Of a stretch of DNA of 64,000 nt, positions 1 to 64,000 are shown one piece after another. This DNA is from Thermosynechococcus sp. NK55a (GTDB lineage Bacteria; Cyanobacteriota; Cyanobacteriia; Thermosynechococcales; Thermosynechococcaceae), in NCBI RefSeq assembly GCF_000505665.1, contig NC_023033.1, positions 496,001-560,000 of the forward strand, read 5' to 3'. The translations under genes were made by a program, and so were the position numbers. The notes under the pieces were generated by a model that was not told the origin of the DNA, did no database searches, and saw only the letters and a list, made by a program, of their open reading frames with translations. Numbering within the stretch: position 1 is the stretch's first letter; every line of letters starts with the position of its first letter.

Positions 1-82
1 CCCAAGTGCGCGATCGCAGAACCAAAATCCCCGGTGCAATTTCCGCCACTTGAACGTCCCGCGGACGCGTTTCCGTTAGCAT
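1..82 (-). CDS. N-terminus of a probable flavodiiron protein (partial)
   Basis: The ATG lies at 82-80 on the minus strand, about 8 bases downstream of GGAGG (tacctcc on the plus strand), and the frame runs open off the left edge. Only 27 residues are visible: MLTETRPRDVQVAEIAP, then a GILVLRSRTW stretch. Cyanobacterial flavodiiron (Flv) proteins begin with a similar short leader followed by an IAP...LRS.(T/D)W segment ahead of the beta-lactamase-like diiron domain. In that family the protein reduces O2 to water as an electron sink for photosystem I or II. The diiron and flavodoxin domains lie outside the window, so the family call rests on the N-terminus alone. Confidence 0.45.
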   Translation of the reverse strand, partial: MLTETRPRDVQVAEIAPGILVLRSRTW

Positions 83-185
83 TGGATACCTCCTAAAATT
101 TACCCCGCCGATTGCCGACAGCCTGAGCACTGCTCGCCAAGATTCGGCACCCCTTTTTGAGAACACTATAACGCAGTTCCCTAGA

Positions 186-1604
186 TTACAAATGACGGTG
201 GAACCCTAGCCCCCAGCGATCGCCCCCAACCTCTGAGGCGCGATCGCAAGCCCGCAATTGGGCGAGCAGAACCACCATCCGATCCAACCCCGCACGCAGG
301 TGTGCCGTTGTTTCCCCTGCTTGATTGACAACCATGCTAAAGACTAGGGGGCGATCCTCGAGGGGTTCCACATAGCCTGCTAGGGCAGCCACCCCTCGCA
401 AAGTCCCTGTTTTGGCCCAGACGCGATCCTGAGCTGCCGTATCCCGCAGACGCTGGCGCAGGGTTCCGGATCGCCCCGCAAGGGGGAGCGATCGCCGCCA
501 CAGCAAGGCATGATCGGTGCGCGCCATTTGTTGCAACAGCGTCACTAAACCATTGGGGGTCAGCCAATCTTGCCGCGACAGTCCGGAACCATCCACTAAC
601 ACAGCCCCTTGCACCCCAATCTGCGCCAAGTAACGTTGGCGATAACCGGGTTGTGCAGCCTCCAGAGCTGCAAAGAGCATTTCTGCATAGAAATTGTCAC
701 TCTCTTGGAGAATTGGCAAGATTAACTGGCCTAGGGGGGGTGAGGCATGGCGCACCAATAAATCCGGTAACGGCTCTGCTGTTTCCACAGGGCGAATCTG
801 CTGCACCTGAATGCCTGCTTGGGCAAAGGCACGCTGCACCTGCTGCTGAAGATAGGGGATGGGCTCCCGCAGGGGAATGCGCATTTCTGCTGGCTCACTG
901 CCCCTATGGAGTTGACCGCGCACAATGATCTGCTGGCCGCGCACCTCACTTTCCAAAAATTCCGGCTCAGAGGGAGCCACGGTGCGGGTCTCATTGACCA
1001 CTCGAAAATTAGTCTCCGGCTGCCGTAGGGCTAAGGGTTGACCCAACTGTTGCGGTCTCACCTCTAGGTTGAGGGCATTTTGATTGATACTTAAGCGCAG
1101 AATGACGGCCGCATTACCCATCGTGAGGTCTTCGATTGCCCATGTGGGTTCAATCGTCACGGGTGTTACGCCGCCAAGCTCCAAGACTTGAATCTGGCGA
1201 ATCCCCTGCTGAGCAAGGCTAGTGGCCATTTGTTGCAGGGCTTGGCTGCTGAAACTGGGATCAAAACTGCCCTGAAGACGCAGGGTTGTTCGGTCGGGCG
1301 ATCGCGCGCTCAGGGTGGTGACAAAGCGATGACTCGCTCCCCAGTAGTCAAGGGCGGCAGCTACCGTGGTCAGCTTCACATTCGAAGCCACCAAAAAGAG
1401 TTTTTCCCCTTGGTGGTTGTAGAGCACCTCGCCACTGCTCAAATCCCGCACCACAATGCCCCACTGTCCCCGTTGCCATTGGGGGTTTTGGATCTCCTGT
1501 GCAATAGCGCGAGCCAAGTCTTGGCGGCAGAGACCAAAGACGGCAGGGGAAACCAGCAGGAGAATAAGACTAGCAGGGGGCAGAAGCCATCGAAGCCATA
1601 CCAT
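186..1604 (-). CDS. dacB: D-alanyl-D-alanine carboxypeptidase / PBP4-type endopeptidase
   Basis: This 472-aa class C penicillin-binding protein (peptidase family S13) trims or hydrolyses peptidoglycan cross-links in the periplasm. A hydrophobic N-terminal signal (WLRWLLPPASLILLLVSPAVFG) starts the protein. The catalytic SxxK appears as SNVK in LVASNVKLTTVAA near residue 75, SxN as SDN in ESDNFYAEML near residue 305, and KTG in AKTGTLRG near residue 400. Length and motif spacing fit DacB/PBP4. The 5' end overlaps the 3' end of the upstream acetyltransferase by 35 bases, so the two are probably co-transcribed. The ATG at 1604 puts the signal peptide at the very N-terminus. Confidence 0.93.
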   Translation of the reverse strand: MVWLRWLLPPASLILLLVSPAVFGLCRQDLARAIAQEIQNPQWQRGQWGIVVRDLSSGEVLYNHQGEKLFLVASNVKLTTVAAALDYWGASHRFVTTLSARSPDRTTLRLQGSFDPSFSSQALQQMATSLAQQGIRQIQVLELGGVTPVTIEPTWAIEDLTMGNAAVILRLSINQNALNLEVRPQQLGQPLALRQPETNFRVVNETRTVAPSEPEFLESEVRGQQIIVRGQLHRGSEPAEMRIPLREPIPYLQQQVQRAFAQAGIQVQQIRPVETAEPLPDLLVRHASPPLGQLILPILQESDNFYAEMLFAALEAAQPGYRQRYLAQIGVQGAVLVDGSGLSRQDWLTPNGLVTLLQQMARTDHALLWRRSLPLAGRSGTLRQRLRDTAAQDRVWAKTGTLRGVAALAGYVEPLEDRPLVFSMVVNQAGETTAHLRAGLDRMVVLLAQLRACDRASEVGGDRWGLGFHRHL

Positions 1605-2097
1605 GGAGCACTACGTCCTTGACATAGACCCGATCGCAGCGCTGCGTTTCCACACCCGTGGCGGGCCGATAGCCCGCCTTCTCGTACAAATGTACAGCCA
1701 CAGTCATCACTGAGGCGGTTTCAATCCAGATTTTGCGGTAGCCCGCCGCTTGAATTGCTGCTTCCAGATGGTGCAGGAGGAATGTCCCTAGACCTTGGCC
1801 ACGCACCCGCGGATGAAGGTACATCTTGCGAATTTCCACAGCCGCTTCGCCCCGCTGAATGGGATAGAAAGCAATTGTGCCAACGACTTCCGCAGCTTGC
1901 TCCACCACCCAAAATTGTCCACCCCGGCGATGGTAGTAATCTTCAACGTGAACCACATCGGCATCGGCTCCCTCGGGTTGCCAAGAGAGGCCAAACTCAC
2001 TGAGGACATTGGCAATGAGGTGCATGACCGCTGCCCGATCGCGATCGCACCAATGGCGCACCCCACACCCCCCATAGTGAAGAAAAAATGCACTCAA
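1570..2097 (-). CDS. GNAT-family N-acetyltransferase
   Basis: This 175-aa protein has the GCN5-related acetyltransferase fold, which moves an acetyl group from acetyl-CoA to an amine; the acceptor is not predictable. Motif A, which binds the CoA pyrophosphate, is clear near residues 90-105 (RKMYLHPRVRGQGLGTFLL, with the R-x-x-G-x-G/A core as RGQGLG). A C-terminal strand ends LYEKAGYRPATG, typical of the family. No ATG lies at the 5' end of the frame: the likely start is TTG at 2097, about 10 bases after GGAGG. GTG at 2061 is an alternative. The 3' end overlaps dacB, suggesting a two-gene operon. Confidence 0.85.
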   Translation of the reverse strand: MSAFFLHYGGCGVRHWCDRDRAAVMHLIANVLSEFGLSWQPEGADADVVHVEDYYHRRGGQFWVVEQAAEVVGTIAFYPIQRGEAAVEIRKMYLHPRVRGQGLGTFLLHHLEAAIQAAGYRKIWIETASVMTVAVHLYEKAGYRPATGVETQRCDRVYVKDVVLHGMASMASAPC

Positions 2098-2120
2098 GGA
2101 CGGCTGCCTCCAGTAGAATG

Positions 2121-2228
2121 ACAGTTCTTTTCACAGAGAGAGAACCCAGGCAAAAGCATCAAAACCACTCTGCCTCAACGGTCGTGGCGAAGACCGGCCT
2201 TCAGGCACCCCACTGAAAAAAGAACTGT
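2121..2228. repeat. Nested inverted-repeat (structured) intergenic element
   Basis: Outer arms ACAGTTCTTTTCA (2121-2133) and TGAAAAAAGAACTGT (2214-2228) are complementary apart from two extra A. Inside lie a second pair, TGCCT (2171-2175) with AGGCA (2203-2207), and a third, CGGTC (2179-2183) with GACCG (2192-2196). This nesting is unlikely to be random in a 250-bp gap between divergent genes. It could be a small structured RNA, a MITE-like remnant, or an overlapping 5' UTR structure of the acetyltransferase gene. I see no flanking target duplication. Confidence 0.4.
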
Positions 2229-2346
2229 ACTGCCACTCTAACGATTCAGCGTGAGGCGCGCAAGATCATTTTGCTACTGTTTTTATCTTGGTTTCATCTT
2301 TGCTGCCGCCGTCACTCTCCTAATCGCCAAACTAGTATAGGAAAGG

Positions 2347-4095
2347 ATGCTGAACAAACGGACGATGCAAGACTTTGGCGTTGTGATTGTCGGTGGTGGC
2401 CTAGCAGGCTGTCGGGCTGCTTTGGAAATTTGCCGGCTGGCCCCCGAGACCCCCATTGCCCTTGTGGCCAAAACCCATCCCATTCGTTCCCACTCCGTTG
2501 CCGCCCAAGGGGGCATTGCGGCTACCCTCAAAAATGTGGACACCGAAGACTCTTGGGAAAGCCATGCCTTTGATACGGTCAAGGGGTCAGACTTTCTTGC
2601 GGATCAGGATGCTGTAGCCATTCTTGCCCAAGAAGCGCCCGGTGTGGTGATTGACCTTGAGCACTTGGGGGTGCTCTTTTCTCGCCTGCCCGATGGCCGC
2701 ATTGCCCAACGTCCCTTTGGCGGTCACACTCACCCGCGCACCTGCTATGCCGCCGACAAAACGGGTCATGCCATTCTCCACGAACTCTACTGCAATCTCC
2801 TGAGGTACAATGTCACCTTTTTGAGTGAGTGGTATGTGCTGCGGCTGATTGTCGAGGAGCAGCAGGCCAAGGGGGTCGTTGCCTACCACATTGAAACGGG
2901 TCAACTGGACATTCTGCGGGCATCCGCCATTCTTTTTGCCACAGGGGGCTATGGTCGGGTCTTTAATACCACGTCTAATGATTTTGCCTCCACTGGGGAT
3001 GGCTTAGGGATGACGGCACGGGCAGGCTTACCCCTTGAGGATATGGAGTTTGTCCAATTTCACCCGACGGGGTTGTATCCAGCGGGTGTCTTAATTTCTG
3101 AGGCGGTGCGCGGCGAAGGGGCTTATCTACTCAATGCCGAGGGGGAACGCTTTATGGCACGCTATGCCCCCAGTCGTATGGAACTGGCTCCCCGTGATAT
3201 TACTTCGCGGGCGATCGCCATCGAAATTCGCGAAGGGCGGGGCATTCACCGTGATGGTTCTGCGGGTGGGCCTTTTGTCTATCTCGATGTCCGCCACTTG
3301 GGTCGCGAAAAAATCCTGAATCGCATTCCCTTCTGTTGGGAGGAAGCCCATCGCTTGGCGGGGGTGGATGCGGTGGTGGCGCCGATTCCTGTGCGTCCGA
3401 CAGTGCACTACTCCATGGGGGGCATTCCGGTCAATGTCAATGGTCAGGTGCGGGCCAATGCCACAGAAATGGTGACAGGGTTTTATGCCGCCGGCGAATG
3501 TGCCTGTGTCTCGGTGCACGGTGCCAATCGCTTGGGCAGTAATTCTCTCTTAGAATGTATAGTCTATGGCCGCCGCACCGGTGCCGCGATCGCCAAGGAT
3601 TTACCGAGTCTGCCCCGCCCCCAATTGGACCCCCAGCCCTATCTACAAGCAGCAGAGCAGCAGATTCAACACCTCTTTGATCAAGCAGGGGATCTGCGCC
3701 TTGCCCAACTGCGGCGGCAAGTACAGGATTGTATGACCCAATACTGTGGTGTCTTTCGCACGGCTGAGTTAATGCAGCGGGGCTTAGGGGAATTGCAACA
3801 GCTCAAGGCTGCCTATGGCCGGATTCGTCTTGACGATCGCCAGCGCTATTGGAACACAGAGCTGATAGAAGCCTTTGAGTTGGCCAATATCCTAGTGGTT
3901 GCTGAAGTCATTTTAAGCAGCGCCCTTGCCCGCCAAGAGAGTCGTGGTGCCCACTTCCGTGAGGACTATCCCCAGCGGGATGATGTCAACTTCCTATGCC
4001 ACACCCTAGCCACCTATCACAACAGCAACGGCATTCAAATTGACTATCTGCCCGTCACCATTACCCTGTTTCCCCCCCAAGAGCGCACGTATTAA
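2347..4095 (+). CDS. sdhA: Succinate dehydrogenase / fumarate reductase flavoprotein subunit
   Basis: This 582-aa FAD subunit oxidises succinate to fumarate and feeds electrons into the thylakoid/plasma-membrane quinone pool. An FAD Rossmann motif (VIVGGGLAGCRAAL) is at the N-terminus. SHSVAAQGG carries the His that usually forms the covalent FAD link. HPTG near residue 240 and RDITSR near residue 285 form the dicarboxylate site, the second Arg being the usual proton shuttle. L-aspartate oxidase is related, but the His and the C-terminal domain with YHNSNG fit SdhA. Start is uncertain: ATG 2347 sits directly on the GGAAAGG sequence, while in-frame ATG 2365 starts at MQDFGVVIVGG. The iron-sulphur subunit is not adjacent. 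The potassium channel gene follows after 4 bases. Confidence 0.88.
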   Translation: MLNKRTMQDFGVVIVGGGLAGCRAALEICRLAPETPIALVAKTHPIRSHSVAAQGGIAATLKNVDTEDSWESHAFDTVKGSDFLADQDAVAILAQEAPGVVIDLEHLGVLFSRLPDGRIAQRPFGGHTHPRTCYAADKTGHAILHELYCNLLRYNVTFLSEWYVLRLIVEEQQAKGVVAYHIETGQLDILRASAILFATGGYGRVFNTTSNDFASTGDGLGMTARAGLPLEDMEFVQFHPTGLYPAGVLISEAVRGEGAYLLNAEGERFMARYAPSRMELAPRDITSRAIAIEIREGRGIHRDGSAGGPFVYLDVRHLGREKILNRIPFCWEEAHRLAGVDAVVAPIPVRPTVHYSMGGIPVNVNGQVRANATEMVTGFYAAGECACVSVHGANRLGSNSLLECIVYGRRTGAAIAKDLPSLPRPQLDPQPYLQAAEQQIQHLFDQAGDLRLAQLRRQVQDCMTQYCGVFRTAELMQRGLGELQQLKAAYGRIRLDDRQRYWNTELIEAFELANILVVAEVILSSALARQESRGAHFREDYPQRDDVNFLCHTLATYHNSNGIQIDYLPVTITLFPPQERTY

Positions 4096-4099
4096 AGCC

Positions 4100-5149
4100 A
4101 TGCGACGGTTACCTGCAACCCCTGCCCTCAACCGTTTTATTATTGGCATCACCCTCTTTATCCTCATCATGTTGGTGGCAGTGGCGGGCTATACCAGCTT
4201 TGGCTGGCACTGGCTTGATGCCCTCTATATGTACGTGATCACCGTGTTTGGCATTGGCTATAGCGAAGTGCGACCCCTGATTACGCCGGCGCAACGCTTC
4301 TTCAACATGATGATTATTGTGGCCGGCAGTGCTGCAACCGTCTATACCATCGGTGCAGTGGTGCAACTGTTTACCGAAGGGGAGATTAAGCAACTCCTAG
4401 AGATGCAGCGGGCCAGCCGCGACATTAACAAACTCAAGCACCACGTTATTGTCTGTGGCTTTGGCCGCATTGGCCAGGTGGTCGCTCAGGAGTTAACCGC
4501 CACCAAAACCCCTTTTGTGATTTTGGATGTCAATGAACAGCGCATTGATTTAGCCATCCAGTCGGGCTATTTGGCCTATTTAGGAAGTGCGGTGGAGGAG
4601 GAAACGCTACAAGCGGTGGGCATTGATCGGGCGATCGCCCTTGCTACAGTGCTGCCCAATGACACGATCAATGTCTTTATTACGCTGACGGCGCGCTCTA
4701 TGAATCCGAGTTTGCTGATTGTGGCGCGGGCGAATTTCGCTACGACAGAATCGAAGCTACGCCTGGCAGGGGCAGATCACATTGTCTTGCCGACAAAAAT
4801 TGGCGCCAGTCAAATGACGAACCTCATTCGGCGGCCCCGCATTGATTTCCTCGAACAAACGGGCGATCGCGAAACCCTCAACGACCTCTTGAGCCATATT
4901 GATGCCCGCCTCGAGGAACTGGAGATTACCCCCGATTACCCTTATGTAGGGACGCGCTTGACAGGACTGGAGGTACGCGGTCAAGGGGCATTTATCATTG
5001 TTGGCTTGCGCAAAAGCGATGGCCAACTATTCCCGACCCGCACCAATCCCCTTGTGGAAGTGGGCGATACATTGATTTTATTGGGGCACGCCCAAGATGC
5101 CCCCAAGCTCATTCGTAAGTATACCGCCCGGGTCCGCTACCCCCAATGA
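4100..5149 (+). CDS. Two-TM potassium channel with cytoplasmic RCK (TrkA-N/TrkA-C) domain
   Basis: This 349-aa protein has the MthK-like plan. TM1 is at residues 12-33, a pore loop at 44-58, TM2 at 66-90, then an RCK domain starting HVIVCGFGRIGQVVA near residue 115, with a nucleotide-binding GxGxxG-like loop, and a TrkA-C domain. The selectivity filter reads GIGYSE (51-56) instead of the usual VGYGD, so the second filter Gly is replaced by Ser. I use ATG 4100 because the longer in-frame extension from 4040 lies inside sdhA and is not membrane-protein-like. The stop overlaps the next start as ATGA (5146-5149), so a second RCK protein is translationally coupled. A gating ring of two different RCK chains is a reasonable inference. 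Confidence 0.87.
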   Translation: MRRLPATPALNRFIIGITLFILIMLVAVAGYTSFGWHWLDALYMYVITVFGIGYSEVRPLITPAQRFFNMMIIVAGSAATVYTIGAVVQLFTEGEIKQLLEMQRASRDINKLKHHVIVCGFGRIGQVVAQELTATKTPFVILDVNEQRIDLAIQSGYLAYLGSAVEEETLQAVGIDRAIALATVLPNDTINVFITLTARSMNPSLLIVARANFATTESKLRLAGADHIVLPTKIGASQMTNLIRRPRIDFLEQTGDRETLNDLLSHIDARLEELEITPDYPYVGTRLTGLEVRGQGAFIIVGLRKSDGQLFPTRTNPLVEVGDTLILLGHAQDAPKLIRKYTARVRYPQ

Positions 5150-5913
5150 CACCCCCCTCTCATCTTCCTGAGCTCAAGGAGCACGTCATCATTTGCGGCT
5201 ATGGTTCTCTAGGTCGCACCTTGGCGAGGAACTTGGCCGCCGCCCAAATTCCCTTTGTTGTGATTGACAACCAGCGGCAGCGACTACGGCTTGCCCAGCA
5301 GTCAGGGCACCCTTTTTATCGCGGTGATGATCTGATGGATGAAAATGAACTCTTGGCCGTGGGGGCAGATCGCGCTCGCACTTTGGTGGCGGTTTTAGAC
5401 GATGATGCCAGCAATGTCTTTATTACGCTAATTGCCCGTCGCCTCAATCCCAAATTGCAAATCTTGGCCTACGGTGAATTACCCACCACAGAGTCCAAAC
5501 TGCGTTTTGCCGGCGCAGATCATGTGGTCTTGCCCTCGAGTATCAGCGCCCAGCGCATGGTACAGCTCATTACTCGCCCCACAGTCTTGGATTTTCTGGA
5601 GGAAAAAGAGGAGCGCAGTCACCTCATTGAGCTGCTCAGCCAGCTTGATCTCCAAATTGAGGAGTTTACGCTGCCCCCAGAGTCGCCCCTAGCAGGGCTA
5701 GAGATCGCCGATGTGGAAGCAGAAGGCCGCGGGCGCTTTATTATTGTCGCTGTTCGCCATCCCAACGGCGCCTTGGTGACCCATCCCCCCTTAACCCTGC
5801 CCCTAGCGGCGGGGGATACCCTCATTGCCCTTGGCCGAGCAGCGGAAATTCAAACCTTCTTCCGCCAACATGCTCACCGCCAGAGGAGTCGCTATCGCAG
5901 CCTAAGAAGTTAA
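5146..5913 (+). CDS. RCK-domain protein (TrkA-N plus TrkA-C), channel partner
   Basis: This 255-aa soluble protein has a Rossmann TrkA-N domain starting HVIICGYGSLGRTLARNL (residues 13-30) and an acidic strand end (VIDNQRQR). A TrkA-C domain spans about residues 170-245 (LAGLEIADVEAEGRGRF...). It lacks transmembrane segments. It resembles the RCK part of the channel encoded just upstream (shared ATTESKLRFAGADHVVLP-like segment), which suggests duplication. Coupling by ATGA overlap and homology point to a regulatory subunit binding the same channel or sensing nucleotide. It ends convergently with the sugar-permease gene, overlapping by 4 bases (5910-5913). Confidence 0.87.
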   Translation: MTPPSHLPELKEHVIICGYGSLGRTLARNLAAAQIPFVVIDNQRQRLRLAQQSGHPFYRGDDLMDENELLAVGADRARTLVAVLDDDASNVFITLIARRLNPKLQILAYGELPTTESKLRFAGADHVVLPSSISAQRMVQLITRPTVLDFLEEKEERSHLIELLSQLDLQIEEFTLPPESPLAGLEIADVEAEGRGRFIIVAVRHPNGALVTHPPLTLPLAAGDTLIALGRAAEIQTFFRQHAHRQRSRYRSLRS

Positions 5914-6728
5914 CCCTTCAGGCCAGCACCAGTGTGTGAGGGAATTATATATCGCTGCAAGAAAATAAATACAATGAACACGGGCACAATGGAAATTACT
6001 GAGCCAGCGGCAATGAGTCGCCAATCCAAGGAAAACGTGCCCGCCAAGGTCACCACACCAATGGGGAGCGTATAAAGTTCCGGTTGATCCAAAACCAACA
6101 GCGGCCAGAGAAAATCACTCCAAGCGCCAATAAAAACAAAAATCCCAAGGGTAACGAGGGCAGGGCGAATAGCAGGCAGCATCACAAACCACCACAGCCC
6201 CAATTCTGAGCAGCCATCGAGGCGAGCCGCCTCCTCTAGTTCCTTGGGCACTGCCATAAAAGCCTGCCGCAATAGAAAGATACCAAAGGCAGAAGCCAAA
6301 CTCGGCAGCATTATTCCCAGATAGGTATTGCGCAGACCCAACTGCACCGCCAAAATAAACAGGGGAATCATGATGATTTGAAAGGGAATCATGATCGTGG
6401 CCAAAATGGCGGTAAAAATCACCTCCCGCCCGCGAAAGGACAGCCGTGCCAAGGGATAGGCGGCCAAGGCTGAAGTCAGGAGATTACAGGCCACCGTTAA
6501 AACCGCCACCAGTGTACTGTTGAACAGGTACTGGCCAAAGGGATTCGTTTGCCAAACCGTCACAACATTTGCCAATGTGGGTTCGGCGGGCAGCCAGCGG
6601 GGCGGAAAGGCAAAAATATCTTCATTGGCAGACTTAAAGGCGGTACTGGTGAGCCATACCAACGGGAGGAGCATAGCAATCGCGATCGCCCCCAACAGTA
6701 GGTAGGTCAAGCCTTGCCGCAGGGTCAT
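5910..6728 (-). CDS. Carbohydrate ABC transporter permease (MalG-type)
   Basis: This inner-membrane permease of a binding-protein-dependent sugar importer is 272 aa from ATG 6728, with about six TM helices. The EAA loop that docks the ATPase is visible as ELEEAARLDGCSELG followed by VMLPAIRPAL. The end (QRYIIPSHTGAGLKG) is typical of MalG/LacG-like proteins. A longer frame from 6806 is possible, but ATG 6728 overlaps the stop of a 33-aa ORF as ATGA and gives a standard N-terminus (TLRQGLTYLLLGAIAIAML). No partner permease, ATPase or binding protein lies in the window, so the substrate cannot be named. Confidence 0.88.
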   Translation of the reverse strand: MTLRQGLTYLLLGAIAIAMLLPLVWLTSTAFKSANEDIFAFPPRWLPAEPTLANVVTVWQTNPFGQYLFNSTLVAVLTVACNLLTSALAAYPLARLSFRGREVIFTAILATIMIPFQIIMIPLFILAVQLGLRNTYLGIMLPSLASAFGIFLLRQAFMAVPKELEEAARLDGCSELGLWWFVMLPAIRPALVTLGIFVFIGAWSDFLWPLLVLDQPELYTLPIGVVTLAGTFSLDWRLIAAGSVISIVPVFIVFIFLQRYIIPSHTGAGLKG

Positions 6729-6826
6729 CGCCGCGTCCAAAGATTGGTAAACATCATCAACAGACCACCAATGACAATGGCGATCGCTAGACCGCCAGCC
6801 ATCCAATCCAGCGTTGTCGTTTCCAT
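6725..6826 (-). CDS. 33-aa single-TM small protein, unrecognised
   Basis: The frame is ATG at 6826 to TGA at 6725. The peptide runs METTTLDW, then a hydrophobic helix MAGGLAIAIVIGGLLMMF, then TNLWTRR. This is an acidic/polar head, one TM helix and a basic tail, as in the small subunits of photosynthetic and NDH complexes, though I do not recognise it as any known Psb, Psa, Pet or Ndh subunit. Its stop overlaps the start of the sugar permease (ATGA) and its start is 32 bases after the MacB-like permease stop, so it sits in an operon. Translation is inferred from this fit, not shown. Confidence 0.55.
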   Translation of the reverse strand: METTTLDWMAGGLAIAIVIGGLLMMFTNLWTRR

Positions 6827-6858
6827 CTGCAATTTCCCAAGGGTACTCTTAAACACTG

Positions 6859-8094
6859 CTAAACACTGCGCAGGGCAACAATCGGATCCAGCCGCGCCGC
6901 CCGCTGAGCGGGAACCACCCCAAAGAAGAGGCCAATACTGCCCGAAACACCGACAGCCAGAGCCACAGCAACGGGGGCAACACCAGCCTGGAGGGGGGTT
7001 AGGATCGCCACCAACATGACACCGCCCACACCGAGGCCAGTACCAATTAGGCCACCGAGGGCAGAGAGGATCATCGCCTCAATCATAAACTGTGCCAGTA
7101 TATCCCGCTGAGTAGCACCAATGGCCTTGCGCAGGCCAATTTCTTGGGTACGTTCTGTGACGGACACCAGCATAATGTTCATAATGCCAATACCCCCCAC
7201 CAGCAGCGAAATGCCAGCGATCGCCGCCAACATCAAGGTCAGGGCATTGCTGATATTGCCGATAATTTGCAGGGCTTCCTTTTGAGTTTGAATAGTAAAA
7301 TCATCCTCATCCACAATTTGATGCCGCAGCCGCAGTAGGTTAGTTATCTGAAACTTAGCAGCATCAATGCTTTGCTCATCGCGGGCAGACACCGAGATAA
7401 AGGTTAAAGAAATTCCATAGGGAGAGCGCTGCCCAACAATGCGGGAAGACATCGTCGTAATGGGAATGTAGGCCGCCTCATCCTGATTATTGCCGAGGAA
7501 GGCGCCCTTTTCAGCCATGACACCAATCACCTCAAAGGAAAGATTCTTAATCCGCACCTGCTGACCCACAGGATTCTCGTTGATAAAGAGCTTCTTCGCC
7601 AAATCCGAGCCTAAAATCACGACGCGGCGATGCCGTTCCATATCCTCATTAGAGATAAAGCGCCCCTGCGCCACAGTAAAGCTGCGCACTGAGGGAAAGG
7701 TCGGGGTGGTACCCACAATCAGCACATTGGTGTTGCGGCCGCGATAGGTTACCCGTTGTTGCACTTGGATTTGCGGTGCCACTTCCTTGACCGTGGGCAC
7801 TTGGGTGGCGATCGCCTTGGCATCCTCCAGGACAAGGGTTTGTGGCACATTAAACGTGCGGTTACGGGCTTGGGGGGTCCCCGGCACAATAAAGAGTGTA
7901 TTGGGTCCCAAGGATTCAAACTGGCTAGCGGCATAGCGCTGTGCCCCCTGACCCACACCGACCATGGCAATCACTGCCGCATTGCCAATGATAATGCCCA
8001 ACATCGTTAGGCCACTGCGGAGCCGATTGGCCTTGAGGGTGGCGATCGCCATGCGCACACTTTCGCCAATGTCCATACTTTGCACCGAAAACAC
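6859..8094 (-). CDS. MacB/FtsX-family ABC transporter permease
   Basis: This 411-aa protein has the MacB architecture: one N-terminal TM helix (SGLTMLGIIIGNAAVIAMVGVG), a large periplasmic MacB-type core (about residues 50-270), and three C-terminal helices including GGIGIMNIMLVSVTERTQEIG, the FtsX-superfamily signature. Such permeases pair with a separate ATPase and a membrane-fusion protein to export peptides, lipids or macrolides by mechanotransmission. The ATPase is not in the window. In-frame ATG 8076 (MDIGESVRMA) is an alternative start that matches the usual beginning better. It lies downstream of pth on the same strand and just upstream of the 33-aa ORF. Confidence 0.87.
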   Translation of the reverse strand: MFSVQSMDIGESVRMAIATLKANRLRSGLTMLGIIIGNAAVIAMVGVGQGAQRYAASQFESLGPNTLFIVPGTPQARNRTFNVPQTLVLEDAKAIATQVPTVKEVAPQIQVQQRVTYRGRNTNVLIVGTTPTFPSVRSFTVAQGRFISNEDMERHRRVVILGSDLAKKLFINENPVGQQVRIKNLSFEVIGVMAEKGAFLGNNQDEAAYIPITTMSSRIVGQRSPYGISLTFISVSARDEQSIDAAKFQITNLLRLRHQIVDEDDFTIQTQKEALQIIGNISNALTLMLAAIAGISLLVGGIGIMNIMLVSVTERTQEIGLRKAIGATQRDILAQFMIEAMILSALGGLIGTGLGVGGVMLVAILTPLQAGVAPVAVALAVGVSGSIGLFFGVVPAQRAARLDPIVALRSV

Positions 8095-8148
8095 CTGTCT
8101 TTAATCTAACTTGGGATCTGCTTTACCCTCAGACCTCCAGTTGTGGGT

Positions 8149-8766
8149 TCAGGATTGGGGTAGGGGAATACTTTTGCCGTTGTAGAGATTCATGGCCACT
8201 TCAACCCCAGACTGAATACTCAACTCAATCGCATCCACAGCAAGGTCAAGCACAGCGGGTAAAATAGCCAGTTCAGTGGCTGAAAAATGTCCCAAAACAA
8301 AGGGCACAGCGTTGCGAGGTCCCATTTGCTGCTTCAGGCGATCGCCAAAGGCAATGCCCACCTTCAGGCGAGGAAACTGTTGGGAATGACAATGCTGAAT
8401 AATGGATTTCATCCCGTTGTGTCCCCCCGCTGAGCCACTCAGGCGCAAGCGCAGCCGCCCCAGGGGCAAATCAGCATCATCATAGACCACAAGGGTTCGT
8501 TCGAGGGGCAGCTTATAAAAGTTCAACAGGGCATAAAGAGATTGCCCCGAGCTATTCATATAGGTGGTGGGCTTGAGGAGGCGCACCTTTTGACCATGAA
8601 TCAACACCTCCCCTACCTCCCCCAAGAAGCGCCGCTGCTGGGTCAGCTGCACCCTATAGCGCTCTGCTAGGGCATCGAGGACACGAAAACCAACATTGTG
8701 GCGAGTTGTGGCGTACTCTATTCCTGGATTTCCAAGGCCAACAATGACACAGGGCTGGAGTGCCAT
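8149..8766 (-). CDS. pth: Peptidyl-tRNA hydrolase
   Basis: This 205-aa cytosolic enzyme frees tRNA from peptidyl-tRNA released by stalled ribosomes. The N-terminus VGLGNPGIEYATTRHNVGF holds the conserved catalytic His (HN) and the Asn-containing GNPG loop. Further signatures are KPTTYMNSSG and VVYDDADLPLGRLRLR, followed by GGHNGMKSI. The start lies 5 bases after the tatA stop, so pth is the third gene of a psbH-tatA-pth operon. Length is about the family average. Confidence 0.96.
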   Translation of the reverse strand: MALQPCVIVGLGNPGIEYATTRHNVGFRVLDALAERYRVQLTQQRRFLGEVGEVLIHGQKVRLLKPTTYMNSSGQSLYALLNFYKLPLERTLVVYDDADLPLGRLRLRLSGSAGGHNGMKSIIQHCHSQQFPRLKVGIAFGDRLKQQMGPRNAVPFVLGHFSATELAILPAVLDLAVDAIELSIQSGVEVAMNLYNGKSIPLPQS

Positions 8767-8771
8767 GCCAC

Positions 8772-9005
8772 CTAAAGGGAGGTTTCCCGAGGCGATTCAG
8801 CCTCTGCCTTGGCCTGTTGTTCCTCCTCGAGGGCAGCGGTCTGCCGCTTCATTTCATCTTGGAATTCGCGGGAGGCTTCCTCAAAGGCGCGCTTTGTTTT
8901 GCCAAGACTGCGGCCAATTTCCGGCAACTTCTTCGGGCCAAAGATGAGCAGTGCCACCACCAAAATGACGATGAGTTCCGGCAGACCGATCCCAAAAACG
9001 TTCAT
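8772..9005 (-). CDS. tatA: Sec-independent translocase subunit TatA/TatE
   Basis: This 77-aa protein forms the pore-forming part of the twin-arginine translocon that moves folded proteins across the thylakoid or plasma membrane. One N-terminal helix (GLPELIVILVVALLIFGPKKLPEIG) has the typical FGPKKLPE hinge. An amphipathic helix follows (GRSLGKTKRAFEEASREF), then a charged tail rich in E, Q and A. It lies 3 bases after the psbH stop and 5 bases before pth. Confidence 0.95.
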   Translation of the reverse strand: MNVFGIGLPELIVILVVALLIFGPKKLPEIGRSLGKTKRAFEEASREFQDEMKRQTAALEEEQQAKAEAESPRETSL

Positions 9006-9008
9006 GGA

Positions 9009-9209
9009 TTATCCCAGTGCTTTCCAACTCACGTTAACACCATCGATGATCAGTGTTGAGTTATAGATTTCCAGAATGATCAGCAAAAAGACCAAAAATA
9101 GCCCCATAAAGACCGCCATCAGGGGCGTGGTACCCCAACCGGGAGCGACTTTACCGTATTCAGAGTTCAAGGGGCGGAGAATATCCCCGAGCCAAGTCCG
9201 TCGTGCCAT
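9009..9209 (-). CDS. psbH: Photosystem II reaction centre protein H
   Basis: This 66-aa single-TM PSII core subunit is needed for PSII assembly, the secondary quinone site and CP47 association. The sequence starts [19 protein letters not shown] and its helix is [20 protein letters not shown]. Length and sequence match cyanobacterial PsbH, which lacks the longer phosphorylated N-terminus of plants. It is first in an operon with tatA and pth. psbN is divergent, starting at 9296, so the 86-bp gap must hold both promoters. This divergent psbH/psbN pair is conserved in cyanobacteria and plastids. Confidence 0.97.
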
Positions 9210-9295
9210 AAATTCCTTTTTTGAACGAAATGAACAGCGTTTTAATGTTTCGTAATATTATAGAAGCATATCTTGCTCCCATTTAGTACGCTTCT

Positions 9296-9427
9296 ATGGA
9301 ACCTGCAACAGTTCTTAGCATTGCTCTCGCTGCCGTCTGCATTGGTGTGACTGGTTACTCCATCTATCTTTCTTTTGGCCCCCCCTCAAAGGAGCTAGCG
9401 GATCCCTTCGACGATCACGAAGACTAA
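9296..9427 (+). CDS. psbN: PsbN, photosystem II assembly factor
   Basis: This is a 43-aa ORF: MEPATVLSIALAAVCIGVTG is followed by YSIYLSFGPPSKELADPFDDHED. One N-terminal TM helix and the FGPPSKEL.DPF.DHED tail are diagnostic of PsbN, which is required for PSII assembly and repair rather than being a stable subunit. It is divergent from psbH and ends 2 bases before the stop of the convergent ycf4. Confidence 0.96.
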   Translation: MEPATVLSIALAAVCIGVTGYSIYLSFGPPSKELADPFDDHED

Positions 9428-9429
9428 AA

Positions 9430-10032
9430 TCACAATCCCTCGACGGGAACCCCCAAAAAGCTGGCGATCGTTGCTCCCTGGGTTTCCAATTCAGCCAAGG
9501 GCAGGGGGGTGCCCACGCGAGTCAAGGGGACTTCACCCCGGCCTTTTATCTTCAGGTAGAGGGCCCGCTTTGGGTTGAGTCCCTCTTTAATGACAATTTT
9601 CACAGCTTGGACATCGCCAATGGGGCAGCTTACCTCAATTTGGCGGTTTTTACCGGGGAAGCCCCAGCGAAAAATGCGCACAAAGCCCGTTTCTTTGTTG
9701 AACTCATTAAAGCCACCGCCCACATCCCAGGCGATCGCCAGCCACAAATAGGTTGCCAACAGAAGCGCCGCCAGCCCATAAAAGCCAATGGCAATCCCTT
9801 GGGGAATAAAGACCAAATCAATTGGGTTGCCGATGGGCAAGAGGTTGCGGTGCAAGTAGCTAGAGAGGCCAGCTAGAAAGAAACCAAGGCCACCAATGGA
9901 GACCGCTGTTGCCCAAAAGTAGTTACTAGGGCGACGGGATCCCAGCACCCTATAGCGCAGAACGGACTCTTGACGGGGGGATGGCTCAGTTATAGGAGTT
10001 ATAGGAGAGTTCGTCATAGCTCGCGTTGCCAA
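9430..10032 (-). CDS. ycf4: Photosystem I assembly protein Ycf4
   Basis: This 200-aa thylakoid membrane protein acts as a scaffold in PSI assembly. After a Thr/Pro/Ser-rich N-terminus it has the YRVLGSRRPSNYFWA segment, two TM helices (about residues 40-60 and 80-102, separated by a short lumenal stretch containing NPIDLVFIPQG), and a C-terminal stromal domain with WGFPGKNR and the ending VPVEGL. All are standard for Ycf4. ATG 10014 (MTNSPITP) is an alternative start. Confidence 0.96.
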   Translation of the reverse strand: MATRAMTNSPITPITEPSPRQESVLRYRVLGSRRPSNYFWATAVSIGGLGFFLAGLSSYLHRNLLPIGNPIDLVFIPQGIAIGFYGLAALLLATYLWLAIAWDVGGGFNEFNKETGFVRIFRWGFPGKNRQIEVSCPIGDVQAVKIVIKEGLNPKRALYLKIKGRGEVPLTRVGTPLPLAELETQGATIASFLGVPVEGL

Positions 10033-10243
10033 AGTTCAAGCACCTTACATCTTAAGAGAAACTGGGGGTATTCCCAAAGGAAGAATCCCTGTGCTCCACA
10101 AGGCTCTGCATAAAAGCTAGGCTAGAACTACCCTTGGGTGGCTAATTCTACCGGTAGAGTAGGGAAGTCCGAAAAAGGGTTTTTCTTGCAATCCATACAA
10201 TATAAATAGTTATAAACTGTAAAAACGGGTCAAAGGGTCAGCT

Positions 10244-12859
10244 ATGCAACCATCCAATCCAAATCAATTTACCGAAAAAGCATGGGCAGCGATCGCCCGC
10301 ACGCCGGATCTGGCCAAGCAGGCACAGCATCAGAATCTGGAAAGTGAACACCTGATGAAATCGCTGCTAGAGCAAGAGGGACTGGCGACACAAATTTTCC
10401 AAAAAGCTGGCTGTTCGGTGCAGCGAATCCGGGATCTGACCGACGAGTTTATTAGCCGTCAGCCAAAAATCAGTCATCCCAGCGGCGTCTACCTTGGACA
10501 GAGCCTCGACAAGCTTCTCGATCGCGCCGAAGAGGCACGCAAACAGTTTGGCGATGAGTTTATCTCAATTGAGCACTTGGTGTTGGCCTTTGCCGAAGAC
10601 GATCGCTTTGGCAAGAAACTCTTTCAGGACATTGGCCTTACCGAAAAAGTGCTGCGGGAAACGATTCAGCAAATTCGTGGCTCCCAAAAAGTTACGGATC
10701 AAAACCCAGAGGGTAAATATGCGGCACTGGAAAAATATGGCCGTGATCTGACCCTCTTGGCTCGCCAAGGGAAACTGGATCCGGTGATTGGCCGCGATGA
10801 TGAAATTCGCCGCGTGATTCAGATTCTCTCACGGCGCACCAAAAATAACCCCGTCCTGATTGGTGAGCCGGGGGTGGGGAAAACCGCGATTGCTGAAGGC
10901 CTTGCCCAGCGGATTGTGGCGAGGGATGTGCCCGATTCCCTGCGCGATCGCCAGTTGATTGCCCTGGACATGGGCGCCTTGATTGCCGGTGCCAAGTATC
11001 GCGGTGAATTTGAAGAGCGCCTGAAAGCTGTTCTCAAGGAAGTCACAGATTCCAACGGTCAAATCATTCTCTTCATTGATGAGATTCACACCGTTGTTGG
11101 CGCAGGGGCAACCCAAGGAGCCATGGATGCCGGCAACCTCCTCAAACCAATGCTGGCACGGGGGGAACTGCGCTGCATTGGCGCCACCACCCTAGATGAG
11201 TACCGCAAATACATTGAGAAGGATGCGGCGCTTGAACGGCGCTTCCAGCAGGTCTATGTGGATCAACCCAGTGTGGAGGACACCATCTCCATTTTGCGGG
11301 GTCTCAAGGAACGCTATGAGATCCACCATGGTGTAAAAATTTCCGATACCGCCTTGGTGGCAGCGGCGACCCTCTCCGCCCGCTACATTAGCGATCGCTT
11401 CTTGCCCGACAAAGCCATTGACTTGGTGGATGAAGCGGCGGCCAAATTAAAAATGGAAATCACCTCGAAACCTGAGGAACTGGATGAGATTGACCGCAAA
11501 ATCCTGCAATTGGAGATGGAGCGGCTCTCGCTACAAAAGGAAACCTCGGCTGCTTCCCGCGATCGCCTTGAGAAACTCGAAAGAGAGCTAGCCGACCTCA
11601 AGGAGGAGCAAAGCCGCCTCAATGCCCAGTGGCAAGCGGAAAAAGAAGTTATTGACCGTCTCCAAGCCATCAAAGAGGAGATCGAAAAAGTCAACATCGA
11701 GATCCAACAAGCGGAACGCAACTACGACCTCAACCGTGCCGCCGAACTCAAATACGGTAAACTCACAGAACTCCACAAAAAACTGGCGGAAGCCGAAGCC
11801 AAACTGCGGGAGATTCAAGTGGGGGGTCACTCCCTATTGCGGGATGAAGTGACCGAGGCCGACATTGCTGAAATCATCTCCAAATGGACTGGCATCCCCG
11901 TGAGCAAACTGGTGGAGTCGGAAGCCCAAAAACTGCTGCACCTTGAAGAAGAGCTGCACAAACGGGTGATTGGTCAGGATGAGGCGGTCACCGCCGTCGC
12001 GGAGGCCATTCAGCGCTCCCGTGCCGGGCTAGCGGATCCCAATCGTCCCATTGCCAGCTTCATCTTCCTGGGGCCAACGGGTGTCGGTAAAACGGAATTG
12101 GCTAAGGCCTTGGCAGCCTTTATGTTTGACACCGAAGAGGCGCTGGTGCGCATTGATATGTCCGAGTACATGGAAAAACATGCCGTGTCTCGGTTGATTG
12201 GGGCACCTCCTGGTTATGTGGGCTATGACGAAGGCGGTCAACTCACGGAAGCTATTCGCCGCCGTCCCTATGCTGTGGTTCTCTTCGACGAGATCGAAAA
12301 AGCCCATCCTGATGTCTTCAACGTGTTTCTGCAAATTCTTGATGATGGCCGCGTCACTGATTCCCAAGGGCGCACGGTGGACTTTAAGAACACGATCATC
12401 ATCATGACCAGCAATATTGGTTCCCAGTACATTCTCGATGTGGCCGGCGATGACAGTCGCTACACAGAAATGTACAACCGTGTTATGGAGGCAATGCGGG
12501 CCCACTTCCGACCGGAATTCCTCAACCGCGTGGATGAATTTATCATCTTCCACAGCTTGCGCAAGGATCAATTGCGGCAAATTGTTCAATTGCAGGTGCA
12601 GCGGTTGCAGCAACGCCTCAGCGATCGCCAAATGACCTTGTCCCTCACTGAGAAGGCGATCGACTTCTTGGCCGAAGTGGGTTATGATCCTGTCTATGGT
12701 GCCCGCCCACTGAAACGCGCCATCCAGAAACAACTGGAAACCCCCATTGCTAAAAGCATCCTGCGGGGTGACTTCTTCGACGGCGATACAATTCTAGTGG
12801 ATGTGGGCGAAAGCGAACGCCTCAGCTTCCGGCGCCAAGTGGAACTCGCAACCGTTTAG
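10244..12859 (+). CDS. clpB: ATP-dependent disaggregase ClpB
   Basis: This 871-aa AAA+ chaperone extracts polypeptides from aggregates together with DnaK, which is important in a thermophile. An N-terminal repeat domain covers about residues 1-150. NBD1 has Walker A GEPGVGKT near residue 205 and Walker B LFIDEIH. A long heptad-rich coiled-coil M domain runs from about 410 to 530. NBD2 has Walker A GPTGVGKT near residue 610 and FDEIEKAHP. Length is typical. The upstream gap (10033-10243) holds a palindrome CTACCGGTAG (10148-10157) and an AT-rich stretch with TATAAA (10201, 10211) that could be a promoter. I see no CIRCE operator. A hairpin terminator follows at 12881. Confidence 0.97.
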
Positions 12860-12880
12860 GCGCAACTGAAGGTCAGACGG

Positions 12881-12916
12881 GAGGACTGAGTGGGGCTATC
12901 CCTTCGGTCCTCTTTT
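12881..12916 (+). terminator. Rho-independent terminator of clpB
   Basis: GAGGAC (12881-12886) pairs with GTCCTC (12907-12912), extended by a T-G and a G-C pair, with an internal GGG/CCC pair. It is followed by TTTT and starts 21 bases after the clpB stop. Confidence 0.6.
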
Positions 12917-13226
12917 GATCGGTAGCATTGTCCAGGGCCTTCGCCGGCCTAGCCGATGACGCCGGTGTTCAGTTAACTGCTACTCCCGATAGTCAGAGCA
13001 TTGCCAGATCAAGGAAACCTGCTGCTAGACAGTGTAGGTGTTATCAATACCAGCAATGACGGCGCCTATCCCATGGAGTTTTACTCCCCTTGTGCGTGTT
13101 AGAGGGCCAACAAGGAGCAAGAAAAAGGGCGTGTATCCTAGGCTGTGACGGTATATTGGATTCAGGCTGCCCGCCCCAATCTTTGGTGATGAGGAAACTT
13201 GTGTTCATAGTCGGTGAGCAACAGCA
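12917..13226. other. Intergenic stretch with no supported gene
   Basis: About 310 bp between the clpB terminator and the MFS gene. All frames are broken by stops. A short plus-strand stretch near 13000-13100 reads LPDQGNLLLDSVGVINTSN and then DGAYPMEFYSPC before a stop. It has a coding-like look and could be a decayed gene end, but I cannot assign it. The MFS promoter presumably lies in the last 100 bases. Confidence 0.4.
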
Positions 13227-14476
13227 ATGGTAAGTTCTGGTCCCCAGCCCCGTCCAGAAGGGTTTGCTGCTCTGATGCGGAACAAGAATTTCCTCAAGTT
13301 ATGGGGCGGTCAAATCATCTCCCAACTGGCGGACAAAATTTTTCTCGTCCTCCTAATTACACTGGCGGTTTCCTACGATGCCAGCTATGAGCTGCCGGGC
13401 TCTAAGGCCTCAGCCGTAATGATCGCCAATACGCTACCAGCGGTTTTTTTGGTTCAACGGCGGGCACCTTTGTGGATCGCTACCCAAAGCGGGAGCTAAT
13501 GAGCATTACCAATATTTTGCGGGGGCTACTGGTCTTTGCCCTGATCTTGATTCCAAAGCGGTTTACACTGCTGCTCCTGATTGCCTTTTCTGAGTCCATC
13601 CTCACGCAATTCTTTGCCCCAGCAGAACAGGCGGCAATTCCCCTGCTGGTGAAGGAGGAAAATCTCCTCTCGGCAAATGCCCTCTTTATCACAACAATGA
13701 TGGGGTCACTGGTGGTGGGATTTGCCATTGGCGAGCCATTGCTAAGTGGTGCCGTGGCCATAGGCGGTGTCTATGCCCGTGAAATTGTTGTCGGTGTGCT
13801 GTATGTCATCGCGGGGTTGGTTTTAGCCTCGATTCGCTACCGAGAAGCAGTTCATGAGGGCGATCGCCACCTGAATGTTTGGCAGGACTTGCGGGAGGGG
13901 TTTGACTACGTGCGCAAAAATCGCCTCTTGGGCACTGCGATGCTCCAGTTAACAATCCTCTACTGTGTCTTTGCCGCCTTGACAGTGCTGGCGGTCAGTA
14001 TAGCCCAAGAAATTGGCTTGCGGCCCAACCAGTTTGGCTTTCTCTTGGCCGCTGCAGGGCTGGGGTTGATTTTAGGGGCGGGGGTTTTGGGTCAATGGGG
14101 GGAGAAATTGCATCATCGGCCCCTGCCCTTGATTGGCTTTTTGGTGATGGCAGCTGTCTTGCTGGTCTTTGCCTTTGTACATCATCTGTGGCTGGGTCTG
14201 GGCTTGAGTATTTTGCTGGGGATGGGAGCGTCTTTAATTGGTATTCCCATGCAGACCCTGATCCAGATGCGGACTCCTGCGACGATGCGGGGTAAGGTCT
14301 TTGGCTTCCAAAATAACGTTGTCAATATTGCCCTCAGTGTGCCCTTGGCGATCGCGGGCATTCTTTCCGACTTCCTTGGCCTCACGGTGGTCATGGTGGG
14401 GATGGGGGGCGTGGTGGCGATCGCCGGGATTTGGGCGTGGCGGAATACACGCGCGGTTCTTGAGGATGCGATTTAG
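13227..14476 (+). pseudogene. MFS transporter, frameshifted in a T7 tract
   Basis: Two frames together give one major facilitator superfamily permease of about 416 aa. Frame one (from ATG 13227) covers the N-terminus (FLKLWGGQIISQLADKIF, the common start of enterobactin-exporter-like MFS proteins). It changes frame at the T7 run 13444-13450. Frame two continues with the loop 2-3 motif GTFVDRYPKRELM and the remaining helices to 14476. Adding one T gives AVFFGSTAGTFVDRYPKR, which restores the expected MFS motif. The coding sequence on both sides looks intact, so the break is recent, an assembly or sequencing indel, or a slippage site. The substrate is unknown. Confidence 0.82.
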
Positions 14477-14485
14477 GAGGGAGGG

Positions 14486-15235
14486 ATGCCCCTACTACAT
14501 TTGAGTACTTGGCCAGAGGTCGAAGCCTATCTCAACACTTCCAAGGGGATGATTATTCCCATAGGCTCTACGGAGCAGCATGGCCCTATGGGTCTAATCG
14601 GTACTGATGCCCTCTGTGCTGAGGCGATCGCCAAAGGGGTCGGGGAAACCACCCAAGCGCTTGTTGGCCCCACCATTGCCGTGGGCATGGCTCTACACCA
14701 TACGGCTTTCCCCGGCACCATTAGTTTGCGCCCTAGTACGTTAATTCTGGTGATTCGCGACTATTTAGTGAGCTTGGTACGGGCAGGCTTTCAACGCTTC
14801 TTTTTCATCAATGGTCACGGCGGCAATATCGCTACAGTCAAAGCGGCCTTTGCTGAAACCTATGCTGTCTTGACAGATTTACAAATTCCAGAGGCTGATC
14901 AAGTGCGCTGTGAATTGGCCAACTGGTTTATGTGTAGTTCGGTGATGCAACTGGCGCGAGAATGGTATGGCGATCGCGAGGGTTCCCATGCCACCCCCAG
15001 TGAAGTCGCGGTGACCCAATTTCTCTATCCAGAGGCCATTAAGCGGGTTCCCCTCAATCCCGAAGTCAATAGCAGTCATGCTATCTACAGTGCCGCAGAT
15101 TTTCGCCGCCGCTATCCTGATGGTCGTATGGGGGCAGATTCCAGTTTGGCCACCCCTGAGCATGGACAGCAATTTTATCAGCGGGCTGTTCAGGAGTTGA
15201 GCGATCGCTACCGTCAATTTCTTCAAGCCGACTAA
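14486..15235 (+). CDS. Creatininase-family amidohydrolase
   Basis: This 249-aa metal-dependent hydrolase of the creatininase/FAPy-deformylase superfamily has clear metal ligands: IGSTEQHGPMG (Glu and His), GTDALCAEA (Asp), and INGHGGN (His). Members act on cyclic amides such as creatinine or on formamidopyrimidines in riboflavin/F420 synthesis; the substrate here is not predictable. It begins 9 bases after the MFS stop with GGAGGGAGGG just upstream, and its stop is directly followed by the ATG of an alpha/beta hydrolase, so the genes form a short operon. Confidence 0.87.
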   Translation: MPLLHLSTWPEVEAYLNTSKGMIIPIGSTEQHGPMGLIGTDALCAEAIAKGVGETTQALVGPTIAVGMALHHTAFPGTISLRPSTLILVIRDYLVSLVRAGFQRFFFINGHGGNIATVKAAFAETYAVLTDLQIPEADQVRCELANWFMCSSVMQLAREWYGDREGSHATPSEVAVTQFLYPEAIKRVPLNPEVNSSHAIYSAADFRRRYPDGRMGADSSLATPEHGQQFYQRAVQELSDRYRQFLQAD

Positions 15236-16120
15236 ATGACTGTCTCTCTCCCCTCTCAAACATGGCACTGGCAAGGATACCCGATTCTCTATCGGTATCA
15301 AGGTAGCCAAGGTACCCCCCTACTGCTGATTCACGGCTTTGGTGCCTCTAGTTTGCATTGGCGCAACAATATTCCTCCCCTTGCCGCTTACCATCGGGTC
15401 TACGCCATTGATTTGTTGGGCTTTGGTGGCTCCGCCAAACCCGCTCCCTCGACTCTCCCCTACACCTTTGAGACCTGGTCAACCTTGGTTTTGGCCTTTT
15501 GCCATGAGGTGATTGGCCAGCCTACCGTTCTTATTGGTAACTCTATTGGCTGCTTGGTCGCTTTACAGGCCGCTGTTTTCCAGCCAGCGTGGGTCCGTCA
15601 ATTGATCCTGCTCAACTGCTCTCTGCGTCAGCTTCACGATCGCAAACGACAGCAACTCCCTTGGTACCGCCGCTGGGGAACCAGCCTACTCCAGCAACTT
15701 TTAGCCAATCGCACCCTTGGCACCTACTTTTTCCGCCAAATTGCCCAACCCCGTACTGTGCGCCGCATTCTCCACCAAGCCTATGCCAACGCTGCCGCGG
15801 TCACCGATGAACTAGTGGAGATATTACTCACCCCTGCCCAAGACGCCGGGGCTGCCGATGTCTTTCTGGCCTTTGTGCGTTATTCCCAGGGCCCCTTACC
15901 CGAAGACCTGCTACCGCAGATCACCTGCCCCACCTATTTCCTTTGGGGCGCCGCCGATCCCTGGGAACCGATTGATGAAGCTCAGAAGTTAGCTAAGTTT
16001 CCCTGTGTGCAGGAGTTTGTTGCCTTACCAGAGATTGGCCATTGCCCCCAAGATGAAGCACCTGAGCAGGTGAATACCCACATTCTGAAATGGTTGGGCA
16101 AAATTTCCATCAGCACCTAG
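15236..16120 (+). CDS. Alpha/beta-fold hydrolase
   Basis: This 294-aa protein has the alpha/beta hydrolase fold. The oxyanion HGFG motif (LLIHGFGASSLHW) is near residue 35. The nucleophile elbow GNSIG, with catalytic Ser, is near residue 103. The acid lies in WGAADPW and the catalytic His in EIGHCPQDEAPEQV near the C-terminus. It resembles cyanobacterial esterase/haloperoxidase-like and chlorophyllide-handling hydrolases, but I cannot fix a substrate. It starts immediately after the stop of the creatininase-family gene. Confidence 0.85.
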   Translation: MTVSLPSQTWHWQGYPILYRYQGSQGTPLLLIHGFGASSLHWRNNIPPLAAYHRVYAIDLLGFGGSAKPAPSTLPYTFETWSTLVLAFCHEVIGQPTVLIGNSIGCLVALQAAVFQPAWVRQLILLNCSLRQLHDRKRQQLPWYRRWGTSLLQQLLANRTLGTYFFRQIAQPRTVRRILHQAYANAAAVTDELVEILLTPAQDAGAADVFLAFVRYSQGPLPEDLLPQITCPTYFLWGAADPWEPIDEAQKLAKFPCVQEFVALPEIGHCPQDEAPEQVNTHILKWLGKISIST

Positions 16121-16158
16121 GATATGCTCTGAACTCATGTTATACTGATAAAGCTTAA

Positions 16159-16232
16159 CGGGGCGTAGCGCAGCTTGGTAGCGCACCACTTTGGGGTAGT
16201 GGGGGTCGTGGGTTCAAATCCCGCCGCTCCGA
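16159..16232 (+). tRNA. tRNA-Pro, anticodon GGG
   Basis: A 74-nt cloverleaf. The acceptor CGGGGCG (16159-16165) pairs with CGCTCCG (16225-16231, one G-U), followed by discriminator A. The D stem is GCGC/GCGC. The anticodon stem is CCACT/AGTGG around loop TTGGGGT, giving anticodon GGG. The T arm is GTGGG/CCCGC with loop TTCAAAT. CCA is not encoded. It lies at the left edge of a region with gene remnants and an unusual ParA/ParB-like pair, a common integration context. Confidence 0.93.
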
Positions 16233-16285
16233 TCTTGAGAGTATTGAAAACTTGGTTAGGGCGATCGCTCTCCTTCTGCGCTTTG

Positions 16286-16425
16286 ACGGTGAACTTTATT
16301 ATTCCTATCGAGCGATCGCTCCTCTATGCTGAACCCGTTTACCTCGAAGCCGATCCAGACCATCTCCCCACTTTGGCACGGGGGGTGTCATGGATAATCA
16401 GCAAATCGTCATCGCTCCCACTTGA
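16286..16425 (+). pseudogene. Decayed fragment of a UPF0182-family membrane protein gene
   Basis: Downstream of the tRNA one frame reads VNFIIPIERSLLYAEPVYLE followed by ADPDHLPTLARGV. From 16387 the next frame continues VMDNQQIVIAPT to a stop. UPF0182 proteins carry a matching C-terminal segment (a PIE-S-LLY-EP-YL-A core, then L..RV, then a V-MAPT segment). The two pieces join only across a frameshift, and no other part of the gene is present, so this is a relic. The rest of 16233-16463 shows nothing else. Confidence 0.5.
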
Positions 16426-16463
16426 GAGGCGGGTCTTGAGTAACTGTCCCCGTGGTAACCCGC

Positions 16464-17252
16464 TTAATTAAAGCAAATGCTGAGAGAATCCCACTGGCCT
16501 GAGGGGGCGATTTCTTTCAACTCATCAACCGACCGAAATTTTCTACCCCCTTGGTGGTTTCTATACCTTTCGAGGCGTCCAATAACAACCTGAGCCTCGT
16601 CGATGGTCAATCCCGGAACACGCTGCTTAAGACTCTCAGCATCTCTGTAGCGGTTGATGCGAATATTTCGCCGCTTTTGTAATGGGGTGGGGGATGACTC
16701 TAGGATGTTCCTAAGGATTTTAACTTGTTCTGAGAGATTCATCACCTGCTGAGATTGCTCAGTCATTTCTTGATGGATGCTTTCTATCTGTTTTTTGAGT
16801 GGTTGCAGATAGCGATCGAGGATGTTCGTGAATTCTGAGGCTGACAGAGGCAACTGTAAGTAGACCCCTTCCTGTTGAGGGGGATGCCCTTGGGCATTGA
16901 TTTGCATCAGCGTTTTGATACGCTCTTGGAAATCTGAGACTTCTTGGTCATCCGCCAGTTCAACTCTGGTGGCCCACAACTGCTTAATCCCCAATTCCCG
17001 AGCAAAGTCCACAACTTCCTTGCCAAAGACAACTTCGTACTCTACATCCCCTGTCTGGCTGGTGACTGAGCGAATAATTAAGGGAATCAGGTTGGTCTGG
17101 TACTTTTCTAGATCCTCACGGATCAAAGTCGGTGAAACATACAGTAGCGCTTGGGGATAGTCATCGGGAACTTTTAGGAGATCAATGTGCACCTGACCCT
17201 GATGCACATCGTATAGACCAAGGTACCTTGAGAGTCTGTTGGATTTACTCAT
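16464..17252 (-). CDS. ParB-like protein with coiled coil and helix-hairpin-helix tail
   Basis: 262 aa from ATG 17252. The N-terminal part looks ParB/Srx-like: LIPLIIRSVT, then YEVVFGKEVVDFARELGIKQ, where ParB has a Y-(E/R)-II-GERR-A-LG pattern; the GERR box is altered to FGKEV. Residues 140-200 are Q/E-rich and form a probable coiled coil. The C-terminus has a ComEA-like HhH motif (INRYRDAESLKQRVPGLT, then DEAQVVIGRLERYR). The start overlaps the upstream ParA-fusion stop by 8 bases, so it is translationally coupled. Role is inferred: DNA-binding partner of the ParA ATPase. I do not recognise a named family for the whole protein. Confidence 0.65.
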   Translation of the reverse strand: MSKSNRLSRYLGLYDVHQGQVHIDLLKVPDDYPQALLYVSPTLIREDLEKYQTNLIPLIIRSVTSQTGDVEYEVVFGKEVVDFARELGIKQLWATRVELADDQEVSDFQERIKTLMQINAQGHPPQQEGVYLQLPLSASEFTNILDRYLQPLKKQIESIHQEMTEQSQQVMNLSEQVKILRNILESSPTPLQKRRNIRINRYRDAESLKQRVPGLTIDEAQVVIGRLERYRNHQGGRKFRSVDELKEIAPSGQWDSLSICFN

Positions 17253-18612
17253 GCTGTGGAAATGCCTCAGTGGAAAGATGGCGCGCCAAATTTTCAAATG
17301 TTGTCGTTAGCTCATCAATTGGTTCTTGATCTGCTCTTGATAATTCCGCATATAGATTTCTGCTAAATATGGGTTGCTGTAAATCTGTTGCTTTTTCTAT
17401 AGCAGCGCGCTTAGGAATCCATGTGTCTTTAGGCAAGAGATTAGAAACGACAGCATACTCGCGAGCTACTCTCTCAAGGATATCCTGGAGCCTCTCTTGC
17501 ATCTGCGCATTGACAGCAGAGTTCCTCTGATCGTACTTATTAACGGCAATACCCAGAAGCCGCGGCGGGTTATCCATTACAGGTCTGAAGGCTTCTAGGC
17601 GGGCCAAGACATACTCAATCGCCCGTATGGGGTAAGGGGCAAATTCTATCGGAATCAGAACCCCATGGGAAGCCATCAAAGCAATGGCATTGACTTTACC
17701 AAAGGCAGGGGGTGGATCAATTAGGATGATATCGTAGGGGTGGTTTCTTAGCTTTCTTTGCAGGACGCGATCGATATCTATTGTCCTAATCAGGTCGGCT
17801 TCTTGGTCTGCGAGGCGAATGTGGGAGGGGACAACGTCTAAGTGGAGATTGTCCCAACGCTTTCGATAGACGACTTCCTCGAGGGTGACCTTTGGTTCTA
17901 AGAGGAGGTGAGCAATGTCTTTCCGGCCTTGATCCTCAATATCCCTCAGGGGATCAATGCCTAAACCAATGCTAAGATTCGACTGCGGATCAATATCAAT
18001 GAGTAGCACGCGCTTGCCCATGGCAGCAAAGGCAGCACCTAGGTTCAGGGTAAGGGTTGTTTTCCCCACTCCCCCTTTATGATTAAAGACAGTAATAATC
18101 ATGGCAGTCCTCTGAGGATGTGTTGAGGGAAAAGCATAATTTTTTTGCAATACTTTTTCAAGGTGATGATAAATCTTGAGTTGCTCTTGGGTTAGGGCGC
18201 TCACGAGCGCTTCAGCAGCATTGCGGTGCAGTACCTTGGTCAGTTTTTGAATGCTTTTTCGCTCCAACTGGCCGGCGGCCCACTTGAGTTGGCACAGGGG
18301 CTTTTTTAGGGGATTTTGATAAAAGAGTTGGTAATCTTTACCATTGATTAAAAGGCCAAAAACCGCTTGAGCTGCTGCCATGTATTCCCGCAGTTGCTGT
18401 TGACCGCTGAGCCTTGACTCATTTGAGGATTTGACCTCAATCACAAGGTAGTTGAAGGAGCGATCGCCCGCCAGCGGCAAGGAAATGAGAAAATCGGGAT
18501 AGCCATTCCCTAGCTTTGGCTTGATCCAATAGTTTTGAAGATCATAGCCCCATGCCTTTAACAAAGGTAGGACTATCTTCCGTTCAATCTCGGCTTCGTT
18601 ACCCCTAGGCAT
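17245..18612 (-). CDS. Fusion: HsdR_N-like PD-(D/E)XK domain plus ParA ATPase
   Basis: 455 aa with two domains. Residues 1-130 resemble the N-terminal domain of type I restriction R subunits, with EAEIERKIVLPLL (Glu), GYPDFLIS (Asp) and LVIEVKSS (ExK), a full set of PD-(D/E)XK nuclease residues. From about residue 168 a ParA/Soj ATPase begins with a deviant Walker A (FNHKGGVGKTTLTLNLG), then LLIDIDPQSNLS and IILIDPPPAFG, to the end. ParA normally segregates plasmids or chromosomes with ParB. A nuclease-like head suggests DNA-end or foreign-DNA recognition. The coupled downstream gene is ParB-like. The domain calls are solid; the combined function is unknown. Confidence 0.8.
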   Translation of the reverse strand: MPRGNEAEIERKIVLPLLKAWGYDLQNYWIKPKLGNGYPDFLISLPLAGDRSFNYLVIEVKSSNESRLSGQQQLREYMAAAQAVFGLLINGKDYQLFYQNPLKKPLCQLKWAAGQLERKSIQKLTKVLHRNAAEALVSALTQEQLKIYHHLEKVLQKNYAFPSTHPQRTAMIITVFNHKGGVGKTTLTLNLGAAFAAMGKRVLLIDIDPQSNLSIGLGIDPLRDIEDQGRKDIAHLLLEPKVTLEEVVYRKRWDNLHLDVVPSHIRLADQEADLIRTIDIDRVLQRKLRNHPYDIILIDPPPAFGKVNAIALMASHGVLIPIEFAPYPIRAIEYVLARLEAFRPVMDNPPRLLGIAVNKYDQRNSAVNAQMQERLQDILERVAREYAVVSNLLPKDTWIPKRAAIEKATDLQQPIFSRNLYAELSRADQEPIDELTTTFENLARHLSTEAFPQHE

Positions 18613-18661
18613 TGCTCAGTGTCCTTGCCGTTACCTTCTGAGTGAGTGCCAGTGGCTAAAA

Positions 18662-19135
18662 TTAAAGGGAACGCTGCCTAAGGGGAAGCCGCCAAAAAGG
18701 CGTGGGCAACAGCCCAGCAAACACTCGTAGAACAATGAGTGCGTGCGCAAAAAAGGTCAGAGCTACCCAAAAGCGGGGAAACCAATAGGCACGTGGGTCG
18801 CTACTGAGGGGGGGAAAAAGTTGATAGCCCAGCCAAATTAAGGCGGGAGGCAAGGTTACCAATAAAACTGCCAGAATTATAGCCGTATAGGTGAGGCTAG
18901 CGGGGGGCGTGTTGAGCGATCGCCAGTTGGTACCCGTCCACTGCCAGCGAAATGCCATGGCACTGTCTTCGAGCCGTGCTGTTTGATGGACAAAATCCAA
19001 GCTGAGAATATGGCGGCAAAAGTTACAGGCATAGGTATCCATCAGTACCATCGGCGCAATTTGCCCGTGACGGCAAACGGGGCATAAATAGATGCCATTG
19101 GCTTCCAAGGGCTTAGCAGGGGTGGACTCTGGCAT
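18662..19135 (-). CDS. Zinc-ribbon membrane protein, unknown function
   Basis: This 157-aa conserved-looking protein has an N-terminal four-Cys ribbon (LCPVCRHGQ and ACNFCRHIL, a CxxC-x15-CxxC arrangement near residues 18-40). A WQWTG..WRS.N segment follows, then two TM helices (about 83-104 and 122-145). Proteins with this plan occur widely in cyanobacteria without an assigned role. The start is 3 bases after the leuA stop, so it is probably translated from the leuA transcript. Confidence 0.7.
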   Translation of the reverse strand: MPESTPAKPLEANGIYLCPVCRHGQIAPMVLMDTYACNFCRHILSLDFVHQTARLEDSAMAFRWQWTGTNWRSLNTPPASLTYTAIILAVLLVTLPPALIWLGYQLFPPLSSDPRAYWFPRFWVALTFFAHALIVLRVFAGLLPTPFWRLPLRQRSL

Positions 19136-19138
19136 AAG

Positions 19139-20746
19139 CTACGCTTGGGGATGTAGCGCCCGTTGTTCAAGACCGCGGTAGAGACGGTTCAGGGCATTCA
19201 TATAGGCTTGGGCAGAGGCCACAATAATATCCGTGTTAGCGGCATGGCCAGCATAGATGCGATCCTCGTGCTGTAGCCGAATTGTTACCTCACCGATAGC
19301 ATCAATGCCGGCGGTAACGGATTGCACCGAGTATTCAATGAGGCGATTGGGAATTTGCACCACACGGTTAATGGCACGATAGACCGCGTCCACAGGGCCA
19401 GTGCCAATGGCGGCATCGGTCAACTCTTCACCACTGGGGGTACGCACGGTCACCGTTGCTGTTGGGCGGGCATGATCACCGCAGGAAACTTGGACAAATT
19501 CCAGTTGATAGCCCCGCAGATCAATCCCTTGGCTTTCATCCTTGGCGATCGCCTCCAGATCCCAGTCAGTGATTTCTTTTTTCTTGTCGGCGAGATCCTT
19601 AAAGCGCAAAAAGGCCTTATTGAGTTCCGTTTCACTGAGTTCAAAGCCCAATTCCCGTAGGCGGGTGGCAAAGGCATTACGGCCAGAGAGCTTGCCCAAG
19701 ACAATTTGGTTATCGGCAAGGCCAATCAGTTGGGCATCCATGATTTCATAGGTTTGCTTGTGCTTGAGGACGCCATCTTGGTGAATCCCCGATTGGTGGG
19801 CAAAGGCATTGGCACCCACGATCGCCTTGTTGGGTTGAATCAGCATCCCCGTTAGGTTTGAGACCAAGCGGGAGGTTTTATAAATTTCACGGGTGTTGAT
19901 ATTCGTCAAGGGTTCCTCTGATTCGGGTGGGCGACCTAGGAAAGGATTGAAGTACTGCCGCCGCACATAAAGTGCCATAACCAATTCCTCAAGGGCAGCA
20001 TTCCCCGCACGCTCACCAATGCCATTAATCGTACACTCCAGTTGCCGGGCGCCATTTTTCACCGCTTCCAGGAAGTTAGCAACCGCCAAACCCAAGTCAT
20101 TGTGACCATGAACCGAGATGACGGCGCGATCGATATTGGGCACATTTTCCTTAATGCCTTTGATCAGGGCACCAAACTCGGCGGGGGTGGTGTACCCCAC
20201 AGTGTCAGGAATGTTGACCGTCGTTGCACCAGCGTCAATGACCCGCTCTAGAACTTCATAGAGAAACTCAGGATCTGAACGCCCAGCATCCTCTGGGGAA
20301 AACTCCACATCATCCACAAAAGACTTGGCATAGGCCACCATTTCTTGCGCAATTTCCAGTACTTCAGCGCGGGTTTTCCTGAGCTTGTACTCTAGGTGAA
20401 TATCGGAGGTGGCAATAAACGTGTGAATGCGAGGATAGTAGGCAGGTTTGAGGGCTTTTGCGGCGGCTTCAATATCTTGGCGGGTGGCACGAGCCAAACC
20501 ACAAATGACAGGACCGGTTTCAGTGCCTACAGTTTCGGCAATCCGCTGTACGGCTTCAAAGTCGCCAGGGCTGGCAAAGGGAAAACCCGCCTCAATAATA
20601 TCCACCCCCAGGCGAGCCAGTTGACGGGCGATCGTCAGTTTTTCATCCACATTCAATGAGGCCCCTGGGGACTGTTCACCGTCCCGCAGTGTGGTATCGA
20701 AAATTAACACCCGATCAACGGTCTGGGGAGGATATTTAATGCGCAT
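19139..20746 (-). CDS. leuA: 2-isopropylmalate synthase
   Basis: This 535-aa enzyme condenses acetyl-CoA with 2-oxoisovalerate, the first committed step of leucine synthesis. The TIM barrel starts with [13 protein letters not shown]. The metal-binding HxH is HGHNDLG near residue 205. An internal hinge and a C-terminal LeuA regulatory domain (from about 395, including [10 protein letters not shown]) give allosteric leucine inhibition in the family. ATG 20746 with upstream GGGG is preferred over the in-frame TTG 20752. The zinc-ribbon gene follows. Confidence 0.96.
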
Positions 20747-20873
20747 AGACAAGCCCCATCCAAGCTTGAGAAAGAGTACCAGTCATTTTAACTCTAACAT
20801 TTTCGCTGGGGAGCAATGGTTAGCTTTTGCGGCGGGAAGCCCTGCGTCTTATCCGCTGGCGGTCGGGAGTCGG

Positions 20874-21896
20874 TCACGGAACCTGCCAAATGCGTTGGTG
20901 ATAACTGGGCAAGTGATCTAGGTCCACGCTTGATGCATGGTGATGGGGGTGACCCCCAGGATCGTGGCTGTGGGAGGGGTGCTCATGATCGTGATGATGG
21001 TGGTGAAGATGGCCATGGCCTGCCACCAAGCGGAATTTGCAGGTTTCACAGTTCATGGCCACCTGTCCCCCATAGGTCTCAATTTCCCGCCGCCGCGTTA
21101 GATAAAACAGTTGCGGATGCAAGCCAATTTCCGGCAGGTTCACGTATTCAACATTGGGATAGGCGGCTTGGGCTTCTGCGGTGAGGGCATAGATTTTCTT
21201 GACGAGTGCCCCTGTAAACATGAAGTGGGGCAGGACAATCACGCGGCGGGGGCGGTGAAGATTCGCCCGCGCAAACCCTTCGGGTAGGCGAGGATGGGTG
21301 ATGCCAATGAAGCACACCTCAACCGTTTGGTACCCACTGCCCTCCCAGAGCATACGGGCTAGCTTAAAGACGTCGCCATTGGCATCGGGATCGCTGGAGC
21401 CGCGTCCCACCATTAAGAGAACGGTTTCTTCACGGCCAATGCCTTGGGGGTTAAATTCTGGGAAGTCCAGTAGTTCGAGGCGCGATCGCCAGAGGCTCAA
21501 GATTTCTGGGGCAAGGCCATAGGGGCGGCCATAGTGGTAGCGCAACTGCGGAAAAGCACGCCGGGCCCGATCCAACTCGTTCGTAACATCAAATTTATTG
21601 TGGCGAGCAGCAAAGAGCAAAATCGGCAGCACTGACAAATCGGTATAACCTGCGGCCGCACATTGGCTCAGAACCTCAAAAATCGAGGGTTCGGTTAACT
21701 CCAGAAAACAGGGAAAAACAGGCCGACAGGAATCCAGTTGATAATAGGCTTGGGCAAAGTCCAAAAATGCTTGGCGACCCTCAGCATCACGCGTGCCATG
21801 ACCAATGAGCAAGAGGGGGCGAGGCTGGGGGAGAGGGGGTAAATCGAGACTAAAACCAAGGGGATTGAGAATTGAATCGTTAAGCGCAACAACCAC
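20874..21896 (-). CDS. cbiX: Sirohydrochlorin cobaltochelatase, long CbiX type, His-rich tail
   Basis: This chelatase inserts Co2+ (or Fe2+) into sirohydrochlorin for cobalamin (or sirohaem) synthesis. It has two tandem CbiX/SirB-like halves: [13 protein letters not shown] with the metal-binding His near the start, and [13 protein letters not shown] plus [12 protein letters not shown] in the second half. A Cys pair (NCETCKFR) and a His-rich tail ([20 protein letters not shown]) end the protein, typical of long CbiX. The frame opens at TTG 21947 inside the cobalamin riboswitch and has no in-frame ATG. GTG 21896 at the riboswitch end is the more likely start, since homology begins only near [10 protein letters not shown]. 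Confidence 0.88.
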
Positions 21897-22055
21897 GTTG
21901 AAACTCCATGCCCGTGCGACGCAGGCAAATAGAGTGAACCACAGCAAGTAGGCATTCTGGCTGAGGGGAGTTCCCCATCACAGCTGCGGCACAGCACCAG
22001 ACTTGCACTGGGTTTTCCCTACAGGCTGCTTTTCACAGTGAACGTTGCCAATTCT
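21895..22055 (-). promoter_or_regulatory. Cobalamin (B12) riboswitch upstream of cbiX
   Basis: On the minus strand the leader reads AGGGAAAACCCAGTGCAAGT, then CTGGTGCTGTGCCGCAGCTG followed by TGA (around 21978-22020), then GCCAGAATGCC (21951-21961). These match the ordered core elements of the cobalamin riboswitch: the GTGCAA-TC-GG box, the CCGC-CTGTGA box and the GCCAG-A--CC receptor segment. The switch represses cobalamin synthesis and transport genes when adenosylcobalamin is plentiful. The proximity of the cbiX start to the 3' end suggests control of translation initiation. Confidence 0.85.
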
Positions 22056-22105
22056 AACGAGATTCTCAAACCCCTGTCTATGCGGGGGGTAGGCACATTA
22101 GGTGC

Positions 22106-23632
22106 TTATAGCGCCGCGGCATCGAGAACACCAATCGTTTGATTGTAGATGGCTTGGGCTTCTTCGGGGGTGTTGCCAATACTGACAAGTCCAAGCTTAC
22201 CAAATTCCGAAAGTGCCCCCATGAGGTGAAAGACGGTGCCCGTTTCGGTACTGGAGTCAAAGTGCAAATGGTAGCGAGCAATCATATCCAAGAGATCATT
22301 GGGCAAGAGGCCGCGATAGTGGGGCTGGCAGAGGTTATCGGAGGCAATGTAATACTTAGGACGGCGGTGCTTGCTGTAAAACAGTCCAGAGGCTAGCTCA
22401 TAGTGGCCATCGGTGAGGAATTTTAAGGTCATAAAGGGGTGCGTAGTACCGCCTTTGCGCAGGTTAATTTCAATGGCATAAAGCTCCCAGCCTGCTGTTG
22501 TCTGGGTTGCAACAACGTCCACACCAAAACAGCCGATCACTCCCTGCTGTGCCAAGTACGTCCCTACTTTTTGCCCCAGTTGTTGCAGTTGCTGGCGATA
22601 GTCGGCATGGGCAGGAAATTCACAGCCAATAAAAATTTGACCTGTGGGGGCATTGAGTAACTGTTCATGGGTCGAAACAATTTCAACACTGCCTTTGGGG
22701 GTAATACACCCTTGGACACTGGGCGATCGCTTGACTGTCCCTTCAACAAAGGCTTCGACAATCCCCCCCAGATCTGTAAACCGCTGCCGATAGGAGGCCC
22801 AAGTTTCATTGGGAGCTTGAAAGACCATGTCCTCTAGGCTATTCTCAATCCGCTGGAGATGCTCGGGGGTATGCGGGCTGCCCAAGGGGCGCAGGGGGCG
22901 GAGGTCGAGAAGAGCATTGCCTTCTCCAGAAAAGGCTGCGTTGAGTTTCACCACCAGCCGTTGAAGGTCAGGGCATTTTTCCTGTAGATGAGCGATCGCC
23001 CGCACCAGTTCTGGCACCCCCTGCAAAAAGCCACTGCCAATCGGGTGGAGGATTCCCGCCGCTGCAAACAGTTCTCGGCTGCCGGCCTTGGTTCCCCAAT
23101 AAAGGAGATCCGGATCCGTAGAGTAGAGGGGAACGCCTAAGCGTACCGCCAGTTCCCGCTCCAAAGGGGTGGAGTTAAAACACACCATGTAGGCTTGGTT
23201 GGGACGCAGGGCTTGACGAATACGCTCCAAGAGGCGAGGTCGCTCTAAAATTTTTGCGGTGAGGGGTTTATCGGAGCGATCGTAGGTGGCCAGCAAGAGC
23301 AGGCGATCGCGGGCATGGGAACTGGGCACCCCCGGCAGTAAATCTAAGTAGTAATCCACAATACTGGGATGCAGGGGCTGGGATGTGACATAGATCATGC
23401 GGGTACGCGGATTGCGCAACTGGATCAGCGTATAAAGCTGCCGCTCCTCGTAGTGGGTGTAGCCTGTGATCTTGCCTAGCTCCGGTTGGGGAAAACTGAG
23501 GGAAGGCACCACCACAATATCGCGCTCAATGCCGCCGGGGCCTCTGGGCAGTTCCGGGATAAAGGTTTCTGTTCCGTCCCAGCACTCCAAGAGCCGCGTT
23601 TGCAGTTGGCGGAACTCCTCGGCGATCGACAT
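22106..23632 (-). CDS. ATP-grasp peptide-ligase-like protein (PGM1-related)
   Basis: This 508-aa protein has an N-terminal pre-ATP-grasp domain and a C-terminal ATP-grasp fold (ATP-lysine in LVVKLNAAFSGEGNALL; metal ligands in YAIEINLRKGGTTHPFM). It resembles the peptide ligase PGM1 of pheganomycin synthesis and many uncharacterised cyanobacterial and actinobacterial carboxylate-amine ligases. The substrate is unknown. The start ATG at 23632 precedes SIAEEFRQLQTRLL. It stands alone between cbiX and egtB. Confidence 0.8.
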   Translation of the reverse strand: MSIAEEFRQLQTRLLECWDGTETFIPELPRGPGGIERDIVVVPSLSFPQPELGKITGYTHYEERQLYTLIQLRNPRTRMIYVTSQPLHPSIVDYYLDLLPGVPSSHARDRLLLLATYDRSDKPLTAKILERPRLLERIRQALRPNQAYMVCFNSTPLERELAVRLGVPLYSTDPDLLYWGTKAGSRELFAAAGILHPIGSGFLQGVPELVRAIAHLQEKCPDLQRLVVKLNAAFSGEGNALLDLRPLRPLGSPHTPEHLQRIENSLEDMVFQAPNETWASYRQRFTDLGGIVEAFVEGTVKRSPSVQGCITPKGSVEIVSTHEQLLNAPTGQIFIGCEFPAHADYRQQLQQLGQKVGTYLAQQGVIGCFGVDVVATQTTAGWELYAIEINLRKGGTTHPFMTLKFLTDGHYELASGLFYSKHRRPKYYIASDNLCQPHYRGLLPNDLLDMIARYHLHFDSSTETGTVFHLMGALSEFGKLGLVSIGNTPEEAQAIYNQTIGVLDAAAL

Positions 23633-23715
23633 CTCTACCTTTCCAGACTATTTTCCCTAGTGTAGAAAGTGCGGGGTCTCTCTCGGATCATTTGACCCCC
23701 TTTTTCAAACTTTCT

Positions 23716-24840
23716 TCACTGAGAAATCAAATTTTCTTGGTGAACATAGCGTGCGCCGGCAAAGACCTCACGGGTGCTGCGGCTATACCAATTGCGAAAT
23801 GAGGGCCGCTTGAGAATGGGGCGCGTCCAGTGACTCCCCCCCTTGAGGACAAAATGCTCACCATCAAAGTAGGGGGCAGAATAACCACGGTAGGGATAGC
23901 TCTGGAAGCCCGGATAGGGGGCAAAGGGACTTTGGGTCCACTCCCAAACGTAGCCCCGATTCAAGAGTCCCTGCTGGGCAGCAATTTCCCATTCCCGTTC
24001 ACTGGGTAAACGTTTGCCTTGGGAATGGCCATAGGCTTCTGCTTCGTAGAAACTGAGTCCCCACATGGGGAGATCCAAGTTCTCAGGGATGGGGTAAAAC
24101 GGTGCGGTAATTTTTTCTGCTTCGCGCCATTCCCAGCCACTGCTGGACCACCATTCCCGCTGCTGGTAACCACCCCGTTCAACAAAGGCGAGAAATTCCC
24201 GCCACGTCACCGGTGCTGCATCAATCCTAAAGGGGAGTGTTTCGACCCACTGGCTGGGCTGTTCGTTATCTAGAGCCAAAAGGTCTGCACTGCCAATGGC
24301 ATACCGGCCAGCGGCAATCCGTTGGTGTTCCTGTGGCAGCGATAGGCTAGGGGGTAACGTGGCAAAGATTCCCTGCATCGCCAGCACCATTTGCATTGTT
24401 TCACTGTGCTGAGCTTCATGCTGCAAAATCCACCACCAGAGACGAGCTTCCTGTTGCCATTGCGTGTCGCTCAGGCAGTGGAAGCGATCGCCCGTACGTT
24501 GGCGAATCTCTGCGAGGTACTCCAGTAATTGGCGTCGTGGTGGCAAGTGCTGTCGCTCCACCTTAGGTCGGCCATCGGCGGCATACCAATAGCGATCGCG
24601 ATCTCTGAAACCGGAATCTTCAGGTAATAGCCAAAAGGCCTCAGTATAACCAATGTGTCCCAAATGCCACCCCACGGGACTATAGAGGGGATGGGGCTGA
24701 GCACAAAGAATTACCTCGCTCAACTGGGCAACTAATTGGAGCGTAAATTGCCGCTGGTTTTGAAAGGCTTGCCAAAAAACTTCGCGATCAAAGGCATGCC
24801 AGCGGGTCGAGGTCTCAGAAGGCGTAAATTTCTGGTTCAC
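23716..24840 (-). CDS. egtB: Ergothioneine biosynthesis protein EgtB-like sulfoxide synthase
   Basis: This 374-aa non-haem iron enzyme in the known pathway joins hercynine to gamma-glutamylcysteine (or cysteine) with O2, forming the sulfoxide intermediate of ergothioneine. A DinB-like N-terminal domain carries WHLGHIGYTEAFWLL and the HxxxHxE iron motif HEAQHSE near residue 140. A C-terminal FGE/sulfatase-modifying fold includes GYVWEWTQSPF and SFRNWYS. The start is GTG 24840, overlapping the end of egtC by 26 bases. A selenoneine-type homologue (SenA) is a less likely reading. The methyltransferase EgtD is not in this window. Confidence 0.85.
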   Translation of the reverse strand: MNQKFTPSETSTRWHAFDREVFWQAFQNQRQFTLQLVAQLSEVILCAQPHPLYSPVGWHLGHIGYTEAFWLLPEDSGFRDRDRYWYAADGRPKVERQHLPPRRQLLEYLAEIRQRTGDRFHCLSDTQWQQEARLWWWILQHEAQHSETMQMVLAMQGIFATLPPSLSLPQEHQRIAAGRYAIGSADLLALDNEQPSQWVETLPFRIDAAPVTWREFLAFVERGGYQQREWWSSSGWEWREAEKITAPFYPIPENLDLPMWGLSFYEAEAYGHSQGKRLPSEREWEIAAQQGLLNRGYVWEWTQSPFAPYPGFQSYPYRGYSAPYFDGEHFVLKGGSHWTRPILKRPSFRNWYSRSTREVFAGARYVHQENLISQ

Positions 24841-25597
24841 TGTGCAAACTCAGCAACAGCAATTTATTTTCTGGTAAAGGATACCACTCCGCTTGAGTAT
24901 CTACGGGTTCTGAGGTGAGTTGAATCTTCTCGGCATCCTGACTCCAGTACAGGGTGGGGGGTGGTGTGCCCTGGGAGCAGCGGCTGGCGAGAATATACAA
25001 ACCATCGGTGAGAATCATGGCGGCACTGACACGGGTAGACGCTGCCTGCGCTAGGGAAAAGACGATTTGCAGTGTTTGCCGCAGAACCATCACCGGTGAC
25101 AATTGCGGATTCAACACCAATTCATTGCAAAAGAGGGCAAAGAGATGTTCAGAATCCGTCGAGCCTTCAACAATGTTGTAACAAATATCCGACAGGCGAT
25201 CGCGCATTGGGCGGTGGAGGGTTTGGCGAAAGTTGTCGATAAAGCCATTGTGCATCCCCAGCCAGCGTCCCCAGCGAAAGGGTTGGGTATTCGTCATCTG
25301 CACCGCTTGCCCCGGTGTGGCACTGCGGACATTGGCCAAAAAACAGGCAGATTCAATGTAGCGGCTTAAATGCTCAGTAAAGTTGATATCATGCCACATG
25401 GGTATTGTTTGCCGATACAGAAAGGGGGGCACATCTTGGTGGGCAGCATACCAGCCCACCCCAAAGCCATCTGCATTCAAGAGTCCCGCTGTCATTTCGC
25501 GGGGTTGGTAACTTTGTACCAACAGGGAATGGGGAGCATCCACTAGGGCATGGGCAAGGGAGGTTTTGCGCCCCATATAGGCATAAAGACGACACAT
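24815..25597 (-). CDS. egtC: Class II glutamine amidotransferase, EgtC-like
   Basis: This 260-aa N-terminal-nucleophile amidohydrolase starts MCRLYAYMGR with Cys2 as the catalytic nucleophile after Met removal. Motifs AHQDVPPFLY, NVRSATPGQ, QPFRWGRWLGMHNGFIDNF and EGSTDSEHLFAL match YafJ/EgtC-type amidotransferases. EgtC removes the glutamyl group from gamma-glutamyl-hercynylcysteine sulfoxide. The overlap with egtB supports that job rather than a general amidotransferase role. Confidence 0.85.
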   Translation of the reverse strand: MCRLYAYMGRKTSLAHALVDAPHSLLVQSYQPREMTAGLLNADGFGVGWYAAHQDVPPFLYRQTIPMWHDINFTEHLSRYIESACFLANVRSATPGQAVQMTNTQPFRWGRWLGMHNGFIDNFRQTLHRPMRDRLSDICYNIVEGSTDSEHLFALFCNELVLNPQLSPVMVLRQTLQIVFSLAQAASTRVSAAMILTDGLYILASRCSQGTPPPTLYWSQDAEKIQLTSEPVDTQAEWYPLPENKLLLLSLHSEPEIYAF

Positions 25598-25733
25598 AGG
25601 AACATACGAATTTGTAAAATACCCTACCCACGATTCTAACTTTCAGCAAAGGATTTTTCGGGGAGCGATACCCAGTTTGAGGGCCGGCAGTAAAGCTTGC
25701 TAAAGTGTAGAGAAAAAAGGCTATCTGCAATCA

Positions 25734-26444
25734 ATGAACCCGACGGACTCCCTAGAGGATGATTTTCCCGACATCGAAGCCCTTGTGCCCCCTGAGAAAA
25801 GCCAAAGCGTGGGGCGATCGCAAATTCAGCGTACCCTCGTCATTACGGAAACAGCCTTCCTGGCTAGTACCGCTGCCCTGCTCTGGGTGGTTAACTTTTA
25901 TTTACCCGCTGGCCCAGTCCTGCGCCTGTTTTTTCCGATTCCCATTGCGTTGGTTTACTTACGCTGGAACCGCCGCGCCGCGTGGATGGCGGCCATTGTG
26001 AGTGCGTTGCTCCTTTCCGTTTTGATGGGGCCACCCCGCAGTCTGCAATTTCTCTTGCCCCACGGCATTATGGGGGTCATTTTTGGCGGCTGCTGGGCAA
26101 AAAAAGCGGGCTGGGGACGCTCCATCCTCAGTGGGGCAGTGATTGGCACTGCAGGATTTTTCTTTCAGATTAGTCTTGTGTCCATTCTCCTGGGGGAAAA
26201 CCTCTGGGTTTACTTCAATCGGCAGGTCACGAATTTTATTGATTGGGTACTGGTCAATCTAAATTTGCTGCTGGAGCCAACGGTGACCTTGATCCAAGTC
26301 GTGGCACTACTGCTGGTCTTTTTCCAGTCCACGGTTTATGCCTTAGTCGTGCACATTTTGGCATGGACACTGTTGGAGCGATTGGGCAATCCCATTCCGG
26401 ATCCACCGCCGTGGCTGCGCACCATCCTTGAAGAGCCTCGCTAA
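25734..26444 (+). CDS. DUF2232-family membrane protein
   Basis: This 236-aa protein has a polar acidic N-terminus (residues 1-35) and about six TM helices. Segments such as [20 protein letters not shown] and [11 protein letters not shown] fit the DUF2232 family of cyanobacterial and Firmicute membrane proteins, which resemble the substrate-binding S components of transporters. Function is not established. It ends with a 4-base convergent overlap with the isomerase gene fni. Confidence 0.72.
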
Positions 26445-27502
26445 ATCCTCTCGAGACAGCGGCGCTGATAGAGAGCTTGGGGGGTCGCACTGCCGGTACA
26501 AAATAGCACGGTTTTCAATTCCTCAAGGATAAAGTCAATGCGTTGAGCCAGTGCTTCCTCTGATTGATGGGCTGCCTGCAAAAGGGGGCGAGCTAAACCG
26601 GCAAGACCTGCACCAAGGGCCAAGGCTTTGGCTACATCAATGCCATTTTTCAGTCCACCGGAGGCAATCAGGGGCGTATCTGGTAGGGCAGTGTGAATTT
26701 GCTCAAGGCAGCGAGCCGTAGGAATACCCCATTCAGCAAAGGTGTCTCCGAGAAACTGTTGACGGGCATCTTGGGCACGCGCTGCTTCCACTTTTGCCCA
26801 AGAGGTTCCCCCTGCCCCCGCCACATCAATGGCCGCTACACCCACATCCACCAATTGCTTGGCTACATCAGCACTGATACCATTGCCCACTTCCTTGACA
26901 ATCACGGGCACAGGTAGGGAACGACAAAGGACGCCAATTTTCGTTAACAATCCCTTAAAGTTGCGATCGCCCCCCGTTTGCACGGCCTCTTGCAGCGGAT
27001 TCAAGTGCAAAATCAGGGCATTCGCTTCTAAGAGGTCAATAATTTTTTGGCATTCACTAACGCCACAGCCATAGTTCAACTGCACTGCGCCAAGATTGGC
27101 CAACAGAGGAATGGTGGGTGCCTCCCTGCGAATCGCAAACGTGGTTGCCACCTCCGGATGCTCCAGCAGCACCCGTTGGGAGCCCACACCCATGACAATT
27201 TCCTTTTGCTGCGCCACCCGTGCTAAACGGCGATTGATTTCTCCTGCTTGGGGTGTGCCACCGGTCATGGAGGAAATCAGCAGGGGTGCTGCCAGCCGCC
27301 AGCCAAGAAACTCAACCCTCAGATCAATCTCGGCAAAGTCCAGTTCGGGCAGGGCACAATGGCGAAAGCGATACTTCTCGAAACCCGTGGTGACTTCTTG
27401 ATGGCTGACATCACTTTGAATACAAAGCTTGAGGTGCTCGGCCTTGCGCTGCTCAATGGGACTGTTCACCAGTAATGTTCCTAAGTTGGGCTGCACCAAC
27501 AT
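26441..27502 (-). CDS. fni: Isopentenyl-diphosphate delta-isomerase, type 2 (FMN)
   Basis: 353 aa from ATG 27502. It interconverts isopentenyl and dimethylallyl diphosphate using FMN and NADPH and supplies carotenoid, phytol and quinone synthesis. Recognisable segments are [46 protein letters not shown] and [19 protein letters not shown], all from the type 2 IDI TIM barrel. A longer frame starts at GTG 27544 but adds a non-conserved leader. It lies 69 bases downstream of a geranylgeranyl-reductase-family gene on the same strand, an isoprenoid-themed pair. Confidence 0.93.
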
Positions 27503-27571
27503 TATAGGGGCAAGGTCTCCAAGGCTTTTTGAGCAGCTACTCACCTACATGACCAACACTCATGACCAACA

Positions 27572-28714
27572 TTAGCGTCGAACCCCAGGCAGCCTGAAGC
27601 CCGATGCCAACAATTTCAGGCCATTGGCTGCCACATCGCGGTAGCGTAATTGGCCACAGAAAATTTGCCCCATCCGCTGTCGAGCACTTAAACGCTTGAC
27701 GGCGAGTTCATAGGCAGTGCGGGGCATCCGATAAAAAAGGGTGGAGAGCCGCTTTGCCCAGATCATATCGGCGCCCCATTCCTGCTGTACTTGCTGTGAG
27801 TAATTGGCAAGGGCTTCTGGATCTCCACTGAGGGCGCGATCGATGGCGTGGGCAGCCAACATCCCAGTCAACAGAGAGGGGCGAATGCCCTCGGCAGTAA
27901 ATGGATCAACGACACAGGCAGCTTCGCCAGCCAGGAGGGCATTTTGGGTATGCAGGCGTTGGTGCTGCTGCCAACAGTAGAGAGGGTGGCCATAGACCTT
28001 GACTTGATTGAAATCAACTCCAAAGGTTTCAGCATACTCTGCCCCGATCGCCCGCAGGTTTTGCTTACGCCCCAAGGCCACTGTGCCTACCCCAATAGAG
28101 TAGCCATCGCGTTTAGGAAAGTTCCAAATATAGCCATTGTGGAGGCGACCAAAGTCAAAGTGGGCTGCCGTGAGGGAATGATCAGGCATCGCTGCTTCAA
28201 TCTCAATCGCTGCTCCCACCCGCTGCTGACGACCCCTAAATCCGAGCCACTTGGCCATCGAGCCTTTGGCACCGTCACAGCCAATCAGGTACTGGGCTGT
28301 AAAATCCCCTGAGGGGGTGTGTACCTGCCAGCGATCGCCCCCCCATGTCAGACCCGTTACGGGGGTTTGAGGGCGCAACTCTGCTCCCTGTCGCTGGGCC
28401 TGTTGAATTAAGAAGTAGTCAAAAACATCGCGGCGCACCATCCACATTGGCTGCTCTGGTGGAAACTCCAGAAGTTGAGCCTCTTCCCCCTGCCATGTAC
28501 AGACCATTTGCGTCACTTTCAAAGAGATGGCCGGACTAAAGTCAAAGTCAAACCAGGATTGCACTTGGGGCGACACACCACCCCCACAGGGCTTATAGCG
28601 CGGCAGCGCCTCCTTTTCCAGCACCAAAACCCGTCGCCCCCGCTTTGCCAAGTGATAGGCAGCCGCACCCCCTGCAGGCCCTGAACCAACAACAATGCAA
28701 TCGTACACCTGCAA
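27572..28714 (-). CDS. Geranylgeranyl-reductase-family FAD-dependent oxidoreductase
   Basis: 380 aa. The FAD Rossmann fold starts VVGSGPAGGAAAYHLAKRG. The second FAD motif GCDGAKGSMAKWLG is near residue 150 and the third, LLAGEAACVVDPFTAEGI, near residue 270. RYKPCGGGVS near residue 40 is the family signature shared with ChlP and archaeal lipid reductases. The protein is shorter than ChlP and diverges at the C-terminus, so I do not call it ChlP. An isoprenoid or quinone-like substrate is plausible given the neighbouring fni. Confidence 0.82.
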   Translation of the reverse strand: MQVYDCIVVGSGPAGGAAAYHLAKRGRRVLVLEKEALPRYKPCGGGVSPQVQSWFDFDFSPAISLKVTQMVCTWQGEEAQLLEFPPEQPMWMVRRDVFDYFLIQQAQRQGAELRPQTPVTGLTWGGDRWQVHTPSGDFTAQYLIGCDGAKGSMAKWLGFRGRQQRVGAAIEIEAAMPDHSLTAAHFDFGRLHNGYIWNFPKRDGYSIGVGTVALGRKQNLRAIGAEYAETFGVDFNQVKVYGHPLYCWQQHQRLHTQNALLAGEAACVVDPFTAEGIRPSLLTGMLAAHAIDRALSGDPEALANYSQQVQQEWGADMIWAKRLSTLFYRMPRTAYELAVKRLSARQRMGQIFCGQLRYRDVAANGLKLLASGFRLPGVRR

Positions 28715-28764
28715 TAGCTTCCTTTAGTGATCCTGGCTTCAAACAGATTCTAACTCAAAAGTTC

Positions 28765-29667
28765 CTAGGAAACGCTGATCTGGCTCGATTGGTAGTCCGG
28801 GGGTTCAACGTGGATGACGATGCGAGCAGGTCCGTAGCGCTCCTGCAGCAGGGCTTCAATTTGCTCAGTAATGTCATGGGCCGTGGGAATATCTTCCGCC
28901 TCCACGATTAAGTGCATCTCAATAAATACTTGCCGCCCCACCATCCCCCGTGAGCTAATGTCGTGGCAATTAACTACACCGGGTACGGTCATCACTAGCT
29001 CATGGATGGCTTCGGGAGCGATCGCCACCGCATCCACCAGCCAAGGAATGTTACCTTTGAGAACTTCCCACGCACTCCAAAACACAAGAGCAGCCACCGG
29101 AAATGCCAGCACCACATCCAACCAATCCCAGTTGAAGGTCCAGACGCCAATCAGCCCTAAAAGCACAATGACGGTTGTCCACACATCGCTCAGGGTATGC
29201 TTGGCGTCGGCAATTAAAACAGAATTTTTCAGCCGATGCCCCATATGGTGCTCATAGAGGGTAAGGCCAATATTGATGCCGAGAACCAAGATCACAATCC
29301 AGAGTTCTACCCCTGTAATTGTTACAGTATGGGTTTGATGTAAAAGGCGTTCAACGGCACTTTGTAAAATCTCAAAGCAGACCATGCCCAAAAAGGCAGC
29401 AATCCCCACTGCACCGAGGGCTTCAAACTTTTGGTGACCGTAGGGATGATCGCGATCAGGGTGGGGATTCGCCCACTGCATAGCCACTAAGCCCAAGATA
29501 CTGCTAGCGGCATCGGTCAGACTGTGTAGAGCATCGGCTTGTAAACTCAAGGACTGACTGAGAACCCCAACAACAGCCTTGATGACGGTCAGGGCGACAT
29601 TTACCCCTAGCGCCAAGAACAATACCCGCTGGGCTTGTCGGCGACGGTCGGCCATAGTCATCACCAA
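28765..29667 (-). CDS. Cation diffusion facilitator (CDF) transporter
   Basis: This 300-aa CDF/ZnT-type divalent-metal efflux protein is a proton antiporter for Zn, Fe, Co or Mn in the inner membrane. The first metal site is LQADALHSLTDAASS (HxxxD), the second ADAKHTLSDVWT (HxxxD). Six TM helices are followed by a cytoplasmic domain (from about 205) with CHDISSRG and VHVEP. The metal cannot be assigned from sequence alone. It starts 3 bases after the ctpA stop, so it is probably co-transcribed. The N-terminus reads MVMTMADRRRQ. Confidence 0.9.
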   Translation of the reverse strand: MVMTMADRRRQAQRVLFLALGVNVALTVIKAVVGVLSQSLSLQADALHSLTDAASSILGLVAMQWANPHPDRDHPYGHQKFEALGAVGIAAFLGMVCFEILQSAVERLLHQTHTVTITGVELWIVILVLGINIGLTLYEHHMGHRLKNSVLIADAKHTLSDVWTTVIVLLGLIGVWTFNWDWLDVVLAFPVAALVFWSAWEVLKGNIPWLVDAVAIAPEAIHELVMTVPGVVNCHDISSRGMVGRQVFIEMHLIVEAEDIPTAHDITEQIEALLQERYGPARIVIHVEPPDYQSSQISVS

Positions 29668-29670
29668 ACT

Positions 29671-30972
29671 CTAAGGATGGGCGGGCTGAGCAGGGAGTGC
29701 CGATTGAGTATTGCGCCGCTCCGCTAGGATGCGTTCATTGAGAACCGCTAGCGCCCGCATAAATTGGGGATCGCGATCAGTGGCAATGTCATCGCGCGTG
29801 AGTTGCTGCCGCTGCTGCTCCGTGAGCGTGACTTCAACATCGGGTTCAATGCCCTTCTTGTTAATATCACGGCCACTGGGGGTAAAGTATTTGGCGATCG
29901 TCACCGCAATCCCTGCCCCTTCTCCCACCGGCTGGACCGACTGCACCAAGCCCTTACCAAAGGTGCGCGTTCCCACCAATACAGCACGGCCATTGTCCTG
30001 TAGGGCACCCGCGAGGATTTCGCTGGCACTGGCAGACCCGCCATCAATGAGTACCACCAGGGGCTTATTGGTGAGGAAGCCGCGACCAGCGCGTAAGCGT
30101 TCTGCTTCCCCTTGGCGATTGACCGTAGAGACAATATCCCCCTGCTTTAGAAACATGCGGGCAATTTCAGCACTGGCAAAGAGGAGGCCGCCCGGATTGG
30201 AGCGTAAATCTAGAACATAGCCTTCAACACCTTGCTTTTCTAACTCACGGATAGCTGTGCGCATTTCCGCTGCTGCATTAGAGCTAAAGGTAACCAGGCG
30301 AATATAGCCCACCCGTCCTTGGGGAGTTTGGCGCAGGCTGTAGCGCACAGGATGAATTTCAATACGGGCACGGGTAATCTCATAGTTCAAGATTTGATCG
30401 CCCCGCCGGATCGTCAGGCGCACTTTTGTATTCACAGGTCCACGGATCATGCCAACTGCTTGGTTGAGATCCATGCCCTTAGTGGATTTGCCGTCAATTT
30501 TTAGGATCACATCCTTAGCCATTAAGCCCATCTCAGCGGCTGGACTCCCTTCAATGGGAGAAACCACCGTGATCTCTTTTGTCTTTTCGTCCTGGGTAAT
30601 TGTGATACCTACCCCCGTGAGTTCACCAGAGGTTTCAATTTGCATGGATCGAAATTGCTCGGGATCCATAAAACGGGTATAGGGATCATTGAGCTTTTCT
30701 AGCATTTCCCGCGCCGCTTTGTAGGCCTCTTCGGGTTTGGTATAGTTGCGGGAGAGAAATTCCCGCCGCACCGCACGCCAATCATTGCCATTGAAGGTGG
30801 CATCAACGTATTCACGGTCAATGACCTGCCACACTTCATCCACCAGTTCCTTCGGACTTTGGCGAAAACCCGCTAGGCTACGGGACCAGTGAAGACCCGC
30901 ACCCGTGACCGCAACCAATGCCGTCATGACCACTGTCGTACTGACAACGAGCGTGCGGTGTGTGATTCCCAT
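29671..30972 (-). CDS. ctpA: Carboxyl-terminal processing protease CtpA-type (S41)
   Basis: This 433-aa periplasmic/lumenal serine protease with a signal anchor (STTVVMTALVAVTGAGLHW) has a PDZ domain near residues 110-195 (GVGITITQDEKTKEITVVSP...) and an S41 core. The catalytic Ser is in DGGSASASEILAGAL near residue 315 and Lys in TFGKGLVQ. In cyanobacteria CtpA removes the C-terminal extension of the D1 precursor so the manganese cluster can assemble. Several Ctp paralogues exist, so A versus B/C is not certain. Confidence 0.88.
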   Translation of the reverse strand: MGITHRTLVVSTTVVMTALVAVTGAGLHWSRSLAGFRQSPKELVDEVWQVIDREYVDATFNGNDWRAVRREFLSRNYTKPEEAYKAAREMLEKLNDPYTRFMDPEQFRSMQIETSGELTGVGITITQDEKTKEITVVSPIEGSPAAEMGLMAKDVILKIDGKSTKGMDLNQAVGMIRGPVNTKVRLTIRRGDQILNYEITRARIEIHPVRYSLRQTPQGRVGYIRLVTFSSNAAAEMRTAIRELEKQGVEGYVLDLRSNPGGLLFASAEIARMFLKQGDIVSTVNRQGEAERLRAGRGFLTNKPLVVLIDGGSASASEILAGALQDNGRAVLVGTRTFGKGLVQSVQPVGEGAGIAVTIAKYFTPSGRDINKKGIEPDVEVTLTEQQRQQLTRDDIATDRDPQFMRALAVLNERILAERRNTQSALPAQPAHP

Positions 30973-31095
30973 ATGATTCGTCCTAAATTTTCAACCCTTT
31001 AGCCTACGCCCAATCTAGCACAAAGACTGGCCTTGGCTGTGGGCGATCGCCAGCTCAAGCTAATTTGAAGAACGTTACTTCCTGTCAAAAAGTTC

Positions 31096-31434
31096 CTAGC
31101 CGCCAAATTGCCGCCGCACACAATAGTTTACACTCTCATCTAAGACACGCTGCGCCTGCCGCTGGCGACGGGACTGGGGTTGGCCACCATTGGGATCAAG
31201 GTCTTGAAAATCGGCGTAGCTCAACCGCTCCTGAATATAGTTGATGGAGCACTGACAAATGTTACTCATCACCGAGCGAGCTAAAATGGGCGCCGATCGC
31301 CGGCCACGCTCAATGCAGGTATCCATAAAACTATTCACAGCCACTTGGGGGTAGGGTTGGGGAATGGCGCGTGCTAGCAGTGTCAGGCTAGTGGCTAAGC
31401 CGCTACTCATTAAAATCAAAGAGAATAGTTTCAT
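31096..31434 (-). CDS. Small secreted protein, unknown function
   Basis: 112 aa with a clear signal peptide (MKLFSLILMSSGLATSLTLL then ARA). The mature part has four or five Cys (TCIERGRRSAP, SNICQCSINYIQERL, VNYCVRRQFGG), suggesting disulfides, and an RRQRQAQRVLDE helix. It looks like a small helical Cys-rich periplasmic protein of the type frequent in cyanobacteria. I do not recognise the family. It sits alone between ctpA and argB on the same strand. Confidence 0.7.
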   Translation of the reverse strand: MKLFSLILMSSGLATSLTLLARAIPQPYPQVAVNSFMDTCIERGRRSAPILARSVMSNICQCSINYIQERLSYADFQDLDPNGGQPQSRRQRQAQRVLDESVNYCVRRQFGG

Positions 31435-31500
31435 AAAATAGACGCTTACACTAAAACATCCTTGTTATACCTGAGGACGCCCTTTTTCATGCAAAAAGTT

Positions 31501-32388
31501 TCAACCACTAAAGGCGCTATCATAGGCTGCATTGGACCCCACTAGCATCGAGCCAATCCCTGAATCGGTAAAAATCTCCAGCAACAGGGCGTGGGGCACT
31601 CGGCCATCAATAATGTGTGCTGCTTTCACGCCTTGAGCGAGCGATCGCACGCAACAGGTGACTTTGGGAATCATCCCCCCCGAGACAACCCCCTCTTTAA
31701 TCAGTTGCCGCGCTTCAGCAATGTCAAGGCGATAAATAAGGGTACTGGGGTCGCGATAATCCCGTAAAATGCCGGCGGTGTCCGTCAGTAAAATCAGCTT
31801 CTCAGCCCCCAAGGCCGCTGCAATCTCGCCAGCAACCGTATCGGCATTGATGTTGTAGGCTTGCCCAGTATCATCGGCAGCCACACTGGAGATGACAGGA
31901 ATATACCCTTTCTCCACCAGTGCTGTAATCACACGGGTATCCACCCCCTGCACTTCACCCACAAAGCCAATGCTATCTTCCCCTTTGGCACGGGCACGAA
32001 TCAGGTTGCCATCTTTCCCACACAGCCCCACCGCTTGCCCGCCCGCCTGATTGATCAGGGTCACAATTTCTTTGTTGACGCGGCCCACCAAGACCATCTC
32101 CACCACATCCATCGTCGCGGCATCGGTGACGCGCAGCCCATTTTTGAATTGCGGTTCAATGTTGAGCTTGGCGAGCCAAGTATTGATCTCTGGGCCACCC
32201 CCATGAACCACCACAGGGCGAATCCCCACATAGGAGAGAAAGACAATATCGCGAATCACGGAATCTTTGAGCTGCTCTTCCTTCATGGCGGCGCCGCCGT
32301 ATTTGACGACAAAGGTGCGCCCAGCAAAGGCTTGGAGATAGGGAAGGGCTTCACTGAGAACACGAACGCGATCGCTATCGCTGAGCAT
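31501..32388 (-). CDS. argB: Acetylglutamate kinase
   Basis: This 295-aa enzyme phosphorylates N-acetylglutamate in arginine synthesis. The amino acid kinase fold is seen in [10 protein letters not shown] (phosphate-binding Lys), [11 protein letters not shown], a substrate loop with [18 protein letters not shown] and [12 protein letters not shown]. The N-terminal helix ahead of residue 25 ([14 protein letters not shown]) is the one used in arginine-sensitive hexameric forms, which in cyanobacteria are controlled by PII (GlnB). Relief of arginine inhibition by PII is therefore expected but not shown here. Confidence 0.96.
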
Positions 32389-32407
32389 AGTCTTCTCTCT
32401 TGTCAGT

Positions 32408-32878
32408 CTAAAAATCTAAACAGGGATCAATGGGGGGCTTGGCAGAGGGGGGCTCCTTCTCAGCGGCGATCGCCAAACGGGCGGCCAACACTGCCGCATA
32501 GTCGCGAATCAGGGACCAAATCAGGGGAGCCAGCCAGCCCCGCAGCATCACTGAGCAGGAAATCTGACTGCCACAGACCGTCGATTCTAAACGATAGGTC
32601 ACCCGTTCCTCTACTCCCGGCAAAACCAAAATGCGAATACTCAACAGTTTCCCTGGTGATACCCGTTCGACAAAAATCTGAATCGGCCAAGGAATCCAAC
32701 GGGTCATTGCTTGGAAAATAAACCCCGGCTTAGGTACAAGTCCGTAGGGCACATTCGTGCGCAAAATCAAGGGATGCCACGACACATCAGCCAAATTCAC
32801 CACTTTGCGCCAGATCAAATCCACCGATGCAGAGCTGAGGGCCTGATAGGTGCCTGCCAACGGCCAACTATAGGTCAT
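32408..32878 (-). CDS. SRPBCC-fold (polyketide cyclase-like) protein
   Basis: 156 aa from ATG 32878. The pattern (an initial strand with [20 protein letters not shown], then alternating strands and a long C-terminal helix [14 protein letters not shown]) resembles START/SRPBCC ligand-binding proteins, such as the cyanobacterial polyketide-cyclase-like family. An upstream in-frame GTG at 32917 would add MADRRRQPKKKQQ, similar to the N-termini of two neighbouring genes. Ligand unknown. The call rests on secondary-structure feel and a family-like start, so it is moderate. Confidence 0.55.
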
Positions 32879-33052
32879 TTGTTGTTTTTTCTTTGGTTGA
32901 CGACGGCGATCGGCCACAGTTTTGCTACCCTGATATTCCTGAGGAGTTGGACACCAAGAAAGAATCAATAATCGTCTGATTATTGAGCTAAGAGCCTTAT
33001 CTATATTAGAACGGAATTTTCCGAGCAGGAGTTTCGTAACCCTGTGTAACAA

Positions 33053-33298
33053 TTATTTTTCTAAACGCACGGCGTACCACTGGAGGTAGCCACCATTGGC
33101 CAATGGCAGTTCACAAGCCGTTGTCATGAGGTACTGGGCACGACTTTCCACATCAGGCAAGGCCAGGAGATCTGGTGCGAGGGAAACCTCTGTTTCTGTC
33201 AAGTACTCAATCAGCTTGGCCTGTAGCTCCATGGGGGTGAGAAAGGTCTCATCGCTGGTAGTGGATTCAAGGACAACGTACATTTCTTCAGTGAACAT
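33053..33298 (-). CDS. CRR7-family protein (NDH-1 complex factor)
   Basis: 81 aa from ATG 33298. The sequence MYVVLEST.. followed by LTPMELQAKLIEYL, LAPDLLALPDVESRAQYLM, CELPL and the end GGYLQWYAVRLEK matches the Chlororespiratory Reduction 7 family. In plants CRR7 is needed to accumulate the chloroplast NDH complex. The cyanobacterial proteins are homologues without a settled role. The longer frame from 33331 adds a non-conserved leader. ndhC and ndhJ are elsewhere in this window, not adjacent. Confidence 0.78.
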   Translation of the reverse strand: MFTEEMYVVLESTTSDETFLTPMELQAKLIEYLTETEVSLAPDLLALPDVESRAQYLMTTACELPLANGGYLQWYAVRLEK

Positions 33299-33362
33299 GG
33301 CGCATGTGACTAGCTTTGATGACATTGACATTCTTCGATCTGTTGACTAAGTTTTGCTCCCC

Positions 33363-33763
33363 TTACTGGGGTGGCAGCGCAAACATTTGTACAGCATAGA
33401 CCTTGTCCCCTACGGAATTCAAAGCAATGCCAAAACCAAAACGGGTAAATTCAGGCCGAAGGATATTTTGGCGGTGCCCTTCACTATCCATCCAACCTTT
33501 GTGGCAGCGCTCAATTAGCTGATAGTGGAGCACCAATCCGGGGGTGCCCTTCTGCTGCATGATATTTTCACCGCCGCCACCGCGACCCCCTAGGGCGATA
33601 AAGCCATCCATTGGCGATTGTCCCTCAAAATTGGTATGGCTAAAGTATTGGCATTTGAGCATATCTTCGGCTGTTGTGCTGCCTCTGCAAGTACCTGATC
33701 GGCAACAAGGGGCGGCAGTCCATTGAGCTGGCGATCGCGATTCACCCGCCGACGGTCAGCCAT
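33363..33763 (-). pseudogene. CAP-domain (SCP-like) protein gene, frameshifted
   Basis: Two frames make one CAP/SCP domain. Frame one from ATG 33763 reads MADRRRVNRDRQLNGLPPLV, then ADQVLAEAAQ. After a one-base deficit near 33675-33682 the second frame continues AEDMLKCQYFSHTNF, GQSPMDG, GGENIMQ and WMDSEGHRQNIL, which are the CAP signatures (His and Glu of the central cavity included). Joined as AAQ(x)AEDM it is a normal domain of about 130 aa. The break is not in a homopolymer. A signal peptide, usual for secreted CAP proteins, is not evident upstream. Confidence 0.72.
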
Positions 33764-33930
33764 GGCCAAGAAGCTTGTTGATGTGTGGCCGGTATAGGCG
33801 AGCAAGTGCGGAATCCCCCACATCTTTTCGTATTGCCCTGAGACACTGCTGCAGAGTATCGTGAACATTGGCTTGCAGTCTGCGAAGTTTGCAGTTCCTC
33901 AATTCTGATCTCCAAGTTATTAAAGGATAG

Positions 33931-35568
<1,638 letters not shown>

Positions 35569-35604
35569 GCTACCTGCCCTCATACTTTCCTATTTTCCTA
35601 TTTT

Positions 35605-35634
35605 CTCTCCTCTCTAACTGGGGGGAGAGTTTTT
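35605..35634 (+). terminator. Rho-independent terminator after groEL
   Basis: CTCTCC (35605-35610) pairs with GGAGAG (35624-35629), followed by TTTTT. It begins 36 bases after the groEL stop and ends 10 bases before the convergent chlD stop. Confidence 0.6.
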
Positions 35635-35643
35635 GATGCGTAG

Positions 35644-37640
35644 CTAAAATTGCAGGGCGTTCTGGGTTACTTGGGCGATCGCCTGATCGGTGGCCTTAGG
35701 TAGATGGTAATACTTACCCCCCGCTTGCCGTGCCAATTCCTTGCCCATCCCTGTGGAGACAAACTTATTCTCAGTATCAATTACCAAGAGCTTTAGACCC
35801 AGGGCTTGAATCTTGGCGGCAATTTCCAGTACCTCGGCTTTGACATCCGGCTTGGTCTGCGGCGGTATGGTTTCCCCAAGGGAACGACTCAAGGGGACAT
35901 TCCCCCGACCATCGGTGATAGCCACAATCATCACTTGACCAATTTCACCGCTTTGCCGGGCATTCAAGCCCACCCGTACCGCTTGGGTTAGGCCATGGGC
36001 AAGGGGAGAGCCACCCCCACAGGGCAGCGTTTCCAGGCGGCGCCGCGCTGCTTCAATGGAGCGAGTGGGGGGTAGGAGCACCTCTGCCTGTTCACCGCGA
36101 AAGGGAATGAGAGCCACCATATCACGATTTTGATAGGCTTGGGTCAAAAGGCGGAGGACGGCTCCTTTGGCGGAGTTCATGCGGTTCAGCGCCATCGACC
36201 CAGAGGCATCCACAACAAAGATAATCAAGGCACCTGCTTTGCGCACTAGGCGTTTGATCCGCAGATCACTGTTTTCAACAATGACACGGCGTTGGGGTTG
36301 ACGTAGGCGACGGGATTTTTGGTAGGGAGCCGCGCTGCGCAGGGTGGCATCCACGGCAATTCGACCCCCTCGACCACGGGGCAAAATGGGGCGGATATAG
36401 CGACCGCGATCTTGGGAGTAAATGAGGCTGCGACTCCCCGATTTCCCTTGACGTTGGGTCAATTGGGCAAAGTAGAGCACTGACTCATCCAAGACCGTGC
36501 CATCGGCTTCAAAGACAAATTCTTCAGGAATGGCTGGAGTCTCCTGCTGCTCTTCCGGTGGCGTCTCTGACTCCTCGGGTTCTGCTTCGGGGTCAGACTG
36601 CTGATTTTCTGGGGGGGTGGCGGTGGCTGCTCCGGCGGCGGTTCCACTTGAGTGGCTCGCGGCACAATTACCAATTCCACAGCGCGGCGTAGGTCCTCGG
36701 CATTCACTTCACTGCGACCATTAAGGGCAGCGTGGGCTTTGGCCACCCGCACCGCAAAGAGTTCTGCCCGATGACCCTGCACACCGCCTCGGAGGGCTTC
36801 GGTGACGAGATAGGCAATTTGCTGTCGTTGAATTTTCACCTCCTTGAGCCATTCCCGCGCCAGAATAATTTGGGTGCGCAGATCTTCTAGCTCAGTCTCG
36901 TATTGCTGCAAAAAGGCTTGGGGGGAATCAGCAAATTGGGTGGCATGATCCACCGCTGCAACCCGCTCATCCAAGCCCAGCACCTGATCCGCTGACAGAG
37001 CGATCGCAAACCGATCCAGCAGATGGGGCGGCACCTCCCCTTCTTCGGGGTTAAACGTGGCAATTAAAAGGGGACGACAGGGATGATCTAGACTAATCCC
37101 CTCCCGTTCGATTTGGTTGCGCCCAGCACTGAGGACCGCCATCAGCACGTTGGCCAATTGCTCATCCAGTAGATTAATTTCATCCACATAGAGCACTCCC
37201 CGGTGGGCCGCTGCCAGTAGGCCGGGCTGAAAGACCGCTTCCCCCCGCTGCACCGATTGACTCACATCCACGGCCCCCAAGAGGCGATCCTCCGTTACCC
37301 CTAGGGGAATTTGCACAAAGGGGGCTGGAATAACTTTGGTTTTCAACTCCACATGGGGATGGCTTTGCCGCCAAGCCTGCAAGCGGCTATCCCACTCTTG
37401 AGGGCGTTCCGGGTCGGGGTTGGCAATGATCGGTACGGGAATTTCCCCCTGATCAATGACTTCAATGGGGGGCAATAGGGCATGAATTCCCCGCGCCAGC
37501 ACGGATTTGGCAGTACCGCGCCGCCCCGCAATGATCACTCCCCCCAAACCGGGATCAACGGCGGCCAACAGCAATGCTAGCTTAATAGCCTCTTGACCAA
37601 CGATGGCAGTGATGGGAAAGGGGGCGATCGCGAGCGTCAT
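35644..37640 (-). CDS. chlD: Magnesium chelatase subunit D, frameshifted in a C7/G7 tract
   Basis: ChlD with ChlI and ChlH inserts Mg2+ into protoporphyrin IX, the first committed step to chlorophyll. The N-terminal AAA+ domain starts [20 protein letters not shown], has altered Walker A (GRRGTAKS) and YVDEINLL. The central linker is Pro- then acid-rich. The C-terminal von Willebrand A domain has the MIDAS motif VDASGSM with TDGRGN. The two parts are in different frames. They would join if the run 36611-36617 (seven G on the plus strand) had eight, giving [19 protein letters not shown]. Reading the second part needs that change. Loss of chlD would be lethal to a phototroph, so an indel artefact or ribosomal/transcriptional slippage is likely. 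Confidence 0.88.
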
Positions 37641-37750
37641 TGAATCCTTTTGGGTAAACACTAGTCATCATTCCTATCTTACCGAGGGCAGAAACGCTTT
37701 CTCGCCTCCTTGGCTAGACTGGAGTGAGAAACCCATGGGGAAGCCTACTC

Positions 37751-38113
37751 ATGAAATACCTTGGGCAGACAATTGCGGCTGTGACCCTGTTGAGCCTGAC
37801 CCCTTTGACTGCCCTGGCACGTCCCCTTGCCTGTCGCTCCTACGAGAGGACGTTTCTAGCCACGCAGACCCGCAGCTATTGGGTGAATATCTGTGGGGGC
37901 GATCGCCCCGCCTACTATATGGCACGACACAAGCAGGATGCGCGCCTATCGATTCGTCTGCCCCTGCGGGATTGGAGTCCTCAAGGGGACTATTTTGAAG
38001 CAGTTAATGGCGAGTACACGTATCTATTGACCAAAACACCCCGGGGGATGTTTTTGACCGTCAATCGCGGTACCTATGAATTGCTGCGCGAACCTGTTTT
38101 GCAGCCATGGTAA
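37751..38113 (+). CDS. Small secreted protein, unknown function
   Basis: 120 aa from ATG 37751, with signal peptide MKYLGQTIAAVTLLSLTPLT then ALA. The mature part has two Cys (ACRSYE and NICGGDRPAYYM) and mainly beta-type strands (ARLSIRLPLRDWSPQGDYFE, AVNGEYTYLLT). It resembles short cyanobacterial periplasmic proteins with no assigned role. A longer frame from 37724 adds nine residues ahead of the signal and is less likely. Confidence 0.72.
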   Translation: MKYLGQTIAAVTLLSLTPLTALARPLACRSYERTFLATQTRSYWVNICGGDRPAYYMARHKQDARLSIRLPLRDWSPQGDYFEAVNGEYTYLLTKTPRGMFLTVNRGTYELLREPVLQPW

Positions 38114-38199
38114 ACAAAGGCACCCAATTCGCTAAAGTACCCGGAGGGGGAATTTCACGGGAAATGTTAGAATCAGTTCTTGTTAGCTGAGGCCGCTCT

Positions 38200-38301
38200 A
38201 TGGCAGAAGAGATTTTCAATACTGCGGTAATTACGTTTACGCTGGTTCTGGTGGGTTTAGGTGCAGGCTACCTGCTGTTGCGCTTGACCCCAGACGATTA
38301 A
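38200..38301 (+). CDS. petM: Cytochrome b6f complex subunit 7 (PetM)
   Basis: A 33-aa [23 protein letters not shown] followed by [13 protein letters not shown]. One TM helix with an acidic N-terminus and length 33 match the PetM subunit as I recall it from Thermosynechococcus. PetM is a peripheral helix of the b6f complex, which carries electrons from plastoquinol to plastocyanin or cytochrome c6. It is monocistronic, with a possible -10 near TTAGAAT (38167) upstream. It ends 11 bases before the convergent AEC gene. Confidence 0.85.
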
Positions 38302-38312
38302 GCAAAATGCCC

Positions 38313-39242
38313 CTAGCCGGCAAAGAGCACGAGCCACAGGGGCAATAAAAGAATTAAGACAAAGAGACTGGTCAAAATTAAGCTAGCGGCAAAGGCGCGA
38401 TCTAAGTGATAAACATCGGCTAAGACCAGCGTCATAAAGGCAGGGGGCATCCCTGCTTGGAGTACTATTCCTAGGCGGGGCGGACCCGTAACCCCCATCA
38501 AGGTTAACCCTATCCCCAGCAGCAGCGGCACCAACAGCATCTTGATGCTCAGACAGGGAATAATTCGCTGCCATTGGAGCTTGAGGGGGGCTTCCCCAAG
38601 GCAGATGCCCATATAGATGAGTCCAGCAATCACCATGAACCATGCCAAGGTCAACAGTCCCTGCTGGGCGATCGCCGGTAGGGGATGTTGTCGTAGCAGC
38701 AGTCCGACGCCGACACACCAGAGGGTTGGATTACGGCCAATGTGCCACAGCAGTTTTGGGATGGAAATTGCGCGATCGCCAAAACTGGCCGCCACGCCAA
38801 TGCCAGCACTATAGGAAATGAGGAGTGTTCCCATCAGATCAAAAAACAACGCCCAGCTAAAGTGATGCGGCCCCAACAGTCGCCAAGTCATCGGAAAACC
38901 AATAAAACCCGTGTTGCCCACCATGGTCGCCAAGAGAAAACTGCCCTGCTCCTGCCGAGTGTGAGCAGGATATTGCTGCAACCACAGCCACGCCAAACCG
39001 CCGCCGATTCCCATCCCTAGCCACGCCAACAGGGGAGCGAATGTGCTGTGACCCGCAATTTTGGTTGTGAGAATAAAACTCAATGCCGTTAGGGGCGTCC
39101 CCACCCAGAATAGCCCTTGCGCCAGCCAAGCCCCTGTCTTTGGTGGCAAAAAGCGGCTACTGCCATAACCAATCCCCATGCATAGAAAGACTAATCCGTA
39201 CAGTTCAGCGAGGGTTGGCAGTAGGGTAAGGAGAATTTTCAC
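38313..39242 (-). CDS. AEC-family transporter (auxin efflux carrier type)
   Basis: 309 aa from GTG 39242, with about ten TM helices. The first helix is LLTLLPTLAELYGLVFLCMGIGY. The family-typical GNTGFIGFPM motif is at the fourth helix and QAGMPPAFMTLVLADVY near the end, matching the AEC/PIN-like superfamily. The substrate is unknown (organic acids in bacterial homologues). The frame opens earlier at 39350, but that leader is hydrophilic and overlaps cbiM. The GTG start still overlaps cbiM by 38 bases, so this gene may belong to the Ni/Co operon transcript. Confidence 0.75.
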   Translation of the reverse strand: MKILLTLLPTLAELYGLVFLCMGIGYGSSRFLPPKTGAWLAQGLFWVGTPLTALSFILTTKIAGHSTFAPLLAWLGMGIGGGLAWLWLQQYPAHTRQEQGSFLLATMVGNTGFIGFPMTWRLLGPHHFSWALFFDLMGTLLISYSAGIGVAASFGDRAISIPKLLWHIGRNPTLWCVGVGLLLRQHPLPAIAQQGLLTLAWFMVIAGLIYMGICLGEAPLKLQWQRIIPCLSIKMLLVPLLLGIGLTLMGVTGPPRLGIVLQAGMPPAFMTLVLADVYHLDRAFAASLILTSLFVLILLLPLWLVLFAG

Positions 39243-39891
39243 GGGAAAAGGACAGGCCTTGGGACAGGAATTCGGGCTTGACTTTGGCCAAAAAGACCAG
39301 CAGTGAAGCCGTAACCACTCCCTCCAAGATAGCAAGGGGCAGATGGGCAATCACGATTGCAGTAATGGCTAACCATTCCCGCTGTTGATCCAAGGTTGCT
39401 GGCAAGCTAAGGACAACCACTGCGCTAAAGAGGAAAACCGCCAACAACACTGCCCCGCTGCCCAAAAGAAACCCCAGGAGCGATCGCCCCCTGGGTGGAC
39501 AGCGATGCCACACCCCCCGAAAAACAGCCGCCGCCAGCAGTGCTGGTATCCCCATGATCAGAGCATTGAGGCCAAGGGTGGTCAGGCCACCATGGCCAAA
39601 CATGACTGCCTGTAGAAATAACCCCACCACCACAGCAATCATTGCCCCTTCCCCCAAAAGCACCCCCAAGCTGCCAAGGAATAGGGGATGGACACTGGCG
39701 GGGGGCACTGGAATATAGACAGCGGAAGCCGTGAAAAAAGCGGCTGTCAACAGGGCCAAGCGGGGGACGATCGCCAGCGTGTCCACCGTCGCCCGCTGCA
39801 AACGGCGGCAAGCCCCCCAGAGAAGGCCTCCACTAACGGCGTAGCCCAATCCGCACCACAGAGGCGGAACTAAACCATCGGGGATGTGCAT
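39205..39891 (-). CDS. Energy-coupling factor Ni2+/Co2+ transport protein, CbiM/NikM
   Basis: 228 aa. The mature-type N-terminus MHIPDGLVPP is diagnostic: the His2 amino-terminal region ligates the metal in CbiM/NikM. Hydrophobic helices follow, with HPLFLGSLGVLLGEGAM, FGHGGLTTLGLNALIMGI and AHLPLAILEGVVTASLLVFL, all signatures of the S component. The start ATG overlaps the stop of the upstream nikL-like gene as TAATG. The ATPase (CbiO) and T component (CbiQ) are not in the window. Nickel (urease, hydrogenase) or cobalt (B12) cannot be told apart here. Confidence 0.9.
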   Translation of the reverse strand: MHIPDGLVPPLWCGLGYAVSGGLLWGACRRLQRATVDTLAIVPRLALLTAAFFTASAVYIPVPPASVHPLFLGSLGVLLGEGAMIAVVVGLFLQAVMFGHGGLTTLGLNALIMGIPALLAAAVFRGVWHRCPPRGRSLLGFLLGSGAVLLAVFLFSAVVVLSLPATLDQQREWLAITAIVIAHLPLAILEGVVTASLLVFLAKVKPEFLSQGLSFSRENSPYPTANPR

Positions 39892-40370
39892 TACTCCACC
39901 TGTACTCGCCGTCGTGACCACGCAAAGCAAGCAGTGCCAATGGCACCCCACAGCACCGCCAAGACCATGACGGTGATTTGCGCAGGGGTGTATTGACTCA
40001 GGGAAACGGTTGCTGGCACCTTTGGAGCAACCGCAATCGCTGCTGCCGTTGTTGTTTGCCCCTGCGGCGCGACCGCAATGGTCAGCAATCCCCCATGACC
40101 GGCTTGGCGTACCTGTACCTGCCACTGACCGGGGCGATCCGGGACAAACTGAAATTCCCCTTGGGCATTGGTGGTACCACTGATAACGGCTGTTTGGGGG
40201 CGATCGGGGGCAAAGACTTGCACCCTAGCATCTGCCAGCGGTTGACCACTGTCGTACCTCGCTGTAATGCGAATGACCTGTTGGGGTTCGTAGTGCAAAT
40301 CCACCCCATGGGCAAGGGCTTTGGGAACCACAAATCCGAGGATGGCACCGCTCACTAAAATGGTCTTCAT
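39891..40370 (-). CDS. NikL-like periplasmic-loop membrane protein of a Ni/Co transporter
   Basis: 159 aa: an N-terminal signal or anchor (ILVSGAILGFVVPKALAHG), a beta-sandwich domain (residues 25-105, with AHGVDLHYEP, DSGQPLADARVQVFAP and GEFQFVPDRPGQWQV), and a C-terminal TM helix (ITVMVLAVLWGAIGTACFAW). This is the plan of NikL/NikN-type extra subunits and of DUF4198-like proteins found beside cbiM/nikM. Its start overlaps the stop of the lipoprotein gene (ATGA) and its stop overlaps cbiM (TAATG), so the three are translationally coupled. Confidence 0.75.
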   Translation of the reverse strand: MKTILVSGAILGFVVPKALAHGVDLHYEPQQVIRITARYDSGQPLADARVQVFAPDRPQTAVISGTTNAQGEFQFVPDRPGQWQVQVRQAGHGGLLTIAVAPQGQTTTAAAIAVAPKVPATVSLSQYTPAQITVMVLAVLWGAIGTACFAWSRRRVQVE

Positions 40371-41140
40371 AAGGAAACCTCCCGACAGTGACCTTCACCC
40401 ACATGCCCCAGACTCCCGAGGGCTTTGCGCAGTGTTTCCACCTCTTGGGGGCTGAGTCTTTGCTGTAATCCTGCCCAATCAACCCTGACTCCCTCAGGGG
40501 TAGCGATCGCGGCAAAGGGGTCAAAACCCACCGCATCTCGATTGATCTCTGTGCTTGGTGGTTCAGCCCCATCCCCAAAAAGATGATCAAAGTGCAGTGT
40601 GATCTCTACATCAGCAGTGCTATTGGCTGCCACAATCCCCTTGCGCTGATCGCCAATGTAGTCGCCACAAACAAATGCCAAGGGCTGATCCAACCTAATG
40701 TTAAAGGGCACCCTGACACCGCCTCGTTGTGCTGTGCCCACCAGTTGTAAGCTGGGTGGAACAGTCTGCCACTGCAGGGCATTGAAGTGACCCACTGCCG
40801 CCACAGCACTGCCCCCCAGGGGACGCTCATCCCCCACCAAATCCACCGTCACTGGATCGCTAAAGACAACCGTGACTTCACTTTTGGGGCGATCGCCCCC
40901 CTCAGGATCGAAGGGGGGATTAGTTTGATAGGCAGTCACCCTTCCTAAGGTTAAATACACATGGTCAAACTGAAGCTGCCAGCCATCTTTGGTTGTCCAT
41001 CCCGTTTGCAAGCGTTCTTCGCCATTGGCATAGAGCTGCAAAGTCCCCTTTTGTGAGGCTGGGGCACAACTTGCCAGTAGTGCTGTACTTAAAATGATGA
41101 CCGTCCCTAAACGTTGGTACAAATTCATTTGTTTGCTCAC
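40367..41140 (-). CDS. Lipoprotein associated with Ni/Co uptake, function unknown
   Basis: 257 aa (or 253 from ATG 41128). A type II signal peptide ends at LLASC, the lipidated Cys at about residue 25. The mature domain is beta-rich, with LQLYANGEERLQTGW, FDHVYLTLGRVTAY, VDLVGDE and EITLHFDHLFGDG. It has several Asp/His/Glu positions that could ligate a metal. It is first in the operon with nikL-like and cbiM. A metal-capture role is an inference from context only. Confidence 0.6.
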   Translation of the reverse strand: MSKQMNLYQRLGTVIILSTALLASCAPASQKGTLQLYANGEERLQTGWTTKDGWQLQFDHVYLTLGRVTAYQTNPPFDPEGGDRPKSEVTVVFSDPVTVDLVGDERPLGGSAVAAVGHFNALQWQTVPPSLQLVGTAQRGGVRVPFNIRLDQPLAFVCGDYIGDQRKGIVAANSTADVEITLHFDHLFGDGAEPPSTEINRDAVGFDPFAAIATPEGVRVDWAGLQQRLSPQEVETLRKALGSLGHVGEGHCREVSL

Positions 41141-41164
41141 CCCGAAAAAGCCCCAGAAAGAGCA

Positions 41165-41246
41165 CCTCTGTAGCCAGTGGCAAAAGCCGTAAAGACCCCT
41201 TTCCTACCTTAGAAGGCGCGGCATCGGTTCTACAATGCACCAGAGG
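41165..41246 (-). promoter_or_regulatory. Possible structured leader of the Ni/Co operon
   Basis: In the 148-bp gap upstream of the lipoprotein gene the minus strand can pair CCTCT with AGAGG (plus-strand arms 41165-41170 and 41241-41246) and GTAG with CTAC just inside. The enclosed segment reads GGTGCATTGTAGAACC ... GCCACTGGC. A few boxes recall a degenerate cobalamin-type riboswitch, but the core order is not convincing, so I only flag a structured leader. Confidence 0.22.
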
Positions 41247-41288
41247 GGGATAGCGTGACGGTATAGTGTCTTTACAGAACGGGATTTG

Positions 41289-41885
41289 ATGGAGCAGAAA
41301 ATGAAACAGGTCTGGGGTTGGTTAGGACTTGTCCTACTGTTGTGGGGACTGTGGACCGCACCGAGTTGGGCGGGGTTACAAGACGATCGCTACGATGGGA
41401 ATATCTTTGCTCTTTATGCTGGCAATGGCTCCTTGGTGCCCCCCAAAGTGACCCTCGAGAAATCGCGCCAGAGCGATCGCGCCACGTTGCTGCTGTTTTA
41501 TGTCAACGATAGCCGCGACTGCAAGCAGTTTGCCTCCACCATTTCCCAGTTGCAAGGCTACTATGGTCGCGCCACGGATTTTATCGCCATTGATGTGGAT
41601 GCCTTGCCCTTTGGGGCGCAGTTCTCCCCCAATGAAGCGGGCTACTACTACAAAGGCCGGGTGCCGCAAACCCTGATTTTTGATCGTCAAGGGCAATTGC
41701 GGCAGGAATTTATCGGTACCGTGCCCTTTGAAACCCTCGATGACACCTTGCGGGAAGTCTTTGACCTGCTGCCGCGCTCTCAATCTTTGGAACTGCGGCC
41801 GCACCCTGTAAATGAAATTAATGTGGAACTGGCGCCCCCCACACCCCTTCAAGGGCAGAATCCGTCCAAAGGAGCGCTACAGTAA
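41289..41885 (+). CDS. Thioredoxin-fold lumenal/periplasmic protein
   Basis: 198 aa from ATG 41289. The N-terminal signal peptide is GWLGLVLLLWGLWTAPSWAG. The mature part reads DDRYDGNIFALYAGNGSLVP, then LLLFYVNDSRDCKQFASTIS with one Cys in place of the CxxC pair, FIAIDVDAL, and KGRVPQTLIFDRQGQL with the cis-Pro, which together make a thioredoxin fold. I associate it with the cyanobacterial protein linked to photosystem I accumulation on the thylakoid, but that link is from memory and uncertain. The lone Cys argues against disulfide reductase chemistry. Confidence 0.7.
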   Translation: MEQKMKQVWGWLGLVLLLWGLWTAPSWAGLQDDRYDGNIFALYAGNGSLVPPKVTLEKSRQSDRATLLLFYVNDSRDCKQFASTISQLQGYYGRATDFIAIDVDALPFGAQFSPNEAGYYYKGRVPQTLIFDRQGQLRQEFIGTVPFETLDDTLREVFDLLPRSQSLELRPHPVNEINVELAPPTPLQGQNPSKGALQ

Positions 41886-41911
41886 AAGTGAGCCTTGCAG
41901 CGAGGTCAACC

Positions 41912-42097
41912 ATGGAATTATCCACACTACAAGAACGTCTGGCCATTGTTTTAGCGAAGCGAGAGAGCCTTAAAAAGCTTTTGGAACTCCCCGGTAATGG
42001 CACCCTCAGGATTGACATTGAATCCGCCCTCGCGGAACTGGATGAATTGATGAGCGACTTCAAGCGCACCTTTCCTGACCTCGACATTTCTACCTAG
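41912..42097 (+). CDS. Small helical protein, unknown function
   Basis: 61 aa from ATG 41912. The peptide is mostly one long amphipathic helix: MELSTLQERLAIVLAKRESL followed by KKLLELPGNGTLRIDIESAL and an acidic end. It has no Cys and no TM. It lies 26 bases after the thioredoxin-fold gene and 10 bases before the dienelactone hydrolase, so it is probably part of that transcript. No family recognised. The GTG-initiated longer frame from 41888 is less likely. Confidence 0.6.
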   Translation: MELSTLQERLAIVLAKRESLKKLLELPGNGTLRIDIESALAELDELMSDFKRTFPDLDIST

Positions 42098-42107
42098 GAG
42101 GTTCACG

Positions 42108-42857
42108 ATGGTGGAGATGACTAGTCGTTGGGTCAAGGTCGTCAATGGCGAGCTGCTGATTGATGCCTACTTAGCAGAGCCAGTGGCTGCCGGCCGCTAT
42201 CCAGCAGTGATTGTCTTTCAGGAAATTTTTGGCGTCAATGCCCATATCCGCGATGTGACCGAACGCATTGCCCGCGAAGGCTATGTGGCGATCGCCCCCG
42301 CCCTTTACCAACGCTTTGCCCCCGGCTTTGAAACGGGCTACACTGCGGCTGATATTGATTTGGGGCGACAGTACAAAAACCAAACCAAAGCCGAGGAACT
42401 CCTCAGTGACACCCAAGCCACCATTGCCTATCTGCGTGGCCTCGAAAAGGTGGATAGAGATGCCATTGGTACGATTGGCTTTTGCTTTGGGGGGCATGTG
42501 GCCTATCTGGTGGCCCAGTTGCCGGACATTAAAGCCACGGCCTCATTCTACGGTGCTGGGATTACAACCATGACCCCCGGCGGTGGCCTACCCACGATTG
42601 AAATTACACCCAAAATTCGCGGTACGCTCTATGCCTTCTTTGGCGATCGCGACCAAAGTATTCCCATGGAGCAGGTGAAACAAATTGAAACAGCGCTGCG
42701 CCACCATGGCATTCGCCACCACATCTTCATCTATCCTGCGGATCATGGCTTTTTCTGCGATCAACGGGAGAGCTACGATGCAGCAGCAGCGCGGGATGCC
42801 TGGGAACAGGTGAAAGAACTCTTCAACACCGTCCTACGGCAGCAATCGCGACAATGA
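42108..42857 (+). CDS. Dienelactone hydrolase family protein
   Basis: 249 aa with an alpha/beta hydrolase fold. The nucleophile elbow is IGFCFGGHVAYL, so the nucleophile is Cys, as in dienelactone hydrolase. Asp is in FGDRDQSIPMEQV and His in YPADHGFFCDQ. Cyanobacterial members are widespread and rarely linked to aromatic degradation; a lactonase or esterase role is the safe reading. A strong TAGGAGG ribosome-binding site sits ahead of ATG 42108. Confidence 0.9.
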   Translation: MVEMTSRWVKVVNGELLIDAYLAEPVAAGRYPAVIVFQEIFGVNAHIRDVTERIAREGYVAIAPALYQRFAPGFETGYTAADIDLGRQYKNQTKAEELLSDTQATIAYLRGLEKVDRDAIGTIGFCFGGHVAYLVAQLPDIKATASFYGAGITTMTPGGGLPTIEITPKIRGTLYAFFGDRDQSIPMEQVKQIETALRHHGIRHHIFIYPADHGFFCDQRESYDAAAARDAWEQVKELFNTVLRQQSRQ

Positions 42858-42881
42858 AAGTCCTTTTCACAAGGATGCAAC

Positions 42882-43001
42882 ATGCTCAACACTCTGAAAG
42901 CCACCCTCAGAGAGGCTCAAAGCTCCTTGACATCCCCTGTGTTGTCGAAGAGGGCTGTGTTACCTCATCTTTACAGAACCTTTACAGAACCTTTACTTTG
43001 A
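42882..43001 (+). CDS. Possible 39-aa small ORF
   Basis: ATG 42882 is preceded by AAGGA at good spacing. The frame encodes MLNTLKATLREAQSSLTSPV and continues to a TGA at 42999-43001. The N-terminal part could be an amphipathic helix. It lies in the 310-bp gap 42858-43167 and overlaps a three-copy CTTTACAG repeat. Coding status is uncertain, as one good ribosome-binding site is its only support. Confidence 0.25.
   Translation: MLNTLKATLREAQSSLTSPVLSKRAVLPHLYRTFTEPLL
42969..42998 (+). promoter_or_regulatory. Three tandem 8-bp repeats spaced by 3 bp, Pho-box-like
   Basis: CTTTACAG (42969-42976), AAC, CTTTACAG (42980-42987), AAC, CTTTACTT (42991-42998). Cyanobacterial SphR/PhoB boxes are tandem 8-bp repeats separated by 3 bp, with a core like CTTAACCT. 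The spacing fits exactly, the base match only loosely. A possible -10 (TATAGTATAAAT) lies near 43051, upstream of the gene at 43168. Confidence 0.4.
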
Positions 43002-43167
43002 TGTCGTTGTTTGATGTAGTTGCAGCAGCATGGGTTCAATACAAAGGGCTATAGTATAAATAATTAAGTTGGGTTCGGCACTGTTCCCCCTTACCTAAAC
43101 AATACCAAAGACATTTGTCAAAATTTAAGATTTTTTACAAAAATCTTCATCCCCACTGTTGCTGTCT

Positions 43168-43830
43168 ATGACTACTCCTACCCACAAAGTCCTACTGAAG
43201 CAGGGAGCTCTTGTTCTCAAACAGTGTAAAAAAGCGCTTTTTGAAGGGAATATGGCTGTGCTTCAGCAGCAGGCACGCATTTTACAAGTCGCAGCAGTGG
43301 CATCACGACAAACGCTGATTGAGGCAGAAGCTCGACTCTTGGAGCAGGCGGCCCAGCAAAATCAACCCCGCCGGGCGGCGGAAATTCTCATGAAAATCAA
43401 GGAGTGTTTGGTTGCCCTAGCGGGAGATCGGCGTGATTTTGAGAGCCTGCCGGGCGTGACAGCAGAGACTGAGGCACATCCGAAAAAGCCCGCCGCTGCC
43501 CAGCGTCCCCATGATGACAGCTACACGAAGCGCTTGGGGAACTATCTCGTCGAGGCAGAATTGGTGACACCGGCGCAAATTGAAGTCGCCTTAGCAGATC
43601 AGCGAGCCACAGGGGCAAGACTTGGCGATATTTTGGTGGCACGGGGATGGGTACGCAGGGGCACAATTGAGTTCATCATGGAGCGGGTGATTTTGCCTGA
43701 TCGCCGTCGTCAGGAGGCAGAAGCCGCCTCCTCGCCATCAACTTCTCCAGCGGCTCAATCACCTCGGACACCCCCTGCCAATACATCATCAGTGCATGAG
43801 CGAGCAACCTTCATTGATAGCGGCTATTGA
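43168..43830 (+). CDS. Protein with MshEN/GspE-N-like domain, unknown role
   Basis: 220 aa from ATG 43168. Residues 1-80 form a helical region (VLKQCKKALFEGNMAVLQQQ and following). Residues 115-175 read KRLGNYLVEAELVTPAQIEV, then RATGARLGDILVARGW, the repeat style of MshEN/type II secretion GspE N-terminal domains, some of which bind cyclic-di-GMP. The C-terminal tail is Ser/Thr/Pro-rich and disordered. A signalling or pilus/secretion adaptor is plausible. The upstream leader contains the Pho-box-like repeats. Confidence 0.6.
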   Translation: MTTPTHKVLLKQGALVLKQCKKALFEGNMAVLQQQARILQVAAVASRQTLIEAEARLLEQAAQQNQPRRAAEILMKIKECLVALAGDRRDFESLPGVTAETEAHPKKPAAAQRPHDDSYTKRLGNYLVEAELVTPAQIEVALADQRATGARLGDILVARGWVRRGTIEFIMERVILPDRRRQEAEAASSPSTSPAAQSPRTPPANTSSVHERATFIDSGY

Positions 43831-43854
43831 GGTTTTCTGTTAAGGAGATACCCT

Positions 43855-44223
43855 GTGGCGATCGCGTATTCTCCGAAGGTTTTGGCACGGGCCGATCGCG
43901 CCCTGCGCTGTAGTCCCTTTTTGCCGCCCTTGTTTCAAACAATGCAGCAGCGGAGTGTAGCGCTTTTAGAAATTGCTGGAGCGGCGGGTCTCAAATCCGG
44001 ATTCACGCGATCGCCTTTGCCCGCGCTCGTAGCAGAAGCAGAATTGGACTGGTTGATCCGCGTCGGTTTACTGCGCCGCGAAGTAGACGGCCAAGGCCTC
44101 ACCGATCGCTACCGCCTCACTCCCTTGGGGCAACAGTTAATTCAAAACTATCGCCAACCCACATGGTCGGCCTCTTGGGGCGATCGCTGGCGCAATCAAC
44201 TCAGCCGCTGGTGGGGAATGTAA
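43855..44223 (+). CDS. Cyanobacterial conserved protein, Npun_F0494-like
   Basis: 122 aa from GTG 43855, with TAAGGAGA ahead of it. YSPKVLARADRALRCSPF near the start, then a winged-helix-like run (LVAEAELDWLIRVGLLRREV, LTDRYRLTPLGQQLI). The wHTH-style end (TPLGQ) suggests DNA or protein binding. I associate the pattern with a conserved cyanobacterial family of unknown function. It starts 24 bases after the preceding gene, so it is probably in the same operon, and lies just upstream of acsF. Confidence 0.6.
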   Translation: MAIAYSPKVLARADRALRCSPFLPPLFQTMQQRSVALLEIAGAAGLKSGFTRSPLPALVAEAELDWLIRVGLLRREVDGQGLTDRYRLTPLGQQLIQNYRQPTWSASWGDRWRNQLSRWWGM

Positions 44224-44273
44224 CGGTTCTGTAACGACCTGTAACGCATCGGTGATTTTCGCTACCATGCTCT

Positions 44274-45452
44274 ATGAGTGCCGTTAGCAAAAGCGAGACG
44301 CAGCTTTTTATGGTCAATACCGTCGCCAAACCACAGTTTGAAGAACTGCGGCCGGGTATCAAAGCCCCTGCCAAAGAAACCATCCTCACGCCCCGCTTCT
44401 ACACCACCGACTTTGAAGCGATGGCCAACATGGATATTACTGAAAACAAAGCAGAACTTGAGGCCATCCTTGAGGAATTCCGCTGCGACTACAACCGCCA
44501 CCATTTTGTGCGGGACGAAGAATTTGAACAGTCTTGGGATCACATTGATGGCGAAACTCGCCAGTTATTCATTGAATTTTTGGAGCGCTCCTGCACAGCC
44601 GAATTTTCTGGCTTTCTCCTCTACAAAGAACTCAGCCGCAAGCTCAAGGATCGCAACCCCCTACTGGCGGAGTGCTTTGCCCTTATGTCTCGCGATGAAG
44701 CCCGCCACGCTGGGTTCCTCAACAAAGCCATGGCTGACTTTAACCTGTCCTTGGATTTGGGCTTTTTGACCCAGCACCGCAGCTACACCTACTTTGAACC
44801 GGAATTCATCTTCTACGCTACCTACCTCTCTGAGAAGATTGGCTACTGGCGCTACATTACGATTTACCGCCATCTGGAGAAGCACCCCGAACATCGCATC
44901 TATCCCATCTTCCGCTTCTTTGAAAACTGGTGCCAAGACGAAAACCGCCACGGTGACTTTTTTGATGCCGTGATGCGTTCCCAACCGCAAATGCTGGATC
45001 GGCCACGCACCTTCTGGCAAAAGATTAAGGAAATCCCCCTCTCCCTCTCTGGTCAGAAATGGGCACGCTACTTCATGGTCTGCTGGCTACCACCAAAACT
45101 GTGGTGCCGCTTCTTCCTGCTGTCGGTCTTTGCCACAATGTATCTCAACGATTTGCAGCGGTCGAAGTTCTATGCTGCTATTGGCTTGGATGCCCGCGAG
45201 TACGATCGCGAGGTCATTGCCAAAACCAATGAAACCGCAGGCCGTGTTTTCCCGGTGATTCTCGATGTCGATCATCCAGAATTTTATCAGCGGTTAGAGC
45301 GGTGTGTCGAAAACAACGCTAAGCTCACAGAAATTGCCAAGCAAAACGGGGGCTTCCTCAAGAAACTTCCCCTTTATCTGTCAAATCTGTGGCAGATGAT
45401 CAAGTTATTCTTAATCCCCACCAAGGAACCGACACCAGTTACTGTGCGTTAA
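44274..45452 (+). CDS. acsF: Mg-protoporphyrin IX monomethyl ester oxidative cyclase
   Basis: This 392-aa O2-dependent cyclase forms the isocyclic ring of chlorophyll (with Ycf54 as partner). The diiron ligands are in ExxH motifs: [16 protein letters not shown] near residue 145 and [13 protein letters not shown] near residue 225, with further Glu in [30 protein letters not shown] and the rest match AcsF/ChlA. ATG 44310 ([10 protein letters not shown]) is an alternative start that brings the length nearer the family norm. A strong hairpin terminator follows at 45491. Confidence 0.95.
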
Positions 45453-45490
45453 TTTCTTCCCTTGGTTAGAAATTAGTGTGATCTCCATGG

Positions 45491-45517
45491 GTTGAGTCTG
45501 CGGACTCAACTTTTTTT
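45491..45517 (+). terminator. Rho-independent terminator of acsF
   Basis: GTTGAGTC (45491-45498), loop TGCG, GACTCAAC (45503-45510), then TTTTTTT. A perfect 8-bp stem 38 bases after the acsF stop. Confidence 0.85.
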
Positions 45518-45723
45518 ATTTTTCCTACGATTGATATCCGTATTATTACGGAGTATTGCGGGAGTATGAAAAGAATCTAAAAGCAGTTTTGACCACTGGG
45601 GATCGCTAAAACTCACTTCCTAGGCCCCTTTGACCCTGTGATCGCTGAAAAAGTCCCTGAGGACAATTTCATAGGATGGAAGGTAGAGAGTCTAAAGATT
45701 TTACTTCGGAGTTGATCCCCGCG

Positions 45724-45972
45724 ATGGATAGCCCAATTGTCACTCCCACAACTTGCCGCTTTTGTCGCTTTTATTATTCCGAAGGGCGACGCGGTGGTAC
45801 CTGCGAAAAACTGAATGTGCCAGTGCGGGGATTTTGGCGGGCCTGTCCCTTGGGGGCAGCCATCCCTGCCCGTGGGAATGAGCCAGCGATCGCCGCCAGA
45901 CCATCAACCACTGCTAGGCCGTTGAGTGCGTTCGTATTTTTCTCTGGGGATGATCCCGAAGCCATTGCGTAA
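45724..45972 (+). CDS. Small four-Cys protein, conserved-looking, unknown function
   Basis: 82 aa from ATG 45724. Cys pattern CRFCRFYYSEGRRGGTCEKL, then VRGFWRACPLG, a CxxC...C...C arrangement that could hold zinc or an iron-sulphur cluster. The C-terminal half is low-complexity and polar. Proteins with this CxxC-FYYSEGRRGGTCEKLNVPV core occur widely in cyanobacteria as I recall. The 3' end overlaps the convergent PfkB gene by 59 bases. Confidence 0.6.
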   Translation: MDSPIVTPTTCRFCRFYYSEGRRGGTCEKLNVPVRGFWRACPLGAAIPARGNEPAIAARPSTTARPLSAFVFFSGDDPEAIA

Positions 45973-46903
45973 CCTCAGCAAGGGTCGGTTGACCCGCGAT
46001 CGCTCCCCGTTTGGTCGTCACTAGGGCCCCCACCACCGTGGCAAATTCTAAACAGGCCGCTTGCCATTCGGGATCACGGTAGGTTTCTGGAGTGCCCTGC
46101 CATAATTGGGCAATCCAACCCGCAACAAAGCCATCACCGGCACCAGTGGTATCCACAACTGACATCGAGGGGGGTTCTAATTCCCCTTGATTTTCGTGCC
46201 AAAAGTAGCGAATAGCTTGATCCCCGTCAGTAATGACCACCCCATGGTCAGGCGCCCTCCCCCAAAGTGCACGGTAAACAACTTGGGGATCACTGTCAGA
46301 GAAAAATAATTCCGCCTCCTCCTTGGCAAGTTTTAGGAAATGCGCCTGTGCCAGAAAAGGACAAATGCGCTCAGGAGCAACCCTTGGATCAGGCCAAAAG
46401 ATCGGTCGCCAATTGGCATCAATGAGAACCAAGGCACCTTTTTGCCGCAGTCGTTGCACCAGATGGTCAATGGTCGTGGCGGTGGGTTCACTGGCGAGTC
46501 CGAGCGTCCCAGTGACAAAAAATCGTGCCCCAGTCAGTAAGGATGGGGAGACCTGCTGGCCGCAGAACTGCATATCCGCAAAGACAGAGGTTCCCGCTGG
46601 CGCAAACCCGACAAACCGGCGATCGCCCCCCACCAATTGAACCCGCACTTGCCGCGTCGGCAGCCCAGCTACCCGCTCAACCGCTTCGATATTGACGCCC
46701 AAGGCGGCCAATTCGGCACAGGCTCGCTGGCCCAAGGCATCCTCTCCCACAGCTCCTAAAAAGGCCGCACTCACTCCCAACTTCACTAAACCACAGGCAA
46801 CATTAGCCGGGGCACCCCCCAGAAAACATTGGGGGGGAGCGGGGGGGAGTTCTAAACAATCAAAGAGAACTTCGCCAGCACAGAGGACAGTTGGTTGGGA
46901 CAT
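45914..46903 (-). CDS. PfkB-family sugar kinase (fructokinase-like)
   Basis: 329 aa from ATG 46903 (MSQPTVLCAGEVLFDCLE). Ribokinase-fold motifs: GGAPANVACGLVKLG near residue 35 and DTTGAGDGFVAGWIAQL near residue 250 with the catalytic Asp. It probably phosphorylates fructose or a related ketose. The in-frame leader from 46927 is short and not conserved. Its 3' end overlaps the convergent small Cys protein. Confidence 0.85.
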   Translation of the reverse strand: MSQPTVLCAGEVLFDCLELPPAPPQCFLGGAPANVACGLVKLGVSAAFLGAVGEDALGQRACAELAALGVNIEAVERVAGLPTRQVRVQLVGGDRRFVGFAPAGTSVFADMQFCGQQVSPSLLTGARFFVTGTLGLASEPTATTIDHLVQRLRQKGALVLIDANWRPIFWPDPRVAPERICPFLAQAHFLKLAKEEAELFFSDSDPQVVYRALWGRAPDHGVVITDGDQAIRYFWHENQGELEPPSMSVVDTTGAGDGFVAGWIAQLWQGTPETYRDPEWQAACLEFATVVGALVTTKRGAIAGQPTLAEVTQWLRDHPQRKIRTHSTA

Positions 46904-47017
46904 TGCTAATGATTCGCTATAGGGCAATTTAGTTTTTTCTATTGATCCCTAGCCTAGCGATCGCTAGGGGAGTGTGTCAAAATGGTAGCGATTCCAAGAT
47001 CGAGGGACACGGCAACT

Positions 47018-47380
47018 GTGTTTGTTCTCAGTGGTTACGAATATTTTCTCGGCTTTTTGATTATCTGTAGTCTGGTGCCGGTACTGGCCTTGGCTGCCTC
47101 TGCACTATTGCGTCCCAAATCGGGGCGGCTGATCCGCTTGACCACCTACGAATCGGGGATGGAACCCATTGGTGGCGCCTGGATTCAGTTTAATGTGCGC
47201 TACTACATGTTTGCCCTGGTCTTTGTTATTTTTGATGTGGAGACGGTCTTTTTGTATCCCTGGGCAGTGGCCTTCCATCAGTTGGGATTGCTGGCCTTCA
47301 TTGAAGCCTTGATTTTCATTGCCATTCTGATCGTGGCTCTGGTTTATGCATGGCGCAAACGTGCCCTCGAATGGTCCTGA
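47018..47380 (+). CDS. ndhC: NDH-1 subunit 3 (NdhC)
   Basis: This 120-aa thylakoid membrane subunit of the NDH-1 complex acts in respiration and cyclic electron flow. Three TM helices; the family motif [10 protein letters not shown] and the segment [20 protein letters not shown] are diagnostic. GTG 47018 starts at [12 protein letters not shown], which matches NdhC of other cyanobacteria, and GAGGGA lies upstream. The in-frame ATG 46982 would add twelve residues. ndhJ follows after 35 bases with no ndhK between them. Confidence 0.93.
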
Positions 47381-47415
47381 GTGAGTCGATAGCCGTTTAA
47401 GTTGGAGCAGCGAAC

Positions 47416-47922
47416 ATGAGTGACACCCCCCAAGCCCCCATTGTTGAAGCTGGCCCTGTGGGCCGTCTCCTACAGTCTCAAAACCTAAGTGTGGAATCCC
47501 TCGGTAGGGATGCCTCTGGTGTAGAAATGATTAAAGTCGATCGCGATCGCCTGCTGGCGGTCTGCCAAGCCCTCTATGCCGATGGCTTCAACTACTTGCG
47601 CTGCCAAGCCGCCTATGACTCGGGTCCCGGCCAAGATTTGGTAAGCACCTACCATCTAGTCAAGCTCACAGACAACGCTGATCGTCCCCCTGAAGTGTGC
47701 ATTAAGGTCTTTTTGCCCCGCCATGATCCGCGGCTGCCGTCAGTGTACTGGATTTGGAAAACCGCCGACTGGCAAGAGCGGGAGTCCTACGATATGTTTG
47801 GCATTGTCTATGAAGGGCACCCAAACTTGAAGCGCATCCTCATGCCCGAGGATTGGGTAGGTTGGCCGTTGCGCAAAGACTATATCACCCCTGACTTTTA
47901 CGAATTGCAGGAAGCCTACTAA
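47416..47922 (+). CDS. ndhJ: NDH-1 subunit J (NdhJ, 30-kDa type)
   Basis: This 168-aa peripheral-arm subunit of NDH-1 has motifs [32 protein letters not shown] and [20 protein letters not shown], then [10 protein letters not shown], the usual NuoC/NdhJ signature. In many cyanobacteria the order is ndhC-ndhK-ndhJ; here ndhK is absent from the cluster. dprA begins 6 bases downstream. Confidence 0.94.
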
Positions 47923-47928
47923 GCTCCC

Positions 47929-49044
47929 TTGGTTCCCCCTGATGCTGCCTACTGGTATAGCTGGTCACAGGTACCTGGCCTGGGTCCGATATTACTCAAA
48001 CGACTCTGGCAGCACTTTGGGGATTTGAAAACTGCTTGGGAAGCCCCCATAGCAGCTATTGGACAAGTAGAGGGGATTGGTCCTAAACTCCAAGGGGCGA
48101 TCGCCCAGTATCGGCAGCAGTGCCAACCCCTAACCCTCTACGCACACCATTGCCAGCTAAATCCCCACCATTGGGTGCTGAGTGACCCCCATTATCCACC
48201 GCTGTTGCGGGACATTCCTGATCCACCCCCCTTGCTTTACTATGGTGGTAACCGTATTTTAGAAATTCTCAGTCAACCCACACCAAGCGTTGCCATTGTC
48301 GGTACCCGTGATCCTTCAGAATATGCCCAACGGTGGGCGCAGAAGCTGGGGTATGCGCTTGCGCGGGCTGGCTTGATTGTTGTTTCGGGAATGGCTGCAG
48401 GCATTGATGGGGCAGCACATCGTGGCTGCTTAGATGCTGGCGGTGCCACACTGGCGGTCTTGGCGACGGGGGTGGATATGATCTACCCCCCGGAAAATCG
48501 TTCCCTTTACTACCAGATTCATGAACGCGGGGGATTCTTGAGCGAGTACCCTAGGGGCGTGGGTGCCGATCGCCCCCAATTTCCCCGCCGCAATCGCATC
48601 ATTGCCGGCCTGTGCCGGGCGGTGATTATTGCAGAGGCCCCCTACAAATCCGGTGCTCTGATTACTGCTCGCTATGCGGCCGAGTATGGTCGCGATGTCT
48701 ATGTGCTGCCGGGGCACCTGGATAACCACCGGGCCAAGGGTGCCCTTAGTTTAGTGAATGAGGGGGCACACATTATTTTGGGAGAAGAAGCGCTCCTTGA
48801 ACAATTATTAGGGCATACACCCCCCCTTGATCCGACACCCTCCTCAGCGCTATCGCTCCCGCAGCAACAGATTTTGGAGGCGATTCAACAACTGAGCCAA
48901 GGCAGCCATAGTGTTGCCTTCGATGACATTGTGCACCGAGTGTCCTTGGACACGGGGGTAGTCATGGCAGAATTAATCCATCTAGAGCTGATGGGCTGCG
49001 TAGAGCAGCAGCCAGGGAATCGCTATCGCAGAATTGGCTGTTAA
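47929..49044 (+). CDS. dprA: DNA-processing protein DprA/Smf
   Basis: 371 aa. The protein protects incoming single-stranded DNA and loads RecA during natural transformation. An N-terminal HhH/SAM-like region (VPGLGPILLKRLWQHFGDLK) precedes a Rossmann-like core with GTRDPSEYAQRWA, VVSGMAAGIDGAAHRG and YVLPGHLDN, then KGALSLVNEGA. The C-terminal DprA winged helix starts near residue 300. The start must be TTG 47929, since no in-frame ATG or GTG precedes the conserved part. It is 6 bases after the ndhJ stop, so it shares that transcript. Confidence 0.9.
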   Translation: MVPPDAAYWYSWSQVPGLGPILLKRLWQHFGDLKTAWEAPIAAIGQVEGIGPKLQGAIAQYRQQCQPLTLYAHHCQLNPHHWVLSDPHYPPLLRDIPDPPPLLYYGGNRILEILSQPTPSVAIVGTRDPSEYAQRWAQKLGYALARAGLIVVSGMAAGIDGAAHRGCLDAGGATLAVLATGVDMIYPPENRSLYYQIHERGGFLSEYPRGVGADRPQFPRRNRIIAGLCRAVIIAEAPYKSGALITARYAAEYGRDVYVLPGHLDNHRAKGALSLVNEGAHIILGEEALLEQLLGHTPPLDPTPSSALSLPQQQILEAIQQLSQGSHSVAFDDIVHRVSLDTGVVMAELIHLELMGCVEQQPGNRYRRIGC

Positions 49045-49085
49045 AACATTTGTTAAAACATTGAACTTGTCACTTGGAGGCTGCA

Positions 49086-49370
49086 ATGACCAACTTCCAG
49101 AACCTACAACATCCTCGCGAAGCTCAAGATCGGTTAGTCCTCGAGCGTCTGCGGCAAGAGGGCATCAGTGATTACAACTTAGCGGAATTGGGGCGATTGC
49201 TGATTCGCTACGATGGCTTCCCCGGGGCCGAGACAAATAAGAAATTAATGGCGGAGCTGCTAGAAAAATGGCAACTGACGCAGGAAGAACTCTTTAAGCG
49301 TACCCGTGCCATCCACGCTCGCGGCGGCGTTTACAAGGTGGGCAGCAATAAACAGGAGGATTGGACTTAG
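49086..49370 (+). CDS. DUF3288-family protein
   Basis: 94 aa from ATG 49086 with TTGGAGG ahead of it. The pattern HPREAQDRLVLERLRQEG, then DYNLAELGRLLIRYDGFPGA and LTQEELFKRTRAIHARGGVY, is that of DUF3288, a short cyanobacterial family of unknown function. It lies 41 bases downstream of dprA and ends with a 4-base convergent overlap with a J-domain gene. Confidence 0.75.
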   Translation: MTNFQNLQHPREAQDRLVLERLRQEGISDYNLAELGRLLIRYDGFPGAETNKKLMAELLEKWQLTQEELFKRTRAIHARGGVYKVGSNKQEDWT

Positions 49371-49930
49371 ATTGCTTTGCCGTAGAGGCGATCAAGGGTA
49401 CGAAAGTCCTTTTCGACTGCTTGCCAAAGGCTACGGTTATCCGGATCTGCTTTTAGGGCTCGGTGCAAGTATTCCCGTGCCGCTTGGGGTTGGCGATCGC
49501 GAATGAGTTGCCGCGCCCAGCACTGATAGGTGACGGCTTGCCACTGCCGTACTTCTGCATCTTGGGGCAGTCGCCTGGCCAACCCTTCCACAAGGGAGAT
49601 GGCACGTTGATAGCAGCGATATTTGAGGAATTCCTGAAGTTGGCGGTAGCTGGCGTGTTTCAGTTCAATGTCAAAGGCAGACAGAGGTGGCGGTGTTTGG
49701 GGCGGGCGAGTTTGCGGTTCTGATTTGACGGGGGTAGGGCGGGTGCTGCCCGCCCGCCCTAGTTTTTCATAGGCCTGTTGGAGGAGAATAAACTTCTCAT
49801 GGGCCGTGCGATCGCCGGGGTTGACATCGGGATGATAGCGTCGTGCTAGCCGGCGATAGGCGGATTTAACTTGGGCTAAGGACGCTCCCTGCGACAGCTC
49901 CAGAATGCGATAGCACTCGTCTAGATTCAT
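49367..49930 (-). CDS. J-domain protein with TPR-like C-terminus
   Basis: 187 aa from ATG 49930. A type III J domain: ECYRILELSQGASLAQVKSA and YHPDVNPGDRTAHEKF, with the HPD that stimulates DnaK ATPase. A Pro-rich linker (residues 80-95) precedes a helical part (YRQLQEFLKYRCYQRAISLV, WQAVTYQCWARQLI, AREYLHRALKADPDNRSLW) typical of TPR repeats, which bind partners. It has no Gly/Phe or zinc region. It is probably a DnaK co-chaperone with a specific client. Confidence 0.88.
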   Translation of the reverse strand: MNLDECYRILELSQGASLAQVKSAYRRLARRYHPDVNPGDRTAHEKFILLQQAYEKLGRAGSTRPTPVKSEPQTRPPQTPPPLSAFDIELKHASYRQLQEFLKYRCYQRAISLVEGLARRLPQDAEVRQWQAVTYQCWARQLIRDRQPQAAREYLHRALKADPDNRSLWQAVEKDFRTLDRLYGKAI

Positions 49931-50020
49931 TCGGCAGGACGCAACATGAGATTTGCATTGCATTGTCGGATCTTCACTTTAATTCTGCCATCACTCCCCT
50001 ACGCTGGAATCAAGTGAAAG

Positions 50021-50812
50021 ATGCGGAGTAGCTCCAACGTGCCGTCAGTACACATTTTAGGAACACGGATTGATGTCACTACTTACAGCCAAGCCTGTGA
50101 TCTCGTGGCTGAATGGATTGGTCAAGGCCAGGGGGGCTATGTGGTGGCTGCCAATGTCCATGTGGTCATGACGGGGGTGTGGCGATCGCCCTTCCAGCGG
50201 GTGATCAATGGTGCCCAACTGGTGACTTCTGACGGCATGCCTTTGGTGTGGGGCCTACGGCTGTTGGGTTTTCCGCAAGCAGAGCGGGTCTATGGTCCTG
50301 ATTTGATGCTGGCTCTGTGCGATCGCGCTCAAAGGGCAGGCTGGCGTATTTTCCTCTACGGTAGTGAACCCCTCGTGTTAGAGCGGCTACAGCGGAATCT
50401 GCGGCAGCGCTTTCCTAATCTCCAGTTGGCGGGTGCCTACGCCCCTCCCTTTCGTTCCTTGACCCCTGAGGAGGAGGCCAGCGATCGCCAGCGCATCCTT
50501 GATAGCCGGGCTAATTTGGTCTTTATCAGCCTTGGTTGTCCAAAGCAGGAGGAGTGGATGGCTCGCCAAAGCCCTTTTTTGCCCGTTGTCTTGGTGGGTG
50601 TGGGAGCGGCCTTCAACTTTCACAGTGGCACTGTGGCGCAAGCACCGCGCTGGATGATGGCGATCGGTTTAGAGTGGCTCTTTCGCCTGCTGCAGGAACC
50701 CCGCCGCCTCTGGCAGCGCTATCTGATGAACAATCCCGCATTTGTTGTGCTTTTTGCGGGGCAACTCCTGCGCCACTGGCTACGCCGACGGCAAACCAAG
50801 AGAGTGTCCTAG
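50021..50812 (+). CDS. WecG/TagA/CpsF-family glycosyltransferase
   Basis: 263 aa. Motifs YVVAANVHVVMTGVW, VTSDGMPLVWGLRLLG, RVYGPDLM, FLYGSEPLVLERL and VFISLGCPKQEEWM, then GVGAAFNFHSGTVAQAPRWM, match the GT26 family that transfers sugars such as N-acetylmannosaminuronic acid to lipid carriers in surface polysaccharide synthesis. The acceptor is unknown. It overlaps the convergent DUF697-like gene by 33 bases. Confidence 0.9.
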   Translation: MRSSSNVPSVHILGTRIDVTTYSQACDLVAEWIGQGQGGYVVAANVHVVMTGVWRSPFQRVINGAQLVTSDGMPLVWGLRLLGFPQAERVYGPDLMLALCDRAQRAGWRIFLYGSEPLVLERLQRNLRQRFPNLQLAGAYAPPFRSLTPEEEASDRQRILDSRANLVFISLGCPKQEEWMARQSPFLPVVLVGVGAAFNFHSGTVAQAPRWMMAIGLEWLFRLLQEPRRLWQRYLMNNPAFVVLFAGQLLRHWLRRRQTKRVS

Positions 50813-52000
50813 GGTTTGCAAGGGAGAGCGTCCCACCTGTTGCTGTGCCCACCGAAGACTTTGCTGCAAGCGAGCCACCAAGGGTAGGGATGGCGCTTGG
50901 GGAGCAGTCTCAAAGTAATGAATCAAGCTCAGACCACTCAAGCGCAACACGTAGGCTGCCGTTGCCCCCTGCAAACAACTCCCCGCCAGATAGGTGAGGG
51001 AATTGCCCTTGAGCCACTGCCCTAGGGACTGGGTCGACAGTTCCACAGCCCCCAATTGCACCATGAGCCGCAATAGCTCCTTAGCCAGGGGTTCAGCATC
51101 CGCCAACCGGAAGGAGCGCTGGTAGATTTGGCCTAAGTCCCAGGTGAGGCGCACCAAGAGCCCGCCGGCCATAACGAGATCCAAAAGGGGGAGGGGATTC
51201 ACCGCCGTTGCCGCTGCCGCCAGCCATTGGTAGCGCTCAATGATGGGGGTGGCTCGTTCTTGGCGATAGCGATTGAGGGCAGCTTGTGCCTGTTGATGGA
51301 GTTGTTGGGCACGGCGATAGGTACCGGCTAGGACAAGGTTGGCTTGCTCCTGGCTGAGGTACTGTAGGAGTCTTGAGGTCAACGATTCAGGGGCCTGCGC
51401 TGTAAAGGGAACGAGTTGCTCCTCCGGCATCTGGAGATCTCGCAATTGCTGTTTTAGACACAGGGCCACGCGATCGCGCTCCTGCACCGTTTCTGGGTCC
51501 CACACCACAAGCACGTGATAATGTCCTGCTTGCAACACCCGCAGCATCTCAAACTCACTGGCGGTGAGGGCACCCCTTACCGTCAAAAGCACTAAGTCCG
51601 CTTGGGGAACAGTGGCCAGGGTTTGCTGCTGAAGGCTACAGCGATTAAGTAGTGTGGCGACGGCATGGTACACCTGATTGACAGCATAGGCCGACTGCCC
51701 AAGGACACACACCTCAACCCTTGGGTTATCTAACCGCTGTTGTAGTTGGCGACGGGTCGATTGGAGAGAGGCTTGGCGCTCTGGGGGAAGTTCCTGCAAA
51801 AGGCTCTGAGTCTCTGCCAGTTGCTTTTCAATTAATTGGGGATCTAAGGGAGATTGAGGGGAAGCCACGTTTGGCGCAGCGGGCGATCGGCGCCAGTACC
51901 AATAGCCCAACCCCAAACTGAGAATCAGTAGCCATCCCCAGGGATGGTCATTGACCCAGCCACTCAACAACAAGAGAATGATAGCGGCAGCAACAGCCAT
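50780..52000 (-). CDS. DUF697-like membrane protein with degenerate GTPase-like core
   Basis: 406 aa from ATG 52000. Two TM helices at the N-terminus (AAAIILLLLSGWV and WLLILSLGLGYWYW). A coiled stretch and a Rossmann-like region follow (RVEVCVLGQSAYAVNQVYHA, where a G1-like loop has lost its GKS). The C-terminal part (about 260-345, TPIIERYQWLAAAATAVNPLPLLDLV and TYLAGSCLQGATAAYVLRLSG) fits DUF697/YcjF-type membrane domains. Function unknown. It is the last host gene before the foreign-looking block. Confidence 0.6.
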   Translation of the reverse strand: MAVAAAIILLLLSGWVNDHPWGWLLILSLGLGYWYWRRSPAAPNVASPQSPLDPQLIEKQLAETQSLLQELPPERQASLQSTRRQLQQRLDNPRVEVCVLGQSAYAVNQVYHAVATLLNRCSLQQQTLATVPQADLVLLTVRGALTASEFEMLRVLQAGHYHVLVVWDPETVQERDRVALCLKQQLRDLQMPEEQLVPFTAQAPESLTSRLLQYLSQEQANLVLAGTYRRAQQLHQQAQAALNRYRQERATPIIERYQWLAAAATAVNPLPLLDLVMAGGLLVRLTWDLGQIYQRSFRLADAEPLAKELLRLMVQLGAVELSTQSLGQWLKGNSLTYLAGSCLQGATAAYVLRLSGLSLIHYFETAPQAPSLPLVARLQQSLRWAQQQVGRSPLQTLGHSLGLPSA

Positions 52001-52158
52001 GTCCTTTACCCCAAGCAAGATCCTCTGTTTGTTAGCTTACCTTGACTGGTGAGCAGCACTCAAATTGGCGAAGCTTGAGGAAATGCAGCCTGAATTTTGT
52101 GCCCGCCTTTCAAGTGAAGCGGGTTCCGATGTTATGCAGAATGCATGAGGAGGGGTGC

Positions 52159-53343
52159 ATGACAGAACGTGAGCTGGCTTCTCATACGACGGTATCGTCC
52201 ACGCCCTCAACCCCATCATGGATACTCCACCGCTTTGCCTATGATTACGCCGGACAATTACTGAATACCGCCGGTATTACGATCAACGGTTCACAGCCAT
52301 GGGACATTCGCGTTCACGACGAGCGGCTCTATCTCCGTTGCCTTTTGCACGGCTCGCTCGGTTTGGGCGAAGCGTACATGGATGGGTGGTGGGATTGCGA
52401 TGCCATCGACGAGTTCATTTGTCGCTTGCTCCAGATTCAGGCACCGGTGCAGGTAGGTTGGCTCGTTAACTTCCCGCTCTGGATCGATAGCCGATGGCGT
52501 AACCGGCAACGCGGTAAGGGTGCGTTTATCATCGGTCAACGCCACTACGACATCGGCAACGATCTCTATGCTGCGATGCTCGACCGCCGCATGATCTACA
52601 GTTGTGCCTATTGGGAAGGCGGTGCGCGTACCCTCGATGAGGCGCAGGAGGCGAAGCTCGATCTGATCGCCCGGAAACTCGATCTCCAACCTGGGATGCG
52701 TGTGCTCGACATTGGGTGCGGTTGGGGTGGCACAGCTCAGTATCTGGCCGAACGCTACGGTGTCCACGTTGTGGGTATTACTGTGTCGAAGGAGCAGGCC
52801 GAACTGGCGCGCGATCGTTGCCGTGGTTTACCGGTCGACATCCGGCTTGAAGATTATCGCCAGACGACCGGTGTCTTTGACCGCATCATCTCGGTCGGTA
52901 TGTTCGAGCATGTAGGTTATCGCAACTATCGTACCTTTATGAGAACGGCTCGCCGCCTGCTCGCCGATGATGGTCTCTTGCTCCTCCACACGATTGGTTC
53001 AAATGTCGCTTACCAGGGTCGCGATGCGTGGATCGAACGATACATCTTCCCCAATTCAATGTTGCCGTCGCCCCGTTTGCTAACTGCGGCATTTGAGGGG
53101 TTGTTTGTACTCGAAGATTGGCATAACTTTGGTGTCAACTACGTTGCAACTCTCAAAGCGTGGCATACCAATTTCGAGCAGGCATGGCCACGCTTAGCGC
53201 AGCGGTATGGCGAGCGCTTCTACCGTATGTGGCGTTTGTATTTACTCATGAGTGCAGGGAGCTTCATGGCCCGAGCCAGCCAACTGTGGCAATTGGTGTT
53301 GTCACCGCGTGGTGTACGCGGTGGCTATCGCTCGGTTCGATAG
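52159..53343 (+). CDS. cfa: Cyclopropane-fatty-acyl-phospholipid synthase
   Basis: 394 aa from ATG 52159, after GAGGAGGGG. It transfers the S-adenosylmethionine methylene to cis double bonds of membrane lipid acyl chains. An N-terminal domain carries LGEAYMDGWWDCDAIDEF, then the AdoMet core GQRHYDIGNDLY and VLDIGCGWGG, with bicarbonate-site and end motifs GMFEHVGYRNYR and SAGSFMARASQLWQ. Wording and codon choice differ from neighbours, with no HIP1 site. Hot-spring mats also hold Chloroflexi, and the style reminds me of that group; donor identity is a guess. Confidence 0.92.
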   Translation: MTERELASHTTVSSTPSTPSWILHRFAYDYAGQLLNTAGITINGSQPWDIRVHDERLYLRCLLHGSLGLGEAYMDGWWDCDAIDEFICRLLQIQAPVQVGWLVNFPLWIDSRWRNRQRGKGAFIIGQRHYDIGNDLYAAMLDRRMIYSCAYWEGGARTLDEAQEAKLDLIARKLDLQPGMRVLDIGCGWGGTAQYLAERYGVHVVGITVSKEQAELARDRCRGLPVDIRLEDYRQTTGVFDRIISVGMFEHVGYRNYRTFMRTARRLLADDGLLLLHTIGSNVAYQGRDAWIERYIFPNSMLPSPRLLTAAFEGLFVLEDWHNFGVNYVATLKAWHTNFEQAWPRLAQRYGERFYRMWRLYLLMSAGSFMARASQLWQLVLSPRGVRGGYRSVR

Positions 53344-53395
53344 TGATGGCAGTGATGGCGCAGCGGCACCGCGCAGCAGCGCCGGGTGGTTATAC

Positions 53396-53436
53396 GTGCC
53401 TCTGCCTCTGATGCCGTAAGGCGTTGAGCACAGTAC
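53396..53436 (+). repeat. 41-bp hairpin repeat, copy A
   Basis: Begins GTGCCTCTGCCTCTGATGCC and ends GTAAGGCGTTGAGCACAGTAC. It folds with GCC/GGC around a GTAA loop and CTC/GAG outside. The second copy lies at 54634-54674 in the same orientation with 39 of 41 bases equal. Together they bracket the PD-(D/E)XK gene. Confidence 0.85.
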
Positions 53437-53460
53437 GGGGTAAAGAAGTAAGGTCCATCA

Positions 53461-54564
53461 ATGGCAATTTCAAACCACATAGAACAGGTTCGAGAGCGTC
53501 TACGACGCGGTGAGTTTATATCTGAGGCTGCTGTTTCCCAGGGAATTCTTCTTCCGACCTTGCATGAACTGGGATGGCCCGTATTTGATACAAATGTGGT
53601 TGTTCCCGAGTTCTCGGTCCAAGGGGGCCGTGTCGATTTTGCACTATGTAATCCTCCCCGTCGTCCATTTATATTTATTGAGGTCAAGAGGGTTGGCATT
53701 TCGGAAGGAGCTGATAGACAGCTATTCGAATACGCTTTTCATTCGGGAGTTCCAATAGCTGTTCTGACAGATGGACAAGAGTGGAGTTTTTATCTTCCCG
53801 GTGAACAGGGCCGATATGATGAAAGGAGAGTATATAAGCTCGACCTTCTTGAACGTGAGATCGCAGAAGCAGTCAGCAGGCTTGAAAGATATCTCCAATA
53901 TGAAAGAGTGTGTTCTGGCGAAGCTTTAAAATCTGCACGTGCAGATTATCAAAACGTGGCCCGAGGTAGAGAAATTGAGGCAACGCTCCCCAGAGCTTGG
54001 GAGAGTTTGCTTGAAGAGCCTGATTCATTGTTGTTGGAATTATTAGCCGAAAAAGTTGCAGATCTCTGTGGCTATAAGCCGGATTTGGATTTGTGTAGCG
54101 AATTTTTAAAATCGAATCGCCAGCTTGGCGTAGTTTCTGCATATCCGATACCGTCGCATCAACAAACGGCTATGCGCCGGGCACCAGAACACCGGGAGCA
54201 GATTTCTCGATCCAGAACCACAGGCAGTTTTTCATTCGTGTTTGAAGGCAAGACGTACGAGGCTGCATCGGCGGTAAAGGTCATGGTAACGGTCTTCCGG
54301 TTGTTGGCGGAAGCGGATGCTGGTTTTCTTGACCGATTTGCATCAAGAAAGCATGGAACGAAACGGAGATACATAGCCCGTAATAGGCAGGAACTCTATC
54401 CGGGCCGACCGCACTTGGCGGAAAAACACTTTATTGAACTCGTTCCTGGATGGTATATGGGAACAAACTATAGTCGAAAGCGTATCCAGGAGATATTGGA
54501 TTCGGCACTTGAAGTTGTTGACCCAGAGCTTCGTTCTACAATACAGGTAAACGTCTACAGGTAA
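53461..54564 (+). CDS. PD-(D/E)XK nuclease-like protein (HsdR_N type) in a foreign cassette
   Basis: 367 aa. The N-terminal domain resembles HsdR_N: EAAVSQGILLPTLHELGWPV, GGRVDFALC (Asp) and FIFIEVKRVG (ExK), the pattern of PD-(D/E)XK nucleases, then a helical middle. The C-terminal part (after residue 255) has FVFEGKTYEAASAVKVMV and an ending GWYMGTNYSRKRIQEILDSA, a module seen in restriction-like and defence-associated proteins in my recollection. No methylase or specificity subunit is near. AT-richer codon use than the host, no HIP1 site, and flanking direct repeats suggest horizontal transfer. Confidence 0.75.
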   Translation: MAISNHIEQVRERLRRGEFISEAAVSQGILLPTLHELGWPVFDTNVVVPEFSVQGGRVDFALCNPPRRPFIFIEVKRVGISEGADRQLFEYAFHSGVPIAVLTDGQEWSFYLPGEQGRYDERRVYKLDLLEREIAEAVSRLERYLQYERVCSGEALKSARADYQNVARGREIEATLPRAWESLLEEPDSLLLELLAEKVADLCGYKPDLDLCSEFLKSNRQLGVVSAYPIPSHQQTAMRRAPEHREQISRSRTTGSFSFVFEGKTYEAASAVKVMVTVFRLLAEADAGFLDRFASRKHGTKRRYIARNRQELYPGRPHLAEKHFIELVPGWYMGTNYSRKRIQEILDSALEVVDPELRSTIQVNVYR

Positions 54565-54633
54565 ACGTCGAGTAATCCCCCAACAAGCTTTTTAGCCGGC
54601 CGGCCTTCGGGGGGCTGAAGCTCATGCCGTTGA

Positions 54634-54674
54634 GTGCCTCTACCTCTGATGCCGTAAGGCGTTGAGCACAGCAC
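54634..54674 (+). repeat. 41-bp hairpin repeat, copy B
   Basis: Same orientation as copy A (53396-53436), with 39 of 41 bases equal (G to A at position 9 and T to C near the end). It lies about 70 bases after the PD-(D/E)XK stop. A GC-rich stretch (GCCGGCCGGCC, around 54594-54604) just upstream could be a terminator or part of the same element. Confidence 0.85.
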
Positions 54675-54824
54675 AATGCAAGTCACCTCAGTTGAGTGTT
54701 GGTTTATCCGCAGCAAAAGGACCAGGGTTCTCCTTTGCGTGAAGTCAAAAAGCGATATCATCAAGACTTGCTCTCAGCGCAAGGGACAATTATCTTTAGG
54801 GGTGACGAGTTTGCAAAGGTCTCA

Positions 54825-55877
54825 ATGAAAGCCCAAGTGTTCCGAGGGGTAAATCAACTCAGCTACGAAGAGATTCCGATTCCTGAAATTGCTGCTGATG
54901 AAGTATTAGTGCGGGTCAGGGTGGTTGGGTTGTGCCAATCGGACATCAAGAAAATTCGCTATCCCCTCTATGAGCCGCCCCGTATTTTTGGCCATGAAAC
55001 AGTGGGTGAAATTGCCGCGGTGGGCGATGCGGTGACGGGTTGGCAAGTGGGTCAGCGGGTGGTGGTCATGCACCACATCCCCTGTATGCGCTGCGCCTAC
55101 TGTTTGAACGAAAACTACTCCATGTGTCATGTTTATAAAACAGTAACGACAACGGCAGGCTTTATTCCCAGTGGTGGTGGCTTCGCTGAGTATGTGAAAG
55201 TGCCGGGACACATCGTGCAGCATGGGGGACTGATTCCCATTCCCGATCATATTAGCGATGAGGAAGCCAGCTTCATTGAACCCACCAACTGTTGTCTCAA
55301 GGCAGTGAAGAAAGCGGCGATCGCTCCCGGTCAAACGGTGTTGATTACGGGAGTAGGGCCTATTGGTCTGATGTTCATTATGTTGGTGAATCTCTTTGGA
55401 GCGCGGGCGATCGCCACCGATCTCCTACCCTCGCGGATTGCTAAAGCCAAAGAAGTGGGGGCTGCTGCTGCCTTTGATGCCCGCGATCCGGATCTGAGTG
55501 CCAAGGTGCAGGCCCTGACCCAAGGCTTGGGGGTAGATGTCAGTCTCTTGGCGGTCCCCAGTGAAAAAGCCTTTTGCCAAGCCCTAGAGTGTACGCGCAA
55601 GGGGGGCAAAATCCTGTTTTTTGCGGAGTTTCCCGATGAAGTGGAGATTCCCCTCAATCCCAACATTCTCTACCGCCGTGAGATTGACCTCATGGGGAGC
55701 TACAGTTCCTCCTATCGCTTGCAGTCCCTTGCCTGCGACATCATCTTTAACCGCCGTATTGACGTCAAAACCCTCGTCAGCGATCGCTATCCCTTGGCTC
55801 AACTAGCTGAGGCAGTGGAACGGGCAGTGCATCCCACCCCGGAAACTTACAAAATCCTCATCTATCCAGAGTCCTAA
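54825..55877 (+). CDS. Zinc-dependent alcohol dehydrogenase, MDR family
   Basis: 350 aa from ATG 54825 (MKAQVFRGVNQLSYEEIPIP). The catalytic zinc site is Cys in VGLCQSDIKK, His and Glu in FGHETVGEI, and the structural zinc Cys cluster is in MRCAYCLNENYSMCHVY. The Rossmann motif is ITGVGPIGLMFIML. Related to sorbitol and threonine dehydrogenases; substrate unknown. HIP1 sites return from here, so the host backbone resumes. The frame opens earlier at 54696 but only this start gives the family N-terminus. Confidence 0.85.
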   Translation: MKAQVFRGVNQLSYEEIPIPEIAADEVLVRVRVVGLCQSDIKKIRYPLYEPPRIFGHETVGEIAAVGDAVTGWQVGQRVVVMHHIPCMRCAYCLNENYSMCHVYKTVTTTAGFIPSGGGFAEYVKVPGHIVQHGGLIPIPDHISDEEASFIEPTNCCLKAVKKAAIAPGQTVLITGVGPIGLMFIMLVNLFGARAIATDLLPSRIAKAKEVGAAAAFDARDPDLSAKVQALTQGLGVDVSLLAVPSEKAFCQALECTRKGGKILFFAEFPDEVEIPLNPNILYRREIDLMGSYSSSYRLQSLACDIIFNRRIDVKTLVSDRYPLAQLAEAVERAVHPTPETYKILIYPES

Positions 55878-56179
55878 TGCACGCTCTATCAATTCCCACG
55901 TGGATGGTGCATATTTCCAGTGTGCTGGAGTGGATGGCAGCCATTTGGTTTGTGGCACAACTGGATCGCCGCTGTCCAGAGCAAGGATGGCGATGGTTAG
56001 CCTGGGCAATGCTACCGGCTTTAGTGAGTGCCATGTGTGCCTGTACGTGGCATTACTTTGATAATGCAGTGACACTAGCTTGGTTGGTGGATTTGCAAGC
56101 CCTGCTCACATTCTTTGGCAACTGTACCCTCTGTGGTGCAGCGGCCTGGCTCTGGTGGCGATCCCAAAGCGCGCTGTAG
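55877..56179 (+). CDS. DUF2499 / Ycf49-like membrane protein
   Basis: 100 aa with three TM helices: ALSIPTWMVHISSVLEWMAAIWF, a middle one, and FGNCTLCGAAAWLWW. The opening MHALSIPTWM(V/I)H.SSV.EW is characteristic of the DUF2499/Ycf49 family in cyanobacteria and plastids, function unknown. The start overlaps the stop of the alcohol dehydrogenase gene (TAATG), so translation is coupled. Confidence 0.78.
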   Translation: MHALSIPTWMVHISSVLEWMAAIWFVAQLDRRCPEQGWRWLAWAMLPALVSAMCACTWHYFDNAVTLAWLVDLQALLTFFGNCTLCGAAAWLWWRSQSAL

Positions 56180-56267
56180 CCCCCTTCTGGAGGCAAACCT
56201 TAGCAAAATTAACTGAAATTGGCAGTGCCCAAGGACTTCCAGTATCCTGTAATCAGGTTCCCCTGCC

Positions 56268-56387
56268 ATGGGGTGTAACAAATGCAACGGTCCAGTATTG
56301 AACTTTGACATAAAACAAGGAGGAATGCTTGCCCGCCAGTCTAGCCCTAAACGCCTAAACCTCTGTGGAGGCTGCGATGGAAAGTAG
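56268..56387 (+). CDS. 39-aa Cys4 (zinc-knuckle-like) small protein
   Basis: ATG 56268 to TAG 56387. The peptide reads MGCNKCNGPVLNFDIKQGG, then MLARQSSPKRLNLCGGCDGK. Two CxxC pairs (CNKC and CGGC) 27 residues apart would form a small zinc or iron-sulphur ribbon. The frame overlaps the antiporter start (56377) by 11 bases, suggesting translational coupling, much as a short upstream ORF can regulate the gene behind it. I do not recognise the protein. Coding status rests on the intact frame and the paired Cys motif; its own ribosome-binding site is weak. Confidence 0.5.
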   Translation: MGCNKCNGPVLNFDIKQGGMLARQSSPKRLNLCGGCDGK

Positions 56388-58254
56388 TGCCGAACTCACC
56401 GCCTTGTTCGTGATCACAGTTGTTCTGGGCATTGGTGCCCAAGTGGCTGCTCACTGGCTACGGCTGCCCAGTATTGTCCTGTTGTTACTGGTAGGAATTC
56501 TCTCAGGGCCAAGTGGCTTGGGATGGGTTCATCCCGAAGTGTTAGGGGAGGGCATAGAAGTTTTGGTTCCCCTCTGTGTCGCACTCATTCTTTTTGAAGG
56601 GGGGCTGAGCTTAGATCTCAGTCGTGCCGACCAAGATATTACAGGTAGCCTGTGGAAGCTAGTGACGGTGGGGGGATTGATGACGTTTGTGGCTGGGGCA
56701 ATGGCTGCCCACTGGATTGGTGAGTTCCCTTGGCAACTGGCGTTTCTCTATGCCTCCCTTGTGGTGGTGACGGGACCGACGGTTGTGGGTCCCCTGTTGC
56801 GCCAAGTGGGTGTTGAGCACAAGTTGGCGGTGATTCTGGAAGGGGAAGGTGTGCTCATTGACCCCATTGGTGCCATTCTGGCGGTCGTCGTGCTGAACGT
56901 AGTGCTCAATCAAGACCTCGGCATGGGGGCGATCGCCCTTGGTATTGGTCAGCGCTTGGCTGTAGGTGCCTTGATGGGGGGCATCGGCGGCTGGTTTCTC
57001 AGCCGTTTTCTGCGTCGCGCTTGGTTTCTCGCCGACGATCTCCGCAATTTACTGGTGCTGGCGGTTCTTTGGGGCTTGTTTTGGCTCTCGGATCAACTGG
57101 TGAGCGAGTCGGGTCTGATGATGGCGGTCGTTCTCGGCTTGGTACTGCGCTGGGGTGAAGTGCCGGGGGAGCGACTGCTGCGCCGCTTTAAGGGACAATT
57201 AAGTACCCTTTCAATTTCAGTGTTGTTTGTGCTCTTGGCTGCCGATCTGTCGATCGCGGGTCTGTTGGAGCTGGGTTGGTCGGGGGTGCTCACGGTTCTG
57301 TGTTTGATGTTGATCATTCGTCCCCTCGGCGTGGTTCTGTGCACCTGGGGCAGTGATCTCAGTTGGCAACAGAAGGCCTTCCTCAGTTGGATCGCTCCGC
57401 GGGGAATTGTGGCGGCCTCGGTGGCATCGCTCTTTGCCATTACCCTGACCAATGCTGGCATGAGTGGCGGGGATGCCATTAAGGGACAAGTCTTTCTAAC
57501 GATCCTGATGACGGTGTTTGGCCAAGGCTTAACAGCGCGTTGGGTGGCCACTCAACTGCATGTCCGTGCCCAAGGGGCTTCAGGGGTGATGATTGCCGGT
57601 TGTACCCCCCTCGGTAGGCTGCTGGCGCGGATTTTGCGCGATCGCGGCGAAGAGGTAGTGATGATTGATACCGATCCAGAGGCGGTGGAGCAGGCTCGCC
57701 GTGACCACCTGCCCGTCTATCTCAGCAGTGGCCTTGACTTGAATATCTTGCAGGAGGCCGGCATTACCCAGTTGGGCACCTATTTGGCGGTTACCAGTAA
57801 CACAGAGGTGAATGCCGTGTTGGCACAGCGCGTCCTCGAAGAATTTCACCCGCCACGGGTCCTGGCTGCCCTTGAGCTAGAGGATTGTCCCTTGGGGTTG
57901 AGTCCAGCCTTTGCCCTACAACTGTCGATCAAAAAATGGAATCAATATATCAACACGGAGGCAGTTCGTCTTGGGGAACTGGTCATTGAGGAGGAGCGAT
58001 CGCAATTGCAACGCCAGCACCTTGACGCCTTGATACGCTCTGGAAAAGTGCTTCCCCTCCTGGTGGAACGGCCAGAGGGATTGCGGGTGGTGCGAGCCAA
58101 TGAAGAGTGGCAAGTGGGCGATCGCCTGATTTACCTGCTCCACAGCCCCAAACCCCACACACTGCCGGCGGCCCTTATTTCTGGCTGGCAGATGAATACC
58201 CAAGTGGAATCAGTTCTTGTCCCCAGTGAAGCCCCTACCCCCAAAGGAACCTAA
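56377..58254 (+). CDS. Monovalent cation:proton antiporter (CPA1) with TrkA-N domain
   Basis: 625 aa from ATG 56377, preceded by TGGAGG. About twelve TM helices with LILFEGGLSLDLS, EGEGVLIDPIGAILAVV and IAPRGIVAASVASLFAI, typical of NhaP/KefB-related Na+/H+ exchangers. A cytoplasmic TrkA-N nucleotide-binding domain starts VMIAGCTPLGRLLARIL near residue 410. Such chimeric antiporters are regulated by NAD(H) or nucleotides. It likely exports Na+ or K+ for pH and salt balance. A 39-aa Cys4 ORF overlaps its start. Confidence 0.88.
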   Translation: MESSAELTALFVITVVLGIGAQVAAHWLRLPSIVLLLLVGILSGPSGLGWVHPEVLGEGIEVLVPLCVALILFEGGLSLDLSRADQDITGSLWKLVTVGGLMTFVAGAMAAHWIGEFPWQLAFLYASLVVVTGPTVVGPLLRQVGVEHKLAVILEGEGVLIDPIGAILAVVVLNVVLNQDLGMGAIALGIGQRLAVGALMGGIGGWFLSRFLRRAWFLADDLRNLLVLAVLWGLFWLSDQLVSESGLMMAVVLGLVLRWGEVPGERLLRRFKGQLSTLSISVLFVLLAADLSIAGLLELGWSGVLTVLCLMLIIRPLGVVLCTWGSDLSWQQKAFLSWIAPRGIVAASVASLFAITLTNAGMSGGDAIKGQVFLTILMTVFGQGLTARWVATQLHVRAQGASGVMIAGCTPLGRLLARILRDRGEEVVMIDTDPEAVEQARRDHLPVYLSSGLDLNILQEAGITQLGTYLAVTSNTEVNAVLAQRVLEEFHPPRVLAALELEDCPLGLSPAFALQLSIKKWNQYINTEAVRLGELVIEEERSQLQRQHLDALIRSGKVLPLLVERPEGLRVVRANEEWQVGDRLIYLLHSPKPHTLPAALISGWQMNTQVESVLVPSEAPTPKGT

Positions 58255-58379
58255 TCTACAGCGCTGCGTCCATAGGAATCAGCAGAGTCGCCCCTTGGCC
58301 TGTTTTCCCTGTCAAAGCCGCTGAGGGGTCAACCCTCGCAGCTAAGTCTTTAATACCGTCTTACTTGGAGAGATTTGCA

Positions 58380-59738
58380 ATGCAGAGCCTAGCACAGCGC
58401 AGCTTGGCCCTTCTGAGCTGCGGTTTAATGAGTTCTAGTACCCTTGCCCTTCTGGTCGCTGTTCCGGCTCAAGCCCAATCCCGTTTTACCGATACCCAAG
58501 GTATTTGGGCACAGGCCTGTATTGACCACCTTGCCAATCGCAACATTATCAGCGGCTATCCCGATGGCACATTTCGCCCCTTTGCGGCAGTCACGCGGGC
58601 TGAATACGCAGCCATGCTGGGGAAGGCGTTTCCCAATGCCCCAGTGGTACGCGCCCCCGGTACGTTTAACGATGTCCCCAGCACGTTTTGGGCAGCGAGT
58701 GCGATTCAAAACGCCACCCGTACCGGCTTTTTGAGTGGCTACCCCGGCAATGTTTTTCAGCCCAATCAAAATATTCCTCGCGTTCAGGCAATTGTTGCCC
58801 TTGCCAGCGGCTTGCAGTATCCCACACCGCCTTCTGTGGAGGGGGTCTTAGCCCAGTTCAATGATGCGGCTGCGATTCCCGCCTATGGACGAGCCGGTGT
58901 AGCTGCGGCTACAGCTAAACAGGTGGTGGTCAACTATCCCAATGTGCAAGTTTTTGGCCCTAATCAACTGGCCACCCGTGCCGATATTGCGGCATTCCTT
59001 TGTCAGGCAACCCGTGCCCCCGGTGCCCAAGCCCTTGTCCCAACACAATACATTGCGGGTGCAGTCACCACTTCACCCATTGCACTGCCGGCTGGTCAAC
59101 AGATTCCGGCTCGTTTTCCCGATGCAGAGCGGATTGTTCTGAGTCCCAGTGAAACGCTTGCCCTGCGCTTGGTGACGGCTGCCGATGTCCGCGATAGTCA
59201 GGGTCGAGTCGTGATTCCCGTGGGCAGTGAAATTTTTGGCCAGATCCAGCCCGCCCAAGGAGGCTCCCAGTTTGTGGCGAATACAGTAGTGATCAATAAC
59301 CGCCAGCTACCGATCGCCGCCAATTCCCAAATCATTCGCACCATTCGCGATGCCCGTGACCCCAACATTGGCAATGTCTTCCGCAATGCGGCCATTGGGT
59401 CAGCGGTGGCTGCTGGATTGTCTGGCCTGCTGGGCAATCAAAAGATTACCCCCTTGAAGGTCCTTACGGGAGCAGCAACGGGCGCAGCCATTGAAACCAA
59501 TCAGGAGCGTCCGGCAACTTCAATTATTCGGGATACCCTAATTGGGGCAGCCCTTGCCACCGGTGCTTCGGCGGTGATTGGCGATCGCAAGATTACGCCC
59601 GAAAAAGTGATTACCGGTGCTGCCGCCGGTGCCACGATTGGGGGTGTGATTGATCCGGCCGTGCGGCAACTAGTGGTTGTTGATGCCAATACGGATTTGG
59701 GCCTGACCCTGACTCAGTCCTTTACTGTCCCGCAATAG
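58380..59738 (+). CDS. SLH-domain secreted protein with glycine-zipper repeats
   Basis: 452 aa from ATG 58380, after TTGGAGA. The signal peptide is SLALLSCGLMSSSTLALLVA then VPAQAQS. At least two SLH units follow (FTDTQGIWAQACIDHLANRN with IISGYPDGTFRPFAAVTRAEY, and FNDVPSTFWAASAIQNATRTGFLSGYPGNVFQP), which anchor proteins to cell-wall polymer. The C-terminal half has a domain with LRLVTAADVRDSQGRVVIPVGS, then Gly/Ala-rich repeats (KITPLKVLTGAATGAAI and KITPEKVITGAAAGATI) that look like glycine zippers. Role unknown; envelope attachment is implied. Confidence 0.82.
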   Translation: MQSLAQRSLALLSCGLMSSSTLALLVAVPAQAQSRFTDTQGIWAQACIDHLANRNIISGYPDGTFRPFAAVTRAEYAAMLGKAFPNAPVVRAPGTFNDVPSTFWAASAIQNATRTGFLSGYPGNVFQPNQNIPRVQAIVALASGLQYPTPPSVEGVLAQFNDAAAIPAYGRAGVAAATAKQVVVNYPNVQVFGPNQLATRADIAAFLCQATRAPGAQALVPTQYIAGAVTTSPIALPAGQQIPARFPDAERIVLSPSETLALRLVTAADVRDSQGRVVIPVGSEIFGQIQPAQGGSQFVANTVVINNRQLPIAANSQIIRTIRDARDPNIGNVFRNAAIGSAVAAGLSGLLGNQKITPLKVLTGAATGAAIETNQERPATSIIRDTLIGAALATGASAVIGDRKITPEKVITGAAAGATIGGVIDPAVRQLVVVDANTDLGLTLTQSFTVPQ

Positions 59739-59741
59739 AGA

Positions 59742-61130
59742 CTAGGCACGCGCTAACCCCAGCGATCGCCCGCAGGCCTCCACTGCCTGGGCCACCGCCG
59801 CTGCCACCCGTGGATCAAACACCGAGGGAATAATATAGGCGGCCTGTAGTTCAGAGGGACTCACCAAGGCCGCAATCGCCTCCGCTGCCGCGAGGAACAT
59901 CTCCTCGGTCATTCGCGGTGCCCGACAGGCAAGGGTACCCTTAAACACCCCCGGAAAGGCCAGCACATTGTTGATTTGATTCGGATAGTCACTGCGGCCG
60001 GTAGCCACCACCGCCACATGGTTAGAGATGAGTTCGGGTTGGATTTCCGGAACGGGATTGGCCATCGCAAAAACAATCGCTTCCTTGGCCATGCGCTGCA
60101 CCATTTCCACGGTGAGGACGCCAGGGGCACTCAAGCCAATGAAAACATCGGCGTCCACAAGGGCATCGGCAAGGGTTCCTGTTTGGGCAACAGCAAATTC
60201 CTGTTGAGCAGGAGTTAGGTCTGCCTGCACCGAGAGAATCCCGCGGCGATTACATAAAATTAAGTCTTTGGCCCCAGCTTTGCGCAGGAGTCGTGCCACG
60301 GCAATCCCGGCTGCCCCTGCACCATTAATAACAATGCGCACCGTTTCTAAGGATTTACCCACCAATTGCAGGGCATTTTTGAGGGCAGCGAGGGTGACAA
60401 TAGCAGTGCCATGCTGGTCATCGTGAAACACAGGGATATCCAATTCTTCCTGCAGACGGGCTTCTATCTCAAAGCAGCGGGGGGCACTAATATCCTCCAG
60501 GTTGATGCCCCCAAAGACAGGGGCAATCCGCTTCACAGTGGCAACGATTTCATCCACCTCTTGGGTGGCCAAGCAGATGGGAAACGCGTCCAAGCCAGCA
60601 AATTCTTGAAAGAGCATCGCTTTGCCCTCCATCACCGGTAGGGCAGCCTCTGGGCCGATATTGCCCAATCCCAACACAGCGCTCCCGTCACTGACAATGG
60701 CAATGGTATGGCTTTTAATCGTGAGTTTGTGAACCAAGTCTGGATCGTCAGCGATCGCCTGGGATACCCGACCCACACCCGGCGTATAGGCCATCGCCAG
60801 ATCGTCATATCCTTGCAGAGGATGCTTGCTTTTAACGGTGATTTTGCCCCCCTCATGGAGGCGAAATGTGCGATCGCTCACCTCTAGCACTGTGGCTTGG
60901 GTGTCAGATTTGACAGCATTGACAATGGCCTCAGCATGATCGCGGCTGGCAGCCACCACCACCAGTTCCCGTAGGATTTTATTGGCGGTTTTCTCAATGA
61001 GCGTAATGGAATCCACTTGCCCGTGTTGCCCGCCAATGATCTGCAAAACAGTGCCCAATTCCGTCGGATCTAAGGAGGTCTCTAATCGCAGGGTCAGACT
61101 ATAGGCAGGCGTCGGGGTTAGCTTAACCAT
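59742..61130 (-). CDS. NAD(P)-dependent malic enzyme with N-terminal ACT domain
   Basis: This 462-aa enzyme decarboxylates malate to pyruvate. Residues 1-80 form an ACT-like domain (SLTLRLETSLDPTELGTVLQI). The catalytic part starts YTPGVGRVSQAI (Tyr near residue 114), with VTDGSAVLGLGNIGP-like VSDGSAVLGLGNIGP, metal-site FHDDQHGTAIV, and the Rossmann GAGAAGIAVARLL. The ACT domain suggests allosteric control by a small molecule. Its stop lies 3 bases from the convergent SLH gene stop. Confidence 0.92.
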   Translation of the reverse strand: MVKLTPTPAYSLTLRLETSLDPTELGTVLQIIGGQHGQVDSITLIEKTANKILRELVVVAASRDHAEAIVNAVKSDTQATVLEVSDRTFRLHEGGKITVKSKHPLQGYDDLAMAYTPGVGRVSQAIADDPDLVHKLTIKSHTIAIVSDGSAVLGLGNIGPEAALPVMEGKAMLFQEFAGLDAFPICLATQEVDEIVATVKRIAPVFGGINLEDISAPRCFEIEARLQEELDIPVFHDDQHGTAIVTLAALKNALQLVGKSLETVRIVINGAGAAGIAVARLLRKAGAKDLILCNRRGILSVQADLTPAQQEFAVAQTGTLADALVDADVFIGLSAPGVLTVEMVQRMAKEAIVFAMANPVPEIQPELISNHVAVVATGRSDYPNQINNVLAFPGVFKGTLACRAPRMTEEMFLAAAEAIAALVSPSELQAAYIIPSVFDPRVAAAVAQAVEACGRSLGLARA

Positions 61131-61176
61131 CTAAAATTTAATGGCAAAAGGTACTGTCTGATGATAACACCTCTAC

Positions 61177-61623
61177 CTAGCTTCCTGTGTGGGTGACAAT
61201 GGGTAGTGGTTCGGCTGCGCAGGTGGCCAAAATGGCGCGATCGCTAGGGCTCAAGCGAGGCAAACTATAGAAACTGAGTAAATCAATTTCTGCTTGGTAG
61301 GGCTCTTCTTCATAGGTAGGCAGAACCGTCACCTGCAGCTGGCGATCGCCGACGGTACCCCGAAAACAATCAAAGGAGGAATTGGGCAGATAAAGCGCCC
61401 CGTAAACCTTACGATCTTGCACTGCAAAGACAATGTAACTACGACCTACTCGCTGCGGTTGGGGAGATTCACCAAAGAGGTAGAGTCCATTCGCCAACGG
61501 CAATTGATGTTCTCCTGCTAAAGGGAGTGTCGGTCCCGCGATCGCCAACCCACTGGCTGACCAAAGGGCAATAGCTCTCAGTAAAACCGACAGTGACCAG
61601 CTCAATCGTGCCAAGGCAGTCAT
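61177..61623 (-). CDS. Secreted protein of unknown function
   Basis: 148 aa with signal peptide LSVLLRAIALWSASGLAIAG. The mature part is beta-type: GLYLFGESPQPQRVGRSYIV, FAVQDRKVYGALYLPNSSF, then TVLPTYEEEPYQ and three Cys-region residues (CFRG, ATCAAEP). It has the look of the small cyanobacterial periplasmic proteins that share the GxYLYGxSP.P..G..Y.VF pattern. No function assigned. Confidence 0.7.
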   Translation of the reverse strand: MTALARLSWSLSVLLRAIALWSASGLAIAGPTLPLAGEHQLPLANGLYLFGESPQPQRVGRSYIVFAVQDRKVYGALYLPNSSFDCFRGTVGDRQLQVTVLPTYEEEPYQAEIDLLSFYSLPRLSPSDRAILATCAAEPLPIVTHTGS

Positions 61624-61727
61624 TCTATTGTCCTACCTGAAACGAGAAATGGCTTAAACCAGCATTCTGCGGTGTCAATCTAGGGCAGGGCAGTGAGGTA
61701 ACGCTGATACTTTAGATCGTGACAGGT

Positions 61728-61880
61728 TTATCGCGGTCTGTGGGTGGAAGTATGCCAGCAGTGGCACAGGCACAAATTGACGGAATGCTCAGGAGTGACC
61801 ATTTCATCGGGAACAAGAACAGGAACACAAGCGGCCATAGGAGCGTCTAGCACGTCAAAAGCTGCTAAAGCCGCCCACAT
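61728..61880 (-). CDS. Possible 50-aa Cys/His-rich ORF
   Basis: ATG 61880 to TAA 61728. The peptide starts MWAALAAFDVLDAPMAACVP and ends with NLCLCHCWHTSTHRPR, a Cys/His cluster. It lies in the 354-bp gap 61624-61977, where I see no other gene. No ribosome-binding site is convincing, so it may be non-coding or a gene remnant. Confidence 0.22.
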   Translation of the reverse strand: MWAALAAFDVLDAPMAACVPVLVPDEMVTPEHSVNLCLCHCWHTSTHRPR

Positions 61881-61913
61881 CAAGGGTTTGCGTATTATTA
61901 CCGATTATTGATT

Positions 61914-61955
61914 GCATCAGACCCTCCCCAATGTGCATCAGACCCTCCCCAATGT
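61914..61955 (+). repeat. Two exact tandem copies of a 21-bp unit
   Basis: The unit gcatcagaccctccccaatg plus t occurs twice without gap (61914-61934 and 61935-61955), directly upstream of the proline-rich secreted gene. It also keeps the frame open (HQTLPNV twice), but translation most likely starts downstream of it, after GGAGGAG. Confidence 0.9.
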
Positions 61956-61977
61956 AGGGAGGGAGGAGGAGATGACT

Positions 61978-62769
61978 ATGAAACTTTCGAGAAACACAAA
62001 ACTTAACTTCATTGTTACTCTTCTTTTTATCACTTTTGGCGCAACACTTTCCCTAGCCCAAACGCCCTCGAAGCGAAAGGGGCCTCCGCCCATGTTTACC
62101 CCAAACGTCATCAACGACCGGACGCTGCCGAATAAACCCGAGATTGAGGGACCGGTTGCGCCGCCAGAGCTCGAAACCCCACCCTTTCTGAAATCACCTG
62201 TGCCGCCGCGTCAACCGGAGCCGCTACCCATACCCGATGAGATCGAGGAGCGCCAAGCCTCACCCGACTTGAGGAGTGCTCCCCAAAAGCCCTGTCCAAA
62301 GACCATTGTCCTCCAGGCGCCCCCGCCCCCGACCACCACGCCCTATGGCCCGGACTTCCCTAGCACACCCGGTCCGCAATGGATAGAGCCGAACTTCAAC
62401 GGTACGACACCAAACCGCCAGGTGCGGCATACTTTCCAGTGGCAGGGCTGCAAAGAATGCTGCTGCGAGGTGCAAAAGGCTAAGCTAGTGGTCACCCTCA
62501 AGGCGCTACAGAATGGCCAATCGCACCAAAGCCCTGATGCAGGTAATGACAGCATCTCCCTCTGGAAAAACGGCAGTGTGTTGTACTGGCAGTACCTGTG
62601 GCCCAACACTGGGGTGAGTGCCGGCACGACAACAACCCTCACGATTCCGATTGCGCCCTCTTGGCTGAACGGCTACCGGCTGAGCTTCCTGGTTCAAGAC
62701 GATACGGCGGTGCTAAATGCTAAGCTGGTCGTCACTGGCTGCTGTGTGAAGCCCAACATTCAACCATAA
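61978..62769 (+). CDS. Secreted proline-rich protein with Cys cluster, unknown function
   Basis: 263 aa from ATG 61978, with GGAGGAG upstream. Signal peptide KLNFIVTLLFITFGATLSLA. Residues 30-140 are Pro-rich and likely extended (KRKGPPPMFTPN, EGPVAPPELETPPFLKSPVP). The C-terminal part starts QWQGCKECCCEVQKAKLVVT and is beta-sandwich-like, with a Cys pair GCCVKP at the end, and repeats the phrase KLVVT. Codon use and absence of HIP1 sites from 61.5 to 63.6 kb hint at transfer. A perfect terminator follows at 62802. I do not recognise it. Confidence 0.7.
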   Translation: MKLSRNTKLNFIVTLLFITFGATLSLAQTPSKRKGPPPMFTPNVINDRTLPNKPEIEGPVAPPELETPPFLKSPVPPRQPEPLPIPDEIEERQASPDLRSAPQKPCPKTIVLQAPPPPTTTPYGPDFPSTPGPQWIEPNFNGTTPNRQVRHTFQWQGCKECCCEVQKAKLVVTLKALQNGQSHQSPDAGNDSISLWKNGSVLYWQYLWPNTGVSAGTTTTLTIPIAPSWLNGYRLSFLVQDDTAVLNAKLVVTGCCVKPNIQP

Positions 62770-62801
62770 TCCAAACCATAATCCACTTTTCCACTTTTCC
62801 T

Positions 62802-62827
62802 AGGCGCCCTGAGGGCGCCTGTTTTTT
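62802..62827 (+). terminator. Rho-independent terminator
   Basis: AGGCGCCC (62802-62809), loop TGA, GGGCGCCT (62813-62820), then G and TTTTTT. An 8-bp GC-rich stem closes the proline-rich gene. Confidence 0.9.
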
Positions 62828-63021
62828 GCCTGAACTGCTGTAGTCAGCTATTACAGTTGACTGAGAGGGAAGGATTAATTTCTTTTTAATCTCCATATAT
62901 TTTAAGTCCGATAGAAAACGTTAATTTTCTTTGCAAAGTCCTCGGTTGTGTAGCCTGGATCGCACAGAGAAATCAAGGCAAAAGGCTATCATGATTGTCA
63001 AATTGCGTCTGAGTTCGGGTT

Positions 63022-63294
63022 ATGACACTGTACATCGGCAACCTCTCCTACGAGGCCACTGAAAACGATCTTCGCGAAGTTTTTGAAAAATATGGTGCCA
63101 TTCGCCGGATTGTGTTGCCGGTGGATCGCGAAACCGGTAAGCGACGGGGCTTTGCTTTTGTTGAACTGGCAGATGAAACTCAGGAGGCCGTTGCCATTGA
63201 TGATCTTGATGGTGCTACATGGCTAGGGCGAGTCCTGAAAGTGAACAAGGCCAAGCCAAAACAGGCGGGGGGGCAGGCAAACTCTTCCTTATAA
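63022..63294 (+). CDS. rbp: RRM RNA-binding protein (cyanobacterial Rbp)
   Basis: 90 aa with one RNA recognition motif: RNP2 LYIGNLSYEA and RNP1 KRRGFAFVEL, the latter with the aromatic residues that stack on RNA. The short tail (QAGGQANSSL) lacks the long Gly-rich end of cold-induced Rbps, so this is the short type. These proteins act in mRNA handling and thylakoid-targeted transcripts. The gap upstream (62828-63021) is AT-rich and may be a long 5' UTR; nothing else is seen there. Confidence 0.92.
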   Translation: MTLYIGNLSYEATENDLREVFEKYGAIRRIVLPVDRETGKRRGFAFVELADETQEAVAIDDLDGATWLGRVLKVNKAKPKQAGGQANSSL

Positions 63295-63333
63295 GGGCAT
63301 ACTGGTAGGGAAGTGCTGTTCACTTTTGCTGCT

Positions 63334-63885
63334 ATGCCTCGACGTTCGCCATCTCCACCGCGTCCCCGTCCCCAAACTCGTCGTCCGCCAGAGCCAGAAT
63401 CCAAGTCAGCGGTGAACACCCGTACCTTGGCAATCTTAGGTGGCGTTTTCATTATTGGGGTTGGCGTTGGCGTCACCTTTAGCAAAACCACGACCCTTAA
63501 CCCCGATAATGTGGCCTCGACGCAGTTTATTGATCAAGCAGCACCCAATCCCGATATTTGCGTGCAATTTGGTGCGAGCGCGATCGCGGTGGATACGCGG
63601 ATTTTTGTGACCTTTAATCCCTTTTCAGTTTTTGTGTCCCAACCCTCTATGCAACCGGGCTGTGTTCTGCGGGCCAATAACGTTGCCCTCCTAGAACAGC
63701 GACAACTCATTACGGGTGAACAGTTGCGCAGTTGTCGCCAACGGCTGAATACCTTTGGCTATGTCGGCAACCTAGACGCCAAGCCTGAAATTAGCTGTGT
63801 CTATCAGAGCACAACGGATAAAAACCTCTTCCTCAAACTCTCAGGCTTGGGTAATGGTGCTGCGGGTGAAACCGGTAATTTCTAG
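63334..63885 (+). CDS. DUF3172-family membrane-anchored protein
   Basis: 183 aa from ATG 63334. A Pro/Arg/Ser-rich cytoplasmic start (MPRRSPSPPRPRPQTRRPPE), one TM helix (LAILGGVFIIGVGVGVTF), and an extracytoplasmic domain with NPDICVQFGASAIAVDTRIF and GCVLRANNVALLEQRQLI. This arrangement fits DUF3172 of cyanobacteria, function unknown. The longer GTG-initiated frame from 63313 is less likely. It lies 39 bases after rbp. Confidence 0.72.
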   Translation: MPRRSPSPPRPRPQTRRPPEPESKSAVNTRTLAILGGVFIIGVGVGVTFSKTTTLNPDNVASTQFIDQAAPNPDICVQFGASAIAVDTRIFVTFNPFSVFVSQPSMQPGCVLRANNVALLEQRQLITGEQLRSCRQRLNTFGYVGNLDAKPEISCVYQSTTDKNLFLKLSGLGNGAAGETGNF

Positions 63886-63894
63886 GACGCAACC

Positions 63895-64000
63895 ATGAAG
63901 GCGATGAAGTGGCCACGGCTACGCTGGCGTGCAAGTCAGGGTGTACAACGCTTGGGTACAGCCTTTCTCTTAGCGGGTCAAGTCACCTATCATTTGCTGC
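63895..64000 (+). CDS. Start of an MlaE-type ABC lipid permease (partial)
   Basis: ATG 63895, 9 bases after the preceding stop, open to the window end. The visible 35 residues read MKAMKWPRLRWRASQGVQRL, then GTAFLLAGQVTYHLL. A basic N-terminus followed by LG...LLAGQV..HLL matches the beginning of MlaE/TGD1-type permeases, which move phospholipids or glycerolipids between membranes together with an MCE protein and an ATPase. Only the first helix is visible. Confidence 0.5.
   Translation, partial: MKAMKWPRLRWRASQGVQRLGTAFLLAGQVTYHLL

Follow-up and report, generated by a model that had tools for sequence, protein, structure and literature searches.

Two genes on the reverse strand lie in a variable slot of the 64,000-nucleotide stretch of DNA analysed here (the window): the first encodes a fusion of an HsdR-type nuclease head with a ParA ATPase, and the second, whose eight-base overlap with the fusion had been described in an earlier note on this DNA and is present in both open reading frames, encodes a partner protein with a ParB/Srx-type N-domain (Table 1). 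The partner ORF of genome G005 begins at the same ATG as the 262-residue form in the window; an in-frame TTG would lengthen the protein to 277 residues. The neighbours in the window (hydrolase, tRNA-Pro, small protein and leuA) look like housekeeping genes as named by eye, and neither HsdM nor HsdS is found among them.

Table 1. Features of the locus, with positions in the window
Feature	Position	Strand	Remarks
Alpha/beta hydrolase	15236..16120	+	Named by eye; resident left flank; 11/11 genus genomes
tRNA-Pro(GGG)	16159..16232	+	Resident slot flank; L087 and L089 align through the tRNA
Remnant, C-terminus of UPF0182-type gene	16243..16452	+	tblastn E 7e-13 in the window
Partner gene	16464..17252	-	262 aa from ATG; start overlaps fusion's stop, 17245-17252
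Partner C-terminal tail	16464..16661	-	HhH-like by eye, low confidence
Partner long helix, likely coiled coil	16695..16841	-	Residues 138-186; AlphaFold model
Partner ParB/Srx-type N-domain	16947..17216	-	Residues 13-102; GKEV in place of GERR
Fusion gene, HsdR-type PD-(D/E)XK head + ParA ATPase	17245..18612	-	455 aa, ATG start
ParA domain	17248..18102	-	Residues 171-455; Pfam AAA_31 1.8e-40
Walker A KGGVGKTT	18055-18078	-	Residues 179-186
Nuclease head	18283..18612	-	Residues 1-110; model, fold match, invariant residues
Nuclease head signature			E6, E10, D40, E59-x-K61, Q73-L74..Y77
Codons E59; K61	18436-18438; 18430-18432	-	Computed from ORF
Codon D40	18493-18495	-	Computed from ORF
Codons E6; E10	18595-18597; 18583-18585	-	Computed from ORF
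Small zinc-ribbon-like protein	18662..19135	-	Named by eye; resident right flank adjoining leuA; 9/11 genus genomes

The assignment of the fusion's N-terminus to the HsdR_N-type PD-(D/E)XK domains, proposed earlier from the sequence, holds up in profile searches and structural comparison. The Pfam family HSDR_N scores below its cut-off of 25.1 bits on the full-length fusion (20.0 bits) and marginally above it on the isolated head (25.8 bits); together with HSDR_N_2, it matches all nine family heads scanned (E 0.01 or better). The AlphaFold model of the head (pLDDT 80.8) displays the PD-(D/E)XK order of elements, and its best structural match is HsdR (3h1t; Z 11.3, 139 residues, rmsd 4.4), followed among restriction enzymes by DrdV (Z 10.2) and BpuSI (Z 9.6); mitoribosomal proteins also score Z 8-9 against it. 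Type I HsdR and the type IIG enzymes DrdV and BpuSI share with the fusion the same head and its D / E-x-K / QxxxY layout. The motor, in contrast, is a ParA ATPase instead of an SF2 helicase-translocase, and the pair is devoid of a modification or specificity subunit: the AAA_31 match, which spans residues 172-343 and contains the Walker A motif, follows the head, and no helicase family is among the 19 Pfam hits of the fusion.

For the partner, a ParB/Srx-like fold with an altered GERR box had been claimed, and both parts of the claim are supported. ParB_N (Pfam) matches six of nine partner family members (E 0.1 or better, best 2e-7), the window's own partner giving no such match, and the modelled N-domain superposes on ParB (7bnr; Z 10.7, 80 residues) and also lies near Noc (7ng0; Z 9.4) and PadC (6ryk; Z 8.8). 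The two arginines of this CTP box are replaced in all 60 partners with letters at this position, and none of the window partner's 13 Pfam hits belongs to a helix-turn-helix (HTH) family. In its model, the N-domain leads into a short helix, then a stretch modelled with low confidence, and then the long helix (pLDDT 72-84 over residues 141-180, lower at the ends), in keeping with the coiled coil noted before. The tail, in which a ComEA-like helix-hairpin-helix (HhH) had been seen earlier, has a pLDDT of 35-69, and the HHH family has no match in the window protein; in relatives, its position is taken by an HhH-like, an SAP/Rho_N-like or yet another tail. Tails of the HhH and SAP/Rho_N-like kinds often bind nucleic acid irrespective of its sequence. 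PadC and Noc are ParB-fold proteins with roles beyond the usual centromere function, and the partner resembles them in having this fold outside that function; it differs from them in being coupled to a nuclease-ParA and in ending in an HhH- or SAP/Rho_N-like tail.

Conservation was assessed in a fusion alignment of 63 rows (61 distinct loci), from which a genome without an intact head (G014), one with a truncated fusion and the partner present (G043), one in which the contig starts within the partner (G055) and the nuclease-less pairs L345-L347 had been left out. E6, D40, E59 and K61 of the head are invariant in all 63 rows and E10 is kept in 62; the acidic and E-x-K residues are thus in place as described earlier, and the lack of conservation in homologues that the note had named as an adverse outcome is not seen. 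K179 and K184 of the ParA part are likewise kept throughout, and the deviant Walker A motif is confirmed. The partner lies immediately downstream in 61 rows, which answers in the affirmative the proposed check on co-occurrence; in the two others, the contig ends (G051) or the partner is encoded at a distant site of the same genome (G052). An intact fusion occurs in at least 47 of 291 cyanobacterial genomes, and dN/dS values of 0.06-0.54 indicate purifying selection. Since the arrangement is conserved in 63 rows with dN/dS below 1, it exceeds chance, and, judged by these sequences, fusion and partner are a real gene family. ParA and partner also occur as nuclease-less pairs (three of 20 loci retrieved), so cutting is dispensable in some members.

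Within the genus, the pair is found in nine of 11 genomes, at three sites; one of the two genomes without it is a 100-contig draft. The fixation in all relatives that the earlier note had considered is therefore not observed, and a housekeeping partition gene is ruled out for the window pair by the two absences and the three sites. The slot itself varies: the version in G001 carries a full UPF0182-type copy (L087:16424-19297), and remnants of this type, besides the decayed gene of the window, which is the tail of such a gene, are present in G003 and G005. At a second slot, the module is absent from G003, only a decayed partner is left in G000, and a locus resembling type III restriction-modification (R-M) systems takes its place in G005. 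The tRNA and the decayed gene beside the module are both there as reported, the value of the tRNA as a sign of an island is not: it is a resident flank of the variable slot, because the same stretch adjoins the slot in G001 and G007. A tRNA-integrase island was rejected on the same ground and because no integrase is found at the window site. The module has a GC content of 47.3%, against 53.6% (sd 1.9) in same-length stretches of the window, two B-type copies measured have 43% against 53% in their flanks, and a single clade of the genus modules is rejected (p-AU 6.6e-19). Given its presence in nine of 11 genomes at three sites, low GC, lateral transfer and a decayed remnant, the pair behaves as a laterally moving accessory module.

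This pattern bears on two further explanations. A selfish or addiction cassette that stabilises its carrier DNA, with the nuclease punishing loss, would account for the movement from site to site, the low GC and the occurrence of one related pair on a plasmid that can be mobilized (see below); it is nevertheless very improbable in view of the tolerated decay in the second slot of G000, the lack of a module at that slot in G003 and the absence from two further genomes, and the pair comprises no antitoxin-like gene. A role in chromosome maintenance or DNA repair, in which the pair would act in polyploid cells at ends, forks or concatemers, fits the tails, of kinds that often bind nucleic acid non-specifically, and a second HsdR-like/ParA fusion that occurs in all 11 genus genomes and adjoins translation genes in G000, where its adjacent partner is missing. 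Such fusions can thus become fixed; a patchily distributed, laterally transferred locus with turnover of its sites would, however, be unusual for core repair, and we regard this role as quite unlikely.

The surroundings of the module were compared with controls by running PADLOC on 125 neighbour proteins of 18 loci and on 124 proteins of 18 control regions, from which two oversize proteins were left out. In this crude comparison, which covers the 25 families heading each scan (of 34 and 126), the neighbours show no excess, so the suggested location in defence islands is not borne out; most neighbours appear housekeeping-like by eye. R-M genes adjoin the module in G010 and occupy the corresponding slot in G005. 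The two proteins themselves have only weak PADLOC matches, confined to the P-loop of ParA or the region of the long helix: the candidate defence family PDC-M28 resembles the fusion (P0001) at 1.2e-8 over residues 127-208, and differs in that the match is confined to the P-loop region.

Among 72,556 plasmids, no record matches the partner (P0002) or a divergent partner. The fusion matches at least 5,000 plasmid records, only two among the matches listed covering at least 80% of it; of three matches inspected (H1-H3), two are, by their annotation, ParA genes of normal length, and the third is a related pair from a mobilizable plasmid of Nostoc on which ParM/StbA is encoded as well. Searched by itself, a divergent nuclease head matches three plasmids, annotated as methylase or HsdR N-terminal protein, and a plasmid-type head retrieves four records, itself included. 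A plasmid partition system was rejected, as the core subfamily is not found on these plasmids, and so was a phage origin: in viral contigs, no pattern match was obtained for P0001, the best 80 of 169 loci matched by the fusion alignment do so only at residues 147 or higher, i.e. in the ParA part, and the partner alignment finds nothing. In a wider search, nuclease heads are present in eight of the best 80 of at least 567 loci, all eight of them cyanobacterial; another of these 80 (L201, Parapedobacter) has 133 residues ahead of the P-loop, without a nuclease motif by eye.

The order of a ParA gene and a tightly coupled ParB-fold gene is that of ParABS partition loci. The window-type ParA differs by its nuclease head, the partner by the missing GERR arginines and HTH, and the module by being mobile and accessory on chromosomes instead of a stable replicon-linked locus. 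An exact match to the parS sequence TGTTNCACGTGNAACA occurs in none of the 11 genus genomes, and no iteron-like array is found in five stretches beside modules, whose repeats amount to one 17-base tandem repeat in two copies (L046) and short ones at scattered places; a divergent centromere may nevertheless exist. ParB_N exceeds its cut-off in G001, G004, G007 and G010 among the 11 genomes, and not in the window's genome; the match is the module's own partner in G010, part of a nuclease-less pair in G001 and located just after a nuclease-less ParA match in G004. With the arginines gone in 60 of 60 partners, no HTH and no parS match, the pair is, as far as sequence tells, not a canonical ParABS system.

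The main rival to a DNA-cutting function is a ParA/ParB-like positioning or partition system in which ParA would pattern the nucleoid, a cargo or the chromosome would be moved via the partner and the head would be an auxiliary DNA-binding or -processing domain. A full ParA domain with its Walker A motif, a partner whose N-domain has ParB, Noc and PadC as its nearest structures, the nuclease-less pairs and the lack of a ParB_N match in the window's genome are what such a system would lead one to expect. It remains unlikely: besides the missing parS-like matches and arrays and the altered partner, the absence from two genus genomes (one the draft) implies that the pair is not needed for segregation, the module is not bound to a single chromosomal site, its core subfamily is missing from the plasmids searched and the catalytic residues are very well conserved for a mere tether.

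The two genes thus look like an unnamed DNA-handling system, possibly directed against foreign DNA. Tentatively, we prefer to see in them a module, horizontally exchanged as an accessory, that cuts foreign DNA under the control of ATP and could act in the following manner: ATP-bound ParA dimers would coat DNA without sequence specificity, carrying the HsdR-type head along. The ParB-fold partner, devoid of the GERR arginines and of a parS-reading HTH, would bridge DNA as an adaptor, a role in which its long helix and exchangeable tail, probably a non-specific DNA binder, may serve. On meeting a feature by which DNA is foreign or unusual, the partner would trigger ATP hydrolysis by ParA and thereby license the head to cut; the likeliest role would be the exclusion of incoming plasmid or phage DNA in cyanobacteria. 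Observations on the side of exclusion are (i) the nuclease signature, (ii) the restriction-enzyme relatives of the head, (iii) the near-constant pairing and (iv) the accessory pattern, patchy and laterally moving as in defence systems, with low GC, the rejected single clade, the dN/dS values and the pair on the Nostoc plasmid. On the other side are the lack of a PADLOC excess around the loci, the weak PADLOC matches of the two proteins, the nuclease-less pairs, the second fusion present throughout the genus, the housekeeping-like neighbours and the near-absence of relatives from the plasmid and viral-contig collections.

It is also conceivable, if doubtful, that a partition machine has evolved into one for restriction, in which ParA, as a gradient or filament steered by the ParB-fold adaptor with its interchangeable DNA-binding tails, delivers the HsdR-type nuclease to foreign DNA, self being told from non-self by topology, copy number or positioning. 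A ParB/Srx-fold domain and a nuclease also meet in DNA restriction in the type IV system GmrSD, which, as described, combines a DUF262 domain bearing a DGQQR box with a proposed HNH nuclease and has neither a ParA nor an HsdR head (PMC4619093). Neither fusion nor partner has a DUF262 or HNH hit in Pfam, and the box of the partner reads GKEV, not DGQQR.

To our knowledge, ParA ATPases have been described as movers of DNA and organelles and not as enzymes that cut DNA, and the segregation of cyanobacterial chromosomes is still poorly understood; in the family described here, which extends through much of the phylum, ParA is tied to a partner with a ParB fold and to a restriction-type nuclease that is conserved and looks intact. 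No description of such a pair was found in the portions of the open-access literature covered. Exclusion of foreign DNA, if true, would imply a new principle of self/non-self distinction, possibly based on positioning or topology and, for a restriction machine derived from partition, not read from sequence or methylation; otherwise, the pair would represent an unrecognised DNA-processing system of cyanobacteria. Comprising only two genes, it is directly testable. As a minor observation at the locus, the HIP1 octamer, which recurs genome-wide, lies within two repeats of 10 bases, at 16261 and 16312.

The fusion gene and the partner gene behind it overlap by 8 bases on the minus strand, as their ORF coordinates (see the table) confirm. 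A TTG start would give a partner ORF of 277 aa; the ATG is preferred, and the TTG is less likely because the ORF in the further genome G005 starts at the same ATG. The union of an HsdR_N-type head with ParA, claimed by the earlier note, was confirmed. The ParA domain occupies residues 172-343 of the fusion (Pfam AAA_31, 1.8e-40). The HSDR_N score of the head is weak within the whole fusion protein, and all nine heads of a diverse alignment match both HSDR_N and HSDR_N_2 (Pfam, E <=0.01). The predicted head structure (pLDDT 80.8) has the element order of PD-(D/E)XK enzymes, and its top match in VIA-align is HsdR 3h1t (Z 11.3, 139 residues, rmsd 4.4), followed by Thermus TT1808 (10.6), DrdV (10.2), BpuSI (9.6) and a DUF820 nuclease (9.4); the structural margin is modest, since mitoribosomal proteins also reach Z 8-9. 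Foldseek returned the DUF820 nuclease (5.5e-4) as the sole match below 0.001, with 3h1t at 1.8e-3, and a search of the PDB with the head sequence alone found no convincing match.

Coordinates of the features considered here
Feature	Position	Strand	Remarks
UPF0182-type gene tail, remnant	window 16243-16452		remnants also in G003 and G005
Partner gene	window 16464-17252	minus	262 aa, ATG start; ORF reading
Fusion gene	window 17245-18612	minus	455 aa; ORF reading
Decayed B-type partner, second slot of G000 (genome of the window)	L124:2402-3013 (G000:594401-595012)		40% identity over 218 aa, E 1e-26, stops
Type III R-M-like locus, second slot of G005	L126:3259-10213		
Nuclease-headed ParA and ParB-like/Rho_N partner on a plasmid	L350:2279-4342 (NZ_CP091922.1, Nostoc sp. 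UHCC 0870 plasmid unnamed9)		
Second HsdR-like head and ParA fusion, G000	G000:C1:1086404-1087792 (L002:967-2358; L372:7405-8796)		

Conservation of the nuclease was read from a fusion alignment of 63 rows (55 genome rows and eight named cyanobacterial loci), which represent 61 distinct loci as L134 equals G192 and L138 equals G176; excluded are G014, whose head is not intact, the truncated G043, G055, which lies at a contig edge, and the pairs that lack the nuclease. The residues E6, D40, E59 and K61 are kept in every row and E10 in 62, so that the nuclease residues are conserved in the homologues. The co-occurrence of fusion and partner holds as well: 61 of the 63 rows have an ORF longer than 150 aa directly downstream, at -90 to +300 bases, and each of these ORFs matches a partner profile built on the half of the set that did not contain it. 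No downstream partner was seen in G051, whose contig ends 563 bases past the fusion gene, and in G052 the partner lies ~1 Mb from the fusion and is 45-50% identical to those of G047, G094 and G010. Within the genus, six pairwise comparisons, covering the partner, the fusion and the separate domains of the fusion, gave dN/dS values of 0.06-0.54, compared with 0.30 for one flanking gene. In three of the 20 loci of one sample (L345, L346 and L347), a partner of this kind stands right behind a ParA without nuclease (285-290 aa); judged from these sequences, ParA and partner therefore look like the core and the nuclease like a frequent added head. Six loci of family f30 (L330, L332, L335, L336, L337 and L342) carry an extra ParA of 294-298 aa, beginning with MGYVIATANM or MGHVIATANM, within ~1 kb of the module.

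The partner model has a mean pLDDT of 66.4 and is better in the N-domain, where ten-residue blocks between residues 21 and 100 reach 74-93, except for 62 at residues 31-40. This domain matches Myxococcus ParB (7bnr, Z 10.7, 80 residues) and also Caulobacter ParB, Noc, PadC and sulfiredoxins. Among the best 25 of 45 Pfam families, ParB_N (E <=0.1) was found in six of nine partners and not in that of the window, Rho_N in at least two and HeH in at least one. In a profile alignment, letters such as GADW stand at the ParB GERR box, and GKEV in the window; among 61 partners, 60 have letters there, all with the glycine and all with both arginines replaced, which bears out the altered box. The tail in the window, described as a ComEA-like helix-hairpin-helix, resembles that motif by eye and received no confirmation from Pfam or the predicted model. 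By a crude motif, 15 tails are HhH-like, nine SAP/Rho_N-like, nine of an LTWxNL type and 28 unassigned, several of which resemble HhH or SAP by eye.

A role as canonical chromosomal ParABS is rejected, because the genome of the window has no ParB_N match over cut-off, no exact parS-like site was found in the 11 genus genomes and two of these have no pair. ParB_N exceeds the cut-off in four of the 11: in G010 the protein is the partner of the module itself, in G001 it is that of a nuclease-less pair, in G004 it closely follows a ParA match without nuclease, and the fourth is in G007. Weak 96-aa matches in most other genus genomes are probably sulfiredoxins. Searches of a plasmid collection with fusion, partner and divergent head likewise led us to reject a usual plasmid system. 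One mobilizable plasmid of Nostoc carries a relative of the pair whose head differs, together with ParM/StbA and another ParA-like gene.

Among 58 genomes (own and relatives), the fusion was matched in 18 (E <=1e-30) and the partner in 17 (E <=0.001). The fusion profile (1e-60) matches 55 of 291 phylum genomes, 34 over full length; 14 of the other 21 were read, of which 13 are fusions whose head is divergent and one is a nuclease-less protein, so that at least 47 (34 plus 13) have an intact fusion. The G043 copy is truncated, and the named loci with a fusion are cyanobacterial among the matches listed. Within the genus, the pair is present in nine of 11 genomes (one complete genome and one 100-contig draft are without it) and at three sites, and is thus no fixed housekeeping gene. 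The pairing of an HsdR-like head with ParA can also be fixed, as a second fusion is matched in all 11 (76-94% identity outside G000; one match with a stop codon in frame, one divided between contigs) and in 16 of 39 genomes searched overall. In G000, it has no adjoining partner and lies beside tsf/rpsB-like genes.

In G000, G003 and G005, the pair occupies the slot of the window, flanked by tRNA-Pro and by the small protein gene/leuA. In G001, G004 and G007 (L087-L091), this slot holds a variable cluster of 16-27 kb, rich in glycan-synthesis genes by eye; that of G001 includes a gene which we take to be of UPF0182 type, and the decayed gene of the earlier note is a remnant of its tail. The second slot of the genus holds the pair in G001, G004, G006, G007 and G009 with a common right-hand flank; on the psbA side, the flank is adjacent in G001, G006 and G009, and in G004 and G007 it is found elsewhere. 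This slot spans 136 bases without a module in G003; in G005, the methyltransferase of the restriction locus appears in three ORFs (195, 387 and 244 aa) and may itself be decaying. The G010 pair occupies a third site, where a type II methylase/restriction gene and a fragment of an integrase are its neighbours. Its copy grouped with other families at 100/100, and a single genus clade for the module was rejected (p-AU 6.6e-19).

Location in a defence island was not borne out. Up to seven flanking proteins per region were scanned against PADLOC (1e-15) at 18 module loci and in 18 control regions located 40-200 kb from them on the same contigs; 125 module neighbours matched 34 families versus 126 for 124 control proteins, counts that are not comparable in detail, and there was no sign of enrichment near the module. 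Among the best 25 control families, one multi-model family predominates, PD-T4-6, presumably kinases. The best 25 of the 34 include three PDC-S03 matches, an SspH match, an R-M protein in G010 and a HEC-01A homologue in G229, which is also one of two mad3 matches. Conserved nuclease, ParA and adaptor might together exclude foreign DNA; the absent island location and the nuclease-less pairs weaken this reading, and the accessory dynamics of the pair favour it.

The module of the window has a GC content of 47.3%, the lowest of all scanned stretches of the same length (mean 53.6%, sd 1.9); in two B-type modules the value is 43%, with 53% in their flanks, and in the G010 module 45%, with 52%. The motif GCGATCGC, which we take to be HIP1, has 92 copies in the window, one of them within the module.
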